Shown one piece after another: positions 1 through 64,000 of a stretch of DNA of 64,000 nucleotides; positions within the stretch are counted from its first letter, which is position 1, and each line of letters starts with the position of its first letter. The notes below the pieces were generated by a model. The model saw nothing but the letters and a program-made list of their open reading frames with translations. It was not told where the DNA came from and made no database searches. The stretch is from Curvibacter sp. (GTDB taxonomy: Bacteria > Pseudomonadota > Gammaproteobacteria > Burkholderiales > Burkholderiaceae_C). The position numbers and the translations under genes were made by a program. The stretch is taken from NCBI GenBank assembly GCA_004293725.1, contig REAW01000008.1, forward strand, positions 1 through 64,000, in the 5' to 3' direction.

Positions 1-1
1 T

Positions 2-823
2 TCACGCTCGGGCCTGTCGGACCCGAACCGTCCCACCGGTTCTTTCTTGTTCCTGGGCCCCACGGGCGTGGGCAAGACTGAACTGTGCAAGGCTCTTGCT
101 GGCTTCATGTTTGATAGCGAGGAACATCTGATCCGCATCGACATGAGCGAGTTCATGGAGAAACATTCTGTGGCGCGGCTGATTGGTGCACCCCCCGGAT
201 ACGTGGGCTACGAGGAGGGCGGCTACCTGACTGAGGCCGTGCGTCGCAAGCCCTATAGCGTGCTTCTGTTGGATGAGGTGGAGAAGGCCCACCCCGATGT
301 CTTTAACGTGCTGCTACAGGTGCTGGACGATGGTCGCCTGACCGATGGCCAGGGACGCACTGTGGACTTCAAGAACACGGTCATCGTAATGACCAGCAAC
401 ATTGGCAGTCAGCTTATCCAGAGCATGGTGGGGCAGGACTATGAAGACGTGAAAGAGGCCGTGACCGGCGAGCTGAAGAACCACTTCCGCCCCGAGTTTT
501 TGAACCGTATCGACGAAACCGTGGTCTTCCATTCGTTGGATGCGGCCCACATCGCTTCCATCGCCAAGATCCAGCTTGCTACCCTGATGGGTCGCTTGGC
601 CAAGATGGATTTGACACTAGCCGTGAGTGAAGCCGCTGTGGCCGAACTGGCCAAAGTAGGCTTTGATCCGGTATTCGGCGCGCGCCCTTTGAAGCGTGCA
701 ATTCAGCAGCGGATTGAGAACCCGCTGTCCAAGCTGTTGCTCGAAGGCAAGTTCGCCCCCAAGTCGACCATCAGGGTGGGTGTAGACCCCATATTGGCGC
801 CAGGGCAGTTCAGCTTCGCTTGA
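2..823 (+). CDS. clpB: Chaperone ClpB, C-terminal part (5' end outside window)
   Basis: This is the second AAA+ module of the disaggregase ClpB, a hexameric ATPase that rescues aggregated proteins together with DnaK. The frame is open to the left edge, so the N-domain, first ATPase and coiled coil lie outside. Visible features are Walker A (GPTGVGKT), the pore-loop stretch [13 protein letters not shown], Walker B ([12 protein letters not shown]), sensor 1 (MTSNIGS) and the GARPLKR sensor-2 motif in the D2 small domain. The stretch [17 protein letters not shown] before Walker A is typical of ClpB rather than ClpA, and there is no ClpP-binding IGL loop. It ends with TGA at 821-823. No clear terminator follows in the 177 bp before the next gene, which converges on it. 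Confidence 0.95.
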
Positions 824-1000
824 AGCAAAACAGGCATCGATAGAAAAACAAAGCGGGACTCAATCGACCCTGTTGGTTCCGAGCCGGTGTGGTTGGTGAG
901 GGCCTGTTTGATGGGTGTCGGTGTTGTGTATGGAGGCAATGGGACTCGTTCGCTACAGTAGTACTGCGTTGCAATCATCGATTTCAACCGTGGCTGCTGA

Positions 1001-1744
1001 CTAGGTATTGGCCTTGTAGGCCGCTACCCCGTAACCCCCAAACCCTGGGCTCTGGTTGTTGGATTGGTTTGCCAGTTGCTGCATCAGCGTGGACATGGCG
1101 TTTTTCTGGGTTTTGAGCAGGCTGGCGCGCTGGTTCAGTGCTTCGATGGAGCCTGCCACCGCGCTGCCCGTGGCCAGTTCTTTGGTTGTGGCCTTGTTGA
1201 CCAAGGCGCCCAGTTTTTCCAGCGTGGCTTCAACACCGCTGGGGTTCGCCCGCTGTGCTGCTTCAAATTTGGCAGTGTCCACACTCAGGGTGCCATCGGG
1301 CAGTTGTTGCAAGCCGATTTTCTTCATGGCATCGACCACCGCGTGGTTACCGCTGATGGCCCGCCCCAGGTCATTGCCCACACGCTTGGCGCCGCCTGAT
1401 TCTCCGGTGCTGGCGGTGTTTTTCCCAATGGTAATGGCGGTGTTGAAGGTGCTGATCAATTTGCTGACGGCAGTTTTGATATCGGCGGCAGACGAGGAGG
1501 GGGTCAGGGCGCTCAGGTTTTTTGCGGCCAACTGTGCGTCAGACACTGCGGATTTGAGCTTGCCGTAAGCGGAAAGTTGCGCCGTGGTGCTGTCTAGCTG
1601 CGACTGTATGCGGCCACCCGCCTTGGTAGCGGCTTGGGACGCCGGGCTTAGTTTGGCGGTTGCAAGGGCAGCCTTTTGCTCGGCGGTCTGGGTGCTGGTT
1701 TGGGTGCCAGTGGTGCTGGTCTTGAGTACTTGGCTGATATCCAC
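1001..1744 (-). CDS. Orphan protein with FliD C-terminal-like segment
   Basis: The protein has 247 aa and is rich in Ala, Ser, Thr and Gln, with no cysteine and no signal peptide. The middle part (GLQQLPDGTLSVDTAKFEAAQRANPSGVEATLEKLG) resembles the C-terminal domain of the flagellar cap protein FliD, where a 'DGTLxxD...AL..NP..V' pattern is characteristic. The C-terminal third is predicted helical and ends GGYGVAAYKANT. I prefer the GTG at 1744, which follows an AGGG Shine-Dalgarno-like stretch, over an upstream in-frame ATG at 1798 that would add a Cys/Arg-rich leader. No flagellar genes are nearby, so a flagellar role is only suggested. It could be a standalone adhesin or cap-like protein. 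Confidence 0.6.
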   Translation of the reverse strand: MDISQVLKTSTTGTQTSTQTAEQKAALATAKLSPASQAATKAGGRIQSQLDSTTAQLSAYGKLKSAVSDAQLAAKNLSALTPSSSAADIKTAVSKLISTFNTAITIGKNTASTGESGGAKRVGNDLGRAISGNHAVVDAMKKIGLQQLPDGTLSVDTAKFEAAQRANPSGVEATLEKLGALVNKATTKELATGSAVAGSIEALNQRASLLKTQKNAMSTLMQQLANQSNNQSPGFGGYGVAAYKANT

Positions 1745-1855
1745 GAGAGTCCCTTGCGCGCAATTTTTACGTGCGCACGAAGGTACCCGAGTTGCCAAGG
1801 GGCCAGAGGCCTGAATTGGGAGGTAAAGCCTGGGTACTTTTCGGTAGCGTACCCC

Positions 1856-2701
1856 TCAATACTTTTTACCGCGTAGTTCTTCCATGCGTTCGTTGAAGTA
1901 TTTTTCTACCGTGTAGCGCTCAGACAGCACCACTTCGCGGCGGGGGTGCAAAAACAAGGGGAGCGAGATGCGGGGCTTTTTGGCAGCTTCCCCTGTCGGG
2001 TTCAGCACGCGATGCACCGTACTGGGGTAGTAGCCGCCCGATGCCTCGGCCAGCATGTCCCCGATGTTGATGATCAGAAGGCCGAAGTCGCGTGGCACGT
2101 CATGCCACGCGTTGTCTTTGCCCAAAACTTGCAGGCCGGGTTCGGTGGCGGCTGGCAGTATGGTGAGTAGGTTGATATCGCCATGGGCTGCGGCACGCAC
2201 AGCGTCGGGTTCTTCGTCGCCCCGCAGAGGGGGGTAGTGCAAAACGCGCAGCAAGGTTTCTTGGCAGCCTTCAATCATGGCCGGTAGCGGCATGGAGTAG
2301 CGGGCTTTGACGTCTGCGGGCGAGTTTTCTTCTACCCACCCAAGCAACTGCTGCGCCAGTGTAGAGGCTTGGGCGTAGTAGCGCTTGGCCGCATCGCTCA
2401 CTTCCTGTGGGTACCTGCCCCAGGGGTAGATATGGAAAAACTCTTTCAGGTCTTTTTTGGTGTGGTTTTTGGCGGTCTCTGAGACGCTGGGCGAAAAATA
2501 TCCATCGTGCTTGGCGGCATCGTTGGGGTATTTGTTTTTGGCTTCCGATTGGAAGAAAGCCAGCCATTCAGCGTAAATGCCTTCAACCAAGTCTTGGTGG
2601 AGTGGGTGGTTCTTTAGTACTCCAAAGCCGGTCTCGTGCAGGCTTTTGCAAAACTCTTGCGGCGCGGTGGGGCTGGTGAAGTCAACTACGGGTAAATGCA
2701 T
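1856..2701 (-). CDS. Isopenicillin N synthase-like 2-oxoglutarate/Fe(II) dioxygenase
   Basis: The protein has 281 aa and belongs to the soluble 2OG-Fe(II) oxygenase superfamily with an N-terminal non-haem dioxygenase segment (LPVVDF at the start, FGVLKNHPL near residue 30). The iron ligands are visible as HGD (in AAHGDINLLTIL) and a distal His in STVHRVLN. They are followed by RISLPLF, whose Arg would bind the 2-oxoglutarate carboxylate. Such enzymes hydroxylate or desaturate small molecules, and the substrate cannot be read from sequence. It lies 30 nt downstream of the nucleoside hydrolase on the same strand and may be the last gene of that operon, so a modified base or nucleoside is a conceivable but unproven substrate. 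Confidence 0.85.
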   Translation of the reverse strand: MHLPVVDFTSPTAPQEFCKSLHETGFGVLKNHPLHQDLVEGIYAEWLAFFQSEAKNKYPNDAAKHDGYFSPSVSETAKNHTKKDLKEFFHIYPWGRYPQEVSDAAKRYYAQASTLAQQLLGWVEENSPADVKARYSMPLPAMIEGCQETLLRVLHYPPLRGDEEPDAVRAAAHGDINLLTILPAATEPGLQVLGKDNAWHDVPRDFGLLIINIGDMLAEASGGYYPSTVHRVLNPTGEAAKKPRISLPLFLHPRREVVLSERYTVEKYFNERMEELRGKKY

Positions 2702-2731
2702 GGCGTGTACTCGCGATTTCTGTGGGGCTGG

Positions 2732-3718
2732 TTACAGCCAGTTGGACATCAGGGTGGATTCGATTAGTTCGCGCGCGGTATCCGCCTGGAGGTTCAGGCA
2801 AACGTGCGTGTCGGGCACCTCGTCACCCCAACCGGGTTGGGGGTAGAAGATGTCCTTGCGGCGCATCATGGTCTGGCCGTTGGCGGGGCCATCCAGAGCC
2901 ACGCGGACGCGGCCGGCCTGGATTTCGAACAGCTCGGGGTTGGTAAGCGCCACAAAAGCCAGCACGTCGTGGCCAAAGCAACCGTGGATTTTGGCAACAT
3001 GCGGATACAAGCCGCTGTAAAAGTCGGCATAGAAGCTAACCGCGTGGTGGAGCACGTCGGTGGCGACATGTTTATGGTGGTCTGCCACCCGCTTGAAGAG
3101 CGCCAGAGGAACGATGAGTTGGTGTGTCACGTCCAAGCCAACCATGGTGAGCTTCCAGCCGGCGGTGAACACAAAGTCAGCGGAGTGGGGGTCGTTCCAG
3201 ATATTGGCTTCGGCCACGGGGGACACGTTACCCGGTTCGACCACTGTGCCGCCCATGATGATGACTTCTTGCAGCAGCTTGGGCAGATTCGGCTCCAGCT
3301 TGAGTGCGGTAGCGAGGTTGCCCAGTGGGCCGACTGCCACCAGAGTGATCTCACCGGGATGCGCACGTGCCATGTCCACAATAAACTGGGCCGAAGGGCG
3401 CGGGTCCAGCACGCTGGTGGTGGGAACCCGGCTCGGTAGGTTGCCCAGGCCGTCGCCACCGTGAATAAAGTCGGGCGGCGTGCCGGGGGCTTTGAGCCAA
3501 GGGGTCTTCACGCCCAGAGTCACTGGGATTTTTTTGCCCGCGATTTCAGTCAGATAAAGGCCATTGATCGCGGCTTGTTCCACCGTTACGTTGCCAAATG
3601 TGGTGGTGATGCCCACTACGTCGATACCGGGATGCGCCAACGCGTAGTAGAGCGCCATGGCGTCATCCACACCAGGGTCGGTGTCATAAATTACTTTGCG
3701 TGCGGGGATGTTGCTCAT
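2732..3718 (-). CDS. Inosine-uridine preferring nucleoside hydrolase
   Basis: The protein has 328 aa and belongs to the IunH/RihA family. It cleaves the N-glycosidic bond of ribonucleosides to give free base and ribose. The N-terminal calcium-binding motif DTDPGVDDAMAL is intact, as are HGGDGLGN, PLGNLATAL, the EANIWNDP substrate loop and a C-terminal FGHDVLAF carrying the last metal-ligating Asp. An upstream in-frame ATG exists at 3904, but the family start at 3718 (MSNIPARKVIYDTDPG) is clearly better. It lies 28 nt after the ribokinase stop on the same strand, so the released ribose can go directly to ribose 5-phosphate. Confidence 0.93.
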   Translation of the reverse strand: MSNIPARKVIYDTDPGVDDAMALYYALAHPGIDVVGITTTFGNVTVEQAAINGLYLTEIAGKKIPVTLGVKTPWLKAPGTPPDFIHGGDGLGNLPSRVPTTSVLDPRPSAQFIVDMARAHPGEITLVAVGPLGNLATALKLEPNLPKLLQEVIIMGGTVVEPGNVSPVAEANIWNDPHSADFVFTAGWKLTMVGLDVTHQLIVPLALFKRVADHHKHVATDVLHHAVSFYADFYSGLYPHVAKIHGCFGHDVLAFVALTNPELFEIQAGRVRVALDGPANGQTMMRRKDIFYPQPGWGDEVPDTHVCLNLQADTARELIESTLMSNWL

Positions 3719-3746
3719 ACAAGTGTCTCGGTTAAAAGGTGGATGC

Positions 3747-4685
3747 TTAAAGTGAAGGGAGGCCGCAGAAAGCACGCAGTGTTTGATCGGCTTCGGCAGA
3801 TGTTTTGGGATGTTGGGCAATAAAGGCCGAAACCTCTGCCGCTTCGGGGATGCTGGACTGGGCTCCCAAGCGAGTGCAGGCGATAGCACCGGCAGCGCTT
3901 GCAAATTGCAGTGCTTCTTGCAGACCCAAGCCCCGGCTCATGGCGGCTACCAGACAGCCGCAAAAGGTGTCCCCTGCGCCTGTGGTGTCCACGGGTTTGA
4001 TAGGAAAAGCCCCTTGCAGAATAAATGCACCATGCTGGCGCGCGCAGCAGCCATGGTGCCCCAAGGTGACTACTACAGTGGGCACATCGATACGCGACAG
4101 ACACTCGGCAATGCTTCCGTTGTGGCCTGCTACCGTTGCCAACTCGCCTTCGTTCACGACCAGTACATCAGTATGTGCCAGCAATTCAGCGGGCAGGTGC
4201 TGCGCCGGGGCTGCATTCAGTACGACGGCCACACCCTGTGCACGCGCAGCCTTGGCATAGGCAACGACCGTCTCCATGGGAGTTTCCAGTTGCAGCAAGA
4301 GATGGGTAAACCCTTTCAGGCTGGGCAGGTGTTCTGGGCGCAGTTGGGCGTTCGCGCCGGGCGCGACGGTGATGGCGTTTTCGGCATCGTCAGACACGCA
4401 AATGAAGGCAGTTCCGGTTGGGTGGTCGGGCGTGCGGATGGTGTGCAATTGCACGTAGGCTCCATGGAGAGATGCCTCCAAGGGCACCGCAAAGGCGTCA
4501 TCTCCCAAGCCCAGCAACATGTGCGTGGGCGCCGCACCGGCCCTGGCGCTGGCTACCGCTTGGTTGGCACCCTTGCCACCTGGGTATGTTTTAAAGTCGC
4601 GGCCCAACACCGTTTCCCCGGGGCTGGGGATGTGATGGGCACGGACTACAAAGTCCAGATTCGCAGAGCCAGCTACTAGTATCAT
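3747..4685 (-). CDS. rbsK: Ribokinase (PfkB family)
   Basis: The protein has 312 aa and phosphorylates ribose to ribose 5-phosphate with ATP. It has the ribokinase N-terminal pattern (VAGSANLDFVV), the GGKGANQAVA substrate loop near residue 40 and the C-terminal DTTGAGDTFCG motif with the catalytic Asp and anion hole. The start at 4685 is chosen because residues before this Met do not fit the family, although the frame is open to 4769. It is the first gene of the leftward arm and diverges from psuK with 83 bp between them. Downstream nucleoside hydrolase supplies its substrate. Family members can also act on other furanoses, so the symbol rests mainly on context. Confidence 0.85.
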   Translation of the reverse strand: MILVAGSANLDFVVRAHHIPSPGETVLGRDFKTYPGGKGANQAVASARAGAAPTHMLLGLGDDAFAVPLEASLHGAYVQLHTIRTPDHPTGTAFICVSDDAENAITVAPGANAQLRPEHLPSLKGFTHLLLQLETPMETVVAYAKAARAQGVAVVLNAAPAQHLPAELLAHTDVLVVNEGELATVAGHNGSIAECLSRIDVPTVVVTLGHHGCCARQHGAFILQGAFPIKPVDTTGAGDTFCGCLVAAMSRGLGLQEALQFASAAGAIACTRLGAQSSIPEAAEVSAFIAQHPKTSAEADQTLRAFCGLPSL

Positions 4686-4698
4686 TGGTTGCACTTTC

Positions 4699-4706
4699 TG
4701 TATACA
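4699..4706. promoter_or_regulatory. Palindromic operator candidate in the rbsK-psuK divergent region
   Basis: The 83-bp gap between the divergent rbsK and psuK starts contains TGTATACA, embedded in an imperfect longer palindrome (CTTTCTGTATACAAAG, 4695-4710). It overlaps a -10-like position for leftward transcription. Sites of this shape are used by several GntR-type regulators, but no regulator gene lies nearby, so the factor is unknown. Confidence 0.3.
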
Positions 4707-4719
4707 AAGAAGGTCTATT

Positions 4720-4749
4720 TTGACGCCGAATTTCAGGTTCAGCGATAAG
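4720..4749 (+). promoter_or_regulatory. Possible sigma70 promoter of psuK
   Basis: TTGACG (4720-4725, five of six matches to the -35 consensus) is followed after 18 bp by GATAAG (4744-4749, four of six matches to the -10 consensus). The psuK ATG begins at 4769. The match is moderate and rests on inspection only. Confidence 0.35.
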
Positions 4750-4768
4750 CTTGGACGTATAGCCCCCA

Positions 4769-5719
4769 ATGATCTCGCAAATGACCAGTCTTGCTACAGC
4801 CCGCTTTGCGGTGGTCGGTGGCGCCAACATGGACGTTGGAGCCCGGACTTCAACACCTTTGCTGCCCGGTGACTCCACACCAGGGCTCATTCACTACGCG
4901 CCTGGCGGAGTGGGCCGCAATGTAGCGGAAAACCTTGCCCGGCTGGGTGCTTCCGTGGCCCTGGTGTCGGTGGTGGGGGCGGATGCCTTTGGGCACGATA
5001 TTGTGGCCCATACCCGTAGTGTTGGGGTTGATGTAGAGAGCATTCAAATGTTGGCCGGCCAGCGCACCGCAACCTACCTTTCCATGCACGGGCCGGATGG
5101 TGATATGGCGCTGGCAGTGAACGATATGGCGATACTGGAGCGGTTAACCCCCGAGTTGCTGACGGCAAAAAAAATCATGCCAGCGGTTTGCGATGTGCTG
5201 GTGTTGGATTGCAATTTGACCTCCCCCACTTTGGTTTGGCTGTTGGAGAGCGCGAGCCAGCCAGTGTTTGTAGATGCGGTGTCGGTAGCCAAATGCCAGC
5301 GCCTGCTCCCGGCATTGGGGCGCGTGCACACCCTTAAAGTCAACCGACTGGAGGCACAAGCGCTCAGTGGCACAGTGGTCGACACGGCGGACAGCGGATT
5401 GCATGCCGCCGCAGTGTTGCATGGCTTGGGTGTGCAGCGTGTCGTGTTGAGTCTGGGCAGCTTGGGTGTGGTGTGGTGCGATACCGATGGCAGCACCGGC
5501 CAGTGTGCTGCATCCACTGTGCCAGTCATCAACACTTCTGGTGCAGGTGACGCACTGTTGGCCGGTCTGGTGCATGCCTATGCTCAGGGGCTTTCTTTGC
5601 CCCGTAGTGTGGAATACGCCATGGCCTGTGCCGAGATCACTCTTTCCAGTCCATTCGCCAACGCACCGGATCTGTCGCAGGCAGCGGTGCAGTGCCGATT
5701 GACCGCCGTAACGGCCTAA
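4769..5719 (+). CDS. psuK: Pseudouridine kinase (PfkB family)
   Basis: The protein has 316 aa and is a PfkB-fold kinase assigned as PsuK, which phosphorylates pseudouridine to pseudouridine 5'-phosphate. It shows VVGGANMDVGA at the N-terminus, APGGVGRNVAENLARLG (the GG substrate motif in the form typical of PsuK, with GVGRN) and NTSGAGDALLAG near residue 262 with the catalytic Asp. Assignment over other sugar kinases rests on psuG lying 18 bp downstream in the same direction. Translation could start at Met1 or at Met5. Together with PsuG it turns pseudouridine into uracil plus ribose 5-phosphate. Confidence 0.9.
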   Translation: MISQMTSLATARFAVVGGANMDVGARTSTPLLPGDSTPGLIHYAPGGVGRNVAENLARLGASVALVSVVGADAFGHDIVAHTRSVGVDVESIQMLAGQRTATYLSMHGPDGDMALAVNDMAILERLTPELLTAKKIMPAVCDVLVLDCNLTSPTLVWLLESASQPVFVDAVSVAKCQRLLPALGRVHTLKVNRLEAQALSGTVVDTADSGLHAAAVLHGLGVQRVVLSLGSLGVVWCDTDGSTGQCAASTVPVINTSGAGDALLAGLVHAYAQGLSLPRSVEYAMACAEITLSSPFANAPDLSQAAVQCRLTAVTA

Positions 5720-5737
5720 GTTTTTTTTTGTAGCTAT

Positions 5738-6667
5738 ATGACCCTGAATCCATACCTTGATATTGCCCCCGAAGTGCAGCACGCACTGGATACCAAGCAG
5801 CCTGTCGTGGCGCTTGAATCGACCATCATCTCCCATGGCATGCCCTATCCGCAAAACGTTGCCACTGCATTGCAAGTGGAGCAGGAAGTGCGCAACCACG
5901 GGGCGATTCCTGCGACCATTGCTATCGTGAACGGTCGCTTGAAGGCGGGTTTGTCTCCAGCCGAAATTGAGGTGCTGGGCAAGTCGGGTCGCGACGTGGT
6001 GAAGGTCAGTCGCCGCGATGTTCCTTTCATCGTGGCAGCGGGCGCAACGGGTGCTACAACCGTGGCTTCGACCATGATCATCGCCGCCATGGCCGGCATT
6101 CGCTTGTTTGCTACAGGTGGCATAGGCGGCGTACACCGTGGTGCGCAGCAAAGTTTTGATGTGTCGGCCGATTTGCAGGAGTTGGCCCAGACTCCGGTGG
6201 CGGTGGTCTGCGCAGGGGCCAAATCCATCCTCGATTTACGCTTGACGCTGGAGTACCTTGAAACCCATGGCGTACCCGTGGTGGGCTACCAGACCAATGC
6301 CTTGCCAGCATTTTTTACACGCGATAGCGCTTACGCGGTGGATTACCGGTTGGATACGCCCCAGCAGATTGCGCGTGCCTTGCATGTGAAGTGGGGCATG
6401 TCTCTGAAGGGTGGCATGGTCATTGCTAACCCCATTCCTGACGCCTATGCCATGCCGAGGGCCGCGATCGACGCGGCGATCGAGCAGGCACTGGCGGAAG
6501 CGCTGGCGCAGGGCATTGGCGGCAAAGAGTCCACACCTTTTCTGTTAGCCCGTGTGTGCGAAATTACTGGTGGCGATAGTTTGGCGGCCAATATTCAGTT
6601 GGTGCTGAACAATGCGCGACTGGCCAGTGCGGTAGGGGCCGAATTAGCCGGTGTTTCAGGCGTTTGA
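5738..6667 (+). CDS. psuG: Pseudouridine-5'-phosphate glycosidase
   Basis: The protein has 309 aa, full family length. PsuG reversibly splits the C-C glycosidic bond of pseudouridine 5'-phosphate, giving uracil and ribose 5-phosphate. Residues matching the known active site are present: Glu27 in VVALESTIISHGMPYPQN, Lys89 in DVVKVSRRD, Asp145 in DVSADL and the Schiff-base Lys162 in CAGAKSILDL. The metal-binding region around GGIGGVHRGA is intact. It follows psuK after 18 bp, including a T-run, and precedes the ABC importer by about 150 bp. Confidence 0.96.
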   Translation: MTLNPYLDIAPEVQHALDTKQPVVALESTIISHGMPYPQNVATALQVEQEVRNHGAIPATIAIVNGRLKAGLSPAEIEVLGKSGRDVVKVSRRDVPFIVAAGATGATTVASTMIIAAMAGIRLFATGGIGGVHRGAQQSFDVSADLQELAQTPVAVVCAGAKSILDLRLTLEYLETHGVPVVGYQTNALPAFFTRDSAYAVDYRLDTPQQIARALHVKWGMSLKGGMVIANPIPDAYAMPRAAIDAAIEQALAEALAQGIGGKESTPFLLARVCEITGGDSLAANIQLVLNNARLASAVGAELAGVSGV

Positions 6668-6709
6668 GCGGTAAAAAGTTGAATGCTTGAAATGGAAAGT
6701 GGGTTATAA

Positions 6710-6774
6710 CGATATCCTTATATCGGGATAAGCACTGATGGTGACAGTTCGGTGCGAGAGTATTCTTGGCTTAT
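6710..6774 (+). promoter_or_regulatory. Structured leader upstream of the BMP-family importer
   Basis: The gap between psuG and the binding-protein gene holds two stems. CGATAT at 6710-6715 pairs perfectly with ATATCG at 6720-6725 around a 4-nt loop. ATAAGC at 6728-6733 pairs with GCTTAT at 6769-6774, enclosing about 35 nt. This may be a cis-regulatory RNA or simply operator sequence. I could not match it to a riboswitch consensus I know. Confidence 0.3.
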
Positions 6775-6819
6775 ATTGAGAGCCGTGTTTTTTAACTACA
6801 TGTGGAATTGCGAGACACT

Positions 6820-7803
6820 ATGAACATCAAAACTACTATGCACTTGAGCCTGTTGGCCGCCACTTTGGCTGCCAGCTTCCAGGCAATTGCTGCCGATCCT
6901 GCCGTTGTGTTTGACATGGGCGGCAAGTTTGACAAGTCCTTCAACGAAGCGGCTTACACCGGTATCGAAAAATGGAAGAAAGAAACCGGTAAGAAGTACC
7001 TGTCCTTCGAAATCACCAACGAGTCGCAGCGTGAGCAGGCGATTCGTCGCATGGCTGAGCGCGGCGCCAGCCCCATCATCGGCATTGGTTTTGGCCAAGC
7101 TTCCAGCATCGAGAAAGTAGCCAAGGAATTCCCCAAGCTGCAATTTGCCATCATCGATATGGTCGTGGATCTGCCTAACGTGCAGTCCGTTGTATTCAAG
7201 GAACAAGAAGGTAGTTTCTTGGTGGGTGCAATGGCTGCATTGGCCAGCAAGACAGGCAAAGTCGGTTTTGTGGGCGGCATGGACATTCCCTTGATCCGCA
7301 AATTTGAGTGCGGCTACAAACAAGGCGCGATGTTCGTCAACCCCAAGGCAGAAATGATTGGCAACATGACGGGTACCACAGGTGCGGCCTGGAACGACCC
7401 CGCACGTGGCGGTGAGTTGGCCAAGGCGCAGTTCTCGCAAGGCGTGGACGTTGTGTTTGCAGCCGCAGGTGGCACGGGTATTGGTGTGTACCAAGCCGCC
7501 AAAGACAGCGGTAAATTGGCTATCGGTGTGGACAGCAACCAGAACCACATCCAACCAGGCACCATGCTGACCTCGATGCTCAAGCGTGTAGACGTTGCGG
7601 TTTACAACGTGGCCAAGGGCCACAAACCAGGAATTTCCGTGTTGGGCCTGAAGGAAGGCGGCGTTGACTACGCAATGGATGCCAACAACGCCAAGTTGGT
7701 TACTGCGGACATGAAGAAGAAGGTGGAGGCTGCCAAGGCCGACATCATCAGCGGCAAGATCAAGGTTGCCGACTTCATGGCCGATAACGCCTGCAAGTTC
7801 TGA
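6820..7803 (+). CDS. BMP-family ABC transporter substrate-binding protein (nucleoside type)
   Basis: The protein has 327 aa and is a periplasmic binding protein of the Bmp/PnrA family, known mostly as purine-nucleoside binders. The start at 6820 gives a clean signal peptide (MNIKTTMHLSLLAATLAASFQAIA, cleavage after residue 24). An upstream ATG at 6802 would only add six residues. VFDMGGKFDKSFNEAAYTG matches the family's ligand-binding N-terminus, and VFAAAGGTGIGVYQAAKD and IGVDSNQNHIQPGTMLTSMLKRVD match the C-terminal lobe. There is no lipobox, so it is soluble. The position after psuK-psuG suggests pseudouridine or other nucleosides as ligand. A terminator follows at once. Confidence 0.92.
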   Translation: MNIKTTMHLSLLAATLAASFQAIAADPAVVFDMGGKFDKSFNEAAYTGIEKWKKETGKKYLSFEITNESQREQAIRRMAERGASPIIGIGFGQASSIEKVAKEFPKLQFAIIDMVVDLPNVQSVVFKEQEGSFLVGAMAALASKTGKVGFVGGMDIPLIRKFECGYKQGAMFVNPKAEMIGNMTGTTGAAWNDPARGGELAKAQFSQGVDVVFAAAGGTGIGVYQAAKDSGKLAIGVDSNQNHIQPGTMLTSMLKRVDVAVYNVAKGHKPGISVLGLKEGGVDYAMDANNAKLVTADMKKKVEAAKADIISGKIKVADFMADNACKF

Positions 7804-7854
7804 TGTAAGCGGGTCTGAATGGGGCAGTCAAGGCCTCGTTTTGACCGAATCAAT

Positions 7855-7890
7855 AAAAGCCCGCGGTGCTGCACAGTGCCGTGGGCTTTT
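7855..7890 (+). terminator. Intrinsic terminator between binding-protein and ATPase genes
   Basis: AAAAGCCCGCGG at the left pairs with CCGTGGGCTTTT at the right with one mismatch, and a T-run closes the hairpin. It lies 51 bp after the binding-protein stop and 34 bp before the ATPase start. Partial read-through would make the periplasmic protein more abundant than the membrane complex. Confidence 0.75.
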
Positions 7891-7924
7891 CACTTCATTG
7901 CAAGATCCCCAACAGGAGCAGGAT

Positions 7925-9475
7925 TTGAGTGCTGATAGTTTGAGCCCCCGTGACGGCCCGTTGGCCGTCCATATGCAAGGCATCAATAAGCGCTTTGGTG
8001 CGGTGGCGGCCAATGCCGACGTTGAGTTGTGCGTGACTCCCGGCACTGTGCATGGAATTGTTGGAGAGAACGGTGCCGGCAAAAGCACCCTGATGTCCAT
8101 TCTGTATGGTTTCTACCAGGCCGACAGCGGCACGGTAGACGTGTTTGGCCGACGGGTCACGATCCGCAATGCGGATGACGCCATCGCCCAAGGCATTGGC
8201 ATGGTGCACCAGCACTTTATGCTGGTAGAGACCTTGACCGCACTGGAAAATGTGATGCTGGGCGCTGAGCCGCATTGGCTCTTGCAAAAGGCCGACAACA
8301 CGGTACGCAGCAAACTTGATGGCCTGATGCAGGCCACCGGTTTACTGGTCAAGCTGGACGCTTTGGTGGGCGATTTGCCTGTGGGCGACCGCCAGCGTCT
8401 GGAGATTTTGAAGGCTCTGTACCGTGGCGCCAAAGTCCTGATTCTGGATGAGCCCACGGCGGTGCTTACGCCGCAAGAAACCGAGCACTTGTTCAAGGTG
8501 CTGCGCGTTTTGCGCGAGCAAGGCACCACCATTTTGTTGATTACCCACAAGCTAAAAGAAGTAATGAGCTTGTGTGACCAGGTGACGGTGATGCGCGGTG
8601 GTCGTGTGGTGCATGAACTGCCGATTGCCCAGGCTTCCATCGAAAAACTGGCTGAGGCCATGGTGGGGCGCAAGGTGCATATGGGCCGGCTTGATGAGCA
8701 AGCGCGACCCGTGGGCGAGGTGTTGCTGGAAGCCAAGGGTGTGGTGGTACGGGACACCATGCAGGTCATGCGTCTACATGGTCTCAGCTTGCAGTTACGG
8801 GCCGGCGAAATCGTGGGTGTTGCGGGTGTGTCTGGCAACGGGCAGAGCGAATTGCTGGACGTCCTTTCTGGACTCCTGGTTCCGCAAGAGGGCAGTTTGC
8901 AATTAGGCGACCGTCAATTTGTGGGCACGGATTGGATGGATCCTCGTACCGCACGATCATTGGGCCTGGCACATGTGCCCGAGGATCGGCATGCCCGCGC
9001 GATGGTGATGGATTTCGTGGCTTGGGAGTCGGCGGTGTTGGGCTATGACAATCTCCCTGAGTACTCGCGCCATGGCTGGATGGATCATGGCCGTATGCGC
9101 GTGGCGACGTCAAACATGATGGAACGCTTTGATGTGCGCCCGCAAGACCCAGAACTGATCAGCAGCAAGTTTTCCGGCGGTAATCAACAAAAACTGGTGC
9201 TGGCGCGTGAGATCGGACAGGCGCCCAAAGTGCTGTTGGTGGGCCAGCCTACACGGGGCGTCGACATCGGGGCAATTGAGTTTATTTATAGCCAACTGCG
9301 GGCCATGCGCGATGCCGGCTGTGCTGTGCTGGTGGTCTCTAGCGAGCTGGATGAAATTTTGGCGTTGTCAGACAGGGTAATTGTGATGAACCAAGGGCGG
9401 GTAACAGGGGAGTTGGCAATCGCTGACTGTACCGAAGCTGGTTTGGGCTTGTTGATGACCGGAGGTGGTCAATGA
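7925..9475 (+). CDS. Nucleoside ABC transporter, duplicated ATPase subunit
   Basis: The protein has 516 aa and carries two ABC domains, like the sugar and nucleoside importers RbsA/NupA/BmpB. The first half has a full Walker A (GENGAGKST), a degenerate signature (LPVGDRQRLEILKAL) and Walker B LILDEPTAVL. The second half has a degenerate Walker A (GVSGNGQSE) with a good signature (FSGGNQQK). This asymmetry is normal for the family. I choose TTG at 7925 because AGGAG lies 6 nt upstream (7914-7918). An ATG at 7973 is the alternative, and the frame is open to 7766. Its stop overlaps the next start by 4 nt (ATGA). Confidence 0.92.
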   Translation: MSADSLSPRDGPLAVHMQGINKRFGAVAANADVELCVTPGTVHGIVGENGAGKSTLMSILYGFYQADSGTVDVFGRRVTIRNADDAIAQGIGMVHQHFMLVETLTALENVMLGAEPHWLLQKADNTVRSKLDGLMQATGLLVKLDALVGDLPVGDRQRLEILKALYRGAKVLILDEPTAVLTPQETEHLFKVLRVLREQGTTILLITHKLKEVMSLCDQVTVMRGGRVVHELPIAQASIEKLAEAMVGRKVHMGRLDEQARPVGEVLLEAKGVVVRDTMQVMRLHGLSLQLRAGEIVGVAGVSGNGQSELLDVLSGLLVPQEGSLQLGDRQFVGTDWMDPRTARSLGLAHVPEDRHARAMVMDFVAWESAVLGYDNLPEYSRHGWMDHGRMRVATSNMMERFDVRPQDPELISSKFSGGNQQKLVLAREIGQAPKVLLVGQPTRGVDIGAIEFIYSQLRAMRDAGCAVLVVSSELDEILALSDRVIVMNQGRVTGELAIADCTEAGLGLLMTGGGQ

Positions 9476-10587
9476 GCACGTCTCACCCCTTGCCACGCTG
9501 GGCAGACTTGGTTTTGCTGCCGGCGGTGTGCCTGATGGTGGCGCTTCTTGCTGCCGCCTGTGTGGTGGCATTGGTGGGGCAGAACCCCTCTGAAGTCATT
9601 TCGGTGCTGATCCATGGCGCTTTCGGTACCCAGCGCGGCATTAGTTACACGCTCTACTACGCCACCACGTTTATCTTTACGGGGTTGGCGGTAGCTGTTG
9701 CGTTTCACGGGGGCCTGTTTAACATCGGTGGTGAGGGGCAGGCTATTTTGGGTGGCTTGGGCGTGGGCCTAGTGGCCTTGTGGTTGTCGCCTGTTTTATC
9801 TGCTTGGATCATGCTACCCCTGATGGTGTTGTCTGGCGCGCTGTTTGGCGCTGCGTGGGCGGCGGTACCCGCTTATTTGCAAGCCTACCGTGGTAGCCAT
9901 GTGGTGATCACTACCATCATGTTCAATTTCATTGCTAGTAGTTTGTTGGTGTATCTCTTGGTAAATCACTTGCGCCCGGCCGGATCTATGTCGGTGGAGA
10001 GCGCTGCCTTTGCGGATTCGGCCAAATTGCCTCCTATGCATGAGGCACTGGCTTGGCTGGGGATTGAGTGGTCCGCTTCTCCGTTAAACGTGAGTTTGTT
10101 TTTGGCGTTTGCCGCTGCAATAGGCGTGTACTTGTTTTTGTGGCGTACGCGCGCTGGCTATCACCTGCGAGCGGTGGGTTCCAGCGCCAGTGCTGCCGGG
10201 TACGCTGGTATCAATGCCCAACATCAAGTCATCATCGCAATGGCCATTTCGGGTGGTCTGGCTGGCTTGGTAGGCATGAATGAAATTGCAGGGGTTAACG
10301 GCCGATTGCTGTTGGAGTTTGTCAGCGGTGCCGGCTTTACCGGGATTGCGGTCGCACTGATGGGGCGCAACCATCCGGTCGGTATTGTGTTGGCCAGCGT
10401 GTTGTTTGGTGCCTTGTTCCAAGGAGGGGCTGAAGTGGCATTTGAAGTGACTGGTTTCAGCCGGGAAATGGTGGTGATGTTGCAAGGCTTTATCGTGCTT
10501 TTCTCTGGGGCCATGGCGTATGTCATTGCGCCGCGATTAGGTTGGATACTTGCCCGCGTGTTCAAGGTGGGAGTGCACCATGGATGA
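9472..10587 (+). CDS. Nucleoside ABC transporter permease 1
   Basis: The protein has 371 aa and is a polytopic inner-membrane permease of the BPD_transp_2 (RbsC/LivHM) group. Hydrophobic helices run from about residue 15 onward. Family signatures include FNIGGEGQAILGGLGVGL near residue 80, GYHLRAVGSSASAAGYAGIN (the cytoplasmic coupling loop contacting the ATPase) and GAGFTGIAVALMGRNHPVG. It forms the heterodimeric channel with the next permease. It starts inside the last codons of the ATPase gene, and its last 8 nt overlap the second permease, so translation of the three is probably coupled. Confidence 0.92.
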   Translation: MSTSHPLPRWADLVLLPAVCLMVALLAAACVVALVGQNPSEVISVLIHGAFGTQRGISYTLYYATTFIFTGLAVAVAFHGGLFNIGGEGQAILGGLGVGLVALWLSPVLSAWIMLPLMVLSGALFGAAWAAVPAYLQAYRGSHVVITTIMFNFIASSLLVYLLVNHLRPAGSMSVESAAFADSAKLPPMHEALAWLGIEWSASPLNVSLFLAFAAAIGVYLFLWRTRAGYHLRAVGSSASAAGYAGINAQHQVIIAMAISGGLAGLVGMNEIAGVNGRLLLEFVSGAGFTGIAVALMGRNHPVGIVLASVLFGALFQGGAEVAFEVTGFSREMVVMLQGFIVLFSGAMAYVIAPRLGWILARVFKVGVHHG

Positions 10588-11548
10588 GTCCCTGATTTAC
10601 GCCATGCTGGCGTCCACCCTGCGCGTATCAACACCGCTGGTTTTGTGCGCCCTAGCGGGGCTGCTATCTGAGCGCTCTGGTGTGGTCGATATCGGTCTTG
10701 AGGGAAAGATGCTGTTTGCCGCCTTTGCTGCTGGGGCTTGTGGAGCCATGTATGAGTCCACTGCCTTGGCCCTATTTGTAGGGATTTTGGTGGCCACTAC
10801 TTTGTCTTGGATGCATGGGCTTGCATGTGTCAGTCACCAAGGGGATCAAGTAGTGTCCGGGGTGGCAATTAATATTATTGCCGCAGGGATGACCGTGGTC
10901 TTGGGTATCGCTTGGTTTGAGCAAGGCGGACAAACCCCTCCCGTGAGCGACGTCGTGCGGATACAGCCTCTATTCCCCGAGCTCCAAGTATCGGTGCAGT
11001 CCATTCCCTTTGTCGGAGACTTGATCGGCTTAGGCTTGTTGAGCCACAACGCACTGGTTTACGTGGCGTTTGCACTGGTCCCCGCCGTCTGGTGGCTGCT
11101 GTTTCGTACGCGTTTTGGCTTGCGCTTGCGTGCGGTGGGAGAAAACCCACAAATGGTGGACGCTGCGGGTGTCTCGGTTACCCGCCTGCGCTATGCGGCT
11201 CTTACGCTCAATGGCATTTTGTGCGGATTGGCAGGCGGCTATTTGGTGCTGGCGCAGAGTGCCAACTTTTCGGCGAATATGACTGCGGGCCGTGGTTTCA
11301 TGGCACTTGCAGCGCTCATTTTTGGTCGCTGGCACCCCGTGGGCGCCTTTTGGGCGTGCTTGTTGTTTGGTTTTCTGGATGCCGCTGCCATTCGTCTGCA
11401 GGGGGTAAAGCTGCCCGGGATGGGTGAAGTTCCTGTGCAGTTTATTCAGGCATTGCCGTACCTGCTCACCGTGGTGTTGCTGGCAGGTTTTATTGGAAAG
11501 GCAGTCGCACCGAAAGCCTTGGGTAAACCTTACACCAAGGAGCGCTAG
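10580..11548 (+). CDS. Nucleoside ABC transporter permease 2
   Basis: The protein has 322 aa and is the second BPD_transp_2 permease of the importer. It shows the ERSGVVDIGLEGKMLFAAF motif (equivalent to NIGGEGQ in its partner), the coupling loop GLRLRAVGENPQMVDAAGVSVTRLRY and GRGFMALAALIFGRWHPVGAF. The start is set at 10580 (MDESLIYAMLASTLRV), overlapping the preceding stop by 8 nt. The ATG further upstream at 10550 would read through the end of the previous gene. It completes a binding-protein/ATPase/two-permease system for nucleosides. Confidence 0.92.
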   Translation: MDESLIYAMLASTLRVSTPLVLCALAGLLSERSGVVDIGLEGKMLFAAFAAGACGAMYESTALALFVGILVATTLSWMHGLACVSHQGDQVVSGVAINIIAAGMTVVLGIAWFEQGGQTPPVSDVVRIQPLFPELQVSVQSIPFVGDLIGLGLLSHNALVYVAFALVPAVWWLLFRTRFGLRLRAVGENPQMVDAAGVSVTRLRYAALTLNGILCGLAGGYLVLAQSANFSANMTAGRGFMALAALIFGRWHPVGAFWACLLFGFLDAAAIRLQGVKLPGMGEVPVQFIQALPYLLTVVLLAGFIGKAVAPKALGKPYTKER

Positions 11549-11559
11549 ACTTAAGGGGC

Positions 11560-12297
11560 ATGACACCAACAGTTTTGATCAGGGTAGTAGGCTTCAGCGA
11601 TGTTGAGCGACATTCGCTCAACACGTTGTTTCGACTTTCTGGGCGCGAGGGCCCGCAATACAGCCTGTGGACACCCGAGTCCGCCGGCCCTGCCCAAGCG
11701 GCCCTGATTGATGTAGACAGTTATGAGGCGGGTCTGGAGTTGGTGTCACCCAGCTTCAATCACAACCTCAAAATGATATGTGTGGGTAGCGAGGCACCGC
11801 AGCTTGCATGGCGCACGGTACCCCGGCCGGTGGAATGGGCCGCCCTCGTAGGGCTGCTAGACGAGCTGTTTGTAGTAGCCCAGAGTGACGACGATCTGGG
11901 TTCTGACGAAACAGAGGTGCACACGCAGATGCCTCCTGGCGTCAAACTAGCCTTGTTGGCCGGACTGCCCAAGGACGTTCGCTTGTATCTTCGCGCCCGC
12001 TTGGCCTTGGCTGGCATTACGGTTGTTGACGAAGTGCAAACACTGGAGCACATGGACGATAGCGTGAAAGCACGGGACTACGACGTTGTGCTGGCATACG
12101 TAAACACGACAGGTAGCGATCCTTGGGTGCTTGTCAAACATCTTCAAGATTTGGAAAAGCCCGTCCGCAGCGCCATCGCCGTATCAGCAGATTCCAGCTG
12201 GAAGGCCTCCAACTTGGCGGAGCGTATGGGATGTATTGGTCTTTTGGAGATTCCCTTCAACCCCATGCAGGTAATTGGTTTGCTGCAGCGGGTTTAG
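11560..12297 (+). CDS. Degenerate response-regulator-like protein
   Basis: The protein has 245 aa and lies 11 bp after the second permease in the same direction. It appears to hold two receiver-like folds: residues 1-110 (weak) and about 125-245 (VKLALLAGLPKDVRLYLRARLALAGI ... YDVVLAYVNTTGSDPWVLVKHLQ ... AIAVSADSSWKASNLAERMGCIGLLEIPF). In the second fold the strand that normally ends in the phosphorylated Asp reads VVLAYVN, so the acceptor Asp is absent. No DNA-binding domain is visible. It may be a phosphorylation-independent adaptor. Linkage to the transporter is by position only. It converges on mnmC with a 4-nt stop overlap. Confidence 0.6.
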   Translation: MTPTVLIRVVGFSDVERHSLNTLFRLSGREGPQYSLWTPESAGPAQAALIDVDSYEAGLELVSPSFNHNLKMICVGSEAPQLAWRTVPRPVEWAALVGLLDELFVVAQSDDDLGSDETEVHTQMPPGVKLALLAGLPKDVRLYLRARLALAGITVVDEVQTLEHMDDSVKARDYDVVLAYVNTTGSDPWVLVKHLQDLEKPVRSAIAVSADSSWKASNLAERMGCIGLLEIPFNPMQVIGLLQRV

Positions 12298-14042
12298 GCA
12301 CCGCCATTGCGCCGTCGCTTGGGCCGTCGCACATCCAGGCTGCGTGCCAAATTGCCTTCTATCGGCCAAGGTTCGCCTCCTATGCATGCCACAAGCAACT
12401 CAGCGCCGAGCGCTGAAAACGTCAGTCCTCTCGCGCCCATCCCCGCATGTATCCAGAGTGACGGAGGAACTCCATCCGTCGTATCTTGCAAGGCGCCCAC
12501 CCAGGGCAAGCGGTCATGCGTTACACAACGCGTGGCGGACCAATGCTGTACTTCGCTTCGTGCGAATGCGCTCGCAAGCTCTGCGCCCACAGCGGGCAGC
12601 AATTCGCACAGTCGCTGGGCATTCGCGCGGTGTTGTTCGGAGACAGGGGCTAGCCGGTGGCCGGCTTGCTCGGGAATGCGGTCGGGCTCGAAAGTCGATC
12701 CTGCCAACCAAACCACCCCACCGTCGAGTGGAACCTGGGGTAAGAAGTTGCCATGGCCATTCACAGGGTGCGTTGGCCAATTGTCTGCTGGCGGTAGCCT
12801 CTGGTGAACGGCGTAACTTACCGTGCCATGCACTGCGTGCAGCATTTCCAGTCGTTCGACCAAGCCCACTCCTAAATGGTGCGCGTGCTTGGGCGCCATC
12901 ATCAAGGGGACGCAACCCGTAGCATTGGCCAGTACCACCACCTCAGATTCTGACCAGATGGCTCCGTCGTCTCCCGAAAGCCGCCACACACCCGCGTGTT
13001 GCTGAAGGCCAGTGACCCGGGCACCAAAATGGCAGCGAATGGCCGGATGGTGGAGCCACGCCTGTACCAAGCGGCTCGGGCGAATCCAGGCACCTTCAGC
13101 GTGCCAGTGGGCGCTGCCTTGTTCCAGGTTTAGTTCTTGTACGCCCGATCGTTGCCAGTCTGATCCTTCTTGCAGCAAGGCTTTTGCATGCTGCAACATC
13201 AGCCTGGCACCCACCCGGGACATACGCGAGCGTGGGCTGTCATCCGCCGATATGTGCGGCACCACCAACCCGGCCGGCAAGCCAGAAGCCCCGCAAGCAG
13301 GTGCCGCATGCTGATCCAGCACCACCACCTGCCATCCGCGGCGCGCCAAAGCATAGGCAACGCTGGCGCCGGAAATTCCGGCTCCAATGACCGTGCAACG
13401 CTGTGGAGTTGGGTATGCCAGTGTTAGATCGCGTGCACCCAGAGACCAACGCGGTTGAAAGCGCGCTTGCAAGCTATTGCCGTCGTGTTGCACATCCACA
13501 AAACCTGCTTCATTCAGGTTGGCCTGAGCGCCAGGTGCCAAGGAATAAATAGCCAAGTAGGCACCACGCTGGCTGCAGCGCGCCAACGATTTGATGCGCC
13601 ACTTGTCCCAAAGGGCATGCGTGCCGTGGACCCATACCGTGTTGGCCAGAAAATTCTGCTCCGCAAGCAGGGCAGCGGTGTCTCCAACACATAACGTGAG
13701 AGAGAGCTGGCCTTGGGCCAGCAATATGCGGTGTTGTCCATCGCCCAAGCCTGCACAGCTTGCTGCCAATGAATCGGCCAATGGAACCCACTGCGGCGTC
13801 GCTTGGGCGGCTTGTCGGGCGAGTGCAGGCAAGTGGTGCGCCCTAGCCACTGGCAGTATGCCCACGTAATGCAACATACGGGGGCGTCGGGCATCTGACA
13901 GCCACGTGTGCCAACAGTGCAAAAAAGGTGCGAGGGAATCGAAGGCGGTGTCCAACACCGTCCAGGCCGGTAGATCGGCCCAGCTGTAAGGAAGTGCAGA
14001 CGACGCAAGCAGGCGCTGGGGCAGGGTGCTTGCGTCATCCAT
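12294..14042 (-). CDS. mnmC: MnmC-type tRNA wobble-uridine protein: FAD oxidoreductase with degenerate methyltransferase half
   Basis: The protein has 582 aa. MnmC normally joins an FAD-dependent domain (cmnm5s2U to nm5s2U) and a SAM methyltransferase (nm5s2U to mnm5s2U) acting on U34 of tRNA. The C-terminal FAD domain looks intact: Rossmann motif VIGAGISGASVAYALARRGW from about residue 215, GASGLPAGLV, and a GARGLTFSALGAELL end. The N-terminal half aligns in outline with the methyltransferase but lacks the GxGTGxN SAM motif (FDSLAPFLHCW instead) and the DGFxPxxNP catalytic motif (VHGTHALWDK instead). The start at 14042 lies 7 bp after yggX. Earlier in-frame ATGs exist at 14084 and 14093 but would overlap yggX. 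Confidence 0.8.
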   Translation of the reverse strand: MDDASTLPQRLLASSALPYSWADLPAWTVLDTAFDSLAPFLHCWHTWLSDARRPRMLHYVGILPVARAHHLPALARQAAQATPQWVPLADSLAASCAGLGDGQHRILLAQGQLSLTLCVGDTAALLAEQNFLANTVWVHGTHALWDKWRIKSLARCSQRGAYLAIYSLAPGAQANLNEAGFVDVQHDGNSLQARFQPRWSLGARDLTLAYPTPQRCTVIGAGISGASVAYALARRGWQVVVLDQHAAPACGASGLPAGLVVPHISADDSPRSRMSRVGARLMLQHAKALLQEGSDWQRSGVQELNLEQGSAHWHAEGAWIRPSRLVQAWLHHPAIRCHFGARVTGLQQHAGVWRLSGDDGAIWSESEVVVLANATGCVPLMMAPKHAHHLGVGLVERLEMLHAVHGTVSYAVHQRLPPADNWPTHPVNGHGNFLPQVPLDGGVVWLAGSTFEPDRIPEQAGHRLAPVSEQHRANAQRLCELLPAVGAELASAFARSEVQHWSATRCVTHDRLPWVGALQDTTDGVPPSLWIHAGMGARGLTFSALGAELLVACIGGEPWPIEGNLARSLDVRRPKRRRNGGA

Positions 14043-14049
14043 GCGCAAC

Positions 14050-14322
14050 TCAGGCGCTAGGGGGCACGTAGCCTTGTGCTGCATCGGCGCCATCGCCGAA
14101 GAAATGGTTTTCCATCTGACGGGCCAGATACTGCCGCGCGCGCAGATCGGCCAAATTCAGCCGATTCTCGTTGACCAGCATGGTCTGGTGCTTGAGCCAG
14201 CCTGCCCAGGCTTCTTTGCTCACGCTTTCCCAGATGCGCTTGCCCAGTTCACCGGGGTAGGGAGCAAAGTCTAGGCCTTCAGCCTCTTTGCCCAGCTTGA
14301 TGCAGTTAACGGTGCGTGCCAT
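14050..14322 (-). CDS. yggX: YggX family probable Fe(2+)-trafficking protein
   Basis: The protein has 90 aa, the usual family length. YggX is a small cytosolic protein that protects Fe-S enzymes from oxidation and is thought to handle ferrous iron. The diagnostic N-terminus [27 protein letters not shown] with the single conserved Cys7 is present, followed by [28 protein letters not shown] and [12 protein letters not shown]. It lies immediately upstream of mnmC on the same strand. In many proteobacteria yggX instead follows mutY, so this pairing is local. Confidence 0.95.
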
Positions 14323-14474
14323 GGTTTACCTTGTGTGAATAGTGTGAAAATCAGAAGCGCGAATCTTATTCGGTTTGCGACATCCCTCGGCGGACCGGGG
14401 AACTTCGGACGCAAGGCTGGCACCAACCCAGCGAAAGTTTGAACTTCGAATGAATTTTGGTTAGGACGTGCATT

Positions 14475-14987
14475 TTGAAACTGGTACTGGATTGGATGGA
14501 TCACACGCCGCGCCGCGTGTATGGCCTGTTGGCATTGGCGTGTGTGGCGCTATTGGCATATGGCATGTATTTGCAGCATGTGGTGGGATTGGAGCCTTGT
14601 CCCATGTGCATTGTGCAACGTTATGCTCTCATTTTGGTGGCTGTCTGCGCAGCGTTGACGGCAGCTAGCGGCCGAAAAGGCTTGCACATTGGTGGCGGCG
14701 TGCTCCTTACGATTTTTGCCGTGCTGGGCGCGTATGTGGCGGCCCGCCAGAGCTGGCTGCAATGGTACCCACCCGAGGTGATGTCCTGCGGACGCGACCT
14801 GTACGGCATGATTGAAACCTTCCCTCTCAAGCGCGCCCTGCCCATGATCTTCCGTGGCGGGGGAGATTGCAGCAAGATCGATTGGACCTTTTTGGGCGCC
14901 ACTATCGCCAACTGGTCGTTCCTGTGCTTTTCCGGTTTCGCCGCACTGGGGTCGCTGATGGTTTGGCGCAGCGCCCGCAAGCGCTAA
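14475..14987 (+). CDS. dsbB: Disulfide bond formation protein DsbB
   Basis: The protein has 170 aa, an inner-membrane quinone reductase that reoxidises DsbA. Four hydrophobic helices are visible. The first periplasmic loop carries the CPMC redox pair (VGLEPCPMCIVQRYAL), and the second loop carries the second cysteine pair (MSCGRDLYG and GGDCSKIDW). The invariant QRYAL Arg after CxxC is present. I choose TTG at 14475 because AGGA lies about 9 nt upstream, giving a start MKLVLDWMDHTPRRVY. ATG at 14496 is the alternative and would remove seven residues. The stop overlaps the convergent ppk2 stop by 4 nt. Confidence 0.93.
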   Translation: MKLVLDWMDHTPRRVYGLLALACVALLAYGMYLQHVVGLEPCPMCIVQRYALILVAVCAALTAASGRKGLHIGGGVLLTIFAVLGAYVAARQSWLQWYPPEVMSCGRDLYGMIETFPLKRALPMIFRGGGDCSKIDWTFLGATIANWSFLCFSGFAALGSLMVWRSARKR

Positions 14988-16117
14988 AGAATGGCGCCGC
15001 CAGGGCGCTCACCGCGCTCGTACACCACGTGTGCGCGCCCCACGAGCAGACTGTCGATGGGGCCTATATTGCTGTCATCTTTATTGGCATAGGGTAGTTT
15101 GTGCAGTGCATAACGCATAGCGTTAAGACGCGCGCGTTTTTTGCAGTCTGACTTGATGACCGTCCATGGCGCATCTGCCGTATCGGTTTCAAAAAACATG
15201 GCCTCCTTGGCTTTGGTGTAGTCGTCCCATTTATCAAGCGAGGCCAGATCAATCGGGCTTAGTTTCCACTGCTTAAGTGGGTGCAACTCTCGCTCTTTGA
15301 AGCGGCGGCGTTGCTCTTTGCGGCTAACCGAGAACCAAAATTTGATCAGGTGGATGCCGCTGCGTACCAACTGTCTCTCGAACAAAGGGGCTTGGCGCAT
15401 GAACTCTTCGTAGTCAGTGTCCGAGCAAAACCCCATTACCCGCTCCACCCCAGCGCGGTTGTACCAAGAGCGGTCAAACAAGGTGATTTCCCCCGCCGTT
15501 GGCAGATGTTGCACATAGCGCTGAAAGTACCACTGACCTCTCTCGTTTTCGCTAGGCTTCTCCAACGCGACCACCCGGGCACCGCGCGGATTCAAGTGCT
15601 CCATGAACCGTTTGATCGCCCCGCCTTTGCCTGCGGCATCACGCCCCTCAAAAAGAATAATGATGCGCTGCCCAGTCTCTTTAGCCCACATCTGGAGTTT
15701 GAGTAATTCCACTTGCAGTTGGTACTTGTGCGATTCGTACCGCTTGCGTGACATCAGGTTTTTGTACGGATAGCCACCGGTGCGCCAGTCGGGGGCTAAC
15801 TCCTCATCGGGTTGGATGCTTTCTGCGCCCAGTAGCTGCTGGTTATGCGCCAGCATTTTCCGGATTTCGGCCACATCATCTGGTGAACTGCCTTCCAGAA
15901 TGGTCTTTAGGGCCTGGGCCTTGTTCTTGGTGCCCGCCAGTATGTGGTGCACCGCTGTTTGCTGGGCGCCTTGCGCGGCATCCAGTCGGTCACTGGATAC
16001 CCGCTTGGCAATGCTGCCAGGAGTCTTTGCATCGACGGTGTCACCGCGTCGGGTCGTGCGGCTGGTCAGTGCCTTGGCAGGCTTTGATTTGGCGGTAGCA
16101 GTCACAAACTTCTCCAT
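14984..16117 (-). CDS. ppk2: Polyphosphate kinase 2 (PPK2)
   Basis: The protein has 377 aa. PPK2 enzymes transfer phosphate between polyphosphate and nucleotides, mostly making NTPs from NDPs or GTP from GDP. The P-loop is EGRDAAGKGGAIKRF, and the second signature is LFDRSWYNRAGVERVMGF, the Walker B and lid region. The N-terminal 100 residues are a charged Lys/Ala/Thr-rich extension of unknown role. The start at 16117 (MEKFVTATAKSK) is preferred over an upstream 16156 candidate with an unusual leader. No ppk1 or exopolyphosphatase lies in the window. Class assignment (single PPK2 domain) is from length and motif. Confidence 0.93.
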   Translation of the reverse strand: MEKFVTATAKSKPAKALTSRTTRRGDTVDAKTPGSIAKRVSSDRLDAAQGAQQTAVHHILAGTKNKAQALKTILEGSSPDDVAEIRKMLAHNQQLLGAESIQPDEELAPDWRTGGYPYKNLMSRKRYESHKYQLQVELLKLQMWAKETGQRIIILFEGRDAAGKGGAIKRFMEHLNPRGARVVALEKPSENERGQWYFQRYVQHLPTAGEITLFDRSWYNRAGVERVMGFCSDTDYEEFMRQAPLFERQLVRSGIHLIKFWFSVSRKEQRRRFKERELHPLKQWKLSPIDLASLDKWDDYTKAKEAMFFETDTADAPWTVIKSDCKKRARLNAMRYALHKLPYANKDDSNIGPIDSLLVGRAHVVYERGERPGGAIL

Positions 16118-16168
16118 ATGATTTATGTCGATTTTGTGACTCCTGCACCACCTCACTCTTGACCCATA

Positions 16169-17518
16169 TCAACCAAGCTTCTTCACCAAGACTTGGCTCT
16201 TGCGGTCCCAGTTGTATTTGCGCTTGCGTGCCTCGGGCAACCAGTCTGGGTCTACTTGCACAAAGCCGCGCTTGATAAACCAGTGCATGGTGCGGGTGGT
16301 GAGGACAAAGATACTGTCCAGCCCTGCTGCCTTGGCGCGCTGCTCCACGCGTTTGAGCACCCGTTCTCCGTCGCCCTGGCCCTGCACATCGGGGGAAACG
16401 GTTAGCGCCGCCATTTCGGCCGTCTTGGCTTCAGGGTAAGGGTAGAGCGCAGCGCAGGCAAAGATCACGCCGTCATGCTCGATGATGGTGTAGTTGCCGG
16501 CGTCCCGTTCAATTTCGGTGCGGCTGCGCTTGACCAGCGTGCCATCTTTCTCAAATGGCTCGATCAGTTGCAAGATCCCGCCGACGTCTTCTTCGGTGGC
16601 CTCGCGCAGGCTCTCCAGCTTTTCGTCCACCACCATGGTGCCAATGCCATCGTGTACATACACCTCCAGCAAGATGGCGCCGTCTACGGCATACGGAATG
16701 ATGTGGCTGCGCTCCACCCCGTTTTTGCAGGCCTTGACGCAGTGCTGCAGGTAAAACGCGGTGTCGGTTGGCAAATTGGCTGCGGGCAGCTCTTTGAGCA
16801 ATTGTTCCGCAGCGGCCAGGGGCAACTCGGTGTCGATGGGGTTGTCTTCGCTGGCCGGGAGCGTCGGGTCCATGCGGATACCCGGTACTTCGGATAAAAA
16901 GATCAGCTTATCGGCCTGCAGGGCGGTAGCCACGCTGGTCGCCACTTCCTCCATCGTCAGGTTGAAAGCCTCGCCAGTAGGAGAAAAGCCAAAAGGCGAC
17001 AGCAACACCATGGCGCCCATGTCTAGCGTTTTGGAAATGCCGGCAATGTCCACTTTGCGCACCAAGCCGCTGTGCTGGAAGTCAACGCCATCGACAATGC
17101 CTACGGGCCGTGCCGTGATGAAGTTGCCCGAGATCACGCGCACCGTGGAGTCCGCCATGGGTGTGTTGGGCAGGCCTTGGCTGAAGGCCGCTTCAATCTC
17201 ATAGCGCAGTTGGCCCGCAGCCTCTTGGGCGCAGTCCAGCGCCACTTCGTCGGTAATCCGGATGCCGTGGCTGTACTTGGGCGTGTGGCCTTTGGCTGCC
17301 AACTGCTCGTTCACCTGCGGACGGAAACCATGCACCAGCACAATCTTCACGCCCATGCTCTGGATCATGGCCAGGTCCTGGGCCAGATGCGGCAGCTTGC
17401 CCGCGGCAATGGCTTCGCCCGCAATGCCCACCACAAAGGTCTGGTTGCGGAACTTGTGGATATAGGGCGCCACCGACCGGAACCAAGGGACAAAGGTGAA
17501 GTTGAAGACAGAGGTCAT
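16169..17518 (-). CDS. argA: Amino-acid N-acetyltransferase (N-acetylglutamate synthase)
   Basis: The protein has 449 aa, the classical ArgA architecture. An amino-acid-kinase-like domain (residues 1-290; VHGFRPQVNEQL, arginine feedback site) is followed by a GNAT acetyltransferase domain (about 300-449; ALTVSPDVQGQGDGERVLKRVEQRAKAAG, acetyl-CoA loop). It catalyses the first committed step of arginine synthesis, glutamate plus acetyl-CoA to N-acetylglutamate. In the acetyl-CoA loop the usual QGxGxG/A reads QGQGDG. It is transcribed away from hrpA with 73 bp between the starts. Confidence 0.95.
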   Translation of the reverse strand: MTSVFNFTFVPWFRSVAPYIHKFRNQTFVVGIAGEAIAAGKLPHLAQDLAMIQSMGVKIVLVHGFRPQVNEQLAAKGHTPKYSHGIRITDEVALDCAQEAAGQLRYEIEAAFSQGLPNTPMADSTVRVISGNFITARPVGIVDGVDFQHSGLVRKVDIAGISKTLDMGAMVLLSPFGFSPTGEAFNLTMEEVATSVATALQADKLIFLSEVPGIRMDPTLPASEDNPIDTELPLAAAEQLLKELPAANLPTDTAFYLQHCVKACKNGVERSHIIPYAVDGAILLEVYVHDGIGTMVVDEKLESLREATEEDVGGILQLIEPFEKDGTLVKRSRTEIERDAGNYTIIEHDGVIFACAALYPYPEAKTAEMAALTVSPDVQGQGDGERVLKRVEQRAKAAGLDSIFVLTTRTMHWFIKRGFVQVDPDWLPEARKRKYNWDRKSQVLVKKLG

Positions 17519-17591
17519 TGCGGCGTGTGGGCGGTCGGGTAAAGGGTGGTAAGGGCTGGGATAATCCGCAATTCTCTACGAAGACCAGCCC

Positions 17592-20500
17592 TTGACTGCC
17601 AGCCCCTTGCAAATCGAATTCCCAGAGTCGCTCCCGGTGTCGGGCAAACGCGACGAAATCATGGACGCCATTGCGGCGCACCAGGTGGTCATCGTCTGTG
17701 GGGAAACCGGCTCTGGCAAGACCACCCAGCTGCCCAAGATCGCCTTGGCGATGGGGCGCGGCAAGCTCAATTACCCCGAAGGCCAGCGCGGCAAACTCAT
17801 TGGCCACACGCAGCCTAGGCGTATCGCCGCCTCCAGCGTAGCCAAGCGCATTGCCGAAGAGCTGAAGACGCCACTGGGCGATGTGGTGGGTTTCAAGGTG
17901 CGTTTTCAGGACCGTTTGAGCAAAGACGCGTCCGTCAAGTTGATGACCGATGGCATCTTGCTGGCCGAGACACAGACTGACCCTTTACTCAATGCCTACG
18001 ACACCATCATCATCGACGAGGCGCACGAGCGCTCGCTGAACATCGACTTTCTGCTGGGCTACCTCCGCCAAATACTGCCGCGCCGCCCGGACCTGAAAAT
18101 CATCGTGACCTCGGCCACGATTGATGCGCAACGCTTTGCCGACCACTTTGCCTCGAAGAAGGGCCCTGCACCCGTCATCATGGTGTCGGGCCGTATGTTC
18201 CCAGTGGAGCAGCGCTATAGACCATTTGAAGAGTCGCGTGAATACGATCTGAACAACGCGATTGCCGATGGCGTGGACGAACTGTGGCGCGACCCGCACA
18301 ACCAGGGTGACATCCTCGTCTTCTTGCCCGGCGAGCGCGAGATCCGTGAGGCGGCGGACCATCTGCGTAAGCACCTGAGCCACCAGCCGGTGATGCGCAA
18401 CGCCGAGGTGCTGCCGCTTTTTGCCCGCCTGAGCCCGGCAGAACAAGACCGCATTTTTGACGGCCACACAGGGCGACGCATTGTGTTGGCGACCAACGTG
18501 GCGGAAACCTCGCTCACGGTGCCCGGCACCCGCTACGTGATTGACGCTGGTACTGCGCGCATCAAACGCTACAGTTTCCGTAGCAAGGTGGAACAGTTGT
18601 TGGTGGAGCCCATCAGCCAAAGCTCGGCCAATCAGCGTGCCGGGCGCTGTGGGCGTGTGGCCAACGGCATTTGCATTCGGCTCTACGACCAAAAGGAGTT
18701 TGACGGACGTCCGCGCTTTACCGACCCGGAAATTTTGCGGTCCTCGCTGGCCGGCGTCATTTTGCGGATGAAGTCGCTGCACCTGGGCATTGTGGAAGAC
18801 TTTCCTTTTCTGGAGCGGCCCAGTGGACGCGCGATTGCCGACGGCTACCAGTTGCTCAACGAGCTGGGTGCGGTGGACGAGGCCAACGAGCTGACGCCCC
18901 TGGGCCAGGAGCTGAGCCGCTTGCCGCTGGACCCGCGCGTGGGCCGCATGTTGCTGGAAGCCCGTGGCAGGGAGGCGCTGGACGAGGCGTTGGTAATTGC
19001 GTCGGCACTGAGCGTGCAGGATGTGCGTGACCGGCCCATGGAGGCGCAGCAGCAGGCGGATGTCGCGCACCAGAAGTTTGATGATGAAAAGAGTGAGTTC
19101 ACGGGCTACCTCAAGCTCTGGAAATGGATCAACGATGCGCGGGGTGGCTCGCACGACCCTGTTGCGGGCGCTACGGGCGCTGGCGCCAGTGCTACGCGGG
19201 GTTCCTCGTCGCGTAGCTCAATTTCGGCACCCCGCGCAGCCCAGTCACCAGCACCCTCCGGTGGATTGGTGCAGGCTGCAACGCACAAGCTATCGAATCG
19301 CCAATACGAGCAGCTACTGCGCCAGAACTTCGTCAGCATTCGCCGCGTGCGGGAGTGGAAAGACATTTATTCCCAACTCCACACTGTGGTGGCCGAGCAC
19401 AAATGGCGCTTGAACACCAAGCCCGCCAGCTACGAGCAATTGCACCTGTCCATGTTGTCCGGCCTGCTGGGAAACATCGGCTGCAAGCTTGAAGAAGGGC
19501 AGAACGGCGAGTACCTGGGGGCACGCAGCATCAAGTTTTTTGCGCACCCCGGCGCGCACCTGAACAAGAAGCCGGGCAAGTGGATCGTTGCCTCTGAGCT
19601 GGTGGAAACCACACGCCTGTTTGGCCGCGGCATTGCGCATATTGAGCCACAGTGGCTGGAGAGCGTGGGCGGCCATTTGCTGAAAAAGCAGTTGCTCGAC
19701 CCGCACTGGGAAAAGAAGGCCGCCGAAGTGGTGGCGCTGGAGCGCGCCACGCTCTATGGCATCGTGGTCTACAGCGGGCGCAAGGTGAACTATGGCCGTG
19801 TCGACATGCAAGGCGCGCGGGAAATTTTTATTCGTGAAGCGCTGGTGGGTAAGGAATGGGAAACCACGCTGCCGTTTTTGGCAGCGAATCAGAAACTCAT
19901 CAAACAGGTAGAAGACCTGGAACACAAGGCGCGCCGCCAGGACGTGCTGGTCGACGACGAGCTGATCTACGCCTTTTACGACCAGCAGTTGCCCGCCGAT
20001 GTGTGCAGCGGCTACAGCTTTGAGCGCTGGTACCGCGAAGAAGTGAAGAAGCAGCCCGACCTGCTGAAGCTGACCCGCGAAGAGCTAATGCGCCATGAGG
20101 CAGCGGGTATCACGACGGCGTCCTTCCCCAAAACGATACGCCTGGGTGGTGTGGACTGCGCGGCCACCTACCTGCACGAACCCGGCGACGCGCGAGACGG
20201 CCTGACGGTGACGGTCCCGCTGTTTGTATTGAACCAGGTCAACGACGAACGCTGTGAATGGCTGGTGCCCGGCATGCTGAAAGACAAAGTGCAGGCGCTG
20301 CTGAAGACGCTGCACCAGCGCCCGCGCAGCCGTTTGGTCCCGCTGCCCGAGACTGCGTCCAAATTTGCTGAGGCCTTGAATACGCCAGAAAAATTTGGCA
20401 GCGGTGGCTTGGTGGAAGCGGTGTTGAAGCTGGTGCGTGAAGCCACTTCGCTGGACATCGTCAAAGCGGACATCAAGCTGGACATGCTGAGCCCGCACTT

Positions 20501-21743
20501 TTTCATGAACCTCAGGGTGGTGGACGAACACGGCCGCCAGTTGGGCCATGGCCGCAACCTGGGCGCACTCAAGGCAGAGCTGGGCAGCCAGGCACGTGGT
20601 GCCTTCCAAGCGCTGGCCAGTTTGAAGCTGGCCCATAGCCAGTCGGTGAGCCAAGAGAGAAGCACCACCGAAGCAAGCGGGATGGCTGGGCGTTCTGCGC
20701 AGGTAAAGGAGGAGCCCGCAAAGCGGGCGGGGGACACGGAGCAGAGCGCTCAGCCATCCCGCGTCGCAGTGCCCACCAAAACTGCGCAAGCAGCTACAAA
20801 AAACGTAGCAAGTAGCAGTGCCACCAAGAACAGCACACAAAGCATCCTCGACGGCCGCTTCACCGCCTGGACCTTTGGCGAGCTGCCAGAGTTGCTGGAA
20901 ATCCGCAAGGGCGGGCAGACATTGATTGGCTTCCCAGCGCTCATTGACGCCGGAGAGGCCGTGACAGTGGAAGTATTCGACGAACCCGAAGTGGCCGCTG
21001 CGAAACACCGCGCCGGTCTGCGCCGCCTGTTCGCCATCCAGATCAAGGACGCGCTCAAGTACCTGGAAAAGAACATCCCCGACCTGCAGAAGATGGCGGT
21101 GAGCTACATGAACGTGGGCAAAGCAGACAACGGCAAGGATGGAGGTTCCTCTGGAACGGGCGGGACGATCGAGGAACTGCGGGAGCAGATCATCGCCGTG
21201 GCGCTGGACCGCGCCTTCCTTCTGGACCCACTGCCCACAGACGAATTTGCCTTCAAGCGGCGGATTGAAGAAGGACGGGGGCGTCTGACCTTGATTGCCA
21301 ACGAGGTGGCGCGCATGGCCAGTGTGATCCTGCTGGAGTACGCCGGTGCGGCCCGAAAAATAAAAGACACCAAGAGTGCACCAGACGCAACGGCCGATGC
21401 CCTGCAGCAGCTCAACCGGTTGATTCCCAAGAAGTTTTTGCAGGCCACTCCGTGGGACCGTCTGCAGCACTTGGCGCGCTACCTGAAGGCGATTACCCTG
21501 CGGTTGGACAAGTACCGGGCTGATCCGGCCCGTGATGCCGCGCGCCTGGCCGAGCTGCGCCCCCAGGAACAGCGCTACTGGCGCCTGGTAGCCGAGCGCA
21601 AGGGGGCTGTGGACGAACGCATGGCCGAGTTTCGCTGGTTGCTGGAAGAGCTACGCGTCAGCTTTTTTGCCCAAGAGTTGCGTACTCCGCAGCCAGTGAG
21701 TGTCAAGCGGCTGGACAAGGCGTGGGCCCAGATTGGCAGCTAG
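17592..21743 (+). CDS. hrpA: ATP-dependent RNA helicase HrpA with repeat-derived linkers
   Basis: The protein has 1383 aa and is a DEAH-box helicase. HrpA in E. coli resolves stalled or collided ribosomes. Motifs in order: GETGSGKT (near residue 37), TQPRRIAA, DEAH within IIIDEAHERSL, SATI, NVAETSLTVPG and QRAGRCGR, then helicase-associated and OB-type regions and the long HrpA C-terminal domain. Two Ala/Ser/Thr-rich linkers (about residues 515-563 and 1015-1082) interrupt the conserved parts, are low-complexity, and contain palindromic DNA repeats described separately. The start is TTG at 17592 with only a weak Shine-Dalgarno, and no nearby ATG fits. The stop overlaps the convergent sugar dehydrogenase by 4 nt. 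Confidence 0.95.
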   Translation: MTASPLQIEFPESLPVSGKRDEIMDAIAAHQVVIVCGETGSGKTTQLPKIALAMGRGKLNYPEGQRGKLIGHTQPRRIAASSVAKRIAEELKTPLGDVVGFKVRFQDRLSKDASVKLMTDGILLAETQTDPLLNAYDTIIIDEAHERSLNIDFLLGYLRQILPRRPDLKIIVTSATIDAQRFADHFASKKGPAPVIMVSGRMFPVEQRYRPFEESREYDLNNAIADGVDELWRDPHNQGDILVFLPGEREIREAADHLRKHLSHQPVMRNAEVLPLFARLSPAEQDRIFDGHTGRRIVLATNVAETSLTVPGTRYVIDAGTARIKRYSFRSKVEQLLVEPISQSSANQRAGRCGRVANGICIRLYDQKEFDGRPRFTDPEILRSSLAGVILRMKSLHLGIVEDFPFLERPSGRAIADGYQLLNELGAVDEANELTPLGQELSRLPLDPRVGRMLLEARGREALDEALVIASALSVQDVRDRPMEAQQQADVAHQKFDDEKSEFTGYLKLWKWINDARGGSHDPVAGATGAGASATRGSSSRSSISAPRAAQSPAPSGGLVQAATHKLSNRQYEQLLRQNFVSIRRVREWKDIYSQLHTVVAEHKWRLNTKPASYEQLHLSMLSGLLGNIGCKLEEGQNGEYLGARSIKFFAHPGAHLNKKPGKWIVASELVETTRLFGRGIAHIEPQWLESVGGHLLKKQLLDPHWEKKAAEVVALERATLYGIVVYSGRKVNYGRVDMQGAREIFIREALVGKEWETTLPFLAANQKLIKQVEDLEHKARRQDVLVDDELIYAFYDQQLPADVCSGYSFERWYREEVKKQPDLLKLTREELMRHEAAGITTASFPKTIRLGGVDCAATYLHEPGDARDGLTVTVPLFVLNQVNDERCEWLVPGMLKDKVQALLKTLHQRPRSRLVPLPETASKFAEALNTPEKFGSGGLVEAVLKLVREATSLDIVKADIKLDMLSPHFFMNLRVVDEHGRQLGHGRNLGALKAELGSQARGAFQALASLKLAHSQSVSQERSTTEASGMAGRSAQVKEEPAKRAGDTEQSAQPSRVAVPTKTAQAATKNVASSSATKNSTQSILDGRFTAWTFGELPELLEIRKGGQTLIGFPALIDAGEAVTVEVFDEPEVAAAKHRAGLRRLFAIQIKDALKYLEKNIPDLQKMAVSYMNVGKADNGKDGGSSGTGGTIEELREQIIAVALDRAFLLDPLPTDEFAFKRRIEEGRGRLTLIANEVARMASVILLEYAGAARKIKDTKSAPDATADALQQLNRLIPKKFLQATPWDRLQHLARYLKAITLRLDKYRADPARDAARLAELRPQEQRYWRLVAERKGAVDERMAEFRWLLEELRVSFFAQELRTPQPVSVKRLDKAWAQIGS
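19191..19217. repeat. Palindromic segment within hrpA linker 1
   Basis: GCTACGC (19191-19197) and GCGTAGC (19211-19217) form a perfect 7-bp inverted repeat inside the first low-complexity linker of HrpA, in a GC-rich stretch encoding Gly/Ala/Ser. Its length keeps the reading frame open. It is weaker than the second palindrome and could be chance. Confidence 0.4.
20677..20762. repeat. 86-bp palindromic element inside hrpA
   Basis: Perfect 12-bp arms (GCGGGATGGCTG at 20677-20688, CAGCCATCCCGC at 20751-20762) are extended inward by a further 9-bp match with one wobble position. They enclose an inner perfect hairpin (GCCCGC at 20714-20719, AAA, GCGGGC at 20723-20728). The element is translated in frame as about 29 residues (GMAGRSAQVKEEPAKRAGDTEQSAQPSRV region) in a variable HrpA linker. 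It looks like a mobile REP-type unit tolerated in coding sequence. Confidence 0.7.
20792..20816. repeat. Short A-rich palindrome in hrpA linker 2
   Basis: GCTAC and GTAGC flank an A-rich core here, followed by AAGTAGC. The pattern resembles the left part of the dispersed repeat near 63730. It sits 30 bp after the large palindromic element and is also translated in frame. Membership in the repeat family is tentative. Confidence 0.35.
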
Positions 21744-22909
21744 TTCCCCGGAGGCAACACGCGCAGCAGGCGTCCGTTGGGGCTATCCGTGAGCAGGTAG
21801 AGCAAACCATCGGGCCCCTGGCGCACGTCACGCACACGCTCGCCAAGGTCGGCCAGTAGTTTGGTCTCGCGCAGGACCTTGCCGCCATAGGGGGCAGAAA
21901 GCTCCAGCCGCGCCAAATAGCCGAATTTGAGTGAGCCCACCACCAGGTTGCCCACCCAGGCCTTGCCATAACGCTCGCTGGTAATGAAGGCCATGCCGGA
22001 TGGTGCAATGGATGGCACCCAGTAGTGCAGCGGTTGTTCCATGCCGGCTTGCGCGCTGATACCTGCGCCGACCTTGCTTCCACCGTAGTTTTCCCCATAG
22101 GTAATGACGGGCCAGCCGTAGTTGCGGCCGGGGGCAATGATGTTGATTTCGTCACCCCCTTGCGGGCCGTGCTCGTGTTCCCACAGCGTTCCGTCGGGCG
22201 CGAGCACCAGACCCTGAGGGTTGCGGTGGCCGTAGCTCCAGATCTCGGGCAAGGCACCATCACGTCGCGCAGCCGGTGTGTTGAAAGGGTTGTCGGCGGG
22301 GACGCTGCCGTCTTTGCCGATACGGATGATTTTGCCGTGGTGGTTGTTCAGGCGCTGGGCATCGTCTCTGCGGCTGAAGCGTTCGCCGAGTGCGACAAAA
22401 AGATGGCCATCGGGACGACCACCCGCATGGCGCCCCTCGGTGATGCGGCAACCAAAGTGGGCGCTGCTGGCGACTTTGGGCTGCTGGCTGAACAGCACCC
22501 TGACATCTTGCAGACCGCTGCGGTCTGGGGCCAAAGTGGCCCGGGCCAGCGCAGTGCTGTTGCCGCCCGTGCCGGGCTCGGCATAGCAAAGGTACAACGT
22601 GCGGTTGTTGGAAAAATCACTGTCCAGCAGCACATCGAGCAAACCGCCTTGGCCACCTGCGGCCACTGTGGGCACGCCAGTCAATGGCGCCGACACAGCG
22701 CCGCTGGCCTCCACCACGCGCAGCGTGCCAGGGCGCTCCGTCACCATAAACCTGCCATCCGGCAAAAAGGCCAGGCCCCACGGGCTTTGCAGCTTGGTGG
22801 CCACCACTTCCACACGCAGGGCGGGCGCTGTCTGTGCCAGTGCTGCGCTGCAAGCCCCAGCCACCAGCCAAAGGCCTAGGTTGTGCCAGATGCGGTGCGG
22901 GTGGGCCAT
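21740..22909 (-). CDS. PQQ-dependent sugar dehydrogenase (Gdh-B/Asd family)
   Basis: The protein has 389 aa and is a periplasmic six-bladed beta-propeller of the soluble aldose sugar dehydrogenase family that oxidises sugars with PQQ. A signal peptide spans residues 1-26 (ending SAALAQ). Family motifs include LQSPWGLAFLPDGRFMVTERPG, GGQGGLLDVLLD, ALGERFSRRDDAQ, SYGHRNPQGLVLAPDGTLWEHEHGPQGGDEIN and NYGWPVITYGENY. These include the base His and metal/PQQ-contacting loops. The start at 22909 follows GGAGAA with 6 nt spacing, and an ATG at 22921 is in frame upstream. No PQQ synthesis genes lie in the window. Confidence 0.9.
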   Translation of the reverse strand: MAHPHRIWHNLGLWLVAGACSAALAQTAPALRVEVVATKLQSPWGLAFLPDGRFMVTERPGTLRVVEASGAVSAPLTGVPTVAAGGQGGLLDVLLDSDFSNNRTLYLCYAEPGTGGNSTALARATLAPDRSGLQDVRVLFSQQPKVASSAHFGCRITEGRHAGGRPDGHLFVALGERFSRRDDAQRLNNHHGKIIRIGKDGSVPADNPFNTPAARRDGALPEIWSYGHRNPQGLVLAPDGTLWEHEHGPQGGDEINIIAPGRNYGWPVITYGENYGGSKVGAGISAQAGMEQPLHYWVPSIAPSGMAFITSERYGKAWVGNLVVGSLKFGYLARLELSAPYGGKVLRETKLLADLGERVRDVRQGPDGLLYLLTDSPNGRLLRVLPPGN

Positions 22910-22924
22910 GCATTTCTCCATGTA

Positions 22925-22984
22925 AGTCAAATGGGGCTCTAGTGCTCATGGATACTGCGTGAGCAGCTCCTCAATTTATAGCGA
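22925..22984 (-). repeat. Dispersed ~60-bp repeat, copy B
   Basis: Read on the minus strand, this matches the copy in ygiQ (48208-48267) along its whole length, with a left core differing at two positions over 28 bp (CGCTATAAATTgAGGAGCTGC and onward). It fills the gap between the aminotransferase stop (22985) and the sugar dehydrogenase start. The right boundary abuts the aminotransferase stop codon. Confidence 0.7.
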
Positions 22985-24145
22985 CTAGAGGGCTTGTAGT
23001 CGCGCAAGTGCGGCGTTCAAGGTCTCATCCTTCTTGGCAAAACAGAAGCGCACCACGCGCTGGTCGAAGCCATTGCCGTAAAACGCCGAAAGCGGAATGG
23101 CGGCCACGCCTACTTCGCGCGTCAGCCACTGGCAAAAGTCGGCTTCGTTCAGGTCGCTCACGTCTGAAATTTCCACACACTGGAAGTAGCTGCCCTGGCT
23201 GGGCAACAGCCGGAACTTCGTCTTGGCTAAGCCCGCGCGGAACAAGTCGCGCTTGCGCTGGTAGAACGTGGGCAGTTCCATATAGGGCTTGGGGTTGCCG
23301 AGGTAGGCGGCCAGTGCGTGCTGCACCGGCGTGTTGACAGTGAACACATTGAACTGGTGTACCTTGCGGAATTCGACCATCAGTGGGGCGGGTGCGGCCA
23401 CCGTACCGACTTTCCAGCCAGTGACATGGAAGGTCTTGCCAAAGCTGGAGACAACAAAGGCCCGCGCGGCAAGGCCAGGATAGCGCGCCACGCTTTCGTG
23501 GGGCTGGTTGTCAAACACCATGTGCTCGTACACCTCGTCGCTGATCAACAGAATGTTGGTAGGTGCCAGCAGGTCTTGCAATGCCAGCATGTCCGCCTGG
23601 CCCCACACCGTGGCGCTGGGATTGTGCGGGGTGTTGATCACTAGCGCACGTGTTTTGGGCGTGATGGCTGCACTGATCTTGGCAAAGTCGGGTCGGAAGG
23701 TGCCAGGGGTCAGTGGCACGCGCACCACCGCACCGCCCGCCAACTCGATGTTGGGCACATAGCTGTCGTAGCAGGGCTCCAACACGATGACCTCGTCCCC
23801 AGGGTGCACCACGGCCAGAATGGCGGTGATGATGGCCTGGGTGGCACCGGCCGTGATGGTGATCTCGGCGTCGGGGTCGTAGTGCTTGCCGTGTAGCGCC
23901 GCGATCTTGGCCGCCACGGCTTGGCGCAGTACTGGGACCCCGGTCATGGGCGGATACTGGTTGTGGCCTGCCTGCATGGCGGCGGTCACAGCGTCCACCA
24001 GCGCCGGGTCGCAGGCAAAGTCGGGAAAGCCTTGGCCCAGGTTGACGGCCTTGTGTTCTGTCGCCAGTGCCGACATGACGGTGAAGATGGTGGTGCCCAC
24101 CTTGGGCAGGCGCGACGTGAGGGGTGGGGTGGCGTAGCGGGTCAT
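22985..24145 (-). CDS. PLP-dependent class I/II aminotransferase (methionine aminotransferase-like)
   Basis: The protein has 386 aa and is a fold-type I aminotransferase closest in style to YbdL/kynurenine aminotransferase, which prefer methionine and aromatic amino acids. NLGQGFPDF near residue 36 and GATQAIITAI bind substrate and PLP phosphate. NTPHNPSATVW and SDEVYEHMVFD carry the conserved Asn, Asp and Tyr. The Schiff-base Lys is in SSFGKTFHVTGWKVG. It lies 19 bp downstream of cysB on the same strand, a hint of a sulfur amino-acid role. Substrate choice is inferred from family only. Confidence 0.9.
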   Translation of the reverse strand: MTRYATPPLTSRLPKVGTTIFTVMSALATEHKAVNLGQGFPDFACDPALVDAVTAAMQAGHNQYPPMTGVPVLRQAVAAKIAALHGKHYDPDAEITITAGATQAIITAILAVVHPGDEVIVLEPCYDSYVPNIELAGGAVVRVPLTPGTFRPDFAKISAAITPKTRALVINTPHNPSATVWGQADMLALQDLLAPTNILLISDEVYEHMVFDNQPHESVARYPGLAARAFVVSSFGKTFHVTGWKVGTVAAPAPLMVEFRKVHQFNVFTVNTPVQHALAAYLGNPKPYMELPTFYQRKRDLFRAGLAKTKFRLLPSQGSYFQCVEISDVSDLNEADFCQWLTREVGVAAIPLSAFYGNGFDQRVVRFCFAKKDETLNAALARLQAL

Positions 24146-24164
24146 GGGTCAAGAGGGCAATGGG

Positions 24165-25130
24165 TCACAACTCGTAGTCATTCACATGACCTTCCATGGC
24201 CTTGGCAATCAGGGCGCGGTCCAGGCGGCTGCTGAGAAGCTCGGCGAAGGTAAACACAAAGTTGCGCAGGTAAGCGCTGCGCTTGAAGGCCACGCGGGTG
24301 ATATTCTGCCCAAACAAATAGCCTGCAGGCCGCACAACCAAGCCACCTTTGCCGCCGTTTTTCTCCATGTCCTCGACCACGTCGGAGACCGCCATTTCAG
24401 CCGCAATTCCGATTCCCAGACCCAGACGCACGTAGGTTTTGATCACATCCGAATCAATGGCTTCCAGCGAGATGCGTGGTTCTAATTTTCGAACCGCAAA
24501 TGCATGGTCGATTTTGGTGCGGCCTGTAAACGACGGGTGGTAAGTAATCAATGGCTCGGCTGCCACTTCTTCCAATGTCACACGCTCTTTTTGGGCGAGC
24601 GGATGGTCGCTGGGCAACACAAGCATGTGTTGCCATTCGTAGCAGGGCAGGGTGACCAGCTCGGAGTAGTTGGCCAGCGATTCGGTGGCGATGCCAATTT
24701 CTGCCACGTCGTCGATCAGCATGCGCGCGACTTGGTCGGGTGCGCCTTGGTGCAAACTCACGTTGACTTTGGGAAATGCCGCCCTGAGTTGGGCCACTTT
24801 TTCAGGCAAAACGTAACGGGCTTGGGTGTGTGTCGTCGCAATGGAGAGGGTCCCACTGTCTTGGGCACTGTATTGTTCGCCAATCCGTTTGAGGTTGTTG
24901 ACCTCGCGCAGGATCAGCTCAATGCTTTTGAGAACGTGTTGGCCCGGCTCTGTAATACGTTTAAGGCGCTTGCCGTGCCGGGCGAAGATATCAATGCCAA
25001 GCTCTTCTTCGAGTTCGATGATGGCTTTTGATACGCCGGGTTGCGACGTGTGCAGCGCTTTGGCAGCTTCTGTCAGATTGAGGTTGCGGCGTGCGGCCTC
25101 TTGAACAAAGCGGAATTGGTGGAGGTTCAT
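24165..25130 (-). CDS. cysB: LysR-family transcriptional regulator CysB
   Basis: The protein has 321 aa and is the activator of cysteine and sulfate-assimilation genes, with N-acetylserine as inducer. The N-terminal winged HTH (MNLHQFRFVQEAARRNLNLTEAAKALHTSQPGVSKAI) has the CysB/Cbl-specific QEAxRRNLNLTEAAKxLxTSQPGVSK pattern. The ligand-binding part contains TTHTQARYVLP, TLPCYEWQH and PLITYHPSFTGRTKID, where Thr and Gln contact inducer or sulfate. The start at 25130 follows GGAGG overlap sequence in the gene and fits the family, and the frame is open for four more codons. A CbiX-like chelatase gene lies 50 bp upstream on the same strand. Confidence 0.95.
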   Translation of the reverse strand: MNLHQFRFVQEAARRNLNLTEAAKALHTSQPGVSKAIIELEEELGIDIFARHGKRLKRITEPGQHVLKSIELILREVNNLKRIGEQYSAQDSGTLSIATTHTQARYVLPEKVAQLRAAFPKVNVSLHQGAPDQVARMLIDDVAEIGIATESLANYSELVTLPCYEWQHMLVLPSDHPLAQKERVTLEEVAAEPLITYHPSFTGRTKIDHAFAVRKLEPRISLEAIDSDVIKTYVRLGLGIGIAAEMAVSDVVEDMEKNGGKGGLVVRPAGYLFGQNITRVAFKRSAYLRNFVFTFAELLSSRLDRALIAKAMEGHVNDYEL

Positions 25131-25180
25131 ATCAAATTTCACCTAAAGATGAAATTCATTATGCATCAAAACGTCTATTG

Positions 25181-25564
25181 CTACGCCTCGTTCAGTGCTA
25201 TCCGCGCCAACAGTTCCACCAGCCGTGGATTTTCTCCGACAGCTGTTTGCAACGTTAGCGTGAGTTGCGGGTGGGCGGCACGCAATGCCTGTGCTAACTG
25301 GGGCAGATCTTCCCGTGCATGTTTGCCCACACCCAGAAACATGGGCACGATACGCACCGCTTGCAGTCCTTGGCCCACCATGTCGGCCACGACAGTGGGA
25401 AGATCAGGTTGGCTTAACTCGAGGTATGCACAGGCCACTACGGCGTTAGGTTCTTGCTGGCGAATTTGCGCGGCCACCGCTTCCATGGGCTTGTGCCACA
25501 GAGGGTCTCTGGAGCCGTGGGCAAAAAGCACGATACCGGTGGAGTCGGTTGAGGTTGTGGTCAT
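25181..25564 (-). CDS. CbiX/SirB-family sirohydrochlorin chelatase-like protein
   Basis: The protein has 127 aa, the length of a single-domain 'short' CbiX. These insert Co2+ or Fe2+ into sirohydrochlorin, feeding cobalamin or sirohaem. The metal-binding His is visible in GIVLFAHGSRDPLW, and the second conserved part is VRIVPMFLGVGKHAREDLPQL with the His of the GxH motif. The location between lptG and cysB fits a sirohaem role in sulfite reduction, which is inference. The start at 25564 overlaps the lptG stop (ATGA), so it may be translated from the lptFG transcript. Confidence 0.85.
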   Translation of the reverse strand: MTTTSTDSTGIVLFAHGSRDPLWHKPMEAVAAQIRQQEPNAVVACAYLELSQPDLPTVVADMVGQGLQAVRIVPMFLGVGKHAREDLPQLAQALRAAHPQLTLTLQTAVGENPRLVELLARIALNEA

Positions 25565-26667
25565 CTTCGCAATACCAGCCAAGAAAAAGCAGTCAGGGAT
25601 ATTGCCGAGTAAATGAGCCCCGGCAACGCAGCGGTAAACCAGGGTTGCCAGCCTTGCAGGTTGCCCAAGTCAGTTAACACGTTGTTGAGCAGCACAAAGC
25701 TGATGCCTGCCATGACGCCGCCGAAGGTGTAGCCCGCAATTCCGCCGGAACGGAAGTGCAAGTAGGCAAAGGGCAGGGCGAGCACCACCATCACCATGCA
25801 GCTCATGGGGTAAAAGACTTTTTTCCAGAACTGGATCTCGTACTTTTGCGCGGACTGGCCGTTGGCCGTAAGGTGGCGCATGTACTGGAACAAATCGATG
25901 GTGCCCATGCGTTCTGGTCGCAACACGGCGGCCGACACCATCTCGGCGCTCATCTTGGTGGGCCAGCGAAAGGTCTCGAACTGGGCGCGGTCTGCTTTGG
26001 GTGCAGCGCTTTGTGGTGCTGTGAACTCGGTGCGCTCCACGTTTTGCAACAACCACGATTCGTCGTCCCCAAACTGCCCGGTTTTCCCCAATGTCAGCGA
26101 CACCATGTGGCCTTGGTTGTCAAATTCGAAAATGCGCACGTCTTGCATGCTCGCATCTGGTGCAAGCGCACCGACGTTGACGGCATAGTGGCTGTAGGCC
26201 TGTTTTTCCTTGAGCCATGCGCCCGTTTTGCCCACCGACATACTGCCCTGCGAACGCGACTTGAGTAGCTGCGCCGTTTTGTCGGCAAAAGGCGCCAGAT
26301 AGTCACCCACGGCAAATGTGAAAAGGACAAAGCCCAGGCCCAGCGCCATTAGCGTGCGCAGAGCTCGCCAGGGCCCCAAACCACTGGTGCGCAAAATGGT
26401 GAACTCCGAGCTGCGCGCCAAGCGCGCCATGACAAAAATGGTGCCGATCAAGACAGTGATGGGAAATAGCTCGTAGACGTGACTGGGGATCATCAGCGCC
26501 ACGTAAATCAGGGCTTGTGGGATCTGGTAGCCCGCCGCCTTAAGTTTGCTAACGGACTGCAGCTCCTCCACCACATCAAAGAAGAAAAAGAGCGAAATAA
26601 AGCCCAACGTGACAAGAAACACGGTGGCGATGACCTCGCCATAGAGCAGACGGCGCAGTGTTTTCAT
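25561..26667 (-). CDS. lptG: LPS export ABC transporter permease LptG
   Basis: The protein has 368 aa. Together with LptF and the LptB ATPase it extracts lipopolysaccharide from the inner membrane and pushes it onto the Lpt bridge. It shows N-terminal helices (TVFLVTLGFISLFFFFDVVEEL), the ATPase-coupling stretch MARLARSSEFTILRTSGLGPWRALRTL, a periplasmic jellyroll of about 170 residues (KTGAWLKEKQAYSHYAVNVG...) and three C-terminal helices. The start at 26667 overlaps the lptF stop by 4 nt. The longer frame to 26742 would extend into lptF. Confidence 0.95.
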   Translation of the reverse strand: MKTLRRLLYGEVIATVFLVTLGFISLFFFFDVVEELQSVSKLKAAGYQIPQALIYVALMIPSHVYELFPITVLIGTIFVMARLARSSEFTILRTSGLGPWRALRTLMALGLGFVLFTFAVGDYLAPFADKTAQLLKSRSQGSMSVGKTGAWLKEKQAYSHYAVNVGALAPDASMQDVRIFEFDNQGHMVSLTLGKTGQFGDDESWLLQNVERTEFTAPQSAAPKADRAQFETFRWPTKMSAEMVSAAVLRPERMGTIDLFQYMRHLTANGQSAQKYEIQFWKKVFYPMSCMVMVVLALPFAYLHFRSGGIAGYTFGGVMAGISFVLLNNVLTDLGNLQGWQPWFTAALPGLIYSAISLTAFSWLVLRR

Positions 26668-27770
26668 ACGCGAACTTGCGGTTTTGTGACACGGCGCTTG
26701 CGTAGGCGAAACGTCCAGTTGTGGTGACGTTTGGTCAGCCACAACAGGCCCATCACCAAGGCTCCACCATGCAAGGCAAGCAAAAACAGGCCCAATTCGA
26801 CCTTGCCGGAGGCGATCCAGCTTTTTCCCAGCACCAGTAAATTGAAGTAAACAACAAATGTCAAAAAGGCAAACCCCAAATTACCAGCACGTCCGGCGCG
26901 CGGGTTGACGCCCGCGGAGGCAAGTCCGATCACGACGAAATTGATAGCAGCAAAGCCAAGGCCTAAACGCCATGCCAGCTCAGCCAAATGCTGGGGGGTG
27001 GGGGTTTGCACTAGCTCAAGCGTAGGCAATGCATGGGTTGGGGAATAGTCGCGCGCCGTTTTATCGTCGGACCCTACCCGGGCGCCGTAACGTTCAAACA
27101 GGCTGACGGTCATGTCTGATTTTCCGTTGGTGCGTTCCAAGCGCTGGCCTTGTTCCAGCACCAGGAATTTGTCTTCACCGATCACTTCTATCCGCCCCGT
27201 GCGTGCAGATGTGATGGTTTCTTTGCCTTGCTCTTGCGTGGCAATAAAGACGTTGTTCCCGGTTTGCTGGCCGCGCACATCTTTTTCAATAAAAAACACC
27301 CGGTTGCCATCGGCGGATTCTTGAAAGCGACCTGGCTCGATACGGGCGATATCACCACGTTTGTCATACTTGTCGCGAAGGTCTTCAATGCGGCCAAATG
27401 CCCAAGGAAGAATCAGAAACGCCAGCGCCAGAATCATGACCAGAATGGGCCAGGCGAAGCGAAAAAGTGGCGCTAGCAGCGACGCCAGTCCCCGCCCGCT
27501 GCCAAACCAGATCACCATTTCGCTGTCGCGGTACATGCGCGTCAACACACTCAGCACCGCAATAAACAGACTCATGGAGAGAATGGTTGGCATGTCGGAC
27601 AGCACGGTGTAGCCCATGATGATCATGACATCAGAGGGGTTGAATGTGCCGCGCGATGCCTCGCCCAGGGTGCGGATCAAGGTCATGGTCATGACCACGG
27701 TGACCAGAACGACCAAAGTGGCCCCAAAACTGCGGGCCAACTCTTTGCGGATGGAGGAATGGAATAACAT
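26664..27770 (-). CDS. lptF: LPS export ABC transporter permease LptF
   Basis: The protein has 368 aa, the partner permease of LptG. It has the family N-terminus (MLFHSSIRKELARSFGATLVVLVTVVMTMTLIRTLG), the coupling segment LTRMYRDSEMVIWFGSGRGLASL, a periplasmic jellyroll (ARIEPGRFQESADGNRVFFIEKDVRG...), and C-terminal helices with INPRAGR-like NPRAGRAGNL. The start at 27770 faces pepA with only 23 bp between starts, so the two promoters must overlap each other or the coding regions. This lptFG/pepA divergence is common in proteobacteria. Confidence 0.95.
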   Translation of the reverse strand: MLFHSSIRKELARSFGATLVVLVTVVMTMTLIRTLGEASRGTFNPSDVMIIMGYTVLSDMPTILSMSLFIAVLSVLTRMYRDSEMVIWFGSGRGLASLLAPLFRFAWPILVMILALAFLILPWAFGRIEDLRDKYDKRGDIARIEPGRFQESADGNRVFFIEKDVRGQQTGNNVFIATQEQGKETITSARTGRIEVIGEDKFLVLEQGQRLERTNGKSDMTVSLFERYGARVGSDDKTARDYSPTHALPTLELVQTPTPQHLAELAWRLGLGFAAINFVVIGLASAGVNPRAGRAGNLGFAFLTFVVYFNLLVLGKSWIASGKVELGLFLLALHGGALVMGLLWLTKRHHNWTFRLRKRRVTKPQVRV

Positions 27771-27793
27771 TGCAACGAAAGAAAGCACGAATT

Positions 27794-29239
27794 ATGAACT
27801 TTGAACTCAAGCCTTTGACCTTGGTTGGCGTTGCCAACGAAAAATGTGATGTCTTGGTACTGCTAGTCCAACAAGATTTCAAGCCTGGCAAGGACGATCT
27901 GTCCCTGCTGGTGGCCCAAGCGGTAAAGGCCGGTGACCTTGGTGCAAATTCCGGGCAAATGGTCTCGTTGTACCGCGCCTCGCAGGCCAATGCGCCTCGC
28001 TTGTTGCTCGTCGGTGTCGGAGATGGCAAGGCCAAGCAGGTACGCACTGCGGTGGTCTCGGCACTGGGCTCGGTGAAAGCAAGCTTGGGCAAGAAGCTGG
28101 TTCTCGCATTCGCCTCTGCTGCCCAGGAAGACGCGGTGCGCGCCGCCGTGTTGGCTGTAGCCGACGCGACTTACAGCTACACCCACGCAAAAAGCAAACC
28201 TGAGCCCCGAACGGTGCAAAGGTGTTTGCTTGCCGCCAGCAATGCCTCAGAATTGTCCGCCAGCTTTGACCGCGCGGTGGCGACCGTACTGGGAATAGAG
28301 CTGGCCAAAGAGTGGGCCAACAGGCCTGCCAACCATGCCACCCCCACCCATTTGGGGCTGGCAGCACAGGCCTTGGCCAAAATGCCCAAAGTGTCGTGCG
28401 AGCTGCTGGGTCCCAAAGAGGTGGCCAAACTGGGTATGGGGTCATTCATGGCTGTGGCCCAGGGGTCGGACGAGCCCTTGCGCTTCATCGTGCTGCGCTA
28501 TAGCGGTGCGGCCAAGACCAAGGCTCCGACAGTGCTGGTCGGCAAAGGCATTACTTTTGATAGCGGGGGCATCTCCATCAAGCCAGCGGCCGAGATGGAT
28601 GAGATGAAGTTTGACATGTCGGGGGCCGCCAGCGTGCTTGGCGTGTTCCGGTCATTGGCGCACCTTCAACCGGCCATCAATGTGGTTGGTCTGATTCCAG
28701 CGTGTGAGAACTTGATTAACGGGCGTGCCGTTAAGCCGGGTGATGTGGTGACCAGCATGAGTGGTCAAACCATTGAGATACTGAATACCGACGCCGAAGG
28801 GCGGCTGGTGCTCTGCGACGCGTTGAGCTATGCAGAACGCTTCAAACCCGCTGCGGTGGTGGATATTGCCACGCTGACAGGCGCCTGCGTGGTCGCTTTG
28901 GGCAGTGTGCGCAGTGGTTTGTTTGCCAGTAACGATATGCTGGGAAATGCCTTGATGTCGGCAGGGGAGCGCAGCGCCGACTTGGCATGGCGCATGCCCC
29001 TGGATGACGATTACGCTGAAGGTTTGAAGACCAATTTTGCGGATGTTGCGAACGTGGCCGGCCGTATGGGGGGCGCCATTACTGCAGCCAAGTTCTTACA
29101 GCGTTTTGCAAGCAAGTACCCTTGGGCACATCTGGATATCGCGGGTACTGCGTGGAAGAGCGGTGCAGCCAAAGGTGCCACAGGTCGCCCTGTTGGTTTG
29201 CTGGTGGAGTACCTGATGGACCAAGCGGGAACCAAGTGA
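27794..29239 (+). CDS. pepA: Leucyl aminopeptidase (cytosol aminopeptidase)
   Basis: The protein has 481 aa. It is a hexameric M17 metallopeptidase that releases N-terminal residues; in E. coli PepA also binds DNA at xer and carAB sites. The C-terminal catalytic domain is complete: VGKGITFDSGGISIKPAAEMDEMKFDMSGAA (metal-binding Lys, Asp) and NTDAEGRLVLCDAL (the M17 signature). The N-terminal macro-like domain spans residues 1-160. The start at 27794 (MNFELKPLTLV) fits the family better than the ATG at 27770. The stop overlaps holC (GTGA). Confidence 0.96.
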   Translation: MNFELKPLTLVGVANEKCDVLVLLVQQDFKPGKDDLSLLVAQAVKAGDLGANSGQMVSLYRASQANAPRLLLVGVGDGKAKQVRTAVVSALGSVKASLGKKLVLAFASAAQEDAVRAAVLAVADATYSYTHAKSKPEPRTVQRCLLAASNASELSASFDRAVATVLGIELAKEWANRPANHATPTHLGLAAQALAKMPKVSCELLGPKEVAKLGMGSFMAVAQGSDEPLRFIVLRYSGAAKTKAPTVLVGKGITFDSGGISIKPAAEMDEMKFDMSGAASVLGVFRSLAHLQPAINVVGLIPACENLINGRAVKPGDVVTSMSGQTIEILNTDAEGRLVLCDALSYAERFKPAAVVDIATLTGACVVALGSVRSGLFASNDMLGNALMSAGERSADLAWRMPLDDDYAEGLKTNFADVANVAGRMGGAITAAKFLQRFASKYPWAHLDIAGTAWKSGAAKGATGRPVGLLVEYLMDQAGTK

Positions 29240-29667
29240 CGGAAGTCGCATTCCATTTCGGCGCGCCCAATAAACTGGAGTACGCTGCACGTTTGCTGCG
29301 AAAAGCAGTCGGGCGTGGCGCACGCCTTGTCGTTTTTGGCTCTGCTGACCTTGTGCGCCGCTTGGATGCCCAACTTTGGGCTCTGTCTCCTACCGATTTT
29401 TTGGCGCACAGCATCGACGGTGATGTGTGCGCCGAGCGGAGTCCGGTGGTGTTGGCCAGTGCACTGCGTCCGGATATGCCAGCCGATCGCGTGTTGCTGA
29501 ACTTGTCTGATACGGTTCCCCAAGGATACGGTCAGTTTCATCGTGTGATTGAAGTGGTGAGCCATGACGATGAAGATCGTCAGGCGGCTCGGGGGCGCTG
29601 GAAGCAATATGCCCAACAAGGCATCGCTATTCAGAAACATGATCTGAGCATCAAAGGAGCGGCGTAA
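29236..29667 (+). CDS. holC: DNA polymerase III subunit chi
   Basis: The protein has 143 aa. Chi links the clamp loader to SSB, with psi. The N-terminus VTEVAFHFGAPNKLEYAARLLRKAVGRGARLVVFG matches HolC (FY.l....... a.rLl.ka...G.rvvV), and NLSDTVPQGYGQFHRVIEVVSHDDEDRQAARGRWKQY fits the C-terminal half. The start is GTG at 29236, overlapping the pepA stop by 4 nt, an arrangement typical for pepA-holC. The stop overlaps the next ATG (TAATG). Confidence 0.92.
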   Translation: MTEVAFHFGAPNKLEYAARLLRKAVGRGARLVVFGSADLVRRLDAQLWALSPTDFLAHSIDGDVCAERSPVVLASALRPDMPADRVLLNLSDTVPQGYGQFHRVIEVVSHDDEDRQAARGRWKQYAQQGIAIQKHDLSIKGAA

Positions 29668-29960
29668 TGGGCATCTCTAAACCGGCGCCTCGCTTTTTAC
29701 CCACGCTGACTGAAGTGGTGCACCTTGCCAATCCACCAGAACCAGTATCGAACAACAACACGGAAACCGATGCCTTGGTGGCAAAGGTAATGCAGGCGGT
29801 CTCTCCCCATATTGAGAACCAATTGCGAGAATTGGTGAACGACTTGGTCATGGAGCAACTGCGTGATTTATCCCCACGTATACAGCATGATGTAGAGCAA
29901 CTGGTGCGAGCCGCAGTCGAAGGCGCATTGGCGGACATGCCCGCAACATCTGCACGCTAG
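29667..29960 (+). CDS. Small conserved-style protein of unknown function
   Basis: The protein has 97 aa and is translationally coupled to holC (TAATG). The N-terminal third is Pro-rich and probably disordered. Residues 33-92 form a predicted amphipathic helix with a strong heptad-like acidic/hydrophobic pattern (ALVAKVMQAVSPHIENQLRELVNDLVMEQLRDLSPRIQHDVEQLVRAAVEGAL). No motif for catalysis or metal binding is visible. Position suggests a replisome- or peptidase-linked role, but nothing in the sequence proves it. Confidence 0.75.
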   Translation: MGISKPAPRFLPTLTEVVHLANPPEPVSNNNTETDALVAKVMQAVSPHIENQLRELVNDLVMEQLRDLSPRIQHDVEQLVRAAVEGALADMPATSAR

Positions 29961-30035
29961 GCCGAGTGCAGCACAACGGCAAAAATGATTACAGATCGTA
30001 CGGCGTTCTCTTTCTTTTATGCGTTTTTGCGGATG

Positions 30036-30055
30036 TTGGGCCAGAATTGGCCCAA
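30036..30055. other. Perfect hairpin before tRNA-Ser
   Basis: TTGGGCCA (30036-30043) and TGGCCCAA (30048-30055) form a perfect 8-bp stem with a 4-nt loop. There is no T-run after it, so it is a weak terminator at best. It may end the pepA-holC transcript or lie in the tRNA promoter region, as TAGAAT at 30064-30069 is a good -10 for the tRNA. Confidence 0.4.
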
Positions 30056-30079
30056 ACACAGGCTAGAATATGAGGCTCT

Positions 30080-30169
30080 GGAGCGGTGGATGAGCGGTTT
30101 AAGTCACACGCCTGGAAAGCGTGCGTGGGGTTAAACCCACCGCGGGTTCGAATCCCGCCTGCTCCGCCA
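30080..30169 (+). tRNA. serT-like: tRNA-Ser (anticodon GGA)
   Basis: The gene is 90 nt including an encoded CCA end. The 7-bp acceptor stem (GGAGCGG with CTGCTCC, one G-T pair) and the anticodon arm CACGC-CTGGAAA-GCGTG give anticodon GGA, which reads UCC and UCU. The long variable arm GTGGGGTTAAACCCAC is class II, typical of serine. The T arm contains GGTTCGAATCC. A strong terminator follows after 7 bp. Confidence 0.97.
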
Positions 30170-30176
30170 GAAAATG

Positions 30177-30209
30177 AAAAAAGCCCATGTTATTCATGGG
30201 CTTTTTTTT
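30177..30209 (+). terminator. Intrinsic terminator after tRNA-Ser
   Basis: AAAAAAGCCCATG pairs with CATGGGCTTTTTT around a 5-nt TTATT-like loop, followed by an eight-T run. This is a strong, possibly bidirectional, terminator. Confidence 0.9.
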
Positions 30210-30567
30210 GCCTGCGTGTTTTGACTATCAAAATGACCATCAATTAATGGGATGGTGCTTTAGCCGCTTTGGGTCGGGAAGAGTCATTGGGATCGCCAAA
30301 TCAGTGGCCTGCCACCAGGCCATCGGGGTTGCTCGCTTTAACGAAGTGGTCTCCACAAAGCTGCCCGTTACCCCCTGGTTGGCAACGACTTTTTAGGCGC
30401 GAACTAAACGGAATTTGCTACTGCCAGTGTGGGCCTCAAGGAGCCAATCGCTTTTGTCTAAACCCGTCGCTCAAAGCAGCATGGCGGTTATGGAGAGAGG
30501 CTTACTTCGAGAGTAAGTCGGGATTGCCAAAGATTGAGTCCGTCGGGTGACTGGCGCGTCAATCTCG
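30210..30567. other. Intergenic stretch without recognisable gene
   Basis: There are 358 bp between the tRNA-Ser terminator and the DUF427 stop. Short open frames occur (for example 30269-30550) but lack ribosome-binding sites and recognisable family patterns, and frames on both strands are broken. A small hairpin is visible around 30510-30526 (CTTAC and GTAAG). It could be decayed DNA from an insertion next to the tRNA, but I see no integrase remnant and no copy of the tRNA 3' end. Confidence 0.5.
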
Positions 30568-31125
30568 CTACCAACCACTGCTGCCAGGCTCTCCCTTGAA
30601 CGGCCCAGTCAACTCGGGCGTGATCCACCCGCCATAAAAACCGCCAGGTTGTGCAATAACCTTTGCGCCGCCCACGCTGCACTCAAGATCGTGAGCGTAG
30701 AACGCGATGCACTCGGCCAGCGGCTCTGCCCCTGCTAAGGGCTGCGGATAGCTCCAGGCGACCTTAGCCAAGCGACGCCCACCATCTACTAGGTCCCAAT
30801 ACTGCGCAGGGCCTTTCCATTCACAAAAAGAACCACCGCCAGCTGGACGCAAGAGCGAACGCTGAACATCGATCAGTGGCAGGTAAAAGGTCGGCGGGTG
30901 CGCGGTTTCTCTTACCGCCCAGGCGGTGCACGTTCGAGCTATCTCGAGTCCTCCCCAACGCACCACGATCTCGCGCACCTCGGAAACAAGATCGGGTGGG
31001 CGAGGGAAATCCCACACTGAAATTTGACCTTGCGCAGGAATGTCTGCAAACGATGGACGGTCAGTTCCTCGCCAGCGCCACTGATCGCGAGCGCGTGCCA
31101 GTAAGTCGGAGTTGCTACCAGTCAT
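30568..31125 (-). CDS. DUF427 domain-containing protein
   Basis: The protein has 185 aa. DUF427 (nucleotidyltransferase-like) has a small beta-rich fold of unconfirmed function. Visible features are TSVWDFPRPPDL-like ISVWDFPRPPDLVSEVREIVVRWGGLEIARTCTAWAVRETAHPPTFYLPLIDVQRSLLRPAGGGSFCEWKGPAQYWDLV, whose CEWKG core with the following aromatic residues is the family signature. The start at 31125 is chosen (MTGSNSDLLARA). A longer frame to 31482 runs through the upstream MFS gene and is not credible. The stop at 30568 leaves the tail PGSSGW. Confidence 0.85.
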   Translation of the reverse strand: MTGSNSDLLARARDQWRWRGTDRPSFADIPAQGQISVWDFPRPPDLVSEVREIVVRWGGLEIARTCTAWAVRETAHPPTFYLPLIDVQRSLLRPAGGGSFCEWKGPAQYWDLVDGGRRLAKVAWSYPQPLAGAEPLAECIAFYAHDLECSVGGAKVIAQPGGFYGGWITPELTGPFKGEPGSSGW

Positions 31126-31142
31126 CCTTGAATCTTCATGCG

Positions 31143-32345
31143 CTAGGTCGCTGCCGCTGGTTGCGCAAAAATTTCGGGCACCCGGAGGCACATCAGTGCA
31201 CCCAGGCCGGCAGTACAAGCTGCGCAGAACATGGGCGCGCCCACCCCATAGGTATCCACGAGCCAGCCGCCGCAAGCAAATGCAGCGCCTAGTGCCACCA
31301 TAAACAGGGTCATGCTCCAGGTGAAAGCCTCGGTCGTGTACTCGGCCGTCGTCAATTTGCCCAACTGCATCTGGCTCGCAGTAATCGCCGGGCCAACCGC
31401 CATGCCACACACCGCACAGCCCAGTGCCAATACCCACAGCGAGGACACTTGGGTCAGTAACAAACTTAGCGCGGCGATCCACACATGCCCCAAGGCCATT
31501 TGGCGGTTGAGCGGCCAGGCAAACTGGCGCGTGCCGTACATCAAACCGGCAATCGCAGACGGCACGGAGTAGGCCGCGAACAGCCAGCCCACAGCAGCCT
31601 GGCTGCCAGCCGTTTTGGCTGCGGCCATCATGCCGATTTCCTGCAAACCAAAACTGGCCCCCAACAGCATGGATACGACCAAGGCACGGCGCACGCCCAG
31701 AAGCTTGAGCGGCCCCAGCCAGTGGCGCTCACCGGGCTCGACCTCACCCCAGCGCTCAAGCGCACCCGAGCGCGCAAACAGCACAATGCCCAGCAAGGTG
31801 GCGCAGGCAGAAAACATCAATGCAGCAGCGGGAGCCTCAAAAAAAAGAAAGAAGCTGACGATCAAGGGGCCGCACACAAAAATGGTTTCCATGATCACAC
31901 CCTCCAGCGCAAAGCCCAGCTGCTTGGTAGAGTCGGGCAATTTCGACTTGCGCCACATGGCACGCACGGTCATAGATACCGGGGGAAACGTCATTCCGGC
32001 TACCAGCGCAAACACCATCAGTAGCGACGGCGATACCCGCTGTAGCGCCGCAATCACTAGCAGCACCAAGGCAATCGCGTGGGCAAACCCAAACGGCAGC
32101 ATGGCCGCACGTGGGCCACGCTGGTCGACGAATCGCCCCAACAAAGGCGACGCCACGCCCAAGGCCATCAAGTAGGCAGCGCTGACGGTGCCACCAATGG
32201 CAAACGAGCCGTAAAGCGATTGCACCATCAAGGTCAGCGATAGTCCATTGATGCCCGCCGGCAGGCGCGGCAGGATCGATGCCAACACAATGCGCTTGAG
32301 TTCGCGGTCAGAGAAAAGAGTTTTGTAGGGGCCGAGATTGAGCAA
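31143..32345 (-). CDS. MFS transporter
   Basis: The protein has 400 aa with about 12 hydrophobic helices, a secondary transporter of the major facilitator superfamily. The loop between helices 2 and 3 reads GRFVDQRGPR, a variant of the MFS motif A (GxLaDrxGrr). A second related loop is near residue 260 (YGTRQF). Substrate is not evident. The overall style resembles sugar or drug efflux MFS proteins. It lies 17 bp upstream of the DUF427 gene and 64 bp downstream of selO on the same strand. Confidence 0.85.
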   Translation of the reverse strand: MLNLGPYKTLFSDRELKRIVLASILPRLPAGINGLSLTLMVQSLYGSFAIGGTVSAAYLMALGVASPLLGRFVDQRGPRAAMLPFGFAHAIALVLLVIAALQRVSPSLLMVFALVAGMTFPPVSMTVRAMWRKSKLPDSTKQLGFALEGVIMETIFVCGPLIVSFFLFFEAPAAALMFSACATLLGIVLFARSGALERWGEVEPGERHWLGPLKLLGVRRALVVSMLLGASFGLQEIGMMAAAKTAGSQAAVGWLFAAYSVPSAIAGLMYGTRQFAWPLNRQMALGHVWIAALSLLLTQVSSLWVLALGCAVCGMAVGPAITASQMQLGKLTTAEYTTEAFTWSMTLFMVALGAAFACGGWLVDTYGVGAPMFCAACTAGLGALMCLRVPEIFAQPAAAT

Positions 32346-32409
32346 GGGGCTGACTTCTAAGGGTTGGTGGGAGTGTTGGTGAGGGGGCCGGTTCGCAAGA
32401 AGCCCTGTC

Positions 32410-34158
32410 CTACGACGAGCAACTGCAGTGGGAGGTACCGCCTAAGTCAAAGTACTCATCCCGCTTCTTGGTGTAATACAGCGCGGCGATCTCTGGCGAC
32501 TGTTCGCTGTAGGGGTCTGCCAGCAAGGCGTGCAGGCGCCGCACCAGCGTAAAGTCCCCAGCATCCGTGGCGCTGCGGTAGGCCTCCACCAGCATCCACT
32601 CCCTTGGGATGTACTTGGGGTTGACCCGCTTCATGGCCACCGACACCTCCAAGGGATCACGCCCGTCTTGCGCCAAGGCCGTGTGCCACTTACGCAGCCA
32701 CGTGGTCCAGCGGGCCTCCATGCCTGCCGGGTCTTGGCCATAAGCGCCATGTCTTGCGTAGAAGCTGGGACGCAAGTCCGCCACCTGCTGGGGTAGGCTG
32801 GAAAGCTCTCGCCAAAAGATCGTGTAGTCCACCGGGCTTTGTGCCATGAGGGTATGCAACTCGTCAAATAACTCGGCACGAAATTCACGCAAGCCCATTT
32901 TTTGTGCCCACATGGCGTTCAGCGTTTTCGCCATGCTGTCCGGCAGCGCCTGTACTACTGCGTCCAAGGCCTCAATGGCGCGGGTGTCCTGTCCCAGCAA
33001 GGGGACCATGGCGGTGCAAAACATCCTGAAATTCACTACTGCAGCCATGGGCTGGTTCATAAACGCGAAATGCTCGCCGCCACCAATCCACATTTGAAAC
33101 GCGGGGTCATAGGCTTCCATGAAACCAAAGGGGCCGTAGTCCAGCGTGCGCCCACCCAGTGCACAGTTGTCGCTGTTGAAGTTGCCTTGGCAGTACCCCA
33201 CCCGAATCCAATGGGCCACCAAATGCGACAAACGCACACCAAACTCTCGTGCCATCGCAACGACTTTGTCCGCTAGCGTCACCTCAGTGCCTTGCAGGGT
33301 GGCGGCCAAGTCCGGATACTCGCGGTCGAGTGCATGCAGAAAAATCGCCTCCAGCTCGGCCAGCGCACGCGGATGCGCGTTGTGCCTGGCCCTCCGACCA
33401 AACAATTCGACTTGACCAACCCGTAAGAAGGAAGGCGCCGCACGGGTAGTGATGGCGGCCGGTTCGTCCACCATGCGGTCGGGCTCCTCGGTTTTGGCAC
33501 CGGGTGAATACCAAGGGCGTCTGATCGTTTCACTGCCAGAGACAAAGAGGCACAGCGCCCGCGCGCTTGGCACTCCCAGGGCCACCATGGCTTCCGAGGC
33601 TAAAAACTCACGGATGCTGGAGCGCAGCACCGCACGGCCGTCGCCACCGCGGCAATACGGGGTGGTGCCGCCGCCTTTGAGCTGGAACTCCCAAGGCTGC
33701 CCGTTTGCGAGCAACACTTCCAGAACCGAAATGGCGCGTCCGTCGCCGTAGCCATTGCCGGTTCTGAAAGGGCAGTTGTTCACCATTTCCTGCCCGTAAA
33801 TGCTGAGTGCGTAGCCAGTCGCCCAGCCGATGGGGCGTTCGGTCGATGACATCCCGGCAGCGTTGGCAGCTTCCACGCCTGAATCCAGATCACCCGTGAA
33901 GAACTGCATAAAAGCCGGATCACTGGCGACCTCGCCCGCCAACCCCAATGCCTCAAAGAAGGCCGGGCTGTGAATGACGTAGCGGGGCGCTGGCAGCGCG
34001 GTCGGCTGCACCTCAACGTAATGACCGGACTTCACTTGGCGTGCGGTCTTATTGGGCGCATGGCGGGCCTGCTCAGGGTCCGGGGCGAGATTTCGCAGCA
34101 AGCCAGTGTGCGCCCGTTGCATCAGGGCGGTGAAGGAGAGCGGGGGGGGGCTATTCAT
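32410..34158 (-). CDS. selO: Protein adenylyltransferase SelO (YdiU family)
   Basis: The protein has 582 aa and is a pseudokinase-fold enzyme that transfers AMP from ATP to Ser, Thr or Tyr of target proteins. In E. coli and yeast it responds to redox stress. Motifs are QLKGGGTTPYCRGGDGRAVLRSSIREFLASEAM (nucleotide loop), then NFNSDNCALGGRTLDYGPFGF with the metal-binding Asn/Asp pair. The C-terminal tail ends CSCSS. The antepenultimate residue is Cys where eukaryotic SelO has selenocysteine. The active-site segment reads CQGNFNSDN where E. coli YdiU has a CHG.MNTDN form. MFS and DUF427 follow. Confidence 0.92.
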   Translation of the reverse strand: MNSPPPLSFTALMQRAHTGLLRNLAPDPEQARHAPNKTARQVKSGHYVEVQPTALPAPRYVIHSPAFFEALGLAGEVASDPAFMQFFTGDLDSGVEAANAAGMSSTERPIGWATGYALSIYGQEMVNNCPFRTGNGYGDGRAISVLEVLLANGQPWEFQLKGGGTTPYCRGGDGRAVLRSSIREFLASEAMVALGVPSARALCLFVSGSETIRRPWYSPGAKTEEPDRMVDEPAAITTRAAPSFLRVGQVELFGRRARHNAHPRALAELEAIFLHALDREYPDLAATLQGTEVTLADKVVAMAREFGVRLSHLVAHWIRVGYCQGNFNSDNCALGGRTLDYGPFGFMEAYDPAFQMWIGGGEHFAFMNQPMAAVVNFRMFCTAMVPLLGQDTRAIEALDAVVQALPDSMAKTLNAMWAQKMGLREFRAELFDELHTLMAQSPVDYTIFWRELSSLPQQVADLRPSFYARHGAYGQDPAGMEARWTTWLRKWHTALAQDGRDPLEVSVAMKRVNPKYIPREWMLVEAYRSATDAGDFTLVRRLHALLADPYSEQSPEIAALYYTKKRDEYFDLGGTSHCSCSS

Positions 34159-34256
34159 ACAACGGGTTGCGGATTTTGCGGAAACCGGAATTGTCTGCCT
34201 TAGATCTTCTATTCGGCAACGTTCGCCAATGCAAGACAGAAACTACCGGTACAGGC

Positions 34257-34559
34257 CTACCTTGGCATCAGGGTGCCACAGTTCCAACATTGCTGAAATC
34301 CACCCTCTATAAGCTCGCCACAGGTACAAAACCAGCGTTGCTGAGGAACGTGCTGCAGGTCATGCAGCACCTGCTTTGCCCGTGCCTCTTGTTCATTGTG
34401 TATGAACCAGACTTCCGGCAGGCATTGATCCGGGGGCAAGTGGCCCGCGGCACTTGAAAGAAACTGGCGCTGGACACTGGCATCAATGCCCTCTGCGATG
34501 AGCGCGTCTACCCATAGCGTGGCAATAGCCAAATTGGGCGCTTGTGTAAGGCGGGGCAT
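34257..34559 (-). CDS. DUF2007 protein with C-terminal zinc ribbon
   Basis: The protein has 100 aa. Residues 1-60 match the small DUF2007 (putative signal-transducing) fold: NLAIATLWVDALIAEGIDASVQRQFLSSAAGHLPPDQCLPEVWFIHNEQEARAKQVL. Residues 75-97 form a likely zinc ribbon with two CxxC-like pairs (WFCTCGELIEGGFQQCWNCGTLMP). Function is unknown. It was originally divergent from the SOS micro-operon at 36433, before an insertion sequence entered between them. Confidence 0.75.
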   Translation of the reverse strand: MPRLTQAPNLAIATLWVDALIAEGIDASVQRQFLSSAAGHLPPDQCLPEVWFIHNEQEARAKQVLHDLQHVPQQRWFCTCGELIEGGFQQCWNCGTLMPR

Positions 34560-34661
34560 TTGCGTCCCAGTGTAAGCAGATTAAGGATCCAGTCGGCGCA
34601 AAGCAGCAGCAATGGTCAAACGCAGCCAGAGTCTGGAGAGCATTTTTTCTGCCGATCCACA

Positions 34662-34690
34662 TTGCAATCGCCATTTGCTTTGCATATACT
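34662..34690 (+). promoter_or_regulatory. Sigma70 promoter of the disrupted SOS micro-operon
   Basis: TTGCAA (34662-34667), a 17-bp spacer and TATACT (34685-34690) form a good sigma70 promoter pointing right. The -10 overlaps the left half of a LexA box. It is now cut off from its genes (36433 onward) by the inserted element. Confidence 0.7.
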
Positions 34691-34692
34691 GT
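34687..34692 (+). promoter_or_regulatory. Left half of split LexA (SOS) box
   Basis: TACTGT here, plus the 8-bp ATGAAAAG (34693-34700), plus ACAGTA at 36411-36416, rebuilds a perfect 20-bp LexA box with the E. coli-type pattern TACTG-N10-CAGTA. The insertion sequence sits exactly after the 8-bp core, which it duplicated. Neither remaining half site has its partner at the right distance. Confidence 0.8.
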
Positions 34693-34700
34693 ATGAAAAG
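34693..34700. repeat. Target site duplication, left copy
   Basis: ATGAAAAG, identical to 36403-36410. An 8-bp duplication is the rule for IS1595-family elements. Confidence 0.95.
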
Positions 34701-34724
34701 GGCTCTGTTCTTAATACGTATTGA
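34701..34724 (+). repeat. Left terminal inverted repeat of the IS element
   Basis: This is 24 bp, perfectly complementary to 36379-36402. The inner part contains the palindrome AATACGTATT, which could be a transposase contact. Confidence 0.95.
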
Positions 34725-34763
34725 TTTTGTTGTGTTTTCTTGATTTTCGGAAGAGAATCGCTC

Positions 34764-35771
34764 ATGCGCGCTTCTCAGTTCAAGACACTACTGGCAATGC
34801 TACCCGGGCTTAGCCCTGAGCAACTGGCCGACCTGCGCTCTGAGACCGAGCGTATCCACCAACACTCCCGCGCTCTAAGCTCAATTGATGAGGCGATGGC
34901 CGGCGCCGGGTGCCCCCACTGCAACAGCTTCAAGTGCGTCAAGAACGGCACGGGTCGTGGGGTGCAGCGCTACCGCTGCATGGATTGCTCGAAGACTTTC
35001 AATGCGGCAACGAACACGCCGTTGGCTCACCTGCACTCCAAAAAACAATTTTTCCAGCATGGGGAGTGCCTTCAGAAGGGGCTGACCATCAGAGCAACGG
35101 CCAAGGAGCTTGGGGTGTCCGTGAGCACTGCGTTCCGATGGCGTCACCGATTCCTGGAAGCCGTCGTGGGGCACCAACCCAGGGGCGTCACGGGCATTTT
35201 TGAGGCCGACGAAACGTACTTCAGGGAGTCCCAGAAAGGGAGTCGAAAGCTTGTTTCGCCCGAGGACCCCGCCAAAGCTCGACCGCCACGTCGCCACGGC
35301 GGAAAGCCCCCCACCAAGGGCAAGAAGGGCAAGGCGTCCTCTCGGAAAGACCTGGTGCCGGTTTTGGTTGGTCGGCTGCGGGGGCAGCCCTATGTGTCAG
35401 ACCAAACAATGGGGGCCATGACCATAGCCCAAGCCACCGATGCCTTGCGTGGCGTGGTCGGTCCGGGAACTTTAGTCTGCATCGACGGCAGTGCAGCGTT
35501 GCGAGGAGCTGCCAAGTCCCTGGGCGCGGCCTATCACTCGGTGGCGGTGTCCTACGGTCCTCGCGTTGAGGAGGGCGTCTACCACGTGCAGACCGTGAAC
35601 AGCTACCACGAGCGCCTTAAGACCACGCTCAACAGAGTTCGCAGAGGCGTAGCCACCAAGTACATGCCCAATTACCTCGCCTGGATTAGGCTGGACGAGT
35701 GGTACAAGGGCGACCTAAAGCCCGAATACTTCGTCATATCCGGGCTTGGGCGACAGCTAATAAATTGCTAG
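34764..35771 (+). CDS. IS1595-family transposase
   Basis: The protein has 335 aa. An N-terminal zinc ribbon (Cys50-x2-Cys53 and Cys72-x2-Cys75) is followed by a helix-turn-helix (about residues 107-130, AKELGVSVSTAFRWRHRF). An ISXO2-like DDE/N-type catalytic domain then has Asp149 (FEADETYF), Asp241 (VCIDGSAALRG) and the NSYHERLK motif (Asn279, His282, Glu283). A Lys/Arg/Pro-rich insertion (residues 160-195) lies in the catalytic domain. The start at 34764 follows GGAAGAG. The stop overlaps the convergent toxin stop by 4 nt (CTAG), so the passenger genes are tightly fitted to the element. Confidence 0.95.
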   Translation: MRASQFKTLLAMLPGLSPEQLADLRSETERIHQHSRALSSIDEAMAGAGCPHCNSFKCVKNGTGRGVQRYRCMDCSKTFNAATNTPLAHLHSKKQFFQHGECLQKGLTIRATAKELGVSVSTAFRWRHRFLEAVVGHQPRGVTGIFEADETYFRESQKGSRKLVSPEDPAKARPPRRHGGKPPTKGKKGKASSRKDLVPVLVGRLRGQPYVSDQTMGAMTIAQATDALRGVVGPGTLVCIDGSAALRGAAKSLGAAYHSVAVSYGPRVEEGVYHVQTVNSYHERLKTTLNRVRRGVATKYMPNYLAWIRLDEWYKGDLKPEYFVISGLGRQLINC

Positions 35772-36052
35772 AACAGGTCGCTATGGGTTCCCGTTCTAAT
35801 GAGCTTGAGCGTTCCAGAACTGACGGAGCCAACCTTGTCATAGATGAGGAGCCAATCAGGTTCAACGTGGCATTCCCAAGCGCCGGCATATTCACCTGAC
35901 AGCTCATGGTCGCGATGCTTCTTGTCGAGCGGTCGGTCATTCATCAACTCCTTGACGACCGTGCGCATCTTCGTCCAATCGTAGCGCCCCGAGCCCTTTA
36001 TGCGCTTCTTATCAGTCTTAAATTGGCTCGTTTCCTTTAGAACTCTGGGCAT
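35768..36052 (-). CDS. YafQ-family toxin (type II, RelE superfamily)
   Basis: The protein has 94 aa, a ribosome-dependent mRNA endonuclease of the RelE/YafQ group. Residues matching the known YafQ active site are in place: His49, His62 (CHVEPDWLLIY), Asp66, Trp67, His90 and Phe94 (LIRTGTHSDLF). It lies 9 bp downstream of the antitoxin gene on the same strand, in the usual antitoxin-first order. It is inside an IS1595-type element, where it could stabilise the element by post-segregational killing, which is inference. Confidence 0.93.
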   Translation of the reverse strand: MPRVLKETSQFKTDKKRIKGSGRYDWTKMRTVVKELMNDRPLDKKHRDHELSGEYAGAWECHVEPDWLLIYDKVGSVSSGTLKLIRTGTHSDLF

Positions 36053-36061
36053 GCGTCAGAC

Positions 36062-36295
36062 TCAAAGGTCGTCAAGGGAGACCTCAGTCACCTTGTCAGC
36101 CTTCGCCGCCTTGATGGCTGCAAGCGTGGTGGGGTTGGGCCGTGGCATATCAATGGGCAGGCCGCCTTTCTCAACGACGCCGCGCAAAAACAAACGAATG
36201 GCGGTGCTAACGTCCAAACCGACAGCCTTGAGAACGGCGGCGGCCTCCCGCTTGAGCTCTGGCTCAACCCTAGAACGAACATCGACAGTAAGCAT
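36062..36295 (-). CDS. RelB/DinJ-family antitoxin
   Basis: The protein has 77 aa. The N-terminal ribbon-helix-helix (VDVRSRVEPELKREAAAVLKAVGLDVSTAIRLFLRGVVEKGGLPIDM) is typical of RelB/DinJ antitoxins, which bind the operator and neutralise YafQ or RelE toxins. The C-terminal tail (NPTTLAAIKAAKADKVTEVSLDDL) would wrap the toxin. The start at 36295 follows AGGAG with normal spacing. A perfect 18-bp palindrome 24 bp upstream is the probable autoregulatory operator. Confidence 0.93.
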   Translation of the reverse strand: MLTVDVRSRVEPELKREAAAVLKAVGLDVSTAIRLFLRGVVEKGGLPIDMPRPNPTTLAAIKAAKADKVTEVSLDDL

Positions 36296-36319
36296 GGTGA
36301 ACTCCTATGTGTAATACCA

Positions 36320-36337
36320 CAATGTAGCTACATTGTA
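36320..36337. promoter_or_regulatory. Perfect 18-bp palindrome, likely toxin-antitoxin operator
   Basis: ACAATGTAGCTACATTGT is perfectly self-complementary and lies 24 bp upstream of the antitoxin start, in its promoter region. Antitoxins of the RelB/DinJ type repress their own promoter by binding such palindromes with their RHH domain. Confidence 0.7.
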
Positions 36338-36378
36338 GCAGCAACACCTATGTGCAGCAATGAGAGGATTGAACGCCA

Positions 36379-36402
36379 TCAATACGTATTAAGAACAGAG
36401 CC
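36379..36402 (-). repeat. Right terminal inverted repeat of the IS element
   Basis: This is 24 bp, the exact reverse complement of 34701-34724. It is followed directly by the right target duplication. Confidence 0.95.
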
Positions 36403-36410
36403 ATGAAAAG
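36403..36410. repeat. Target site duplication, right copy
   Basis: ATGAAAAG, identical to 34693-34700. It equals the 8-bp core of the LexA box. Confidence 0.95.
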
Positions 36411-36416
36411 ACAGTA
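36411..36416 (+). promoter_or_regulatory. Right half of split LexA (SOS) box
   Basis: ACAGTA, the partner half site of TACTGT at 34687-34692. It lies 16 bp upstream of the first micro-operon ATG (36433). Confidence 0.8.
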
Positions 36417-36432
36417 TTACCGGAGAGTCAAC

Positions 36433-36627
36433 ATGGAAACAAATGAATGGGTTGCAAGGTGTTCTGCCAGACTGCACGCGCATTGGCCCCGGCTTCAGCG
36501 TGAACAGCGCGACGAGGTAGCAAGAGACCTGTGGAATGATCAACGATGGCAGCAAAGGGAACCGGAAGTGGCAGTCGTTGAATGGTTGAGCCAGGGAATT
36601 CCCAAGCCTGTTGGGAGCGAACAATGA
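36433..36627 (+). CDS. Small protein of a formerly SOS-controlled operon
   Basis: The protein has 64 aa and I do not recognise it. It is acidic-basic mixed and unusually Trp-rich (five Trp): METNEWVARCSARLHAHWPRL, then QREQRDEVARDLWNDQRW, then EVAVVEWLSQGIP. Predicted structure is helical, and there is no signal or membrane segment. GGAG at 36421-36424 lies 8 nt before ATG. The upstream in-frame ATG at 36403 lies in the target duplication and would exist only because of it. The rebuilt promoter with LexA box points here. The stop overlaps the next gene (ATGA). Induction by DNA damage before the insertion is inferred. Confidence 0.75.
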   Translation: METNEWVARCSARLHAHWPRLQREQRDEVARDLWNDQRWQQREPEVAVVEWLSQGIPKPVGSEQ

Positions 36628-36728
36628 AACATACCTACACACAGAAGCCCGTTTCCAAGGGCCATTGGAGAATTCCGGTGGGGTTGCCAGGACGTCAGAT
36701 TCTTGTGGCGATTTGGCGCTGGATGTAA
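36624..36728 (+). CDS. 34-aa cationic microprotein coupled to the upstream gene
   Basis: The frame starts with ATG overlapping the preceding TGA (ATGA) and follows GGGAG with good spacing. The product is strongly basic and tryptophan-containing, beginning MKHTYTQKPVSKGHWR and ending with an amphipathic, semi-hydrophobic stretch (GRQILVAIWRWM). It is too short for standard gene calling. Possible roles, all speculative, are a damage-induced toxin-like or membrane-active peptide, or a partner of the 64-aa protein. Confidence 0.55.
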   Translation: MKHTYTQKPVSKGHWRIPVGLPGRQILVAIWRWM

Positions 36729-36764
36729 GGCTTCACCAACAAAGCGCATGTTTTGGTCAATTTT

Positions 36765-38057
36765 TTACGTGCGCAACATGCTATCCAAGTAGGTATCCCA
36801 CGCAAACCCCGGGAATAGTTGGTCCAGTTGGGCATTGCCAACGCCCTGGCTTTTTCGAAGCACTTGGGCCAACACGGCCCTGAAATCGTGATGTACCGGA
36901 AGGTCTCGTCCTTCGTGCAAGTTGCCATTTGCCAGGCCGTCCCAACGGCCATGCCAGCGCCCGCCTTGTACTTGGCTTCCCATGATCCACAAGGTATTTC
37001 CGTGCCCGTGGTCGGTGCCGCGGGTGCCGTTTTCTGCGCTGGTGCGGCCAAACTCGCTGCAAACTACTACGACGTCATGGGGTTGGGAGAAGTCTCGGCG
37101 AAGCTGCACCAAGGCTGTCGCCAGATTGCCCAAGTTTTGGGCCAACGCGCCGGTCACACCTCCTTGGTTGGCATGGGTGTCCCATCCGCCCGCAGACAAG
37201 AAACCCAAACGCAAGCGAGGGTCTTGGCGCATCAGCACTCCCAAATGCTGTGCATCTAGCAGCAGGCCTTTCGCATTGCCAGCCCCATTGTTGGCAGCCT
37301 GCATTTCGCTGGTCTGCATTCCCGAATCCGCCATATCAGAGCGAAGAGTTTCGGCCGTTTGCATGCGGCTTTCTGCCCCAGCACGGAAGGCCTCAGACAC
37401 TTTGTCTTGCCCGGCATACAACTTCATCAGTGCGTCGCGGGTGCGGGCATCGCCAATGGCGCCTTGGCGCGTTGCGGCTTGTCCTTTGGGCACCCGATGG
37501 ACCGGGGCACTGCCGGCCAGGATCAAGGGGTTGGCTTCACCCACACCAATGGCGACCGTTTTTTCTGATCCCCTGGTCGGGTACGTTTCGCCATGTTGCA
37601 CAGCCAGCTTGTTCATCCAGCCGTCTGCGCTGCCACTTTGGCCAGGAAGTCCCATCTCCCAATGACGTTGCGCATCAAAGTGGGAGCGCGTAGGGTCCGG
37701 CGAGCCGGCGCAAGGCAAGGCCGCTAGTACACCTTGTTGCCACAATGGCAAGACGCTTGCCATCGCGGGGTGTAGGCCAAACATGGCGTCAAGTCGCAGT
37801 GCACTTTGGTCTGTTCCGTCTGGTTTGGGAATAGCGATGTTGGAGCGCAATCGATAGTAGTTGGCATCGCCGTGCGGAACCAACGCAGAAAGGCCGTCGT
37901 ACGCCCCACGCAAAAAAACCACCACCAAGCGGGCATCTGTAAGCCCGGCCTGTTGGGTCTGCGCCCACAAGCCCGGGACTGCCCACACCGAGCTTAGACC
38001 CAACATATTCTGAAGCCAAGTGCGGCGGCTGTGGGTAGCGTGCTTGTTATCGGGCAT
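36765..38057 (-). CDS. DUF1501 domain-containing protein, Tat-type signal
   Basis: The protein has 430 aa. The N-terminus HSRRTWLQNMLGLSSVWAVPGLWAQ has a twin-arginine signal. The body is the DUF1501 fold (alkaline-phosphatase-like, sulfatase-related): RLVVVFLRGAYDGLSALVPHGD at residue 43, GWDTHANQG and VVVCSEFGRTSAENGTRGTDHGHGNTLWIMG. These include the conserved His and Asp residues of the metal site. The catalytic activity is unknown. It follows the DUF1800 gene by 12 bp on the same strand, a pairing found widely, suggesting joint export and function. Confidence 0.92.
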   Translation of the reverse strand: MPDNKHATHSRRTWLQNMLGLSSVWAVPGLWAQTQQAGLTDARLVVVFLRGAYDGLSALVPHGDANYYRLRSNIAIPKPDGTDQSALRLDAMFGLHPAMASVLPLWQQGVLAALPCAGSPDPTRSHFDAQRHWEMGLPGQSGSADGWMNKLAVQHGETYPTRGSEKTVAIGVGEANPLILAGSAPVHRVPKGQAATRQGAIGDARTRDALMKLYAGQDKVSEAFRAGAESRMQTAETLRSDMADSGMQTSEMQAANNGAGNAKGLLLDAQHLGVLMRQDPRLRLGFLSAGGWDTHANQGGVTGALAQNLGNLATALVQLRRDFSQPHDVVVVCSEFGRTSAENGTRGTDHGHGNTLWIMGSQVQGGRWHGRWDGLANGNLHEGRDLPVHHDFRAVLAQVLRKSQGVGNAQLDQLFPGFAWDTYLDSMLRT

Positions 38058-38069
38058 ATCCGTCTTTCT

Positions 38070-39605
38070 TTATTTGTACATAAAGTCTGGGCTGGCCAAC
38101 AGCAAACCGGTTTGCAGGGCTGGCCGCTCTTGCGCCACAGCGGTGCGGGTTGTTTGCGACATGTAGGGCATAAGAAATTCAGCCGCTCCGGTTTGCCTCG
38201 CCAGTGTCAAGGCAAAATCGGCCCGCCGGGTCAGCGCTTCAGGAACGAGCCATGTGGCGGCATCGAACTTATACCCATCGGGTGTCTGCCAGCCATGCAG
38301 GGGCTGGCCAGCACCGTCCAAAAAGGCCAAAGCCAGGACCCAGCGACGTGCATCTGGCCGATCGCTCACCGCATCTGCAGCAGCCAACGCGGAGCAAGCA
38401 AAATCCATTGCGGTCTTGAACAGGCGGTTGTCGGGGTGCCAAAAATCGGGTGAATCCAGCAGGCTACGCATCACTTGGCGTATATCTCCTTGGGTGCGCA
38501 AGTAGGTTTGGCTGAGCGTTTGCACAAGAGCAGGCGTGGGTTGGTCCGCTACAAAAAACTGTGCCAAGCGCAAACAAATGCGCTTCGCGGTGCTGGGGTG
38601 CCTTGCCAGTTTCCGAATGGCGTCCTCCCCTTCGCGCAACCCGCCCCCAGAAAAGCTATCGGGGTACTGTTGTCCCATCACCGTCTTGCGCCCTGTGTCG
38701 TGCAGTCGTGCAGCAAATCGAAAACCGGATGGATCATCAGGGTCCACGGTCCAACCTGTCAGTACCCGTGCGAGCTCACGCACATCGCCTTGGGAATAGC
38801 CACCGTCCACACCCACGGTGTGTAGCTCCAACAGCTCTCGGGCGTAGTTTTCATTCAACCCGCGCGTGCTGCCCTGGGGACCACGACTGCCTTGCGCCAC
38901 GCTTCGCGCCTGGTCCAAATACAGGAGCATGGCGGGGTGTTTGGCGCTGGCCATTAACAGGTCCTCAAACTTGCCCAAGGCATGGGCGCGCGATACATGG
39001 ACTGCGTAGTGACCCACAAAAGGCCGCACAGCCCCTTTGCCAACAAACACGTTCAAGTGGTTAAACCAAAACTCGGTCATGCGGGCCAACAGAGGAACCT
39101 CCCATTCCGGATGGCTCGCGCTGTGCAAACGCCACGCTGCGCTTTGCAACACCATCGCACGGCTAAAGTGTTCGGGTGCAGGTGGGGCTGAAAAGTCAAA
39201 CCGCTTTAGTTTGTCATCTCCGCGTTCTTGGCCTGTGGCTTGGTTGGCTTTGGCTTTGGAGCGTATGTCGCGGTCTCGCTTGGCACCTGCAAAGAGGGTT
39301 GGCAAAAGCGCTTGAAAGTCTTTGCGCTGAGCGTCGATTTGGGGCGGCTTTTGGCTGGCTGCAAACGCCAGGTCCACTTGGGCCAAGGCCCAGGAACGTG
39401 GACTTGCGGCTGCTTGTACCGTTTGCACCAAGCCCAAGGTCGGGCCATAGCCGACGCGCGACATGGCCCTCCACTGCTGCGCAGTGCGGTCCAACTCAGG
39501 CACGCCTGCATGCGCTGGAAGGTAAGGTGCGGCGGCAAATCCCAGGGCGCCCCACATCATGGCTCGGCGGCTGGTCATAGGCTGCGGATAGAGACTTTGC
39601 GCCAT
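38070..39605 (-). CDS. DUF1800 domain-containing protein
   Basis: The protein has 511 aa. The N-terminus carries TSRRAMMWGALGFAAAPYLPAHA, a twin-arginine-like export signal. DUF1800 motifs are visible: MVLQSAAWRLHSASHPEWEVPLLARMTEFWFNHLNVF, NENYARELLELHTVGVDGGYSQGDVRELARVLTGWTVDP and the distal LARHPSTAKRICLRLAQFFVADQPTPALV. Biochemical function is unknown. The start at 39605 is preferred to 39620, and 39578 (directly before the RR motif) is also possible. It is the first gene of the pair with DUF1501. Confidence 0.9.
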   Translation of the reverse strand: MAQSLYPQPMTSRRAMMWGALGFAAAPYLPAHAGVPELDRTAQQWRAMSRVGYGPTLGLVQTVQAAASPRSWALAQVDLAFAASQKPPQIDAQRKDFQALLPTLFAGAKRDRDIRSKAKANQATGQERGDDKLKRFDFSAPPAPEHFSRAMVLQSAAWRLHSASHPEWEVPLLARMTEFWFNHLNVFVGKGAVRPFVGHYAVHVSRAHALGKFEDLLMASAKHPAMLLYLDQARSVAQGSRGPQGSTRGLNENYARELLELHTVGVDGGYSQGDVRELARVLTGWTVDPDDPSGFRFAARLHDTGRKTVMGQQYPDSFSGGGLREGEDAIRKLARHPSTAKRICLRLAQFFVADQPTPALVQTLSQTYLRTQGDIRQVMRSLLDSPDFWHPDNRLFKTAMDFACSALAAADAVSDRPDARRWVLALAFLDGAGQPLHGWQTPDGYKFDAATWLVPEALTRRADFALTLARQTGAAEFLMPYMSQTTRTAVAQERPALQTGLLLASPDFMYK

Positions 39606-39809
39606 GGTGTTCTTTCCCAATCACTGAACTGAGCATCGCGCCCGGGCGGCGCCGTTGTTGCATGCTCAACGCCATTTTGGCAGTGATGGCCTACAAAACA
39701 GGGATAGCTTTACGCAGTTCTACGAAGCTTCACCCAGGCTTTACATAGGGGGCTTGGGGGCGTCTCGCGTGCAATCAAGGCCTGCCATTGCAGCTGACCA
39801 GTGCGCGGC

Positions 39810-40727
39810 TTAGCCGGGTTTTTTGAATGCGTTGTCCTGCTGGTGCAGGTCTGCAAGTTGGGCGTCTTTGAACCGCCAGAGTTCGGCCACCCAGTCCGAG
39901 AAAGCGGCTCGAAACGTGGGGTCTTGACCGTAGTCGCCACCGAGCAGCGCTTTTGGCACCTGAACTGGGCGAATGCGCACCACGACTCGGTGCACTTTGC
40001 CGCACAAAAAACTCCAGAACGTGGGGACGCCTTCAGGGTAGTAAATCGTCACATCCAACACTGACTGGAACTTGTCTCCCATGGCCTGAAGTGCCAACGC
40101 AAGGCCGCCTGCCTTGGGTTTTAGGAGGTGCTGGTAAGGGGATTGTTGTTTGGCATGTTTGGCCGTTGTGAAACGGGTGCCCTCCAAAAAGTTCATCACA
40201 CTGGTAGGAATGAGCGAAAACTTCTCACAGGCCTTGCGGGTCGTTTCCTGGTCCTTGGCCCGCATTTCGGGGTGCTTTTTGAGGTAGGCCTCGCTGTGCC
40301 GGCGCATGAAGGGGAATTCAAGCGCCCACCATGCCAGCCCCATGAAAGGGACCCAAATCAACTGTTGCTTGAGAAAGAATTTAAGCAGCGGGATGCGTTG
40401 ATTGAACAAGTGTTGCAGGACAAATATGTCCACCCAAGATTGGTGGTTGCTGCTCACCATGGTCCAACTTTTGGTGTCCAGCCCCTCGATCCCTTGAACA
40501 TCCCATTCCGTGCTTTGGGTCAGACGCATCCAACTGCTGTTCGTGCTGATCCAGCTCTCGGCAATAAACAGCAAAACCGGGTCAATGGCTACGCGCACCG
40601 GTTTGAATGGAAGCACCAGCTTGATGGCGGCAAACGCCAACAGCAGCGGAACCCAGAAAACTATGTTCAGAAACAACAAGCAGAAGGCGAGAAGTCCCAA
40701 TAGAGGGGCTGGCAAAAAGTTGAGCAT
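39810..40727 (-). CDS. 1-acylglycerol-3-phosphate-type acyltransferase (YihG/LCLAT-like)
   Basis: The protein has 305 aa and is a PlsC-superfamily acyltransferase acting at the inner membrane. An N-terminal hydrophobic stretch (LLGLLAFCLLFLNIVFWVPLLLAFAAIKLVL) anchors it. The catalytic HX4D motif is HQSWVD within SSNHQSWVDIF, and FLEGTRFT is the glycerol-phosphate-binding EGTR motif. The spacing and the FVGxAWWALEFPFM-like segment (WVPFMGLAWWALEFPFMRR) match the YihG branch, which in E. coli makes cis-vaccenoyl phosphatidic acid. It lies 6 bp downstream of the diguanylate cyclase gene on the same strand. Confidence 0.9.
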   Translation of the reverse strand: MLNFLPAPLLGLLAFCLLFLNIVFWVPLLLAFAAIKLVLPFKPVRVAIDPVLLFIAESWISTNSSWMRLTQSTEWDVQGIEGLDTKSWTMVSSNHQSWVDIFVLQHLFNQRIPLLKFFLKQQLIWVPFMGLAWWALEFPFMRRHSEAYLKKHPEMRAKDQETTRKACEKFSLIPTSVMNFLEGTRFTTAKHAKQQSPYQHLLKPKAGGLALALQAMGDKFQSVLDVTIYYPEGVPTFWSFLCGKVHRVVVRIRPVQVPKALLGGDYGQDPTFRAAFSDWVAELWRFKDAQLADLHQQDNAFKKPG

Positions 40728-40733
40728 AGTAAT

Positions 40734-42782
40734 TTATGGATGATAGAAACACAGCGTGTTTCTGCCGCTGGCCTTGGCCTCATACATGGCAGTGTCGGCT
40801 TGCTTGAGCAGCTCATTGGGGTCCACATAGTCGCCCCTGAACAGGGTGATGCCAATGCTTGGAGTGGTGGCGTGGTGTTGTCCGTTGAGCAAGTAAGGAT
40901 CGTTCAAGCTCGCAAGGATCTTGTGGCCTACGGTAGAGGCGTGCATGCGTGCCTCGTCCAATTCAGCATTCAGGTCTTGGATCAATACGACAAATTCGTC
41001 CCCTCCCAATCGCGCCACGGTGTCGACAGATCGAACGCTTTGCTGCAAGCGCCGCGCCACTTCTTGCAGCAACAAGTCGCCAATATCGTGGCCGAACGTG
41101 TCATTGAGGTGCTTGAACTGGTCCAGGTCCAGAAACATCAGCGCGCCATGCTCGCCCTTGCGCTGGCTGGAACCAATGGCCTGTTGAAGTCGGTCGGTTA
41201 GCAGGCGGCGGTTGGGAAGGCCGGTCAGCGCGTCGTGGAAGGCCAAATGGCGAATCACTTCTTCGGCGCCCTTGCGCTCGCTGATATCACGGGCAATGGC
41301 GATAAAGCGTTCCTCTTCCCCTGGCACCGTTGGCTTACGCACGACTGAGAGTTCAAACCACAACTTCCCCGCTGGCAGTTCCAGGCTGTACTCTTGCCCG
41401 TGAGAACGGCCCTTAACTTGCGCCTCTCGCAGTGCCGCCATACAAGTGTCGGCTGCGTCCTTGGGCATCATTTCCTCGACTAAGCGGTTCATCAGCACCT
41501 CGGGTGGGCGGACCAGCATGTCGATGTTTTGACTATGGACCGCGCGGTAGTGCCCCGCAGCGCTGAACTCGAACAGAAGATCTGGCAGAGCCTTCAGCGT
41601 GGCCGCCAATTCGGCTTGGGTGGCTTGCAGTTGCAATTCGGCATGTTTGCGGCCAGAGATGTCCATCAGGGTGCCCACCATGCGTTGGGGTGTACCGTCT
41701 TGGCTTAACTGTACGACCTTGCCACGGCTGCTTAGCCATATCCAGCGACCATCGGTGTGCTGGGCCCGGTACTCGGCTTGGTAGGCAGTTGAAGCTCCCG
41801 TCAGGTGGGCTCGCATGGCTTGCATGGCAGCCGTCAGGTCGTCAGGATGGACCAAGTGTCCCCATGCGCGGGCTACTTCACTTTCATGCGCAGAGCGCCC
41901 CAGCATTTCACAGGAGCGTTCGTCCAAATAGTAGCCGCGCTCGCTGGTTAAGTCATGGTCCCAGCGGCCAAGGTCGGCGCCCATGATCGCCAACTCCAGT
42001 TGCTCCGTGGTATCCCGCAACAGGGCCTCTGCCACTTTGCGCTCCTGGATATTGCGTGAAACACCCAGCACACCAATGGTGTTGCCATCGATATCGCGCA
42101 TGGGAGTTTTAGTGACCTCGAAAAGGTCGCCGTGGGGGTTGATTCTGGTGAGGGCATTCTCTTCAAAGATGACCGCTTTGCCCGCCTGAATGGCAAGGCG
42201 GTCAGACATGGTAAAGACCTCTGCGACAGAGTTCTCCACCCAATGGCCATCGCGCGTACCCACGATAGCGTCAGGTTCGACGCCCAAGGTGTTTGAGAAA
42301 TTTTGGTTGCAAGCCAAATAGACGCCGTCAATGTCCTTGAGCCACACTTGAAAAGGAATAGTCTCCAGCAAGTTGCGCAGCAGGGCTTCACTTTTTAGCA
42401 AGGCGGCATGGGAAGCCCGCTCTTGGGTGATGTCTTCTATGGTGCCCTCGTAGAAGAGAATGTTTCCGGCTTCGTCTTGTATGACGTGGGCATGCTCGCG
42501 TACCCACATGGTGGTTCCCGTTTTGAGGCGCACCATTTCGGAAACAAAATCGGTCACCTGCCCCTGAGAGCGCATGTGCTCTGCAAATTTTTCTCGGCGT
42601 TGCGGTTGTATATAGGGATTGCGTGCAAGACTGTGCTCGTCCGCCTCAAATTCGCTTGTGCTACTGAAACCATTGAGCCGCAAAAATGCAGCGTTTACTT
42701 TTAAAAGGCGTCCTTCCACACTGGAGCGGTAGGCCCCAATAGGCAACAGCTCAAACAGGCTGGACGTCTCTTGGGTTTGCAT
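40734..42782 (-). CDS. Four-PAS diguanylate cyclase
   Basis: The protein has 682 aa, soluble, with four PAS sensor domains (about 5-115, 130-250, 255-380 and 390-500) ending in PAC-like stretches (GTIEDITQ, GVSRNIQERK, GTLMDISGRK, AIARDISERK). A GGDEF cyclase (510-680) follows and makes cyclic di-GMP. The active site is intact (RLGGDEFVVL), and an RxxD inhibitory site (RSVD) lies five residues upstream, so product feedback is likely. No EAL domain or membrane segment is present. Ligands of the PAS domains cannot be read. It lies downstream of the aot operon on the same strand and may be transcribed with it. Confidence 0.93.
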   Translation of the reverse strand: MQTQETSSLFELLPIGAYRSSVEGRLLKVNAAFLRLNGFSSTSEFEADEHSLARNPYIQPQRREKFAEHMRSQGQVTDFVSEMVRLKTGTTMWVREHAHVIQDEAGNILFYEGTIEDITQERASHAALLKSEALLRNLLETIPFQVWLKDIDGVYLACNQNFSNTLGVEPDAIVGTRDGHWVENSVAEVFTMSDRLAIQAGKAVIFEENALTRINPHGDLFEVTKTPMRDIDGNTIGVLGVSRNIQERKVAEALLRDTTEQLELAIMGADLGRWDHDLTSERGYYLDERSCEMLGRSAHESEVARAWGHLVHPDDLTAAMQAMRAHLTGASTAYQAEYRAQHTDGRWIWLSSRGKVVQLSQDGTPQRMVGTLMDISGRKHAELQLQATQAELAATLKALPDLLFEFSAAGHYRAVHSQNIDMLVRPPEVLMNRLVEEMMPKDAADTCMAALREAQVKGRSHGQEYSLELPAGKLWFELSVVRKPTVPGEEERFIAIARDISERKGAEEVIRHLAFHDALTGLPNRRLLTDRLQQAIGSSQRKGEHGALMFLDLDQFKHLNDTFGHDIGDLLLQEVARRLQQSVRSVDTVARLGGDEFVVLIQDLNAELDEARMHASTVGHKILASLNDPYLLNGQHHATTPSIGITLFRGDYVDPNELLKQADTAMYEAKASGRNTLCFYHP

Positions 42783-42800
42783 GGTCGCTTAGAGAAACAA

Positions 42801-43577
42801 CTACTTCAGGCTGCCAGACAGAAACTGCGCCAGGCGTTCACTCTTGGGGTGCGCCAGTACTTCGGCCGGGTGACCTTCTTCTTCCACCAGGCCCTTGTGC
42901 AAGAACACCAAGTGGTTTGCAACCTCACGGGCAAATCCCATTTCGTGGGTGACCACCACCATGGTACGGCCCTCCAAAGCCAGGTTTTTCATCACCTTGA
43001 GTACTTCGGACACCAGTTCGGGGTCAAGCGCGCTGGTAGGTTCGTCAAACAGCATCACTTCAGGTTCTACGGCCAGGGCCCGGGCGATGGCCACCCGCTG
43101 TTGTTGACCGCCGCTCATGTGGGCGGGGTAACGGTCTTCTACGCCAGAAAGTCCCACTTTCGTGAGGTACTTGCGGGCCGTTTCAATGGCCTGTTCTTTG
43201 GGGATGCCCAGTACATGCACCGGCACCTCGATGATGTTTTGAAGCACCGTCATGTGGGCCCAAAGATTGAAATGCTGGAACACCATTGCCAGCTTGGTAC
43301 GCAGGCGCTGGAGTTGCTTCGGGTCTTGCGCGGACAACTCGCCGTTGGGGCCGGGCACCAACTTGAGCTCTTCGCCGGCTACTTGGATACGGCCCTGGTG
43401 TGGCTTTTCCAGCATGTTGATACACCGCAGAAAAGTGCTCTTGCCGGAGCCGGAGCTGCCAATAATGCTGATCACATCACCTGCGTGGGCAGACATCGAA
43501 ACGCCTTTGAGCACTTCGTTACTGCCAAAGCGCTTCTGGATGTTTTCGACTTGGAGTTTGAGAGGCTTGGTAGTCAT
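42801..43577 (-). CDS. aotP: Arginine/ornithine ABC transporter ATP-binding protein
   Basis: The protein has 258 aa and is a polar-amino-acid-uptake ATPase of the HisP/AotP type. It has Walker [11 protein letters not shown]-loop MVFQHFNLW, signature MSGGQQQR, Walker [16 protein letters not shown] and H-loop VVVTHEMG. It is the last gene of the five-gene aot-type cluster, 42 bp after the hydrolase gene. The order binding protein, two permeases, hydrolase, ATPase equals aotJQMOP of Pseudomonas aeruginosa, which imports arginine and ornithine. The symbol rests on that order. Confidence 0.85.
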
Positions 43578-43619
43578 GGTGCAAACAATGGGGCGCGTAA
43601 TGAGAAGAGGGCAGTGGGC

Positions 43620-44750
43620 TCAAGCGCCCAATAGCTCGCCGGTACGGAAAGGGGTGGCTCCGGCAATTTTGCCAATTTCGGCTCCAAACAGCGCGTATCG
43701 GTCTCGTACGCGCGCGTAGAAGACGCCATCCACTTCAGCCACCACGCGGTGCGTGGTATCGGCAATGGGATCAATCACCTCGGCGACCAGATCACCCGCC
43801 CGAAGGGTTTGGCCGATATCGGCGCAGTAGACCACCACGCCGGGTACCGGCGTCCGGAGGGTTTGGGAACCAGCCAGTGGAGTTGCCTGGCAAAGGGCGT
43901 CCGGGATTTTTGGAGGCTCCCCACAGGACAGAACTTTGATGTGCTGCAAGAAAGACGCGATAGCCCTGGCATCTTCTTGCGCCCAGGCATGGGTGACATC
44001 CGCCTCGCCACGGAGCTCAATGGTGGCGCTGTTACAGCCTTGTGGCAAGCGGATTGCGATGCCCTCCGCTTGCAGAGCATCCGTGAGTTGCCACCAAGCG
44101 CCAGACAGACATTCGTCGAAGGGGCCACCGCCTGAGTTCTTGGCAAGCAATACGGCCTTCGATTTCAACAAATGCGCCAAAGGGGCCAGTTGCGGCCAGC
44201 AATGCTCCTCAGTATAAAAGTGCATCACGCCCTCACAGTCGCAATGCAAGTCCAAGACATGGTCGGCATCATGCGCCAGGGTCAGCAGGGTGCGTCGCAG
44301 GCTTTGTAGCTCCGTATCAGGCTGCCACTGCTGCAGGTAATTCGCGATGGCGCGGCGCACCTTTGCGACATTGGACCCCGCGTCTGTGTCCAGTTGGTCC
44401 TTGATGACGGGAAATACAGCTTTGGCCAAATCCGGATAGTGGCGGTTGAAATTTTCGCTGCTGGCGAGTTCAAAGCGCCCCATGGGCTTGTGGTCTACAC
44501 GCTGGGCCAGGCCAATCGGATTGGCAACGGGCACCATGACAATCTCGCCCAGGATTTGGCCTCCAGTTTCAGCGGCAGTCAGCAGGCGGCGCAGGTGGTG
44601 GGCTACCAGCATGCCTGGCAACTCTTCGGCGTGTAGGCTGGCCTGAATGTATACCTTGGGGCCTTGGCCCGGTGTCCCGTAATGAAAGCTGCTAACACTG
44701 CGGTGGCTACCGAGGCTGTTGGAAAGCAAGGGATGGTCAATACGTTGCAT
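43620..44750 (-). CDS. aotO: Succinylglutamate desuccinylase/aspartoacylase-family hydrolase (AotO-like)
   Basis: The protein has 376 aa and is an M14-related zinc hydrolase. Zinc ligands appear in ASLHAEELPG (HxxE) and HVLDLHCDCEGVMHF. A C-terminal beta-rich segment of about 80 residues (LRTPVPGVVVYCADIGQTLRAGDLVAEVID...) resembles a lipoyl/biotinyl-type hammerhead. In P. aeruginosa, AotO lies in the same place of the arginine uptake operon but was not essential for uptake. Its substrate is unknown, and a deacylation of an acylated amino acid is a reasonable guess. It is flanked by permease and ATPase genes. Confidence 0.85.
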   Translation of the reverse strand: MQRIDHPLLSNSLGSHRSVSSFHYGTPGQGPKVYIQASLHAEELPGMLVAHHLRRLLTAAETGGQILGEIVMVPVANPIGLAQRVDHKPMGRFELASSENFNRHYPDLAKAVFPVIKDQLDTDAGSNVAKVRRAIANYLQQWQPDTELQSLRRTLLTLAHDADHVLDLHCDCEGVMHFYTEEHCWPQLAPLAHLLKSKAVLLAKNSGGGPFDECLSGAWWQLTDALQAEGIAIRLPQGCNSATIELRGEADVTHAWAQEDARAIASFLQHIKVLSCGEPPKIPDALCQATPLAGSQTLRTPVPGVVVYCADIGQTLRAGDLVAEVIDPIADTTHRVVAEVDGVFYARVRDRYALFGAEIGKIAGATPFRTGELLGA

Positions 44751-44756
44751 GTTGGA

Positions 44757-45470
44757 TCAGTTTTTGCGCGGTGCTAGGTACGCCAAGAGGTTTCTTTCTG
44801 CCACGCGGAAGAATCCTATCAAGCAAAAGGAAGCTACAAGATAGATGGCTGCGGCCGCAAGGTAGGCCTCAAAGGGCAAATAGTAAGTGGCGTAGATGCG
44901 ACTGGCCGCAGAGGTGACATCGAGCATGCTGGGCACTGCGCTGGCGAGACTGGTCGCATGCAGCATCATGACCACTTCATTGCTGTATGCGGGCAATGTT
45001 CGGCGCATGGCGCTGGGCAAGACGACCCGGTACAAGGTCTTCGTACGACTCATCCCATACGCCTGGGCCGCTTCAATTTCGCCTGCAGACGTTTCCCGGA
45101 TTGCACCAGCCAACATTTCAGCCGTGTACGCCGCTGTATTCAGGCTAAACGCAAGAAGGGCGCAGAAAAATGGCTCTTTAAAGTACACCCAAGGCCAAAC
45201 CTCATCCCAGCGGGACTGAATCCATTCCAACTGTCCAAGGCCGTAATAAATGAGGTAGACCTGAATCAATAAGGGGGTGCCGCGAAACACAAAAGTGAAG
45301 GCTGATACCGGTAAGCGAACCATGCGGGATGGTGCGGTCAAGGCCAATGCCATCACAAACGCCAGAATGCCACCGACTGCCAGCGAAGAGGCCAGCAGCC
45401 ACAAAGTGGTCAGAAGGCCATTGCCAAACAAGGCGAGATTGTCGGCTCGAAAGATGACGCCCCAATCCAT
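44757..45470 (-). CDS. aotM: Arginine/ornithine ABC transporter permease (HisM-type)
   Basis: The protein has 237 aa and is an inner-membrane permease with five hydrophobic helices of the polar amino-acid family. The N-terminal FRGTPLLIQVYLIYYG is the usual FRGTPLLVQLF motif. The ATPase-coupling EAA loop is EIEAAQAYGMSRTKTLYRVVLPSAMRRTLPAY. It pairs with AotQ, and its ATG overlaps the AotQ stop by one base (TAATG). It lies 6 bp upstream of the hydrolase gene. Confidence 0.9.
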   Translation of the reverse strand: MDWGVIFRADNLALFGNGLLTTLWLLASSLAVGGILAFVMALALTAPSRMVRLPVSAFTFVFRGTPLLIQVYLIYYGLGQLEWIQSRWDEVWPWVYFKEPFFCALLAFSLNTAAYTAEMLAGAIRETSAGEIEAAQAYGMSRTKTLYRVVLPSAMRRTLPAYSNEVVMMLHATSLASAVPSMLDVTSAASRIYATYYLPFEAYLAAAAIYLVASFCLIGFFRVAERNLLAYLAPRKN

Positions 45471-46156
45471 TACAGCTCCCCCCGTTTCGCGCCAAGGCTA
45501 AAACGCGCATTGAGCTTGTTCAGGCCGATTAGCGAAACCCATGTATAGAGCAGAAACAAGCCCCCAGTAAACATGAAGAAAACAAACGGAGAACGCGTGG
45601 CAGCGCCCGCCTGCTTGGCCAGGTAGGTCATTTCTTGAAGCCCAATCAAGCTCACAAGCGCTGTCGCCTTGATTAACACCAGCCAGTTGTTCGTAAAGCC
45701 TGGCAGCGCGTAGCGCACCATTTGCGGCAAGGTGATGCGCAAAAATGCTTGCCAGGGCGCCATGCCAAACGCCAAAGCGGCCTCCAGCTGGCCTTTGGGA
45801 ATGGCCAATATGGCGCCGCGAAACGTTTCTGTCATATAGGCACCATAGATGAACCCAATGGTCAATACGCCAGCAGTAAAAGGCGGAATGTCGACTGTTG
45901 TTTTGCTACCCATGGCACTTAGCAGGGCGTTGAGCCCAATCGTGCCGCCATAAAACACCAGCAGCATCAGTACCAAATCAGGAATTCCACGGATCACCGT
46001 GGTGTAAATCTCTGCCACCGCGCGTGGCACTTTGTTGGCCGACAGTTTGGCCGTGGCGCCAAGCAAGCCAAAGAATATGGCTACAACGAGCGCACCCAAA
46101 GACACGCTGACGGTCAATAAAGAGCCGTGCAAGATCACCAAAAAATACGATTGCAT
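45470..46156 (-). CDS. aotQ: Arginine/ornithine ABC transporter permease (HisQ-type)
   Basis: The protein has 228 aa, the second permease of the pair, with several hydrophobic helices. It has TTVIRGIPDLVLMLLVFYG (equivalent to FRGTP...) and the EAA loop QLEAALAFGMAPWQAFLRITLPQMVRYALPGF. It is preceded by a strong hairpin terminator that lies between it and the binding-protein gene, so its expression depends on read-through. Confidence 0.9.
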   Translation of the reverse strand: MQSYFLVILHGSLLTVSVSLGALVVAIFFGLLGATAKLSANKVPRAVAEIYTTVIRGIPDLVLMLLVFYGGTIGLNALLSAMGSKTTVDIPPFTAGVLTIGFIYGAYMTETFRGAILAIPKGQLEAALAFGMAPWQAFLRITLPQMVRYALPGFTNNWLVLIKATALVSLIGLQEMTYLAKQAGAATRSPFVFFMFTGGLFLLYTWVSLIGLNKLNARFSLGAKRGEL

Positions 46157-46179
46157 GGGCAGGGGGCTAAAAGCAAAAA

Positions 46180-46210
46180 CGTCGGTAGGCTGTGTTGCAG
46201 CCTACCGACG
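46180..46210 (-). terminator. Strong hairpin terminator after the binding-protein gene
   Basis: A perfect 13-bp stem (46180-46192 with 46198-46210) has a 5-nt loop. On the minus strand it is followed by TTTTTGCTTTT. It lies 24 bp after the aotJ stop and 23 bp before the aotQ start, giving partial termination that favours the binding protein. Confidence 0.8.
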
Positions 46211-46234
46211 CAATGTATCAACAATCAGGGCTGG

Positions 46235-47062
46235 TTATTGGCCGTATACGTCAAATTTGAAGTATTTGTCGTTAATGGTTTTGTACACGCCGTTGTCACG
46301 GATGGCCTTGATGGCTGCGCTCAGTTCGCCTTTCAAAGCGTCCTGGCCTTTGGCCAATGCAACGCCAGCTCCCGTACCAAAGTACTTGGGAATAAACAGG
46401 TCTTCGCCCTTGGTTTCGTAGGCATCTCCGCCTTCTTTGGACAAGAAGCCACCAGTAACTTCCAACACATCAGCCACAGTACCGTCCAGGCGGCCAGCCT
46501 TGATATCCAGGTAGACCTGGTCTTGTGCTTCATAGGCAACTACCTTGACGCCAGCGGGTTGGAGTTCGCCCAGTGCGTATTTCTCTTGGGTACTCGCCTT
46601 CAGGACGCCGATTTTCTTGCCTTTGATGGACGCGGGATCGGTGTATTTGACGGTCTTTTTCAGTACGACACGGCTAGGGGTGTTGTAGTACTTTTCAGAG
46701 AAGTCAACTTGTGCCAGACGTTCTTCGGTGATGGACATCGAGCTGATGATCACGTCATATTTCTTTGCAATCAGGCCTGGGATCATGCCGTCCCATGGCT
46801 GCTCCACAAACACGCAGGTGCGCTTGATCTGCTCGCAGAGGGCATTGGCGATGTCTACGTCAAAACCGGTGGGCTTGCCATCGGCAGTTTTGAACGTAAA
46901 GGGCTCGTAGGTTGCATCAATAGCAACTTTCAGTTCTGGCTTGGCTGGCGCGGCGACAGGAGCTGATGCCGGTGCAGCAGGGGCTGCGGGAGCGGCTTCT
47001 TCTTTTTTGCCACATGCGGCCAAAACGGCAGTTGCTGCCAATGCCAGCAGGAGTTTTTTCAT
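46235..47062 (-). CDS. aotJ: Arginine/ornithine-type periplasmic binding lipoprotein
   Basis: The protein has 275 aa and belongs to the lysine-arginine-ornithine-binding (ArgT/HisJ) family. MKKLLLALAATAVLAAC ends in a lipobox with Cys17, so it is probably a lipoprotein, followed by an Ala/Pro spacer. The ligand domain begins ELKVAIDATYEPFTFKTADGKPTGFDVDIANALCEQI and ends YFKFDVYGQ. DVIISSMSITEERLAQVDFSEKYYNTPSRVV is typical of basic amino-acid binders. The start at 47062 is preferred to an upstream frame to 47146. Upstream lie 268 bp shared with the divergent ygiQ. The ligand is inferred from the operon. Confidence 0.88.
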   Translation of the reverse strand: MKKLLLALAATAVLAACGKKEEAAPAAPAAPASAPVAAPAKPELKVAIDATYEPFTFKTADGKPTGFDVDIANALCEQIKRTCVFVEQPWDGMIPGLIAKKYDVIISSMSITEERLAQVDFSEKYYNTPSRVVLKKTVKYTDPASIKGKKIGVLKASTQEKYALGELQPAGVKVVAYEAQDQVYLDIKAGRLDGTVADVLEVTGGFLSKEGGDAYETKGEDLFIPKYFGTGAGVALAKGQDALKGELSAAIKAIRDNGVYKTINDKYFKFDVYGQ

Positions 47063-47330
47063 GGATAGACCCTTTGGAAGACCGGAGACGCGTCCCCGAT
47101 GGTTGAGAAATGTAAGAAAAATGATTCTACGGGGTAAGCGGAGCAAAAATGATGCCGCCCCACACTAGTGCATTGGGGTTTTTACTGTGAAGATGTCCGC
47201 ATTTGGCGCTTTCCGCATACAAACTGCGCACAAAGTTCCGTTTGCGCCTTCAGGTCTAGAGCCGCTTGTCCCTTCGTCATGCATAGGCAATGCGTAAAAC
47301 CTTAAAATCACGGGTTACCCACGGATCCCC

Positions 47331-49760
<2,430 letters not shown>

Positions 49761-49940
49761 CCTGCCGCTTTAAAAAGGCCGCTAGGCGGGTGATCTGTAT
49801 CGGTTTGTTGAGGCCAAGCAGGTTACAAACGGGCCTAGGATTTAGCCCGAAGTCGTTGATCCATTTCGCGTCTTGCAAATCCGATAAGCTGTGCGTCATT
49901 ACAAGACAAGGGGTGGTACTTATTCACCACCCCCAAAACC

Positions 49941-52130
49941 ATGACGCTCCAAGACCATGACCTGATTGCTTTGATGCATGCAGAGCACACCGATCCTTTT
50001 GGCGTGTTGGGCATGCACACCCGTGCCGATGGGCTGGCAGTCCATGCGTTGTTGCCGGGTGCCGAGCAGGTCGACCTGATTGACAGGGAAACCGGTCTGG
50101 TGCGTGCAGCCTTGAAACGGCAAGCCGGGAGCGTCGTGTTTGGTGTTTTGATGACCAATGTTGCGAGCTTCGATTACCAATTGCGCGTGCAGTGGGCGTC
50201 AGGGCCTGTGCAATTGCTCGAAGACCCCTACCGTTTTCCTTTGGTCTTGCAAGATTTGGATCTGTGGCTGCTGGCCGAAGGTACCCACCAGCGTCCGTTC
50301 GAGTGTTTGGGCGCGCATTTGGTTTCTATCAACGGTGTGTCGGGTGCCAGCTTTGCGGTGTGGGCGCCCAATGCACGACGCGTTTCCGTGGTGGGTTCGT
50401 TCAACCAGTGGGACGGCCGGCGCCACCCCATGCGGTTTCGACGCGAGTGCGGCGTGTGGGAGATTTTTATCCCTGAAGTCGCGCAGGGCGACCTCTACAA
50501 GTTTGAAATCCTGGGCGCACAGGGCCAGATCGCAGTCAAGGCCGATCCGTTTGCCTTCCACGCCCAACTGCGGCCCGATACTGCCAGTGTGGTCTACCCA
50601 CTGCCACCGCGCCTGCCCATGCGCGCAGACCGTGCCGCAGCCAATGCCTTTGACCAACCCATCAGCATTTACGAAGTGCACTTGGGCTCCTGGCGCAAGG
50701 TGGACGGTTGGCGCTGGCTCTGCTACCGCGAGCTGGCCGAGACCCTGGTGCCCTATGCCAAGGAGATGGGCTTTACCCACCTGGAGCTGCTTCCTGTCAG
50801 TGAGCACCCATTTGACGGCTCCTGGGGTTATCAACCCCTGGGGCTGTTTGCACCCACCTCGCGGTTTGGTTCGCCCGAAGATTTCAAGTTCTTTGTCGAT
50901 GCCGCGCACACCGCCGGTCTGGGCGTGATTCTGGATTGGGTACCTGCGCATTTTCCGAGTGACGCCCACGGCCTGACCGAGTTTGATGGCACCCACCTGT
51001 ACGAGTACGCAGACCCCAAAGAAGGTTTTCACCAAGACTGGAACACCCTGATTTACAACTTTGGTCGCACCGAGGTACGCAACTTCTTGGTCGGCAATGC
51101 GCTGTATTGGCTGGAGCGCTACGGCATCGACGGCTTGCGCGTAGACGCGGTCGCATCCATGCTCTACCGCGACTACAGCCGCGAAGAGGGGCAATGGATA
51201 CCCAACAAACACGGCGGCCGTGAAAACCTGGAGGCCATTGCCTTCCTGCGCCGAATGAACCACACCGTGGGCACCGAGCGGCCCGGCGCCATCACGCTGG
51301 CCGAAGAATCCACAGCCTTTCCGGGCGTTAGCCGCCCGCCCAGCCCGGATTTGCAAAGCGGTGGCTTGGGCTTTCACTACAAGTGGAACATGGGCTGGAT
51401 GCACGACACCCTGCAATACGCATCGCTGGACCCCGTGCACCGCCGCCATCACCAGAACAAACTCACCTTTGGGCTGATGTATGCCTTTACCGAAAACTTT
51501 GTTTTGCCGTTTTCGCACGACGAAGTAGTGCATGGCAAAGGCTCTCTCTTGGGCAAGATGCCGGGTGACGACTGGCAACGCTTCTCCAACTTGCGGGCGC
51601 TTTACGGTTTCATGTGGGCGTACCCTGGCAAAAAGCTGCTGTTTATGGGCTGCGAGTTGGCCCAGCCTACGGAATGGGCTGATGGGTCGGAGCTGTCCTG
51701 GCATCTGGAGCAGCAGCCGGCCCACCAAGGTGTTCAGCGCCTTGTGCGCGATCTGAATCGCGTGTACCAAGCGTTCCCTGCGTTGCACCAGCAGGATGTG
51801 CAAAGTGGCGGGTTCGACTGGATCGCCCACGAAGACGCAGCCCAGTCGGTGGTGGTCTTCGCCCGCTATGGCCGGGGCGGCGAATGTGCAGTGGTCGTCT
51901 GCAACTTCACGCCCTTGCCGCGCCAGGGCTATCGCATCGGTATGCCGCAGGCAGGTACCTGGCGAGAGTTGATCAACACCGATAACGTGGTGTACGGTGG
52001 CAGTGGCGTCGGCAATGGTGAGCTGGCGAGCGAGGCTGTGGCCCACCACCACCGGGCGCAGTCAGTGGTGCTCAACCTGCCGCCACAGGCATGCCTTGTG
52101 CTCACTCGCATGTCTCCCCAATTGACCTGA
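49941..52130 (+). CDS. glgB: 1,4-alpha-glucan branching enzyme
   Basis: The protein has 729 aa, full length with both N1 and N2 domains. It moves short alpha-1,4 chains onto O6 of glucose, making alpha-1,6 branches in glycogen. GH13 motifs: [25 protein letters not shown] with the nucleophile Asp, [13 protein letters not shown] with the acid/base Glu, and [11 protein letters not shown]-terminal [26 protein letters not shown] is typical of GlgB. It is the first gene of the glg cluster; glgX follows 15 bp downstream. About 180 bp upstream separate it from ygiQ and should hold the cluster promoter. Confidence 0.96.
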
Positions 52131-52145
52131 AGGATTTTGTAGGCA

Positions 52146-55893
<3,748 letters not shown>

Positions 55894-55942
55894 GCCACAA
55901 AACTGCGTCAATAGTTCCCACAAAAAATATCAGGAGACAGAC

Positions 55943-57247
55943 ATGAACACAACCCAAACGCAGCGTAGCTTGGTACAGCAAGAGCGCCATATGCAACCCC
56001 ACATGCTGGTGCGACGCACCATCGCCTTGGTGCTGGCTGGTGGCCGGGGTTCCCGCCTCAAACAACTGACCGACCGACGCGCAAAACCCGCGGTGTACTT
56101 TGGTGGCAAGTTCCGTATTGTTGACTTTGCGTTGTCCAATTGCGTGAATTCAGGCATTCGCCGCATCGGCGTCATCACTCAGTACAAATCCCACTCGCTG
56201 CTGCGCCACCTTCAGCGTGGCTGGAGTTTTTTGCGCGCCGAGCTCAATGAAATGGTAGACCTGTTGCCAGCCCAGCAAAGGGTGGACGAAGAGCACTGGT
56301 ACCGGGGAACCGCGGACGCCATTTACCAAAACATGGACATCATCCAAAGCAGCAGCCCCGAATACGTGGTGGTGCTGGCGGGCGACCATGTGTACAAAAT
56401 GGATTACTCGTTAATGCTCAAAGACCATGTGGAAAGTGGCGCTGGCTGCACGGTGGGTTGTATCGAGGTGCCGCGGGCCGAGGCGAGTGCATTTGGTGTC
56501 ATGGCGGTTGATGCCTCGCGCCACATCACAGAGTTTGTAGAAAAACCTGCAGACCCACCCCCCATGCCCGGCAACGATGCCGTGTCACTGGCCAGCATGG
56601 GCATTTACATCTTCGACGCGCAGTACCTCTACGCCCTGCTGAAAGACGACATTGCAAACCCCAACTCCAGCCACGACTTTGGCAAAGACGTGATTCCGCG
56701 CGTGGTGCGCGAGGGCCGCGCAATTGCTCATCCGTTTTCCATGTCGTGCGTGTCGTCCACACCGGACGCCGTGCCCTACTGGCGCGATGTGGGCACGATC
56801 GATGCGTTTTGGGAGGCCAACCTGGACCTGGCCTCGGTCACTCCCGAACTCGACATTTACGACACCAGCTGGCCTATCTGGACCAGCCAGCGGCAACTGC
56901 CACCAGCCAAATTTGTGCAAGATGCCGATGGCAAACACGGGCAGGCCATCAACACCATGGTGTCAGGTGGTTGTATTGTGTCGGGCTCCATCGTCAGCAA
57001 CTCGGTGCTGTTCAGCAGCGTGCGCGTGCACTCCTTCTGTGTGATTGACCAAGCCGTGTTGCTACCCGAGGTCACCATTGGCCGCAGCTGCCGCTTGAGC
57101 CGTGTGGTGGTGGACCGCGGTTGTTCTTTGCCTGATGGACTCGTTATTGGCGAAGACCCGGTGTTGGATGCCGCACGCTTTGAACGCACGGACAACGGCG
57201 TAGTACTTGTCACCAAGGACATGCTCAACCGCCTGCCTTCGCCTTAG
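55943..57247 (+). CDS. glgC: Glucose-1-phosphate adenylyltransferase
   Basis: The protein has 434 aa and makes ADP-glucose from glucose 1-phosphate and ATP, the regulated step of glycogen synthesis. [58 protein letters not shown] is the ADP-Glc pyrophosphorylase signature. The stretch [15 protein letters not shown] and VEKPADPPP contain the catalytic and substrate residues. A C-terminal left-handed beta-helix ([22 protein letters not shown]...) follows. The start at 55943 has AGGAGA upstream. It is 49 bp after pgm. Confidence 0.96.
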
Positions 57248-57295
57248 CCTGCAAACCGTTCTGAACCGCAAGAGCCACAGAAAGTACCTTTGCCC

Positions 57296-58761
57296 ATGCG
57301 CATCCTGCAAGTCAGTGCCGAAATTTTTCCGTTGCTCAAAACCGGGGGGCTTGCCGATATTGCCGGTGCATTGCCCGCTGCCCTGCAAGCGGCGGGTTGC
57401 GACATTCGTGTCTTGTTGCCGGGCTTTCCCGCCATTTGCGCAGGGCTGGAAGGCGCAGCACCCGTAGGCAGCTTTGCCATGCCCTGGGGCGAGCGGGTGG
57501 AAGTGGTCTACGGCACCTTGCCTGCGTTGGCCCGCGATGGACGCACGCTAGGCGCCTATGTGCTCTTGGCCCCTGGCCTGTATGACCGGCCTGGTAATCC
57601 GTACGAAGATGCGCGCAAGCAACCCTATGGCGACAACCACCGGCGCTTTGCGGCGCTGGGGCTGGCCGCTGCCCATGTGGCCTACGGGCTTGATGCCCAA
57701 TGGCGCCCCCAGTTGGTGCACAGCCACGACTGGCATGCCGCGTTGGCTCCAGCCAGCCTGGCCCTGTGGAACGAAGGGCAGGGCCCGCGCGTTCCATCGG
57801 TCTACACCGTACACAACCTGGCCTACCAAGGCGTGTTTGGCCCCGAGCACTTTGGCGACTTGGGGCTGCCGGGGCGCGCCTTTCATGTGCATGGCATGGA
57901 GTTTCATGGCCAGCTCTCGTTCATGAAAGCCGGGCTGTACTACGCCAACCACATCACCACTGTCAGCCCCACCTACGCCCATGAAATCCAGGGGCCAGAA
58001 CAGGGCTGTGGCTTAGACGGCTTGCTGCGCGCGCGCAACCAGCAGCTCAGTGGCATCCTGAACGCGGTAGACGACAGCGTGTGGAACCCCTCTGCGGACA
58101 CACTGATTGCCTACCCTTTTGACATGCGCCGCATGGCTGGAAAGGCGCAAAACAAGGCGGTGCTCCAGGCAGAAATGGGCCTTGCGCTGGAGCCCGATGC
58201 CCCGCTATTTGCCGTGGTGAGCCGCCTCACCGACCAAAAAGGCCTGCCACTGGTGCTTGCCGCAGTTGACGAAATCGTCTCCCGTGGCGGCCAGTTGCTG
58301 GTGCTGGGCAGTGGTGAGACCGGGCTGGAACAAGCGTTTGTGGCCCAAGCCATGGCCCATTCAGGGCGTGTGTCCGTCAAGCTGGGCTATGACGAAACCT
58401 TTGCCCACCGCATCTTTGCGGGCAGCGATGTGACCCTCGTCCCCTCGCGTTTTGAACCCTGCGGCCTGACCCAGATGTATGGCCTGAAGTACGGCAGCTT
58501 GCCCTTGGTGCGCCGTGTTGGCGGCCTGGCCGACACCGTGGTCGACAGCGATTTGGAGACCCTGGAAGACCGCACCGCCACAGGCTTTGTGTTTAACGAC
58601 TTTGATGAAACCCAGTACCGCCGCGCGGTACGACGTGCCTTTGCGCTGTACCACCGCAAAACCGAATGGAACCGCGTGCGCCAGACCGGCATGAAGCTTG
58701 CCTTCGACTGGACTACCGCCGCCGGGCACTACACCGCGCTTTACCAAAAGCTGATCCAAGC

Positions 58762-58765
<4 letters not shown>
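57296..58765 (+). CDS. glgA: Glycogen synthase (ADP-glucose type)
   Basis: The protein has 489 aa and is a GT5 glycosyltransferase that extends alpha-1,4 glucan from ADP-glucose. N-terminal [30 protein letters not shown] carries the KTGGLAD motif that binds ADP-glucose. [11 protein letters not shown] and [16 protein letters not shown] are further family motifs, and [33 protein letters not shown] contains the second catalytic Glu. The start at 57296 (ATG) is preferred to TTG at 57290. The stop overlaps glgP by 4 nt (ATGA). Confidence 0.96.
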
Positions 58766-61239
<2,474 letters not shown>

Positions 61240-61261
61240 TGGAAAGCTGGAGGCGGATTTA

Positions 61262-61316
61262 TGCCAAATATGCCTCTGGCGCCTGTGGAATATGCGCGAG
61301 TAGCTATGAATTCAGG
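61262..61316 (-). repeat. Dispersed ~60-bp repeat, copy C
   Basis: On the minus strand, the right half (GCTACTCGCGCATATTCCAC and onward to CCAGAGGC) closely matches the ygiQ copy. The left half contains GAATTC-ATAG in place of AATTCAGGAG. The TAG stop of the DUF1294 gene (61304-61306) falls inside this copy, so the repeat supplies the end of that gene. Confidence 0.65.
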
Positions 61317-61984
61317 AGTGGTTTGATCCGGTCCCAAAACAAATAGGCGCATAGTGCACCGAGGTGCACCCACACCGTCAACCAATACATCGCCTGAAAA
61401 CCGGGCTTGACGGTTTTGTGTCGCAACACCTGCTGCGCCAATCGCGCGGCGGGCCAGCCGCCTGACAAGCCAAAGAGGTGCAAGGTATCTTCTTTCGTGC
61501 GCCATTGGCGTTTCCGGGCGGCATGCTTGTCCACCCAGTAGGCAAAGAATGTTGTTGCGTTAATGATCAACGCGCCTGCCAAGGCAATAGCCGGGATGCG
61601 GTGCTGCAGTACACCCCAAACCAACAAAATTGCCCAAATCAAGGACAGGCTGCCGACACCCATCGCAGACGGAGCGGGTGCGTTCTTAGAGGCAGCCCAA
61701 TTGTTAGCCTGATGGGGTGGCCGTGATTTCACTGGAGTCCGCTGCGTACCGCTGAGCGCAGCAGGCATGGACGAATAGGCCTGCATTGCCCTAACTGCCA
61801 TGGCTCTGGGGCCCTTGCCACCCACATGGATTTCTTCAAAATCAACGGTGGAATTGATGGGTGGCTGCATGCCACCCGCACAGTCACGAATATGAAAAAA
61901 GATGTCCTGACTGGTTGCATTGCAGCGTATGAAGCCGAACCCTCGCTGATCGTCCCAGCGGACCACTTTCCCCTGCTTTTTCAT
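61304..61984 (-). CDS. Cold-shock domain fused to DUF1294 membrane domain
   Basis: The protein has 226 aa. Residues 1-66 are an OB-fold cold-shock-like domain: KKQGKVVRWDDQRGFGFIRCNATSQDIFFHIRDC has the RNP1-like GFGFI and RNP2-like IFFHI motifs. Residues 67-110 are a disordered linker. Residues 115-220 are a DUF1294 membrane domain with hydrophobic helices. FAYWVDKHAARKRQWRTKEDTLHLFGLSGGWPAARLAQQVLRHKTVKPGFQAMYW is its signature. Function is unknown, and the fusion suggests nucleic-acid binding at the membrane. The C-terminal residues (KPLLNS) come from the repeat described above. Confidence 0.9.
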   Translation of the reverse strand: MKKQGKVVRWDDQRGFGFIRCNATSQDIFFHIRDCAGGMQPPINSTVDFEEIHVGGKGPRAMAVRAMQAYSSMPAALSGTQRTPVKSRPPHQANNWAASKNAPAPSAMGVGSLSLIWAILLVWGVLQHRIPAIALAGALIINATTFFAYWVDKHAARKRQWRTKEDTLHLFGLSGGWPAARLAQQVLRHKTVKPGFQAMYWLTVWVHLGALCAYLFWDRIKPLLNS

Positions 61985-62041
61985 GAATCCCCTTGTCAGC
62001 GTCCACCGCTGTATTGCGGCGTAGCACTTAATGGTCGATGG

Positions 62042-62755
62042 TTAGCCAGCCAGCGACACGTAGACGTTCTGCACGTCGTCGTTGCCGTCAATGGCGGCCA
62101 GGAAGGCTTCTACTTCTTCCAGCGCTTCGGCGCTCAGGCTTGCGGGGTCGACAGGGTTTTTGGCTTTGTAGCCCAGCTTGGCGGACAACACGTTGAAGCC
62201 GAAGTTGGGCAGGGCGCGGCTCACCAGGTCCAGGTCGGTGGGGTCGGTGTAGAACACGGTGTTGCCTTCTTCATCGCCCGGCTCAAAGTCTTGTGCGCCG
62301 GCCTCAATGGCTGCCACTTCGGCGTCCGAGTCGGCAGCGGTGGGAGCGGCTTCGATCATGCCCAGGTGGTTGAAGTCCCACGCTACCGAGCCGCTGGTGC
62401 CCAGCTGGCCTTTGCGGAACAGCACGCGCATTTCGGGGGCGGTGCGTTTCACGTTGTCGGTCAGGCACTCCACCATCACGGCCACCTGGTGCGGGGCAAA
62501 GCCTTCGTAAATCACGTGTTCGTAGTGCACCACTTCGCCGCTCAGGCCTGCGCCTTTTTTAATGGCACGGTCCAGCGTGTCTTTGGGCATGGAGACTTTG
62601 CGGGCCTGCTCCACCACCAGGCGCAATTTGGAGTTTGCCGCCGGGTCCGCGCCGCCGCGGGCGGCCACGGTAATTTCTTTCACCAGCTTGGTAAACAGCT
62701 TGCCCTTGGCGTCAGCGACCAGTGCTTTGCCTTTTGCTTTCCATTGCGCGCCCAT
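62042..62755 (-). CDS. yebC: YebC/PmpR-family regulator
   Basis: The protein has 237 aa. YebC-type proteins act as DNA-binding regulators or, in recent work, help ribosomes through proline-rich stretches. The N-terminus lacks the common MAGHSKW start and begins [68 protein letters not shown], typical of a shorter YebC branch. [38 protein letters not shown] and [15 protein letters not shown] are the other conserved blocks. It is transcribed away from the CaiB gene region in the same strand, with 44 bp between. Confidence 0.9.
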
Positions 62756-62799
62756 AGCGAATCTTTCTGTGTTGTTTGAAACGAATTTTACTTGGCGGG

Positions 62800-63714
62800 C
62801 TAGGGCAGGGTGTACAGCGGAATGTCCTTGGCGGTGGCCAGGGCGTCGAGTTGTTGGCGGGTTTTGCCTGCCAGGTAGGCGGCGATGGCGGTGTGCGTCT
62901 CGGGGGCGAACATGGCCAGGATGTGGGATTGTCGCAGACCCACTTCGGCTGCCAGTGCTGCGGCAAAGTGCGGCTCCAGTGCGGCCAGCGCCACACGGCC
63001 GTCTTGGCAGGGGTAGACCCGGTAGCCCGCATGGCCGCCACCCACGGCAGCGCCCTTGCTGGTCAGGCCCCAGGTGCGTGGCAAGGCCAGATAAGCCGCA
63101 GCTACGGACAAAGCCACCTCTTGGTAGACGCCTTTGCCTTGTTGCAGTTGCAGCAGGCGGGCCTGCAGCACGGCTTCAGAGGCCATGAGCGAGCCGCCCA
63201 TGTCGGCATACAGCGTGGGCGGCAGGTCCAGGCCGGTCACAAGCTGGTTTTCTGCCAGGTAGGTCAAGTCGTGGCCGGGCTCTTCGGCACGGGCGCCGGG
63301 CGCTCCCACAATGGCCACCACGCTGAGCTGGGGGTAGTGCTTGTGCAGCGCCTTCCACTCCAGCCCCAGCTTTTTGAGGGCCGACGGGCGGAAGGAGGTG
63401 AGCAGGATGTCGGTTTTTGCCAGCGCCTTGTGCAAGGTCTTTTGCCCAGCCTCGGTCTTGAGGTCTGCGCTGGTGGTCTTCATGCCCGCGTGCATCACCT
63501 CGTAGGCGGCACGGTTGTACAAGCCCATGGGGTCGCCGCTGGTACCTTGGGGCGCGCTAGGGTGGGGCGGCGGCTCCAGCTTCATGCAGGTGGCGCCCAT
63601 GTCGCGGCAGCGCATCAGCGCGGCTGGGCCCGGCAGATTGAGCGCCAGGCTCAGAATGCGCACGCCCTTGAGTGGGCGCAAACCGGGGCTTTTGACCGTG
63701 TTGGCTGGGGTCAT
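62800..63714 (-). CDS. CaiB/BaiF-family CoA-transferase (racemase-like)
   Basis: The protein has 304 aa, shorter than the usual 360-430 aa of the family. [35 protein letters not shown] is the N-terminal CoA-binding signature and [12 protein letters not shown] contains the catalytic-type Asp. The family includes alpha-methylacyl-CoA racemases and formyl-CoA transferases. The ending KDIPLYTLP lacks the long C-terminal extension. The start at 63714 follows AGGAGA, while the open frame reaches 63996 in a poor leader. Substrate is not evident. Confidence 0.85.
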
Positions 63715-63729
63715 GGTGATCTCCTGATT

Positions 63730-63785
63730 GCTATCAAAAAAGTAGCTATTGGCGCAAGTAGTAAAAGCGCTAGAGCCTGTTTTTG
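63730..63785 (+). repeat. Dispersed ~60-bp repeat, copy D
   Basis: This copy (GCTATCAAAAAAGTAGCTAT ... GGCGCAAGTAG ... GCGCTAGAGCC) is the most divergent of the four but keeps the order and spacing of the conserved words. It lies between the CoA-transferase start and the flavodoxin stop, i.e. at a gene boundary. Confidence 0.6.
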
Positions 63786-63793
63786 TTAATTTT

Positions 63794-64000
63794 TTAGGCA
63801 GCGGGTGCCAGTTGGGCAGCCCATGCCGTGAGCCACGCCACTGCGTCGTCTTCCGGCTGGGTCGTTTCCAAGGCGTCCAGCACGCAGATGTCGCCCACGC
63901 GCTGGGCGCCCAGGTCGCGCAGGCGCTCGTCGAACTGTTTGCCGCCGCCCAAAAAACTGTCGCCATAGCTGCTGTCGCCCAGTGCCACCAAGCCAAAGCG
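63794..64000 (-). CDS. Flavodoxin-like protein, C-terminal fragment (5' end outside window)
   Basis: Sixty-eight residues are visible. FGLVALGDSSYGDSFLGGGKQFDERLRDLGAQRVGDI is the FMN-binding 90s loop region of flavodoxins of the MioC/sulfite-reductase/P450-reductase type, where the ALGDSSY motif is diagnostic. The frame stays open to the right edge, so N-terminal FMN phosphate loop and start lie outside. The short tail after the flavodoxin fold argues for a single-domain flavodoxin rather than a larger reductase. Confidence 0.85.
   Translation of the reverse strand, partial: RFGLVALGDSSYGDSFLGGGKQFDERLRDLGAQRVGDICVLDALETTQPEDDAVAWLTAWAAQLAPAA

Follow-up and report, generated by a model that had tools for sequence, protein, structure and literature searches.

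A lineage of IS1595-family insertion sequences found in Rhodoferax, Polaromonas and related betaproteobacteria very probably prefers, as its landing site, a palindrome resembling the LexA operator, which the transposase would read directly. One member of this lineage lies in the stretch of 64,000 nucleotides analyzed here (the window), where it splits a LexA box upstream of a small operon. The features at this locus are listed below.

34662..34690, + strand, sigma70-like promoter TTGCAA-17-TATACT, now directed into the element, towards the transposase
34687..34692, + strand, left half TACTGT of the split LexA box, assigned by sequence
34693..34700, + strand, target duplication ATGAAAAG, left copy, 8 bp
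34701..36402, + strand, IS1595-family element, 1702 bp, with 8-bp direct repeats at both ends
34701..34725, + strand, left terminal inverted repeat GGCTCTGTTCTTAATACGTATTGAT, ~25 bp
34764..35771, + strand, transposase, 335 aa (NF033547, NF050000, PF12762)
35768..36052, − strand, passenger gene, YafQ-type toxin of a type II toxin-antitoxin pair (Pfam PF15738, 101.4 bits, cut-off 30)
36062..36295, − strand, passenger gene, RelB/DinJ-type antitoxin (PF04221, 49.6 bits, cut-off 22.4; TIGR02384, 60.1 bits, cut-off 45.65)
36378..36402, − strand, right terminal inverted repeat, ~25 bp
36403..36410, + strand, target duplication ATGAAAAG, right copy, 8 bp
36411..36416, + strand, right half ACAGTA of the split LexA box, assigned by sequence
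36433..36627, + strand, 64-aa protein, first gene of the downstream operon
36624..36728, + strand, 34-aa peptide, second gene of the operon

An IS1595 element inside a LexA box

The first-pass annotation had proposed that an IS element splits a perfect LexA box at this locus, and the rebuilt site bears this out. Removal of the element together with one repeat gives TACTGTATGAAAAGACAGTA, that is, TACTGT-ATGAAAAG-ACAGTA, which matches TACTG-N10-CAGTA at 10 of 10 positions, and the 8-bp duplication is the exact core that separates TACTGT from ACAGTA. The rebuilt site also agrees with CTGT-N8-ACAG, the definition of the LexA motif of beta- and gammaproteobacteria in an earlier study (PMC3323433). 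A LexA matrix was trained on 20 boxes from other genomes, out of 23, leaving out two that lie far from the start (L009, L018) and one that is the same box as L016 (L017). With this matrix the rebuilt site scores 25.1, where the training boxes span 21.9–32.3, and none of the 399,562 positions scored across 400 kb of Polaromonas glacialis reaches this value. In the window as it stands, TACTG-N10-CAGTA at up to two mismatches has 25 matches, every one with exactly two mismatches, and 13 are expected. The same annotation had placed a sigma70 promoter over the left half of the box. TTGCAA-17-TATACT was located there, with the insertion point downstream of its −10 hexamer, and is the one promoter-like site that a sigma70 consensus scan returned between 34500 and 36800, but taken alone it is weak evidence because 1.4 such sites are expected by chance.

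The IS1595 family was reportedly described by Siguier and colleagues in 2009. The window transposase scores 139.9 bits against the NCBIfam model NF033547 transpos_IS1595 (cut-off 75), its N-terminal zinc-binding domain scores 49.7 bits against NF050000 (cut-off 28), and Pfam PF12762 is matched as well, while in an alignment of 30 sequences the acidic residues of the DET and DG motifs and N279 are all invariant. By its sequence features, namely the curated model, the zinc-binding domain, the 8-bp duplication and the inverted ends, the element is assigned to the IS1595 family, with which the lineage shares its zinc-binding N-terminal domain, 8-bp duplications and inverted ends starting with GGC. 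IS1595 elements can carry passenger genes, and in the window copy a toxin-antitoxin pair of the YafQ-RelB type, located on the minus strand between the transposase gene and the right element end, might help the element to be retained. The window genome (a 2.95-Mb draft, 82.65% complete) has one full copy.

The disrupted operon and the LexA of the host

Comparison with homologous places identifies the 64-aa/34-aa unit behind the element as an SOS operon. The 64-aa protein has no family match in Pfam or NCBIfam. Of 200 genomes searched in the family, 22 have a homolog of it, window genome included, and of the 28 homologous places in the 21 other genomes, 23 have a LexA-like box upstream (at least 8 of 10 positions, no more than 250 bp away). 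Empty sites in relatives and the motif recognized by the host LexA had been named at the outset as the points on which the reading of the locus could fail, and on both it held. The three nearest relatives of the 64-aa gene all have a box upstream (L005, TACTGTATGAAACAACAGTA; L006, TACTGTATGAAACTACAGCA; L007, TACTGTACAAAACAACAGTT), and in all three the 34-aa gene comes next, with weak conservation in L007 (tblastn, 50, 53, and 36% identity, respectively). These loci are considered orthologous by the gene pair and not by the wider neighborhood, because the synteny with SelO, DUF2007 and DUF1501 was not seen in them (3.2-kb loci). As for the host, the window genome has a single LexA_DNA_bind match, a full-length LexA, whose recognition region resembles that of the E. 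coli protein, and the region upstream of its own gene contains two boxes of the same type (AACTGGTTAAAAATACAGCC and CACTGGATGAGAAAACAGTG). This is a LexA of the usual type by sequence, with predicted binding of the beta/gammaproteobacterial operator.

The anatomy of the locus also supports the earlier proposal that the insertion removes SOS control from 36433–36728. Such a loss is predicted because the sole promoter-like site found sits beyond the element and is aimed into it, and because the sigma70 consensus scan found no outward promoter at the right element end. By separating operator from promoter, the insertion should allow the 64-aa/34-aa operon to escape LexA, and the promoter, derepressed with half of its operator gone, would read into the transposase gene.

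Relatives of the element

Relatives were obtained from a genome scan, which gave 11 loci and pointed to P. glacialis and two betaproteobacterial MAGs, bin-402 and bin-134, and searching these three genomes and G217 gave 30 loci, plus one one-sided copy from G876. After removal of repeats, there were 21 sites with 35 flanks (window 1, G217 1, P. glacialis 3, bin-402 8, bin-134 7, and G876 1), of which 14 were two-sided. L035 and L065, which represent the same insertion as Pg2, and a 46-bp internal fragment in G401 were dropped before counting. The bulk of the flanks comes from three genomes, two of which are MAGs with one-sided contig ends. The 8-bp duplications are identical in 13 of the 14 two-sided sites, nine MAG-contig sites having been paired by that very identity, and at Pg1, the umuDC site, the two duplications agree at 6 of 8 bases. 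The closest relative is in G217, probably Rhodoferax mekongensis to judge from a 96% identical named protein; its transposase is 96% identical to that of the window, its element is 91.7% identical over 1702 bp and it carries the same passenger. A Polaromonas element of 1084 bp lacks the toxin.

At the cut-offs used, transposase or profile searches found members in 5 of 399 genomes of the family, while the order-level (1 of 399) and class-level (1 of 369) searches returned the window's own genome only. Members were found in 4 of 103 genomes at the genus level, in 2 of 87 genomes of the P. glacialis genus and, with a looser cut-off, in 5 of 89 genomes of the bin-402 genus. A single-protein search of viral contigs gave no relative and a profile search of them gave 52 loci with a best identity of 36%; phage records contained no match, and 14 plasmid records were matched, every one at less than 60% identity.

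A palindromic target shared by near relatives

In 30 of the 35 flanks, or 28 of 33 without the window, the trinucleotide CTG occupies exactly the positions 12–10 bp beyond the element end, against a background of 2.4% (0.0236; binomial 6e-41 for 28/33). It is present together with CAG on both sides at 11 of the 14 two-sided sites, and on any side at 19 of 21 sites. The six bases flanking the duplication have the consensus TACTG(T/G). Among the rebuilt sites are TACTGTACGGATGACCAGTA (Pg1), GGCTGTACATATACACAGTA (Pg3), TACTGGTGATGTATACAGTA and TACTGATCAGAAGTCCAGTA (both from bin-134), and TACTGTATAAATCATCAGAT (bin-402). Motif and duplication share their two-fold axis, which is what a transposase dimer reading two half-sites should produce. 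The preferred target would be TACTG(T/G)-N8-(A/C)CAGTA, cut in such a way that the central 8 bp turn into the duplication. There is in addition a weak asymmetry: on the left, 12 of 17 flanks have a duplication starting with A[CT], compared with 5 of 18 on the right.

The rule that the targets follow is less strict than a LexA box, namely CTG-N10-CAG with ACTG[T/G] favored, so that some insertions are not in SOS operators. When scored with the LexA matrix, 6 of the 14 rebuilt sites exceed every background position of P. glacialis, and just three (window, Pg1, and 134_C226) fall within the range of the training boxes. CTG-N10-CAG occurs about 350 times per Mb in P. glacialis, and the best LexA score among those 140 occurrences is 10.3. 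The fit to LexA is poor at 5 of the 14 rebuilt sites, four of which retain CTG...CAG in register. At 402_C307 the score is 7.3 and the motif is on one side. The motif is absent from the G217 target (TAGCCTGTCCAATTACATCC) and from that of 134_C143, and from one side of 402_C111.

Genes behind the boxes and empty boxes

Several of the boxes that were hit precede genes of the SOS response, among which umuDC is well established. In P. glacialis, the element is 5 bp from the start codon of the chromosomal umuD-umuC and also 5 bp from that of a second umuD-umuC on contig C8. The boxes hit in bin-402 lie before imuA (30 bp from the element) and radA (25 bp), and those in bin-134 before parE (46 bp) and a SRAP gene (86 bp). 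The imuA-imuB-dnaE2 genes are established SOS genes (PMC3323433), and radA, the SRAP gene and parE are likely SOS members, judging from their boxes. With the window operon counted, an SOS-type gene is directly behind the box at 7 of the 21 sites. At the other 14, the neighbors have no evident SOS role or no neighbor was identified; examples are a TauD-like coding frame, a XamI-type restriction gene, a TPR protein and an HDOD gene, and another of these sites is on the 3′ side of an error-prone polymerase gene. No fixed orientation with respect to the SOS gene emerged when the seven SOS-type sites were compared, the transposase being co-oriented with the gene at two of them and opposed to it at five; since it opposes the gene in five of seven, promoter capture is not general.

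Boxes without an element were also found. In the genus of bin-402 (G400), 29 radA loci besides its own were recovered, and in the 27 that could be parsed (all except L327 and L345) a box is located 30–31 bp before the start in 19 relatives and is lacking in eight. The radA box of L318 (ATCTGATGTTTTATACAGTA) differs from the rebuilt bin-402 site (ATCTGATGATTTATACAGTA) at 1 of 20 positions. Unoccupied perfect boxes precede umuD in the window genome, imuA in G217 and recA in P. glacialis, and further perfect-box matches fall in coding frames. A perfect box alone is no proof of an SOS operator in G399, G400 and G401, because there perfect TACTG-N10-CAGTA is not commoner than a reversed control pattern (1 vs. 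5, 2 vs. 2 and 4 vs. 13, respectively).

How the target is recognized

We infer that the transposase reads the DNA directly, because several insertions retain the motif at sites for which LexA should have little affinity. It is also conceivable that the transposase is recruited by LexA sitting on its operator and inserts into the box so occupied. This would suit the many insertions at genuine or likely SOS promoters and the exceptionally LexA-like sequence of 6 of the 14 rebuilt sites, but we consider it improbable. Pg2, which is an insertion within a TauD-like coding frame, 402_C231, 402_C299 and 134_C24 have LexA scores of 0.2–5.7, yet they keep CTG...CAG in exact register, and two sites have no motif at all, so that the targets are not limited to LexA-binding sites. 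Furthermore, position −9 shows 20 T and 10 G among the 35 flanks, whereas the corresponding numbers are 33 and 7 of 40 for the half-sites of LexA boxes, and a bound LexA should block the cut because its dimer spans the 8-bp core that is duplicated.

A shade less probable is that the target is preferred because it resembles the ends of the element, CTGT being present in both, as a by-product of the end-binding domain. The ends, GGC(T/G)CTGTTC, and the targets, TACTGT, do have this in common, yet the end of the element at L047 is almost identical (GGCGCTGTTCGC) and its target, a single site, is without CTG, and the targets of the G1331 elements, with the ends GGCTCTGTCACC, are also without CTG.

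Seventeen sites of distant IS1595 elements, whose transposases are 33–48% identical, served as controls (L081 and L292, with ends that were not resolved, and the partial copies L087, L090, L095–L097, L291 and L296 were excluded). The motif is in none of their 34 flanks, and four of the 17 sites are from a genome of Rhodoferax, the window's own genus. The preference is therefore neither family-wide nor due to hosts that have such a LexA. Most of the control sites have A/T-rich duplications, and four in G879 share AGAGGC adjoining the duplication, or its complement in three cases. The question raised in the first-pass annotation, whether the transposase favors such palindromic targets, can thus be answered with yes for the near relatives, with 28 of 33 flanks outside the window, but not for IS1595 elements in general. 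The controls also bear on the notion that insertion is near random and that the copies at SOS promoters are those that survive, umuDC and imuA being dispensable in laboratory bacteria. Such a bias cannot fix an exact CTG register 12–10 bp from the element end, coding frames included, and would not account for the absence of the pattern in distant IS1595 elements, some of them in the same genus, and we regard it as very improbable. That the insertion in the window is a one-off coincidence, as the single copy in its genome and a closest relative outside any box might suggest, can practically be dismissed given a register common to 28 of 33 independent flanks elsewhere.

With direct reading by the transposase, the LexA operator would be the best natural target, as it is short, palindromic and located before several dispensable genes. 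Since the optimum of the transposase coincides with the operator of beta- and gammaproteobacterial LexA, insertion takes place much more frequently in SOS promoters than elsewhere in the DNA.

Comparison with other targeting systems

The res-site-hunting transposons of the Tn5053 type also prefer one class of functional sites in DNA, but their target is a recombination site and other proteins are involved, which differs from the target of the window lineage. Within the IS1595 family, ISApl4 of the IS1016 subgroup has A/T-rich 8-bp repeats (PMC12561309), where the window lineage has a LexA-operator-like palindrome. TnGBS, ISLre2 and part of the ISKra4 group, which have Mutator-type transposases and insert upstream of sigmaA promoters, are similar in being DDE transposons aimed at gene-control DNA. 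However, these elements have a transposase of another family and insert 15–17 bases ahead of the −35 box, always in the same orientation (PMC3942029), whereas the window lineage inserts inside a repressor operator in mixed orientation and so falls outside the TnGBS/ISLre2 definition. The IS elements that target REP sequences also use a palindromic chromosomal target, although these sequences are extragenic repeats, unlike a repressor operator (PMC1525189). In ISCR, the SOS response is likewise tied to a mobile element, but there it governs expression of the transposase (PMC13393415), while in the window lineage the SOS operator is the landing site. Literature searches restricted to open-licence papers found no IS that targets LexA boxes. 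The IS family is thus a known one, and what is new is the target specificity of this lineage.

Implications

Of all aspects of IS biology, the choice of target is understood least. A lineage whose optimum coincides with the operator of a conserved repressor provides a defined, testable target rule, and this rule explains the repeated insertions at error-prone polymerase operons in these bacteria. More speculative, and in our view rather unlikely, is that targeting is gated by the SOS response, such that LexA shields the landing sites and DNA damage, by removing LexA, frees about all operators of the cell at once for an element that prefers them. If this were the case, the element would sense the damage state of its host through the target DNA, the mutagenesis genes umuDC and imuA would be silenced and some orientations would capture an SOS promoter for the transposase. 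The preference of the transposase for the LexA-operator-like palindrome allows a direct test of whether occupancy by a repressor shields operators from transposition, and it suggests a route by which SOS regulons may be rewired.

Passenger genes of the element

Between its transposase and its right end, the IS1595-family element of the window carries a passenger module:

35768-36295, toxin-antitoxin pair of the YafQ/RelB type

The same passenger is present in the closest relative (G217), which is 91.7% identical to the window element over 1702 bp, and the pair is absent from the 1084-bp element of Polaromonas glacialis. An IS1595-type element of 1501 bp on a Burkholderia glumae plasmid (L113, 1441-2941) holds a SnoaL/NTF2-like passenger gene within its ends.

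Targets of other IS1595 lineages

An IS1595 lineage in genome G879 (39% identical) seems to have an asymmetric target of its own; AGAGGC lies beside a duplication of the type CAAWWWWG in three of four copies (L084, L089, L092 and L093). Two other distant elements (L048 and L049, 41-42% identical) are both inserted in T-rich runs, one of which is the tail of a terminator-like hairpin.

LexA-like boxes and SOS-type genes

Matches to the LexA box with two mismatches are commoner in the window than in its shuffles (25 versus 13), and none of 100 shuffles reached 25. The small genes at 36433-36728, the first of them coding for 64 aa, belong to a widespread, undescribed SOS-type family. A LexA-like box lies upstream in 23 of 28 homologs (L005-L032), a 34-aa peptide accompanies the 64-aa gene in the nearest relatives, and Pfam and NCBIfam have no entry for this family.

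The 40-kb P. glacialis contig C8 is probably a circular plasmid with umuDC, because its ends (L059 and L062) are the two halves of a single insertion with an identical duplication, adjoining RepM-like and umuDC genes. Among loci L317-L346, from the genus of MAG bin-402, 27 relatives were readable, and 19 of these have a conserved LexA-like box 30-31 bp ahead of the start of radA, which suggests that radA is an SOS gene in this genus.
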